DNA of 15,403 nt from NCBI GenBank assembly GCA_958435545.1, contig CAUBGU010000035.1:1-15403 (forward strand), read 5' to 3'. The translations under genes were made by a program, and so were the position numbers. Position 1 is the stretch's first letter, and every line of letters starts with the position of its first letter. This DNA comes from an uncultured Collinsella sp. Its GTDB lineage: Bacteria > Actinomycetota > Coriobacteriia > Coriobacteriales > Coriobacteriaceae. Shown here piece by piece: positions 1-15,403 of this stretch. The notes beneath the pieces were generated by a model. That model saw only the letters and a list, made by a program, of their open reading frames with translations, did no database searches and was not told the DNA's origin.

Positions 1-796
1 TGGCGATGATGAGGGCCGGACGCGCGCTGCCGGTGGTCTCGGCGATTGAGGTGGCAACGGCATGATCGGGGTCACGGTCCATCACGATGGTGTCGACATC
101 TGCCAGCTCGGCAAAGCGGTACATGCCGCGTCCGTTAACCTTGCTGGCGTCCATGAGGGCGACGCTTTGATGGGCTGCGGCGATCATAGCCGTTTTGGTC
201 TCGGCCATTTGGGGAAAGTCGGTCGTAAAGCCGCAGCGGGGGACAAAAGCGCTGGGGCACATGACGGCAAGGTCGGCGTGGACCATTTGGAGCGCCTGCA
301 TGGTAAGTGGACCGTACAGATAGCGATGACCTTTGCGCAGTGCCCCACCCAGCATGACGACATCGACCGAGGGCATGCTCTCGTCGATGTAATCGGCGAT
401 GGTAATGTCGGCCGTGATGACGGTGATGCCGTCGCGCTGATCGAGGAGCCGGACGAACTCGAGCGCCGTGGTGCCCGAGTCGACAAGCAGCGTGTCGCCA
501 TTGCCGACGAGCTCGATGGCGCTTTGCGCGATGGCCTGCTTGGCGGCGACATTGACGTTGATGCGGCGATCCTGGGTGGATACGGTCAACCGCTTCTGGA
601 GCGACACGGCGCCGCCATGCGTGCGACGCAGCTTGCCGGACTCGGCGAGCGCGTCTAGGTCGGCACGGGCGGTAACGGAGGACACGCCAAAGGTCTGGGC
701 GATTTCTGCCACCTGCACCGAGGCGTTATGCTCGAGCATCTCCATGATGGCGGAACGACGCTCATCGGCGAAAGCTCGGGTTGTTGCGTGGGCCAT
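1..796 (-). CDS. DeoR-family transcriptional regulator (3' end cut by window edge)
   Basis: The reading frame runs from ATG at 796-794 through 265 codons to the left edge with no stop, so the C-terminus is missing. A GGAG ribosome site lies about 6 bases before the ATG. The N-terminus (about residues 11-65) is a DeoR-type winged helix-turn-helix: DERRSAIMEML, then VSSVTARADLDALAESG and the family hallmark LRRTHGGAV at 57-64. The remainder looks like the DeoRC sugar-phosphate sensor: DSGTT at 106-110, MLGG at 148-151, CGFTTDF at 188-194 and MDASK at 215-219. Family members are usually repressors released by a phosphorylated sugar intermediate. It is divergent from the class II aldolase, so it probably controls that gene and itself. 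The effector cannot be read from the sequence. A DeoR assignment is firm; the target is inference. Confidence 0.92.
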   Translation of the reverse strand, partial: MAHATTRAFADERRSAIMEMLEHNASVQVAEIAQTFGVSSVTARADLDALAESGKLRRTHGGAVSLQKRLTVSTQDRRINVNVAAKQAIAQSAIELVGNGDTLLVDSGTTALEFVRLLDQRDGITVITADITIADYIDESMPSVDVVMLGGALRKGHRYLYGPLTMQALQMVHADLAVMCPSAFVPRCGFTTDFPQMAETKTAMIAAAHQSVALMDASKVNGRGMYRFAELADVDTIVMDRDPDHAVATSIAETTGSARPALIIA

Positions 797-1131
797 AGTT
801 GCTCCATCATCGTCTGAAATTTGCAGGAATTGTGTTGACTCTATTTTCGTTCATTTTCTTTTTGAGTAAGAAAACACCTTTCGATTACTTATCTTTTCTA
901 TAAAAGAAAGACGCTGAACGCTCAAAATTCAATATCGAACATGTCCACTCGGCTCAAATTCCTTCCGTTTACTTTTCAAAAACGACTGTATTGACCTGCA
1001 TGGGCTCAATATCTCGCGCGTGTAAAGCCGCTGAATTTCATACAATGAGCGCAGCAAAACGCAAGGTAAAACGCCTTGTGAACAACTACGCCCGATGTCC
1101 AGATGCGGGCGAGGGAGAGGAGCAAACGCTC
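797..1131. promoter_or_regulatory. divergent control region with candidate DeoR operators
   Basis: This 335-base gap separates the divergent DeoR regulator and aldolase and holds no convincing gene; the reading frame upstream of the aldolase start (from 991) has no ribosome site or conserved-looking protein. The stretch 840-985 is markedly AT-rich. T-rich repeats of the TTTCG kind occur at 845-859 (TTTTCGTTCATTTTC) and 879-893 (CTTTCGATTACTTATC region), with a related TATCGAAC at 932-941. They resemble the TTTCRTTTT-like operators described for sugar-linked DeoR proteins such as AgaR and GatR. A possible -10 TACAAT is at 1041-1046 and TATAAA at 899-904, but neither has a good -35. The leader also has a small hairpin, CAAGG/CCTTG, near 1062-1078. 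Confidence 0.4.
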
Positions 1132-1989
1132 ATGGCACTTGTTACCACCGAAAAGATGCTCAAGGACGCTCAGGCCGGCCACTACGCTGTTGGCGCGTTC
1201 AACGTCGAGAACCTCGAGTTTGTTATGGCCGTTCTGGCCGCTGCCGAGGAGACCAAGTCCCCCGTCATCATGCAGACCACCCCGGGCACCATCAAGACCG
1301 CTGGTCTGGACTACTTCTACGGCATGGTCAAGGCTGCCGCCGAGCGCGCTTCCGTGCCCGTCGCTCTGCACCTCGATCACGGCGATGGCTATGACCGCTG
1401 CATGCAGGCTTTCCGCACCGGCTACACCTCTGTCATGATCGACGGTTCGCACGAGTCCTTCGAGGACAACATCGCCCTGACCAAGTCCGTCGCCGATGCT
1501 GGCCGCGCCATGGGCGTGCCCGTCGAGGCAGAGCTCGGCAAGGTTGGCGGCAAGGAGGACGACGGTCCCGCGGTTGAGGGCGAGAGCCCCTACACCGATC
1601 CGGCTGAGGCCAAGGAGTTCGTCGAGCGTACCGGCTGCACCTCCCTCGCAATTGGCGTTGGCACCAGCCACGGTGTGTACACGAGCGATCCGCACATCGA
1701 GCAGTCCGTGGTCAAGGCCATCCGCGACGCCGTCGACGTGCCGCTGGTCCTGCACGGCACCTCCGGTGTGCCCGATGAGCAGGTTGCCGAGGCTGTGAAG
1801 AACGGCATCTGCAAGGTTAACTACGCCACTGAGCTGCGTCAGGCCTACACCAAGGGCTTCATGGCCTACATGGCCGAGAACCCCGCCTGCTTCGATCCTA
1901 AGAAGCCGGCCAAGGAGGGTATGCGTGAGATCACCGAGCTGGTTAAGATCCGCATGACCAACCTCAACTCTGTGGGCAAAGCAGAGTAA
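1132..1989 (+). CDS. class II ketose-bisphosphate aldolase (fructose- or tagatose-bisphosphate type)
   Basis: A 285-residue zinc-dependent class II aldolase that reversibly splits a ketose 1,6-bisphosphate into dihydroxyacetone phosphate and glyceraldehyde 3-phosphate in the cytoplasm. The start at 1132 (MALVTTEKML) is chosen because GGGAGAGGAG lies just upstream and the family begins here; the frame is open further upstream but without support. Visible motifs: GAFNVEN at 21-27, LHLDHGDGYD at 79-88 with catalytic Asp82 and zinc ligand His83, IDGSHESFEDN at 103-113, GTSHGVY at 177-183 with His180, LHGTSG at 207-212 with His208, and KVNYATELR at 228-236. Length and motifs fit the GatY/KbaY/Fba group. 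Fructose versus tagatose bisphosphate cannot be decided from sequence alone. The divergent DeoR regulator hints at induction by a specific sugar rather than a purely housekeeping role. Confidence 0.93.
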   Translation: MALVTTEKMLKDAQAGHYAVGAFNVENLEFVMAVLAAAEETKSPVIMQTTPGTIKTAGLDYFYGMVKAAAERASVPVALHLDHGDGYDRCMQAFRTGYTSVMIDGSHESFEDNIALTKSVADAGRAMGVPVEAELGKVGGKEDDGPAVEGESPYTDPAEAKEFVERTGCTSLAIGVGTSHGVYTSDPHIEQSVVKAIRDAVDVPLVLHGTSGVPDEQVAEAVKNGICKVNYATELRQAYTKGFMAYMAENPACFDPKKPAKEGMREITELVKIRMTNLNSVGKAE

Positions 1990-2022
1990 CAGCAAGGGTA
2001 CTCCGACTCGCTACATATCCCG

Positions 2023-2147
2023 GGGAGGGACGAGGGCTTAGTTCCCCAATCGTCCTCGGGCATGCAAAAAGCCTCGCTGCGCACTTCGTGCGGCGAGGCT
2101 TTTTGCCCCCTGCGGAAAGATTGGGGAACTAAGCCCTCGTCTCTCCC
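2023..2147. repeat. 29-bp inverted repeat enclosing the terminator
   Basis: Arms at 2023-2051 and 2119-2147 are reverse complements over 29 bases except for one position (2028/2142), which would be a G-U pair in rightward RNA. The core shared by both arms is CGAGGGCTTAGTTCCCCAAT. The arms flank a separate terminator hairpin (2066-2104), so the whole is a 125-bp nested palindrome between the convergent aldolase and HAD genes. Arms this long are not needed for termination. It may be a small non-autonomous element or a dispersed palindromic repeat. Confidence 0.85.
2066..2104. terminator. bidirectional intrinsic terminator between convergent genes
   Basis: AAAAAGCCTCGC (2066-2077) pairs with GCGAGGCTTTTT (2093-2104), with an inner CGCA/TGCG stem around a CTTCG loop. 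The A run on the left and T run on the right give a U-tract in either direction. It can end aldolase transcripts (+) and those of the HAD/AraC genes (-). Confidence 0.85.
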
Positions 2148-2210
2148 AGGTTGACCTACTCGAGGTCGTCGCCCTTGTGGCGTTGGGGCTGAAAGGGTGG
2201 GGCGCGGGGG

Positions 2211-2834
2211 TTACTTGGTTGTTAGGGTTAGCAGGTCGTTGGGGGTTTTGAGGTTGTAGGTGGCATTTGGGATATCTTGGTGTGATCCCCATGCTGCTCT
2301 GGCAAAACTGACCCCTGCTGAAGTTGCGCATTGTTCGTCGTAGACGGTGTCGCCAACGTAGACGACGTTGCCAGGATTCGCGCACGTACGCCGGAGATAT
2401 TCGAGCATGGGAGCGGGTGCGGGTTTATGTTCGGTTGTGTCTTCGACAAGGATGATGTGCTCAAAATACTTATCGAAGCCAAGGGGTGCAATTTCTTCTG
2501 CGTATTCGTCGCGCGCACGTGAGGAGACGATGCCAAGTTTGCAGCCGTTGTCGGAGAGTGTTGCGATAACTTCGTGCAAGCCGGGAAACACGCTGATGGT
2601 GCTTTTAAAGCTGGCGGCAACTTGGCACCAGCGATCCAGCGTTGCCTGTGAGTAGATCCCAAGTTTCTCAAGGGCGTTCTTGCCGGGTATGCCGAGGGCA
2701 AATTCAAGCTCGTGTCGGGGGAGCGTTTTGCCGGTTTCTTCTTGGACAACCTGGCCAAGCGATGACAGAACGCTTTCTTCTGTATCTGCCAATGTCCCAT
2801 CAACGTCAAATACGATATGGTCAAAGTGCTTCAT
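2211..2834 (-). CDS. HAD-superfamily phosphatase (phosphoglycolate phosphatase-like)
   Basis: A 207-residue HAD hydrolase of subfamily IA; family members remove phosphate from small phosphorylated metabolites through an aspartyl-phosphate intermediate with magnesium. Start at 2834 has GAGGAG about 8 bases upstream. All four HAD motifs are visible: motif I FDVDGTLADT with nucleophile Asp10 and acid/base Asp12, motif II IVSSR at 102-106, motif III Lys137 in EHKPAP, and motif IV GDTVYDEQ at 161-168 with Asp162 and Asp166. The helical cap lies between motif I and II (about 16-80). Resemblance is to Gph/PpaX-type enzymes, but the substrate is not determinable. It follows the AraC-family gene by 56 bases on the same strand, so the two may be co-transcribed. 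Confidence 0.9.
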   Translation of the reverse strand: MKHFDHIVFDVDGTLADTEESVLSSLGQVVQEETGKTLPRHELEFALGIPGKNALEKLGIYSQATLDRWCQVAASFKSTISVFPGLHEVIATLSDNGCKLGIVSSRARDEYAEEIAPLGFDKYFEHIILVEDTTEHKPAPAPMLEYLRRTCANPGNVVYVGDTVYDEQCATSAGVSFARAAWGSHQDIPNATYNLKTPNDLLTLTTK

Positions 2835-2890
2835 ATGGTTGCTCCTCTCTGTTGTTTGCCTGCAAGTTTGATGCGGTGACAGAAGAAAGG

Positions 2891-3829
2891 CTAGCGGGAT
2901 TTCTGCCTGGTGCTATCGAGATTCTGCCTCGCTGCTCGATAGCTCGAAGGAGTGCATCCCATTTGTTCTTTAAATACCTGACCAAGATGGCTTGCTGTCG
3001 CAAAGCCGCATTGGCGCGCGACTGTCTGGACCGTTCGCGTGGTGTGTGCCAAAAGTTCGCAAGCACGGTTTACGCGGTATGCGCGCAGATATGCCGCCGG
3101 GGTCGTTCCTGCGCAAGCTTCGATAATGCGGTAACACTCTCTTTCGCTTACGCCGGCTGCGGATGCCATCTGGGGCACATCTATAGCGGCTGCATAGTTT
3201 GCGCGGATATAGTCCAGGATTGCCTTGAACTGTACGTCGCGGTTGGTCATCCAAGAGGCGTTGTCGGAGGAAAAAAGCGGTTCGGCCTTGGCGTAAATCT
3301 GAATCCAGAGCTCTGACAAGCTATTCCGAAGCGCCATCTCGTTCTGCGGTCGTTGAAGGTCGTGGTCAAAGGAACTCTTTAGCAAATCGATAAAGGGCAT
3401 ATCGTCGGGGTTGGTGGGCGACCATTTGAGCACATCGACGCCTCGACATTGCAGCAAAGGATTGATATAGCGCTTTTGAAGGCGTCCCGCGGGATCGCCG
3501 AGCATCGACGGCTGAAAGATATGCAACATTTGAATGGCTGGTGCCGAATTGGGTGATTGCAGCGTGCTGTGCAAAACGCCGCCGTTGATAAAGCCGGCGG
3601 ACCCTTCCTCAAAGCGTACGTGCTCATGAGCCGCGCGCGTTCGATAGTCAATCGCTCCCTGCTCCATGTAGAAAAGCTCAACTTCGGAATGCCAGTGCCA
3701 GGGGACGGAATTGCCCGGATAGCGAGCGAATTCTGCGCGTTCGGCAATATAGGGCCAGTCTTCGGCGGTCTCGGGAAACGCTTCCTCGCGTCCTCCGCGG
3801 TGCAATTCTATGTGATCCATGTTTCGCAT
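2891..3829 (-). CDS. AraC-family transcriptional regulator with N-terminal cupin domain
   Basis: A 312-residue protein. The N-terminal part has a cupin-like ligand pocket: PWHWHSEVELFYMEQG at 43-58 with His45 and His47, and GGVLHS at 83-88. The C-terminal 100 residues (about 199-298) are an AraC/XylS DNA-binding domain with two helix-turn-helix units; the second contains VQTVARQCGFATASHLGQVF at 267-286, followed by the family ending MGCTPSSYR at 290-298. Such proteins typically activate or repress sugar-use genes. Starts at 3829 or 3820 (MDHIEL) are both possible; neither has a clear ribosome site, so the start is uncertain. It precedes the HAD phosphatase. No target operon is obvious in the window. 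Confidence 0.9.
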   Translation of the reverse strand: MRNMDHIELHRGGREEAFPETAEDWPYIAERAEFARYPGNSVPWHWHSEVELFYMEQGAIDYRTRAAHEHVRFEEGSAGFINGGVLHSTLQSPNSAPAIQMLHIFQPSMLGDPAGRLQKRYINPLLQCRGVDVLKWSPTNPDDMPFIDLLKSSFDHDLQRPQNEMALRNSLSELWIQIYAKAEPLFSSDNASWMTNRDVQFKAILDYIRANYAAAIDVPQMASAAGVSERECYRIIEACAGTTPAAYLRAYRVNRACELLAHTTRTVQTVARQCGFATASHLGQVFKEQMGCTPSSYRAARQNLDSTRQKSR

Positions 3830-3854
3830 GGCATCAGTATAAAGCGCGATGGGC

Positions 3855-4064
3855 TTAGATTGCTCTTGCCTGTTCGGGGAACGCCTTGTCTAGGGATGCT
3901 TGGAGCTTTTCGAAGGATGCTCGCAAGTTGTGGCTCTGGTCTGTTGAGCGTTTGGCTTTTGTGGTGGGGGAGTCGAGGAGACCGTTTCTCTGTGTCGGGG
4001 GGAAGGAGAAAAGGTTTGCATGTTTTAGGGATGGCTGCTGTGCTGCGTCATTGGAAGAATGCAT
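3855..4064 (-). CDS. small hypothetical ORF, 69 codons, unrecognised
   Basis: An open frame with ATG at 4064-4062 and TAA at 3857-3855, ending 25 bases before the AraC-family start. In its favour is a good ribosome site, GAGGAGG, 10 bases upstream of the ATG, and the correct direction to be the first gene of the AraC/HAD unit. The product is hydrophilic, starts MHSSNDAAQQPS and ends SLDKAFPEQARAI. It has no recognisable domain, membrane segment or signal peptide. It may be a small gene, a leader ORF or chance. Confidence 0.3.
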   Translation of the reverse strand: MHSSNDAAQQPSLKHANLFSFPPTQRNGLLDSPTTKAKRSTDQSHNLRASFEKLQASLDKAFPEQARAI

Positions 4065-4317
4065 GCTTATGCGGCCTCCTCGATGTCCACCAAAAGGTTG
4101 CGCACGGGGTGTGCTGCTAGGTCCCGTGCGTTGGCAGTATTATGCCGCGGCTGCTGCAAAGAAGCGCTAAAGAAAGGCTTAATCTGGTTTGGTGTTCCGA
4201 TGAAACCGCAGGTAAAAGCTATCGAGTAACACTCTTGAAAGGTTTTGAGCTTAAGGGCTTTCTAAGGTTTGTGGCGTAGACGTGGCGCGGACGTGCGGAG
4301 CGTGTGAATGCTCGCTG
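4065..4317. other. intergenic stretch without a supported gene
   Basis: Between the 69-codon ORF and the Nudix-Vsr gene. A minus-strand frame is open for 65 codons from 4261 to a stop at 4069-4067, two bases before the 69-codon ORF, but it has no ATG and no ribosome site near its TTG or GTG codons. It could be a gene remnant. At 4198-4213 the sequence CGATGAAACCGCAGGT matches 8580-8595 in another gap at 15 of 16 positions. Confidence 0.4.
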
Positions 4318-5304
4318 TTAGCGCTGCGGCTCTGCGGCGCGCACCTGCTCGATGACCTTTTCCATGGTGGCGTCGATGCGGTCTTTTTTGAGCTCGCATT
4401 CCCAGATGGTTATGGGTGTCCAGCCCATTTGGGTGAGTGCGTTGATGGCTGCTCGGTCGCGCTCGACGTTGCGACGGAACTTTGCCTCCCAAAACTCAAC
4501 GTTGCGCTTGGGCTGGCTCGGATTGCACTTGGGGCAGCGGTGCCAAAAGCAGCCGTTGACGAAGATGGCGATCTTGCGCCCGGGAAAGGCGATGTCGGGT
4601 TTTCCAGGCACCTTCCATTCCAGACGGTATCCCGTAAGGCCCGCGGCCCGTAGGCGCTGGCGAACGAGCAGCTCGGGCTTGGTGTTGGCGCGTTTGTTGC
4701 CCTTCATGGACTTTTTGATGGCGGCGCGACGGCGTACCAGTTCGCGCTCGTCGGCGGAAAGGTCCGAGGTATCGATGCCGTCGAGCAGACCGGGCTTGGG
4801 ACGCTTTTTGCTACGGCGCTTAGGTGCGCGCTTGGGTTTGGTGGCGGGGTGTTCGGTCGTGGTGACCTCGGCGTCATCGGCGGAGCTTGCCTCAAGCCGA
4901 TCTTCTTTCAGCTCAATCAGGGCATCGATAAGCCCCTTGTCGGCGGGCATCCATTCCACCGTGGCAAGCGAGGCGCGCGGAATCCAGCGGATATCGAGCT
5001 GTCGGTCATGTTTCTGAGGCTCATCGGATTCATCGGCGAGCGAGCAGTAGTAGCACTCCATGGAGAGATGAAAATCGGGGTAGTCATACTCAACGGTATA
5101 GAAATCGCGCAGGTTGGTAACTTTTACCTGCAGCTCTTCCATGAGCTCGCGGCGCACGGCGTCTTCGGGTGTCTCGCCGCGCATGAGCTTGCCGCCCGGG
5201 AATTCCCAAAGTCCTTGCATGTCGCCGTAGCCGCGCTGCACGGCAAGCAGCTCATCGGATCCTTCTTTGCGAATGATCCCAGCGGCAACATGAACAGTCT
5301 TCAA
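4318..5304 (-). CDS. Nudix (MutT-like) hydrolase fused to Vsr-type DNA mismatch endonuclease
   Basis: A 328-residue two-domain protein. Residues 1-135 are a Nudix hydrolase: GLWEFPGGKL at 31-40 and the Nudix box from Gly38 through Glu44 to RELMEEL at 52-58; the usual Gly after EEL is Gln59. This resembles MutT/NudG enzymes that cleave damaged nucleoside triphosphates. A Lys/Arg-rich linker (about 150-172) leads to a Vsr domain at about 195-325: MKGNKRANTKPELLVRQRLR, PGKPDIAFPGRK with the expected catalytic Asp237, VNGCFWHRCPKC at 249-260, FWEAKF and NVERDR. Vsr nicks DNA at T:G mismatches arising from deaminated 5-methylcytosine. Start: TTG at 5304-5302, giving MKTVHVAAGII, with GAGAGGA 6 bases upstream. 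The frame stays open to 5871, but that part is antisense to the ABC gene. No cytosine methyltransferase, the usual vsr neighbour, is present. Confidence 0.9.
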   Translation of the reverse strand: MKTVHVAAGIIRKEGSDELLAVQRGYGDMQGLWEFPGGKLMRGETPEDAVRRELMEELQVKVTNLRDFYTVEYDYPDFHLSMECYYCSLADESDEPQKHDRQLDIRWIPRASLATVEWMPADKGLIDALIELKEDRLEASSADDAEVTTTEHPATKPKRAPKRRSKKRPKPGLLDGIDTSDLSADERELVRRRAAIKKSMKGNKRANTKPELLVRQRLRAAGLTGYRLEWKVPGKPDIAFPGRKIAIFVNGCFWHRCPKCNPSQPKRNVEFWEAKFRRNVERDRAAINALTQMGWTPITIWECELKKDRIDATMEKVIEQVRAAEPQR

Positions 5305-5351
5305 CAGGAGTCCTCTCTCAATATCATCACGTGGCAGGCTAGCTACCCCTA

Positions 5352-5369
5352 CCTTACACAACGGTAAGG
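5352..5369. promoter_or_regulatory. candidate operator upstream of the BceAB-like genes
   Basis: CCTTAC (5352-5357) and GTAAGG (5364-5369) form a palindrome with a 6-base spacer; a further GTAAG half-site is at 5375-5379. The CTTAC-n-GTAAG form is common among TetR-family operators. No TetR gene is in the window, so the binder is unknown. Confidence 0.35.
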
Positions 5370-5414
5370 CAAGCGTAAGCCATATCGATGGTAGCTGACT
5401 CGTCTTCTTGCGAC

Positions 5415-5420
5415 TATAGA
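5415..5420 (+). promoter_or_regulatory. candidate -10 element for the BceAB-like transporter
   Basis: TATAGA at 5415-5420 sits 33 bases before the ATG at 5453. The hexamer 17 bases upstream (5392-5397, TAGCTG) is a poor -35, so the promoter is either weak, activator-dependent or elsewhere. Confidence 0.35.
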
Positions 5421-5452
5421 TGCCGTAGACTAATCGCAAGAAAGGACTCGGT

Positions 5453-6238
5453 ATGCAAACCACGCACATGGCGACCCCGGTACTGGAGGTCGCGCATCTC
5501 GAAAAGGTATATGGAGCGCTGGGCAACGTGACCCGCGCGCTCAACGACGTCAGCTTTACGGTCAACCGCGGCGAATTTGTTGGCATCATGGGCGCTTCGG
5601 GATCGGGCAAGTCGACCCTGCTCAACTGCGTGTCGACCATCGATAGCGCCACAAGTGGCACGATCCGCATCAACGGCCAGGACGTAACACGCATGAAGCA
5701 GGCTAAGCTTTCGCAGTTCCGCCGCGAGGAGCTCGGCTTTATCTTCCAGGATTCCAACCTGCTCGATACACTCACGGCACGCGAGAACATCGCCCTGCCG
5801 CTCACCATTGCCCGCACAAACTCGGCAGAGATCTCGACCCGCGTGCAGGATGTGGCAGCGCGCCTGTCCATCAGTCAGGTGCTCGACAAGTATCCCTACC
5901 AGATGTCCGGCGGGCAGCAGCAGCGCGTTGCCGCGGCTCGCGCACTCGTCACCGACCCCACCATGATCATGGCCGACGAGCCCACCGGCGCCCTCGATTC
6001 CAAGAGCGCTCGCCTGCTGCTCGAGAGCCTGGAGGCCCTTAACCGCCGCCTGCGAGCCACCGTACTCATGGTCACGCACGACAGCTTTGCCGCCAGCTAC
6101 ACGAGCCGTGTGCTGTTTATCCGCGACGGCAAGATCTTCACCGAGCTGCGCCGCGGCGACACCGACCGCCGAGAGTTCTTCGACCGCATTATGGAGGTCG
6201 TTGCCATGATGGGCGGTGAGGGCTCCGATGCTCTGTAA
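5453..6238 (+). CDS. ABC transporter ATP-binding protein, BceA/MacB-like
   Basis: A 261-residue nucleotide-binding subunit that powers the permease encoded next. Visible motifs: Walker [10 protein letters not shown] at 47-55, Q-loop Gln99 in FIFQDSNLL, signature SGGQQQR at 152-158, Walker B MIMADEP at 171-177 with Glu176, D-loop GALD at 179-182, and H-loop His209 in VTHD. The [18 protein letters not shown] segment and the partner permease fit the BceA/LolD/MacB group, used for antimicrobial-peptide resistance or lipoprotein-type mechanotransmission. The start at 5453 has AAAGGA 6 bases upstream; Met6 at 5468 is a less supported alternative. Its last codons overlap the permease start by 11 bases, indicating translational coupling. 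Confidence 0.95.
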
Positions 6239-8429
6239 ACTCGCTTGGGGCAACGTCCGCCGCGCCGGCCGCGACTACCTCGTCTACCTTTTGACGCTCA
6301 CCCTGGGCGTCACGGTCTTCTATGCCTTTAACACCATCTCGATGCAGGTCGACATCGCCGGAATCGATGAAAAGGGCTTGGCGCAGGTAATGGGCAGCAT
6401 GCTCGGCGACCTGACGTACTTTTTGGCCGGTGTCATGGCCTTTTTGATGGTGTATGCCAATAACTTCATCATGAAACGCCGCAAGAAGGAGTTTGGCCTG
6501 TACCAGGTGCTCGGCATGGGGCGCGGGCGCGTCGCCACGATCATGGCGCTCGAGACCGTGATCGTTTCGGTCGTGGCCTTTGTCGTCGGCATTGTGCTGG
6601 GTGTGGGACTCTCCCAGCTCATGACGTTCTTTACGGCCTCGCTCTTTAAGACACAGATCGCCAATTTCCACTTCTTTTTCTCGGTGCATGCGTTCAACCT
6701 GACCCTTGTCTGCATGCTCGTGATGTTTGTGCTCACGCTACTGCTGAACCTTCGCGCCGTGCGTCGTACCAAACTTATCGAGCTTATGGGTGCCGAGCGT
6801 CGCAACGAGAGCATCAAGACACGCAACCCCTGGATTGCGATTGCCATCTTTGCCGTGGGCGTGGCGCTTGTGGGCGTGGCCTATTACCGTCTGCTACGTG
6901 ATGGGTTCCCGCTAACCGCGACGGACAGCAAGCTGCAAGAGGCCATGAACCAGTTTGGTATTACGACCGCTATGGTTACCGTGGGCACCTTTGCCCTGTT
7001 CTGGGGACTCTCGGGCATGCTCATCAAGCTGCTGCAGAGCCTGCGCGGCGTGTATTGGCGCGGCCTCAACATGTTTACCGTGCGCCAGCTTGCGGCCAAG
7101 GTCAACACGGTGTGCTTTTCGATGGGCGTCATCGCGATGCTCCTGTTTTTGGCCATCACCTCGGTGACGTGCGGTATGTCGATTGCCAACGTGATGAACG
7201 AAAACCTGGAGCGCTATAACCCTGTTGACGTGTCTCAGACGTATGTCTATTACACGCCCGATACGCTTGACTACTACAAAGAGTACATCAATCCGTCTGA
7301 AGCCGATCGCATGGTGCTGGCCGATACAACGGTCGATTTGTACCCCGCATGGCACGGCAGGGGCAATTCGGCGGACAACAACGACGAGACCGGCAAGAAG
7401 GTCGATATCGCCGATGTTGCCGGTGAGCATGTGCAGATCGATTCGTATCTGAGTTACCCGGTTGGCGGCTCGAATCCTTCGGTGACCCCAAGTGAGATGT
7501 GCAAGATCATGGGCGAAAAGCTTCCCAAGGCGTTCGGGGGTAGCAATGCCGATGCGATGGGTCTGTTTGTGACGCCGGCGAGCCAGTACAACAAACTGCG
7601 CCAGATGATGGGCGAGGAGCCGGTGCACATCGGTCACGACCAGTATCTGCTCACGTGTGATATGGGCGGCGAGCTGGTCGACCTGTACACCAAATACATG
7701 GCCGGCGGCCATGCCCTTACCTTGGGCGGGCATACGCTCAAGCCCGCAACCGATAAGTCGGACGAAGATACGGCGGCCATCGCCAACTCGGCGATGGGCA
7801 GTAATCCGGGTACCGTCGTCGTTGCCGACGAGCTGTTGTCCCAACTTAATCTGCAGCCGTATTCCAGTAGCCTGCTCGTTAACTACAAACAGGGGATGGA
7901 TACGACTGAGGCAGACGAGAGCATTAAATACACGGTGCTCGACAATCTGCTCGTTGACGGCAAGGAGCCGGGGTCGTGGGGAATCTTCATCACACGCTCC
8001 GAGATGTACACGCAAGCAGCGCAAATGAACGGTCTTATTAGCTACCTAGCCATCTACATCGGCTTTGTATTGGTCGTTGCATGCGCGGCGATTCTGTCGA
8101 TCCAGCAGCTCTCCAACGTGGCCGACGGCAGCCGCAGCTATCGTGTGCTGGCACAGATCGGCTGCGACGACCGCCAGATTCGCCATTCGGTGATGGCGCG
8201 GCAGGCGGTATTCTTCCTGTTCCCGCTGGCAGTGGGCCTGGCGCACTCCTTTGTGGCACTTAAGGTGATTATCGAGCTGGTGAGCATATTCGGAAATATG
8301 AGCATCGGCGGCACCGTGGGCCTCACCTGTGCAATCTTCCTGGCAGCATACGGTGGCTACTTCCTGGTGACCTACCTTATGAGCACTGGCATGGTGCAAG
8401 CTGCCATCGCCACCCGCTACAGCGAGTAA
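6228..8429 (+). CDS. FtsX-like ABC permease, BceB-type
   Basis: A 733-residue membrane protein. By eye there are ten membrane segments, near 17-38, 62-82, 104-128, 156-176, 203-220, 247-270, 295-315, 602-625, 657-678 and 696-718. A large extracytoplasmic domain (about 316-601) lies between segments 7 and 8, which is the BceB layout. BceB proteins sense and relieve peptide antibiotics that bind cell-wall lipid intermediates. The start ATG at 6228 ([12 protein letters not shown]) is preferred over GTG at 6216 because GTGAGGG lies about 5 bases before it. It overlaps the ATPase gene by 11 bases. No BceRS-type two-component system accompanies the pair in this window, so a peptide-resistance role is plausible but unproven. 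Confidence 0.93.
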   Translation: MLCKLAWGNVRRAGRDYLVYLLTLTLGVTVFYAFNTISMQVDIAGIDEKGLAQVMGSMLGDLTYFLAGVMAFLMVYANNFIMKRRKKEFGLYQVLGMGRGRVATIMALETVIVSVVAFVVGIVLGVGLSQLMTFFTASLFKTQIANFHFFFSVHAFNLTLVCMLVMFVLTLLLNLRAVRRTKLIELMGAERRNESIKTRNPWIAIAIFAVGVALVGVAYYRLLRDGFPLTATDSKLQEAMNQFGITTAMVTVGTFALFWGLSGMLIKLLQSLRGVYWRGLNMFTVRQLAAKVNTVCFSMGVIAMLLFLAITSVTCGMSIANVMNENLERYNPVDVSQTYVYYTPDTLDYYKEYINPSEADRMVLADTTVDLYPAWHGRGNSADNNDETGKKVDIADVAGEHVQIDSYLSYPVGGSNPSVTPSEMCKIMGEKLPKAFGGSNADAMGLFVTPASQYNKLRQMMGEEPVHIGHDQYLLTCDMGGELVDLYTKYMAGGHALTLGGHTLKPATDKSDEDTAAIANSAMGSNPGTVVVADELLSQLNLQPYSSSLLVNYKQGMDTTEADESIKYTVLDNLLVDGKEPGSWGIFITRSEMYTQAAQMNGLISYLAIYIGFVLVVACAAILSIQQLSNVADGSRSYRVLAQIGCDDRQIRHSVMARQAVFFLFPLAVGLAHSFVALKVIIELVSIFGNMSIGGTVGLTCAIFLAAYGGYFLVTYLMSTGMVQAAIATRYSE

Positions 8430-8466
8430 CAAGCGGGCAAAACCGTCGCAAAATCAGAGGCGTATG

Positions 8467-8506
8467 ACCGCCGCGAAGGGACCAGGGCCCTTTCGCGGCG
8501 GTTTTT
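8467..8506 (+). terminator. intrinsic terminator after the BceAB-like operon
   Basis: ACCGCCGCGAAGGG (8467-8480) pairs with CCCTTTCGCGGCGGT (8488-8502) with a single bulged T, followed by TTTTT. It lies 37 bases past the permease stop. Confidence 0.9.
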
Positions 8507-8530
8507 GCCTATCTGGGGGTGTTTCGGATG

Positions 8531-8652
8531 CAAGTGAGTAGGCTTTTTTGAACTTACCGAGCACATCGCGACAAACGATCGATAAAACCGCAGGTCGGAG
8601 CTGTGGCGTTTTTAGGGTGTGCTTGGTCTCCTGCAAAAAGCCTACTCACTTG
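8531..8652. repeat. 122-bp element with near-perfect terminal inverted repeats
   Basis: CAAGTGAGTAGGCTTTTTTG at 8531-8550 is the reverse complement of 8634-8652 apart from one extra T in the T run. The 83-base interior has no gene with a ribosome site. The arm contains AAAGCCTACTCA, which recurs at 15149-15160 beside another inverted repeat, and the interior contains CGATAAAACCGCAGGT (8580-8595), nearly identical to 4198-4213. This suggests a dispersed element family. Confidence 0.75.
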
Positions 8653-8702
8653 GTTTTTTCTGCTAGAAAACCGCCGCGAGGGAAGGCAACTCCCCCGGGT
8701 AG

Positions 8703-8806
8703 TCGCTGGGGACGTTCTTAAACGACTGGTCAAACAAGAATGTCCCCAACGATTACCCCAAGGAATGTCCCAGACTGCCGGCAGAAAAGGAACGTCCCTA
8801 ACTGCC
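8703..8806. repeat. cluster of four GGGACRTTCYT repeats
   Basis: Three copies read on the minus strand with GGGAC at 8798-8794, 8771-8767 and 8746-8742 (spacings 27 and 25), and one reads on the plus strand at 8709-8713. Two minus copies share the longer unit GGCAGT-nn-GGGACRTTCCTT. The plus copy (8704-8719) and nearest minus copy (8736-8751) form an inverted repeat matching at 14 of 16 positions around a 16-base loop. CTGCCGGCAG at 8775-8784 is a perfect palindrome between units. No transposase gene is adjacent. Confidence 0.75.
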
Positions 8807-8875
8807 GCATCCGGAGCAAGACAACGCCGCAGGTAGAGGACGGACAGCGATCGGGTCGCATTTGAGACAAGGTGA

Positions 8876-8914
8876 CGTGAAACGAAAGGGCGCTGACCTT
8901 CTGGTCGCGCCCTT
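8876..8914 (-). terminator. probable terminator downstream of DAHP synthase
   Basis: On the minus strand AAGGGCGCGACC, loop AGAA, then GGTC-A-GCGCCCTT forms a 12-bp stem with one bulged A. It is followed by TTTCGTTTC, a weak U-rich tract. It lies about 80 bases past the gene's stop. Confidence 0.5.
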
Positions 8915-8962
8915 GAGGTTGAACGTCAGATTGTGCAGGTGCGGCCCGCGCAGTGTCGAGCC

Positions 8963-8990
8963 GTTACGCGGTTTGGCAAAACCGCGTAAC
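8963..8990 (-). other. perfect 12-bp hairpin immediately after the DAHP synthase stop
   Basis: GTTACGCGGTTT (8963-8974) and AAACCGCGTAAC (8979-8990) pair perfectly around a 4-base loop, starting one base past the TAG stop on the minus strand. There is no T tract, so a role in mRNA 3'-end stability is more likely than classical termination. Confidence 0.6.
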
Positions 8991-8991
8991 T

Positions 8992-10023
8992 CTAAATACG
9001 CTCTGCGATTTCGTGGATGAGGTAGTCGGTCTTTTCCCAGCCCAGGCACGGGTCGGTGATCGACTTGCCAAAGACGCCGCCGTCGACCGGTTGGTTGCCG
9101 TCCTCCAGGTAAGACTCGATCATAAAGCCCTTGACCAGCTTGGAGATGGACTCGTTGCGGCGGCAGCTGTCGAGCACTTCCTTGCAAATGCGATACTGCT
9201 CCAGCGGACGCTTGCCCGAGTTGTCATGGTTGCAGTCGATGATCGCTGCCGGATTGGCGTAGCCGGCATGCTCGGTATAGCGCTCGGCCAGGCGCTCCAG
9301 GTGTTCGTAGTGGTAGTTGGGGTAGGTGCGCCCATCGAGACCGATGTAGCCACGCATAACGGCGTGTGCGAGCGGGTTGCCGTCACACTCGACCTCCCAG
9401 TTGCGGAAGATGAAGCTCTGGTGCGCCTGCGCGGCGTAAATGGAGTTGAGCATAACGGTGGTAGAGCCGGCAGTGGGATTCTTCATGCCGACGGGTACCG
9501 AAATGCCGCTCGACACCAGGCGATGCTCCTGGTTCTCGACCGAGCGCGCGCCCACGGCAACGTAGCTCAGTAGGTCAACGAGGTATTGGTAGTTGGACGG
9601 ATAGAGCATCTCATCGGCGGTAAAGAAGCCAGTCTCCTCGATGACGCGCAGGTGCATATGGCGGATGGCCTTGACGCCCTCGAGCAGGTCGTCGGGAGCC
9701 TCGGGGTTGGGGTTGTGCAGAAGACCCTTGTAACCGGTGCCCTTGGTGCGCGGCTTATTGGTGTAGACGCGCGGAATGATGATGAGCTTGTCCTTGACCT
9801 CCTCGGCGGTCTTGGCCAGTCGGTTCATGTACTCAAGCACCGAGTCCTCGCGGTCGGCAGAGCACGGGCCGATGATGAGCACCTTGCGTGCGTCCTCGCC
9901 GGTAAAGACTTTGGCGACCTCGGCGTCAAATGCCTGCTTTTTGGCGGTAAGCTCGGCGGAAAGCGGCATTTCCTCGCGGATCTCCATGGGGATCGGCAGC
10001 CTGCGTTTGAAATCCATGGCCAT
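8992..10023 (-). CDS. class I 3-deoxy-7-phosphoheptulonate (DAHP) synthase
   Basis: A 343-residue enzyme of the AroF/AroG/AroH type. It condenses phosphoenolpyruvate with erythrose 4-phosphate as the first step of the shikimate pathway to aromatic amino acids. Visible motifs: IIGPCSADRED at 50-60 with metal ligand Cys54, PRVYTNKPRTKGTGYKG beginning at 84, GARSVENQEHR at 158-168, GMKNPTAG at 179-186, IDCNHDNSGK at 262-271 with His266, MIESYLEDG with Glu303, and SITDPCLGW with Asp324. All four metal ligands are present. Start ATG at 10023 has GAGGAGG 6 bases upstream; the frame extends slightly further but without support. Which aromatic amino acid inhibits it cannot be told by eye, so no paralogue letter is given. 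It stands alone, with its own promoter and terminator. Confidence 0.96.
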   Translation of the reverse strand: MAMDFKRRLPIPMEIREEMPLSAELTAKKQAFDAEVAKVFTGEDARKVLIIGPCSADREDSVLEYMNRLAKTAEEVKDKLIIIPRVYTNKPRTKGTGYKGLLHNPNPEAPDDLLEGVKAIRHMHLRVIEETGFFTADEMLYPSNYQYLVDLLSYVAVGARSVENQEHRLVSSGISVPVGMKNPTAGSTTVMLNSIYAAQAHQSFIFRNWEVECDGNPLAHAVMRGYIGLDGRTYPNYHYEHLERLAERYTEHAGYANPAAIIDCNHDNSGKRPLEQYRICKEVLDSCRRNESISKLVKGFMIESYLEDGNQPVDGGVFGKSITDPCLGWEKTDYLIHEIAERI

Positions 10024-10075
10024 GCGGGGCCTCCTCAATCGAATAAGTCAAAGCGTGAATTGTCGAATGCACGGC

Positions 10076-10104
10076 ATTATCCGCTGTCGCACGCTAAAGT
10101 GCAA
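10076..10104 (-). promoter_or_regulatory. sigma-70-type promoter of DAHP synthase
   Basis: On the minus strand TTGCAC (10104-10099), a 17-base spacer and GATAAT (10081-10076) closely match the -35/-10 consensus. The -10 is 52 bases before the ATG. The short leader shows no Trp-, Tyr- or Phe-rich leader peptide. Confidence 0.75.
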
Positions 10105-10115
10105 GCGAAACCTAC

Positions 10116-10150
10116 CAAAAAGGGACAGGTTTATTTTGACAGGTTTTATC
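10116..10150 (+). repeat. GGGACAGGTTTATTTT-type repeat
   Basis: GACAGGTTTAT at 10124-10134 is repeated as GACAGGTTTTAT at 10138-10149, preceded by AAAAAGG. It lies just upstream of the DAHP synthase -35. It shares the GGGAC core with the repeats at 8703-8806 and 15061-15149. In other bacteria, GGGACAGG-type sequences occur near REP-associated (Y1) transposases; the link here is inference. Confidence 0.5.
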
Positions 10151-10249
10151 TGGGGAAACGTTGACGGGCCCCAGAATGGAATGATGTCACGTGGCTTGGG
10201 AGAGGCCGTCGATCGAGTTCCAGGGGAGGCGGTTCGAGGCCGCAGAACG

Positions 10250-10284
10250 AAAAACGGGGGCGCAGGTTGTCCTGCGTCCCCGTT
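10250..10284 (-). terminator. intrinsic terminator of the MarR/ABC exporter operon
   Basis: AACGGGGGCGCAGG (10253-10266) pairs with CCTGCGTCCCCGTT (10271-10284) around a 4-base loop, with one mismatch/wobble position. Read on the minus strand it is followed by TTTTT. It lies about 30 bases beyond the last exporter gene's stop. Confidence 0.88.
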
Positions 10285-10315
10285 CTCGGGCGTTATTCGT
10301 TCCCTGCGGCAGAAT

Positions 10316-12172
10316 TTATGCCGCTTCGTCGAACTGCGAGTTGTACAGGTCGGCGTAGAAGCCGCCCTGGGCGAGTAGCTCGTCGTGTGTGCCCTTCTCG
10401 ACGATGTCGCCGTCGCGAATCACCAAGATCACGTCGGCGTTTCGGATTGTGGACAGGCGATGTGCGATGACAAAGCTGGTGCGGCCCTGCATCAGCGCAT
10501 CCATGGCGCGTTGAATGAGTTCCTCGGTGCGGGTGTCGACGTTGGAGGTCGCCTCGTCCAGAATCAGCGCCGGGCGGTCGGCCAAAATGGCGCGGGCGAT
10601 GGTCACGAGCTGGCGCTGACCCTGTGACAGGTTGGTGCCCTCCTCGTTGATCATAAAGTCGTAGCCGCCGGCGAGCGTATGGATAAAGTGGTCGCAGCGT
10701 GCGGCGCGTGCGGCGGCTTCGACCTCGGCATCGCTCGCGTCGGGGCGTCCGTAGCGGATGTTCTCGCGGATGGTGCCGTTAAACAGCCAGGTATCCTGCA
10801 GCACCATGGCAAACTCGCCGCGCAGCGCCGCGCGGTCCCAGTCGCGCACGTCGACGCCCTCGACACGCAGCGAGCCGCCGTCCACGTCGTAGAAGCGCTG
10901 CAGCAGCTTAATGAGCGTGGTCTTGCCGGCGCCGGTGGGGCCGACGATGGCAATGGTTTGGCCGGGCTGCGCCTCGCAGCTAAAGTCGTGGATGATGGTC
11001 TTGTCGGGCGTGTAGCCAAACTTGACATGGTCAAACTCCACGTGGCCGGGACGCTTCTCGGGAATCTGTGCGTCGGCCTTCTGCTCCTCCTCGGGCGCGG
11101 CCAGGAACTCAAACACGCGCTCGGTGGCGGCAGCCATCGACTGCATCGTGTTGCTCACGTTGCCCAGTTGCTGCACGGGCTGCGTAAAGTTGCGCACGTA
11201 CTGAATGAAGCTCTGGATGTCGCCGGGCGTGGCATTGCCGGTCAGCGCGAGCTGTGCGCCCACCACGACGACGCCCACGTAGCCCATGTTGCCCACCAGG
11301 CTCATGAGCGGCATCATCAGGCCCGACAGGAACTGCGAACGCCAGCCACTAATAAACAGGCGATCGTTTTGACGGTCGAACTCCTCGATCGAAGCCTCGG
11401 CGCGGTCGAATACCTGAATAACGTTCTGGCCGGCAAAATCCTCTTCGATAATGCCGTTGACGGTGCCCAGGACCTGCTGCTGCTCGCGGAAGTACGGCTG
11501 CGAGAAGTGAATCATCACCATCAAGATAATTGCGGCTGCCGGCAGCGTGAGCACGGTGACGCCGGTAAGCGGCAGACTGATCGACAGCATCATGACGAGC
11601 ACGCCGATAATCTGCGTCACCGAGGTGATGAGCTGCGTCACGCTCTGGTTGAGCGACTGACCCAGCGTATCGACGTCGTTGGTGATGCGGCTGAGCACGT
11701 CGCCCTTGCTGTGGCCGTTGAAGTAACTCATCGGAACGACAGCGATCTTGGCGGCGATCTCCTTGCGCATGCGATAACAAATCTTTTGCGTGACGCCGGT
11801 CATGAGCCAGCCTTGGATCAGGCTGCAGGCAGAGCTCGCCAGATACAGACAGAGCAAAAAGCCGAGCGTCTTGGCGATCCAGTCAAAGTCAACGTCGCCA
11901 GTACCGTTGACCTTGGCAACCAGGCCCTCGAACAGTTTGGTGGTGACCTGGCCGAGCACCTTGGGTCCCACGATATTAAAGATGACCGAGCACACGGCAA
12001 AGGCGACGGCGACAAACACGGCAATCTTGTGCTGGCCGATATAACCGAGCAGCTGCCTCATGGTGCCCTTAAAGTCCTTGGCCTTTTCGCCGCGACGCAT
12101 GCCGCCCATGCGGCCCATGGGACCACGCTGGCGGGTGGGCTTGGGAATCTGAGTCTTGGTCTCGTCTGCCAT
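10316..12172 (-). CDS. ABC exporter half-transporter, catalytically canonical subunit of a heterodimer
   Basis: A 618-residue fused membrane plus ATPase protein of the MsbA/LmrA-type exporter class. A basic, Gly/Met-rich cytoplasmic N-tail (1-35) precedes six predicted membrane segments (about 48-350). The ATPase domain (about 378-610) has Walker A GPTGAGKTT at 411-419, Q-loop Gln459, Walker B ALILDEATS at 535-543 with catalytic Glu540, and H-loop His571. The signature is LSQGQ at 515-519, departing from LSGGQ. In heterodimeric exporters this pattern belongs to the subunit supplying catalytic residues to the active site, while the partner supplies the good signature. Its ATG overlaps the previous gene's stop as TAATG, with GGAGG upstream. 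Related pairs export drugs, lipids or peptides; the substrate is unknown. Confidence 0.94.
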   Translation of the reverse strand: MADETKTQIPKPTRQRGPMGRMGGMRRGEKAKDFKGTMRQLLGYIGQHKIAVFVAVAFAVCSVIFNIVGPKVLGQVTTKLFEGLVAKVNGTGDVDFDWIAKTLGFLLCLYLASSACSLIQGWLMTGVTQKICYRMRKEIAAKIAVVPMSYFNGHSKGDVLSRITNDVDTLGQSLNQSVTQLITSVTQIIGVLVMMLSISLPLTGVTVLTLPAAAIILMVMIHFSQPYFREQQQVLGTVNGIIEEDFAGQNVIQVFDRAEASIEEFDRQNDRLFISGWRSQFLSGLMMPLMSLVGNMGYVGVVVVGAQLALTGNATPGDIQSFIQYVRNFTQPVQQLGNVSNTMQSMAAATERVFEFLAAPEEEQKADAQIPEKRPGHVEFDHVKFGYTPDKTIIHDFSCEAQPGQTIAIVGPTGAGKTTLIKLLQRFYDVDGGSLRVEGVDVRDWDRAALRGEFAMVLQDTWLFNGTIRENIRYGRPDASDAEVEAAARAARCDHFIHTLAGGYDFMINEEGTNLSQGQRQLVTIARAILADRPALILDEATSNVDTRTEELIQRAMDALMQGRTSFVIAHRLSTIRNADVILVIRDGDIVEKGTHDELLAQGGFYADLYNSQFDEAA

Positions 12173-14538
12173 TAGCGCTCGCCTCCTTCCGTGACGGCTG
12201 CAATTTCTTCTTGGGTAAGCCCCAGCTCTTCGGCGGAAAGCTGCGACTGTGCGATCTCCAGGTACGCCGGGCAGCTGTGCAGCAGCTCCTCGTGCGTACC
12301 GGTGCCCACCACGTGGCCGTCGTCGAGCACGATGATCTGGTCGGCGTGCATGATGGTCGCGATGCGCTGGGCCACGACCACGAGCGCGGCGTCGGTAACG
12401 TTTTTGGCCAGCTCTTCGCGCAGGCGCGCGTCGGTCTTGTAGTCGAGGGCGCTAAACGAGTCATCGAAAACTACGACCTCGGGCTTCTTGGCCAGGGCGC
12501 GGGCGATGGCCAGACGCTGGCGCTGACCGCCCGAAACATTGGAGCCGCCCTGGCTGATGGGGGAGTCGTAACCGCCCTCGCGCTCGGCGATAAAGTCCTC
12601 GGCTTGGGCGATGCGTGCCGCCCGGTGCATGTCATCATCGCTTACCATGTCGCCGGCAAATTTAAGGTTGCTCTCGACGGTGCCCGAGAACAGGCGACCC
12701 TGCTGCGGGATATAACCAATACGGCGACGCAGCTCGGAAAGGGTCATGTCGCGCACGTCGATGCCGTCGAGCGAAATGCTGCCGCCCGTGACGTCGTATA
12801 AGCGCGGAATCAGCTGTACGAGCGTAGACTTGCCCGAGCCCGTGGAGCCAATGATGCCGAGCATCTGACCGGCATGCGTGGTGAAGTTCACGCCGCTGAT
12901 GACATCGGCGCGGGCATCGGGATACTGGAAGCTCACGTCGCGGAAGGTGAGCTCACCGCGCGGCGCGTTGGCCGCGGGCAGTTTGGGCGAGGCGGGGTCG
13001 TTGATGCTCGTGGGGCAGGTGATGACCTCTTCCACGCGCTCGGCCGCGACCTCGGCACGGGGCAGGATGACCGAAACCATGGTGAGGATCATAAACGCCA
13101 TAACGATCTGCATGGTGTAGGAGATGAACGCCATCATGTTGCCGACCTGCATCACGCCGTCGGACACGCCCTGCGCGCCAAACCAGACGATAAGCACGGT
13201 GATGCAATTCATGACCAGCATCATGAGCGGCATCATAAAGCTCATGGCGCGGTTGGTGTAGAGCTGCGTGGTCATCAGGTCGAGCGACGCCTTGTCAAAA
13301 CGCTCGAGCTCATGCTCCTCGCGGTTGAACGAGCGGATGGGCATAAGGCCGTCGAGTAGCTCGCGGGCGGTAAGGTTCACACGGTCCACGTAACTTTGCA
13401 TCTTTTTGAACTTGGGCATGGTGAGGCCCATGAGCACGCCGACGACGGCCGAGACCGCGATGATGGCAACGGCGATGGTCCACTCCAGGCCGGTGTGGTT
13501 GGCCAGGACACGCATGACAGCGACGATGCCCATGACGGGGGCCATAAGACACATGCGGATAAACAGGGTTGCAGCCATCTGAATCTGCTGAATGTCGTTG
13601 GTGCAGCGGGTGATGAGCGAGGCTTGGCTAAACTTGCCCACCTCGGCCGGCGAGAAGTGCATAACCTTGTTGAAGGTCTCGCGGCGCAGGTCGCGGGCGA
13701 TGGAGCAGGCGGTGCGCGAAGCCACGGCACCGGTCAGGATGGTGGCGACGAGTGACACAAGGCACAGTCCAAACATCGTGGTCGCCATGCGGCCCAGGTA
13801 GGCGTTCTGCACGTCGGCGGGGTCGATGCCCTGCGCTTTGTACTCTTCTTGCACGTAGGCCACGGCGCGCTGGGTGACGATGGATCCCGACATGGAGCCC
13901 ATTTTGTCCGCCATTTCGTTGGCGCCCTCGACGAGCTTGCTTTGGTCTACCAGACCGCCCTCGACACCCAGGCGCAGGCTCTTCATGGTGATCTTGCCGC
14001 CGTCGGCGTCGATCTGCTTTTGCATATTCTGCGCCGCTGCGGCCTTTTGCCGCATCTCGGCGAGCTGCTCGGGCGTCATTGCTGCCATCTGCTCGGGCGT
14101 GGGCATGGCTTGGACAGCGTTGTTGTCTTTCTCGCTGGACGAGCCCATCATGTCGCCCATGGAGTTGGCGTCAATGCCCTGGTTGAGCGAAAGGACGACA
14201 GTCTCGGGCAGGCTCATGATGTCGGCAATCTTGCTGTCGTCGGCGCGCTCGTCCTCGGTGCCCTTGTACGTGCGGATGCCGTTCTTGTCCGCCTTGCCAA
14301 ATGCAGCCTCCACAGCTTTGGCGTCCTTGGCGCTCATAAAGAGTTCGAGATCGTCGAGCGATTCGGCGCGAATGGTGTCGGGCACGGGCGAGGCGATGCC
14401 GCCTTGCTGCACGCCCACGTCGACGATATCGCTCATGTAGGTAGGCAGTGCCAGATCGGCGTTGCAACTGATTACGATAAGTACGATAGCTGCGAACAGT
14501 GCCAGGATATGCTTTTTAAAGAGCTTGAGAATCCTCAC
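12172..14538 (-). CDS. ABC exporter half-transporter, degenerate-site subunit with large extracytoplasmic insert
   Basis: A 788-residue partner of the following exporter half. Membrane segment 1 is at about 8-30 and segment 2 only at about 250-274. Between them is an unusual 200-residue, mostly hydrophilic region, with a Met/Gln/Ala-rich likely helical stretch at 143-175. The ATPase domain (about 528-765) has Walker A GSTGSGKST at 564-572 and a canonical signature SGGQRQ at 669-674. Walker B reads VVVFDDS with Asp693 where the catalytic Glu belongs, and the H-loop His is Gln724. These changes mark the degenerate half of heterodimeric exporters such as BmrCD or TM287/288. The likely start is GTG at 14538, overlapping the MarR stop by four bases (GTGA), with AAAGGAG upstream. 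Typical half-exporters have about 580-620 residues, so it is long. Confidence 0.93.
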   Translation of the reverse strand: MRILKLFKKHILALFAAIVLIVISCNADLALPTYMSDIVDVGVQQGGIASPVPDTIRAESLDDLELFMSAKDAKAVEAAFGKADKNGIRTYKGTEDERADDSKIADIMSLPETVVLSLNQGIDANSMGDMMGSSSEKDNNAVQAMPTPEQMAAMTPEQLAEMRQKAAAAQNMQKQIDADGGKITMKSLRLGVEGGLVDQSKLVEGANEMADKMGSMSGSIVTQRAVAYVQEEYKAQGIDPADVQNAYLGRMATTMFGLCLVSLVATILTGAVASRTACSIARDLRRETFNKVMHFSPAEVGKFSQASLITRCTNDIQQIQMAATLFIRMCLMAPVMGIVAVMRVLANHTGLEWTIAVAIIAVSAVVGVLMGLTMPKFKKMQSYVDRVNLTARELLDGLMPIRSFNREEHELERFDKASLDLMTTQLYTNRAMSFMMPLMMLVMNCITVLIVWFGAQGVSDGVMQVGNMMAFISYTMQIVMAFMILTMVSVILPRAEVAAERVEEVITCPTSINDPASPKLPAANAPRGELTFRDVSFQYPDARADVISGVNFTTHAGQMLGIIGSTGSGKSTLVQLIPRLYDVTGGSISLDGIDVRDMTLSELRRRIGYIPQQGRLFSGTVESNLKFAGDMVSDDDMHRAARIAQAEDFIAEREGGYDSPISQGGSNVSGGQRQRLAIARALAKKPEVVVFDDSFSALDYKTDARLREELAKNVTDAALVVVAQRIATIMHADQIIVLDDGHVVGTGTHEELLHSCPAYLEIAQSQLSAEELGLTQEEIAAVTEGGER

Positions 14539-14984
14539 TCGGCATCTCTCCTTTCTTGGTTGCGATCGATAATTTCGTTGGCACGTCTTAGAAGGCGCAC
14601 CATCTCTTGGGTATCTGCTTCGCCGAACTGCTCGAGGAAGGCTGCGGTGCGGTCCTCGAATTCCCGACGCTTGATTTCGAGATCCTGGAATCCTTTGTCG
14701 GTCACCGTGACGTGTACGCGACGACGGTCGGTCTTTGAGTGCTCGCGCTCGACCCAGCCCTTGGCTTCGAGAGCGCGTAGGATATTGGCGATGCGGGCAC
14801 TCGAGACCCAGGCGCGATCAGCGAGTTCGCTCGGCGTGAGCGAACCGCCAGCGAGCATGAGGGCGCGCATGACGGCCATCTCGCCGCCGAGGGCTTTGTC
14901 CGCAAAGCGCGAAATGCGCTGATGCATGCTGCCGAACTCGGTAAGGAGCTGACGCCCAAGTTCACGGAAATCGGTATCTTCCAC
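14535..14984 (-). CDS. MarR-family transcriptional regulator of the exporter operon
   Basis: A 149-residue winged helix-turn-helix protein. SLTPSELADRAWVSSARIAN at 48-67 forms the helix-turn-helix, ILRALEAKGWVER continues the recognition helix and turn, and DRRRVHVTVTDKG at 86-98 is the basic wing typical of MarR proteins. Flanking helices (1-35, 100-145) would form the dimer interface. The start is GTG at 14984 with AGGGG about 6 bases upstream. The stop overlaps the next gene's GTG by four bases, so regulator and exporter are translated from one message. Such regulators usually repress their own operon until a ligand, often an exported compound, binds. Confidence 0.93.
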   Translation of the reverse strand: MEDTDFRELGRQLLTEFGSMHQRISRFADKALGGEMAVMRALMLAGGSLTPSELADRAWVSSARIANILRALEAKGWVEREHSKTDRRRVHVTVTDKGFQDLEIKRREFEDRTAAFLEQFGEADTQEMVRLLRRANEIIDRNQERRDAE

Positions 14985-15030
14985 CGAAAACCCCTAACAC
15001 TAGAAACTATTTTCGGTGAAAGATGATACC
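14973..15030. promoter_or_regulatory. candidate MarR autoregulatory operator over the start codon
   Basis: GGTATCTTCCACCGAAAA at 14973-14990 and TTTTCGGTGAAAGATGATACC at 15010-15030 form an interrupted inverted repeat (same bases apart from a 3-base gap and one mismatch). It spans the MarR start codon and the space before it. Between the arms lies TAGAAACTA, itself partly symmetric. A protein bound here would block initiation of the operon. Confidence 0.5.
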
Positions 15031-15060
15031 CCCGCACGCGCACCCTATACGGTAGATTTT

Positions 15061-15149
15061 TGGGACATGCCTAGAAAACTACCTTTAGGCGACCTCCGTA
15101 CGCCGTCGGTATCAGCGAAGTTAGGGAGTAGATCTCTAGGCATGTCCTA
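15061..15149. repeat. 89-bp element with GGGACATGCCT inverted repeats
   Basis: Arms at 15061-15082 and 15128-15149 match at 19 of 22 positions in inverse orientation; one mismatch is a possible G-U pair. The arm core GGACATGCCTAGA resembles the GGGACATTCCT units at 8703-8806. Directly after the right arm comes AAAGCCTACTCA (15149-15160), shared exactly with the inverted repeat at 8531-8652. There is no gene inside. Confidence 0.7.
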
Positions 15150-15403
15150 AAGCCTACTCAGAGGCACTTTACCCTGCTAAAGCTGGCATAACAGCTAGAG
15201 CGAACGTCGTACAAAGGCAAGGAAAAATAACATACAAATCGGTGAACGGTAGTTGTTCGCGCTCGCATTTCCTGCGGGTTTGTAAAAAACGCCCTTATGA
15301 TATAAAAAAAGAAACATATAACAGCCCAGATGGAGAGGGTCGCTATGTTATCCTTCTCAAACGGGTGAAATCTTGGGTTTTGGGTTGCAGTTCCAAGGTG
15401 GAC
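15150..15403. other. AT-rich right-edge region, no firm gene
   Basis: A minus-strand frame is open from the right edge for 81 codons to a stop at 15160-15158, but it has no visible start, crosses AT-rich sequence and has an unconvincing composition. On the plus strand TATGAT at 15296-15301 could be a -10, and GGAGAGG precedes ATG at 15345, but that frame closes after seven codons. The beginning of a rightward gene, leader peptide or RNA beyond the window is possible. Confidence 0.35.

What the first reader, a model, noticed from the sequence alone, without database searches (positions are those of the whole stretch)
4318..5304. Nudix hydrolase fused to a Vsr mismatch endonuclease
One 328-residue frame carries a complete Nudix box and a complete Vsr-like domain (PGKPDIAF, NGCFWHRCPKC, FWEAKF, NVERDR) joined by a basic linker. 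These act at different points of mutation avoidance: cleaning the nucleotide pool and nicking T:G mismatches. vsr normally sits beside a cytosine methyltransferase, and none is here. The fused protein may couple nucleotide sanitation to repair, or the Vsr domain may act without Dcm methylation, or as a defence nuclease. The fusion is seen directly; the coupling is inference.
Basis: partly seen in the sequence, partly recalled or inferred. Interest (0 to 1): 0.72.

Follow-up and report, generated by a model that had tools for sequence, protein, structure and literature searches.

The report
Nudix–Vsr fusion gene of Collinsella
A gut bacterium carries one protein that joins an enzyme for cleaning the DNA building-block pool to an enzyme of the T:G-mismatch-cutting family; the joined gene is inherited across much of its family, in a bacterial class reported to lack the usual mismatch-repair proteins.

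Summary
Window 4318-5304 (minus strand, TTG start) encodes a 328-aa protein with a Nudix and a Vsr domain, catalytic residues largely intact. It is no sequencing error: 42 of 43 genomes of the genus (Collinsella) carry both domains in one open frame; one (G025) lacks Vsr. The fused Vsr domains form one clade (17 rows, 100/99), as expected for one origin and vertical inheritance. None of 60 Vsr loci from other families of the order has this Nudix in the Vsr frame; some have other repair enzymes there: deoxyinosine glycosylase, HhH-GPD glycosylase, GIY-YIG. The class is reported to lack MutS-MutL and NucS.

My preferred function is 5-methylcytosine hygiene: the Nudix half removes 5-methyl-dCTP-like nucleotides, the Vsr half nicks T:G left by 5mC deamination. 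For: the Nudix is kin to a measured 5-methyl-dCTPase, and relatives stand behind vsr in Bacteroidales C5-methylase/EcoRII and McrBC operons. Against: the fused Nudix has lost a motif of that group, global scores do not separate it from MutTs, and 14 of 42 genus genomes show no C5-methylase. Substrates are inferred, not shown.

The parts
4318..5304 (-). Nudix-Vsr fusion gene, 328 aa, TTG start, stop at 4318-4320
5311..5318 (-). AGAGAGGA, ribosome-binding-like site upstream of the TTG
   Evidence: read from sequence
4909..5304 (-). Nudix domain, residues 1-132
   Evidence: Pfam PF00293 5-124 and PF14815; PADLOC PDC-S07 127 bits; AlphaFold model matched by Foldseek to MutT2, MutT, 3GWY
5125..5193 (-). 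Nudix box, residues 38-60, with R52 E53 E56 E57 invariant; consensus Gly replaced by Q59
4756..4908 (-). Linker, residues 133-183, length variable in relatives (31-123 residues between the columns of window residues 133 and 186 in 51 sequences), low model confidence at 143-166
4321..4755 (-). Vsr domain, residues 184-328
   Evidence: TIGR00632 109.1 bits, 194-304; E. coli Vsr 1cw0 E 4.5e-18
4525..4605 (-). Vsr core residues 234-260: GKPD (D237), NGCFWHRCPKC (N250 in place of E. coli His64, C252, F253, W254, H255, C257, C260)

Best explanation
A chromosomal mutation-avoidance enzyme of Coriobacteriaceae. Shown: one protein with an intact Nudix catalytic core and a Vsr core intact but for one His-to-Asn exchange, fused once in the family and kept. 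Inferred: it guards against 5-methylcytosine damage from both ends. The Nudix half hydrolyses 5-substituted dCTP (5-methyl-dCTP above all) released when methylated host or foreign DNA is degraded, so that 5mC is not rebuilt at random sites. The Vsr half nicks 5' of T in T:G mismatches left by 5mC deamination, so that a short patch is resynthesised to C:G. It works in trans for whatever C5-methyltransferase a strain carries, such as the EcoRII-type systems found unlinked in some Collinsella. The fusion may only keep two enzymes at a fixed ratio; direct channelling is not implied.
For: Domains and active sites. Both domains in one frame in 42 of 43 genus genomes. Fused Vsr domains are one clade, 17 rows, 100/99; fused Nudix domains have one origin (94/78, 82/85). 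Where Vsr is lost (G025) a Nudix that groups with the fused clade remains (98/96, long branch). The Nudix is kin to 3GWY (Q5LBB1): 62.5 bits against 59.8 for MutT; a standalone relative from the order scores 92.7 on 3GWY, 74.0 on NudG and 61.8 on E. coli MutT. Q5LBB1 was measured at 4.8e6 M-1 s-1 on 5-Me-dCTP (PMC5158307 passages). Foldseek's top hit is MutT2 with 5mdCTP, 5zro. D122, where three of five MutT-type PDB chains have Asn, is Asp in 51 of 51 of alignment A1 and 14 of 15 fused rows. In Bacteroidales a Nudix of the same group stands directly behind C5-methylase, EcoRII and vsr (L146) and behind McrB, McrC and vsr (L141). Vsr and C5-methylase presence are associated in the order: 103 both, 39 Vsr only, 12 methylase only, 43 neither. 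EcoRII-like genes lie beside C5-methylases, unlinked to the fusion, in four Collinsella (L017-L020; Pfam EcoRII-C tested and found for L017).
Confidence: 0.48

Rival explanations
1. General mutation avoidance without 5mC: the Nudix half is a MutT-like 8-oxo-dGTP (or broad) sanitiser and the Vsr half repairs T:G mismatches in any context, in a clade without MutS-MutL or NucS.
For: The class is reported to lack both systems (PMC5290159 passages). PF00488 passes its cut-off in 4 of 80 order genomes, all in family f6; PF01939 gave 14 of 80 matches, each to a partial stretch of the model. Vsr is present in 142 of 197 order genomes, and 14 of 42 Vsr-bearing genus genomes have no C5-methylase match. 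NCBIfam MutT scores 83.8 bits, above NudG's 61.4. The profile of the fused proteins ranks two MutT chains with 3GWY. Outside the class 54 of at most 270 phylum genomes match Vsr.
Against: Vsr removes T whatever the strand, so it cannot repair replication errors by strand (recalled for E. coli). MutT cut-off 97.9 not met. Vsr and C5-methylase presence are associated in the order.
Confidence: 0.3
2. A defence protein: Nudix and Vsr-type nuclease act on modified phage DNA or its nucleotides.
For: PADLOC lists both halves (PDC-S07 127 bits, Vsr 62 bits); two Bacteroidales relatives sit in restriction operons; Vsr or Nudix relatives occur on 43 phage records, none covering 80% of the query.
Against: Single copy in 42 of 43 genus genomes, one clade; no EcoRII-like or McrBC-like match at any of 19 family Vsr loci and a C5-methylase at 1.
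Confidence: 0.1
3. A domain-fusion accident: two housekeeping enzymes joined by loss of a stop codon, each working alone.
For: Long variable low-confidence linker; Vsr stands alone in three family loci of genus g56; in G025 the Nudix persists without Vsr.
Against: Both domains kept in one frame in 42 of 43 genus genomes with conserved residues on both sides; Vsr is fused to other repair enzymes in some genomes of sister families.
Confidence: 0.12

Closest known systems
E. coli Vsr very-short-patch repair endonuclease
   Same: Sequence family, catalytic Asp, second His, zinc-site residues and the Met/Phe/Trp positions recalled as intercalating
   Different: Fused to Nudix, no dcm beside it, His64 replaced by Asn
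Bacteroides fragilis Q5LBB1 (PDB 3GWY), 5-methyl-(d)CTP hydrolase; E. coli NudG/Orf135
   Same: Best single-sequence PDB hit, AD motif
   Different: E-H pair lost in the fused form; not fused to a nuclease
Mycobacterium smegmatis MutT2
   Same: Top Foldseek match, solved with 5mdCTP
   Different: A stand-alone chain of about 128 residues in that entry; substrate range of the fused domain unknown
Caulobacter VsrA with the unlinked methylase ScmA (PMC12907096; abstract, introduction and discussion read)
   Same: A Vsr-like protein acting in trans to an unlinked cytosine methylase
   Different: Not described as fused; Asp rather than Asn at the His64 position

Membership tests
Vsr (TIGR00632 / PF03852) | Curated model score | tested here: met
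   109.1 bits against 97.85; 62.1 against 27
Vsr (TIGR00632 / PF03852) | Catalytic E25, D51, H64, H69, D97 (list from PMC12907096) | tested here: inconclusive
   E211, D237, H255, D283 present; H64 position is N250 (N in 63 of 80 order rows; 51 of 51 fused). The paper describes Asp at this place in functional Neisseria Vsr proteins
Vsr (TIGR00632 / PF03852) | Zinc site (ligands recalled) | tested here: met
   C252, C257, C260, C303
Vsr (TIGR00632 / PF03852) | T:G-specific nicking | not testable with these tools
   needs biochemistry
Dcm-Vsr operon | Adjacent C5-methylase | tested here: not met
   None recognised among the window's frames (read by eye; Pfam run on six of its proteins); 1 of 19 family Vsr loci with one within about 5 kb
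MutT 8-oxo-dGTPase (TIGR00586) | Curated score | tested here: not met
   83.8 against 97.9
MutT 8-oxo-dGTPase (TIGR00586) | Asn at the 8-oxoG-contact place of E. coli MutT (role recalled) | tested here: not met
   Asp122 in 51 of 51; but two of five MutT-type PDB chains also have Asp
NudG (PRK10546) | Curated score | tested here: not met
   61.4 against 156
5-methyl-dCTPase group (3GWY/NudG) | E-H pair and AD motif (as aligned here) | tested here: inconclusive
   AD present, E-H replaced by D-R-Q
5-methyl-dCTPase group (3GWY/NudG) | Hydrolysis of 5-Me-dCTP | not testable with these tools
   needs assay
Anti-phage defence system | Location in a defence island | tested here: not met
   Neighbours are an AraC-type regulator and an ABC transporter; neighbour clusters shared with other family loci. 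The window was not scanned gene by gene with PADLOC

The most novel reading that the evidence does not exclude
Vsr is the hub of a hitherto unnamed base-damage and mismatch pathway in Coriobacteriales, a group reported to have neither MutS-MutL nor NucS. In different families it has been fused to the enzyme that treats the matching lesion: a dNTP sanitiser (Coriobacteriaceae), a deoxyinosine glycosylase (with GIY-YIG in some Eggerthellaceae-like genomes) and an HhH-GPD glycosylase. It would serve as a third way, T-directed and GC-biasing, of removing transition mismatches.
Probability: 0.17. Interest if true: 0.9.

Novelty: new variant of a known kind. Interest (0 to 1): 0.64.

Why it matters
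It has been noted that the Coriobacteriia analysed lack both known mismatch-repair systems, and that further pathways may exist where both are missing (PMC5290159 passages). A Vsr present in 142 of 197 genomes of the order, and fused in some to several repair enzymes, is a concrete, testable candidate for part of what they use. The fusion also suggests a link between cleaning 5-methylated nucleotides and repairing 5mC deamination that the one search joining the two terms did not show in print.

Tried and rejected
Sequencing error: rejected, frame kept across the genus. Mobile gene: not supported, single clade in the family; among plasmid records one full-length match, a 900-kb Collinsella aerofaciens record that may be chromosomal. 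Other Nudix-Vsr fusions in the phylum: none seen among the rows listed (list truncated). Bacteroidales loci first looked like fusions (L141, L146) but are separate neighbouring genes in the order Vsr-Nudix; in L146 the likely Nudix start (MKQIEV) lies about 25 bases behind the vsr stop. Their adjacency is not general: 6 of 15 Nudix-anchored loci have vsr within 3 kb (a capped best-80 list, not an even sample), but 1 of 11 in an even draw of 198 genomes. Open frames joining Vsr to GNAT (L086) and to a tRNA-editing domain (L085) were seen but not verified as genes. Global similarity could not settle MutT against 5-methyl-dCTPase. The structure model has mean pLDDT 77.6 and pTM 0.51, so domain arrangement is not interpreted; the Foldseek and VIA rows shown were filled by the Nudix half, so the Vsr assignment rests on sequence. 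MutL was not searched. No paper on the fusion was seen in the listings (open-licence PMC only; one search listed 20 of 44 papers); the only paper with both 5-methyl-dCTP and Vsr is a PvuRts1I structure paper (listing only).

Full report
What is there. The minus-strand frame 4318-5304 encodes 328 residues from a TTG start, preceded by AGAGAGGA. Pfam finds NUDIX (5-124, 4.1e-19) and Vsr (196-256, 4.6e-17). NCBIfam places the C-terminal half over its Vsr cut-off (109.1 against 97.85) and the N-terminal half under its MutT (83.8 against 97.9) and NudG (61.4 against 156) cut-offs. E. coli Vsr is the best solved relative of the second half.

Catalytic residues. In an alignment of 51 fused proteins, Nudix R52, E53, E56 and E57 are invariant; the late consensus glycine of the Nudix box is Gln in 37 and Gly in 1. 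In Vsr, D237, H255, D283 and the cysteines C252, C260 and C303 are invariant, and C257 and E211 are in 50 of 51, one row having a gap. The E. coli His64 position is Asn in 51 of 51 and in 63 of 80 Vsr rows of the order. The Caulobacter VsrA paper describes Asp there in VsrA and in functional Neisseria Vsr proteins (PMC12907096 discussion).

Distribution. The window's own assembly is not held. The protein is 96% identical to the products of two named Collinsella aerofaciens loci. In the genus, 43 of 43 genomes match the query; 42 carry both domains in one open frame and G025 has Nudix only (Vsr in 42 of 43, one match each). One search flagged a TAA inside the match in G020; reading the locus shows an intact 336-aa frame whose normal stop was overrun by the alignment. 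Of 80 loci fetched are of this family: 16 fused, 3 with Vsr alone (genus g56) and G025. The other 60 carry Vsr with no match to the window's Nudix domain in the same frame. The Vsr tree (bootstrap not fully settled) puts all 17 fused rows, window included, in one clade (100/99), with g56 elsewhere. The Nudix tree gives one origin for the fused domains (94/78) and places G025's Nudix beside them (98/96, long branch). In 65 family genomes, 63 match the Nudix domain; 15 have a match of this type in a separate frame (my count of the rows, G025 included). In the other 48 the only close match lies in a frame of the fused kind or in one whose Vsr half was not tested.

Context in the order. Vsr is found in 142 of 197 genomes, against 54 of at most 270 outside the class in a phylum draw (52 over the cut-off; the denominator is an upper bound because unmatched genomes are not all listed). 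MutS_V matches 6 of 80 and passes its cut-off in 4, all in family f6, so the absence is not complete; NucS_C gives only partial matches, 14 of 80, three barely at the cut-off. The NucS paper states that all analysed Coriobacteriia lack NucS and MutS-MutL (passages). Among the 60 loci two show UDG+Vsr+GIY-YIG (L104, L109) and one HhH-GPD+Vsr (L081) in one frame. Database relatives share the architecture: nearly all of the 120 listed for L109 and two for L081. The UDG part of L109 is over the cut-off for DNA-deoxyinosine glycosylase, while its Vsr part is under TIGR00632's (90.1 against 97.85) and over Pfam's. A relative named Paratractidigestivibacter carries deoxyinosine glycosylase+Vsr (P0281). 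Five of 18 f5 loci have a UDG gene on the same strand within about 1 kb of vsr.

In Bacteroidales a Nudix of the same group (PADLOC PDC-S07 in the two tested, L144 and L146, and in two standalone Coriobacteriales genes, as in the window) stands behind a C5-methylase, EcoRII and vsr (L146) and behind McrB, McrC and vsr (L141). Six of 15 Nudix-anchored loci have vsr within 3 kb (a capped best-80 list), but in an even draw of 198 genomes only 1 of 11, the seed, does. In four Collinsella genomes EcoRII-like genes adjoin C5-methylases with no Vsr match in those loci (L017-L020; Pfam EcoRII-C for L017), while the genome's one Vsr is the fused one: the fusion could serve them in trans, as proposed for VsrA in Caulobacter. 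In the order, Vsr and C5-methylase presence are associated (103, 39, 12, 43; odds ratio 9.5, uncorrected for kinship or completeness). Yet 14 of 42 Vsr-bearing genus genomes have no C5-methylase match.

Mechanism. Shown: architecture, largely intact active sites, a single clade, persistence. Inferred from family knowledge: nicking 5' of T in T:G, pyrophosphohydrolysis. Inferred from context: 5mC hygiene. Vsr removes T regardless of strand (recalled), so it would not replace strand-directed mismatch repair; it could only bias toward G:C.

Novelty. Databases already hold the protein under partial names (Vsr, NUDIX domain-containing). No paper on the fusion was seen in the listings.

Noticed in passing
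L104:4341-5939 and L109:3963-5750: Single frames with UDG-family (deoxyinosine glycosylase in L109), Vsr and GIY-YIG nuclease domains; one close relative of L109 is named Senegalimassilia anaerobia in the database (P0205).
   Followed up: partly
L081:4206-5432: HhH-GPD glycosylase fused to Vsr; two close database relatives share both domains.
   Followed up: partly
L056, L057, L058, L066, L078, L133, L135: UDG-family gene on the same strand as vsr, within about 1 kb; L133 and L135 are named Tractidigestivibacter and Olsenella.
   Followed up: partly
P0277 and P0331: Vsr joined to a threonylcarbamoyladenylate synthase and to a 2-thiouracil desulfurase domain.
   Followed up: no
L146:430-3775 and L141:262-4053: C5-methylase, EcoRII, vsr and Nudix in a row; McrB, McrC, vsr and Nudix in a row: Nudix as a possible accessory of 5mC restriction operons.
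   Followed up: partly
L017-L020: EcoRII-like restriction gene beside a C5-methylase in four Collinsella genomes with no Vsr match in the locus.
   Followed up: partly
G025 (L044, L123): The one genus genome without Vsr keeps a divergent Nudix with the D-x-Q motif of the fused clade.
   Followed up: partly
window 5453-8429: ABC transporter ATPase and FtsX-type permease pair beside the fusion; related ORF clusters recur in 15 other family loci.
   Followed up: no
window 10316-14984: Two ABC exporter-like genes and a MarR-like gene upstream of them, minus strand (from reading the translations, no family search).
   Followed up: no
window 4282-4653, 4352-5017 and 4849-5367, plus strand: Long open frames antisense to the fusion gene; a similar antisense frame seems to recur at other Vsr loci (cluster 1), probably a composition effect.
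   Followed up: no
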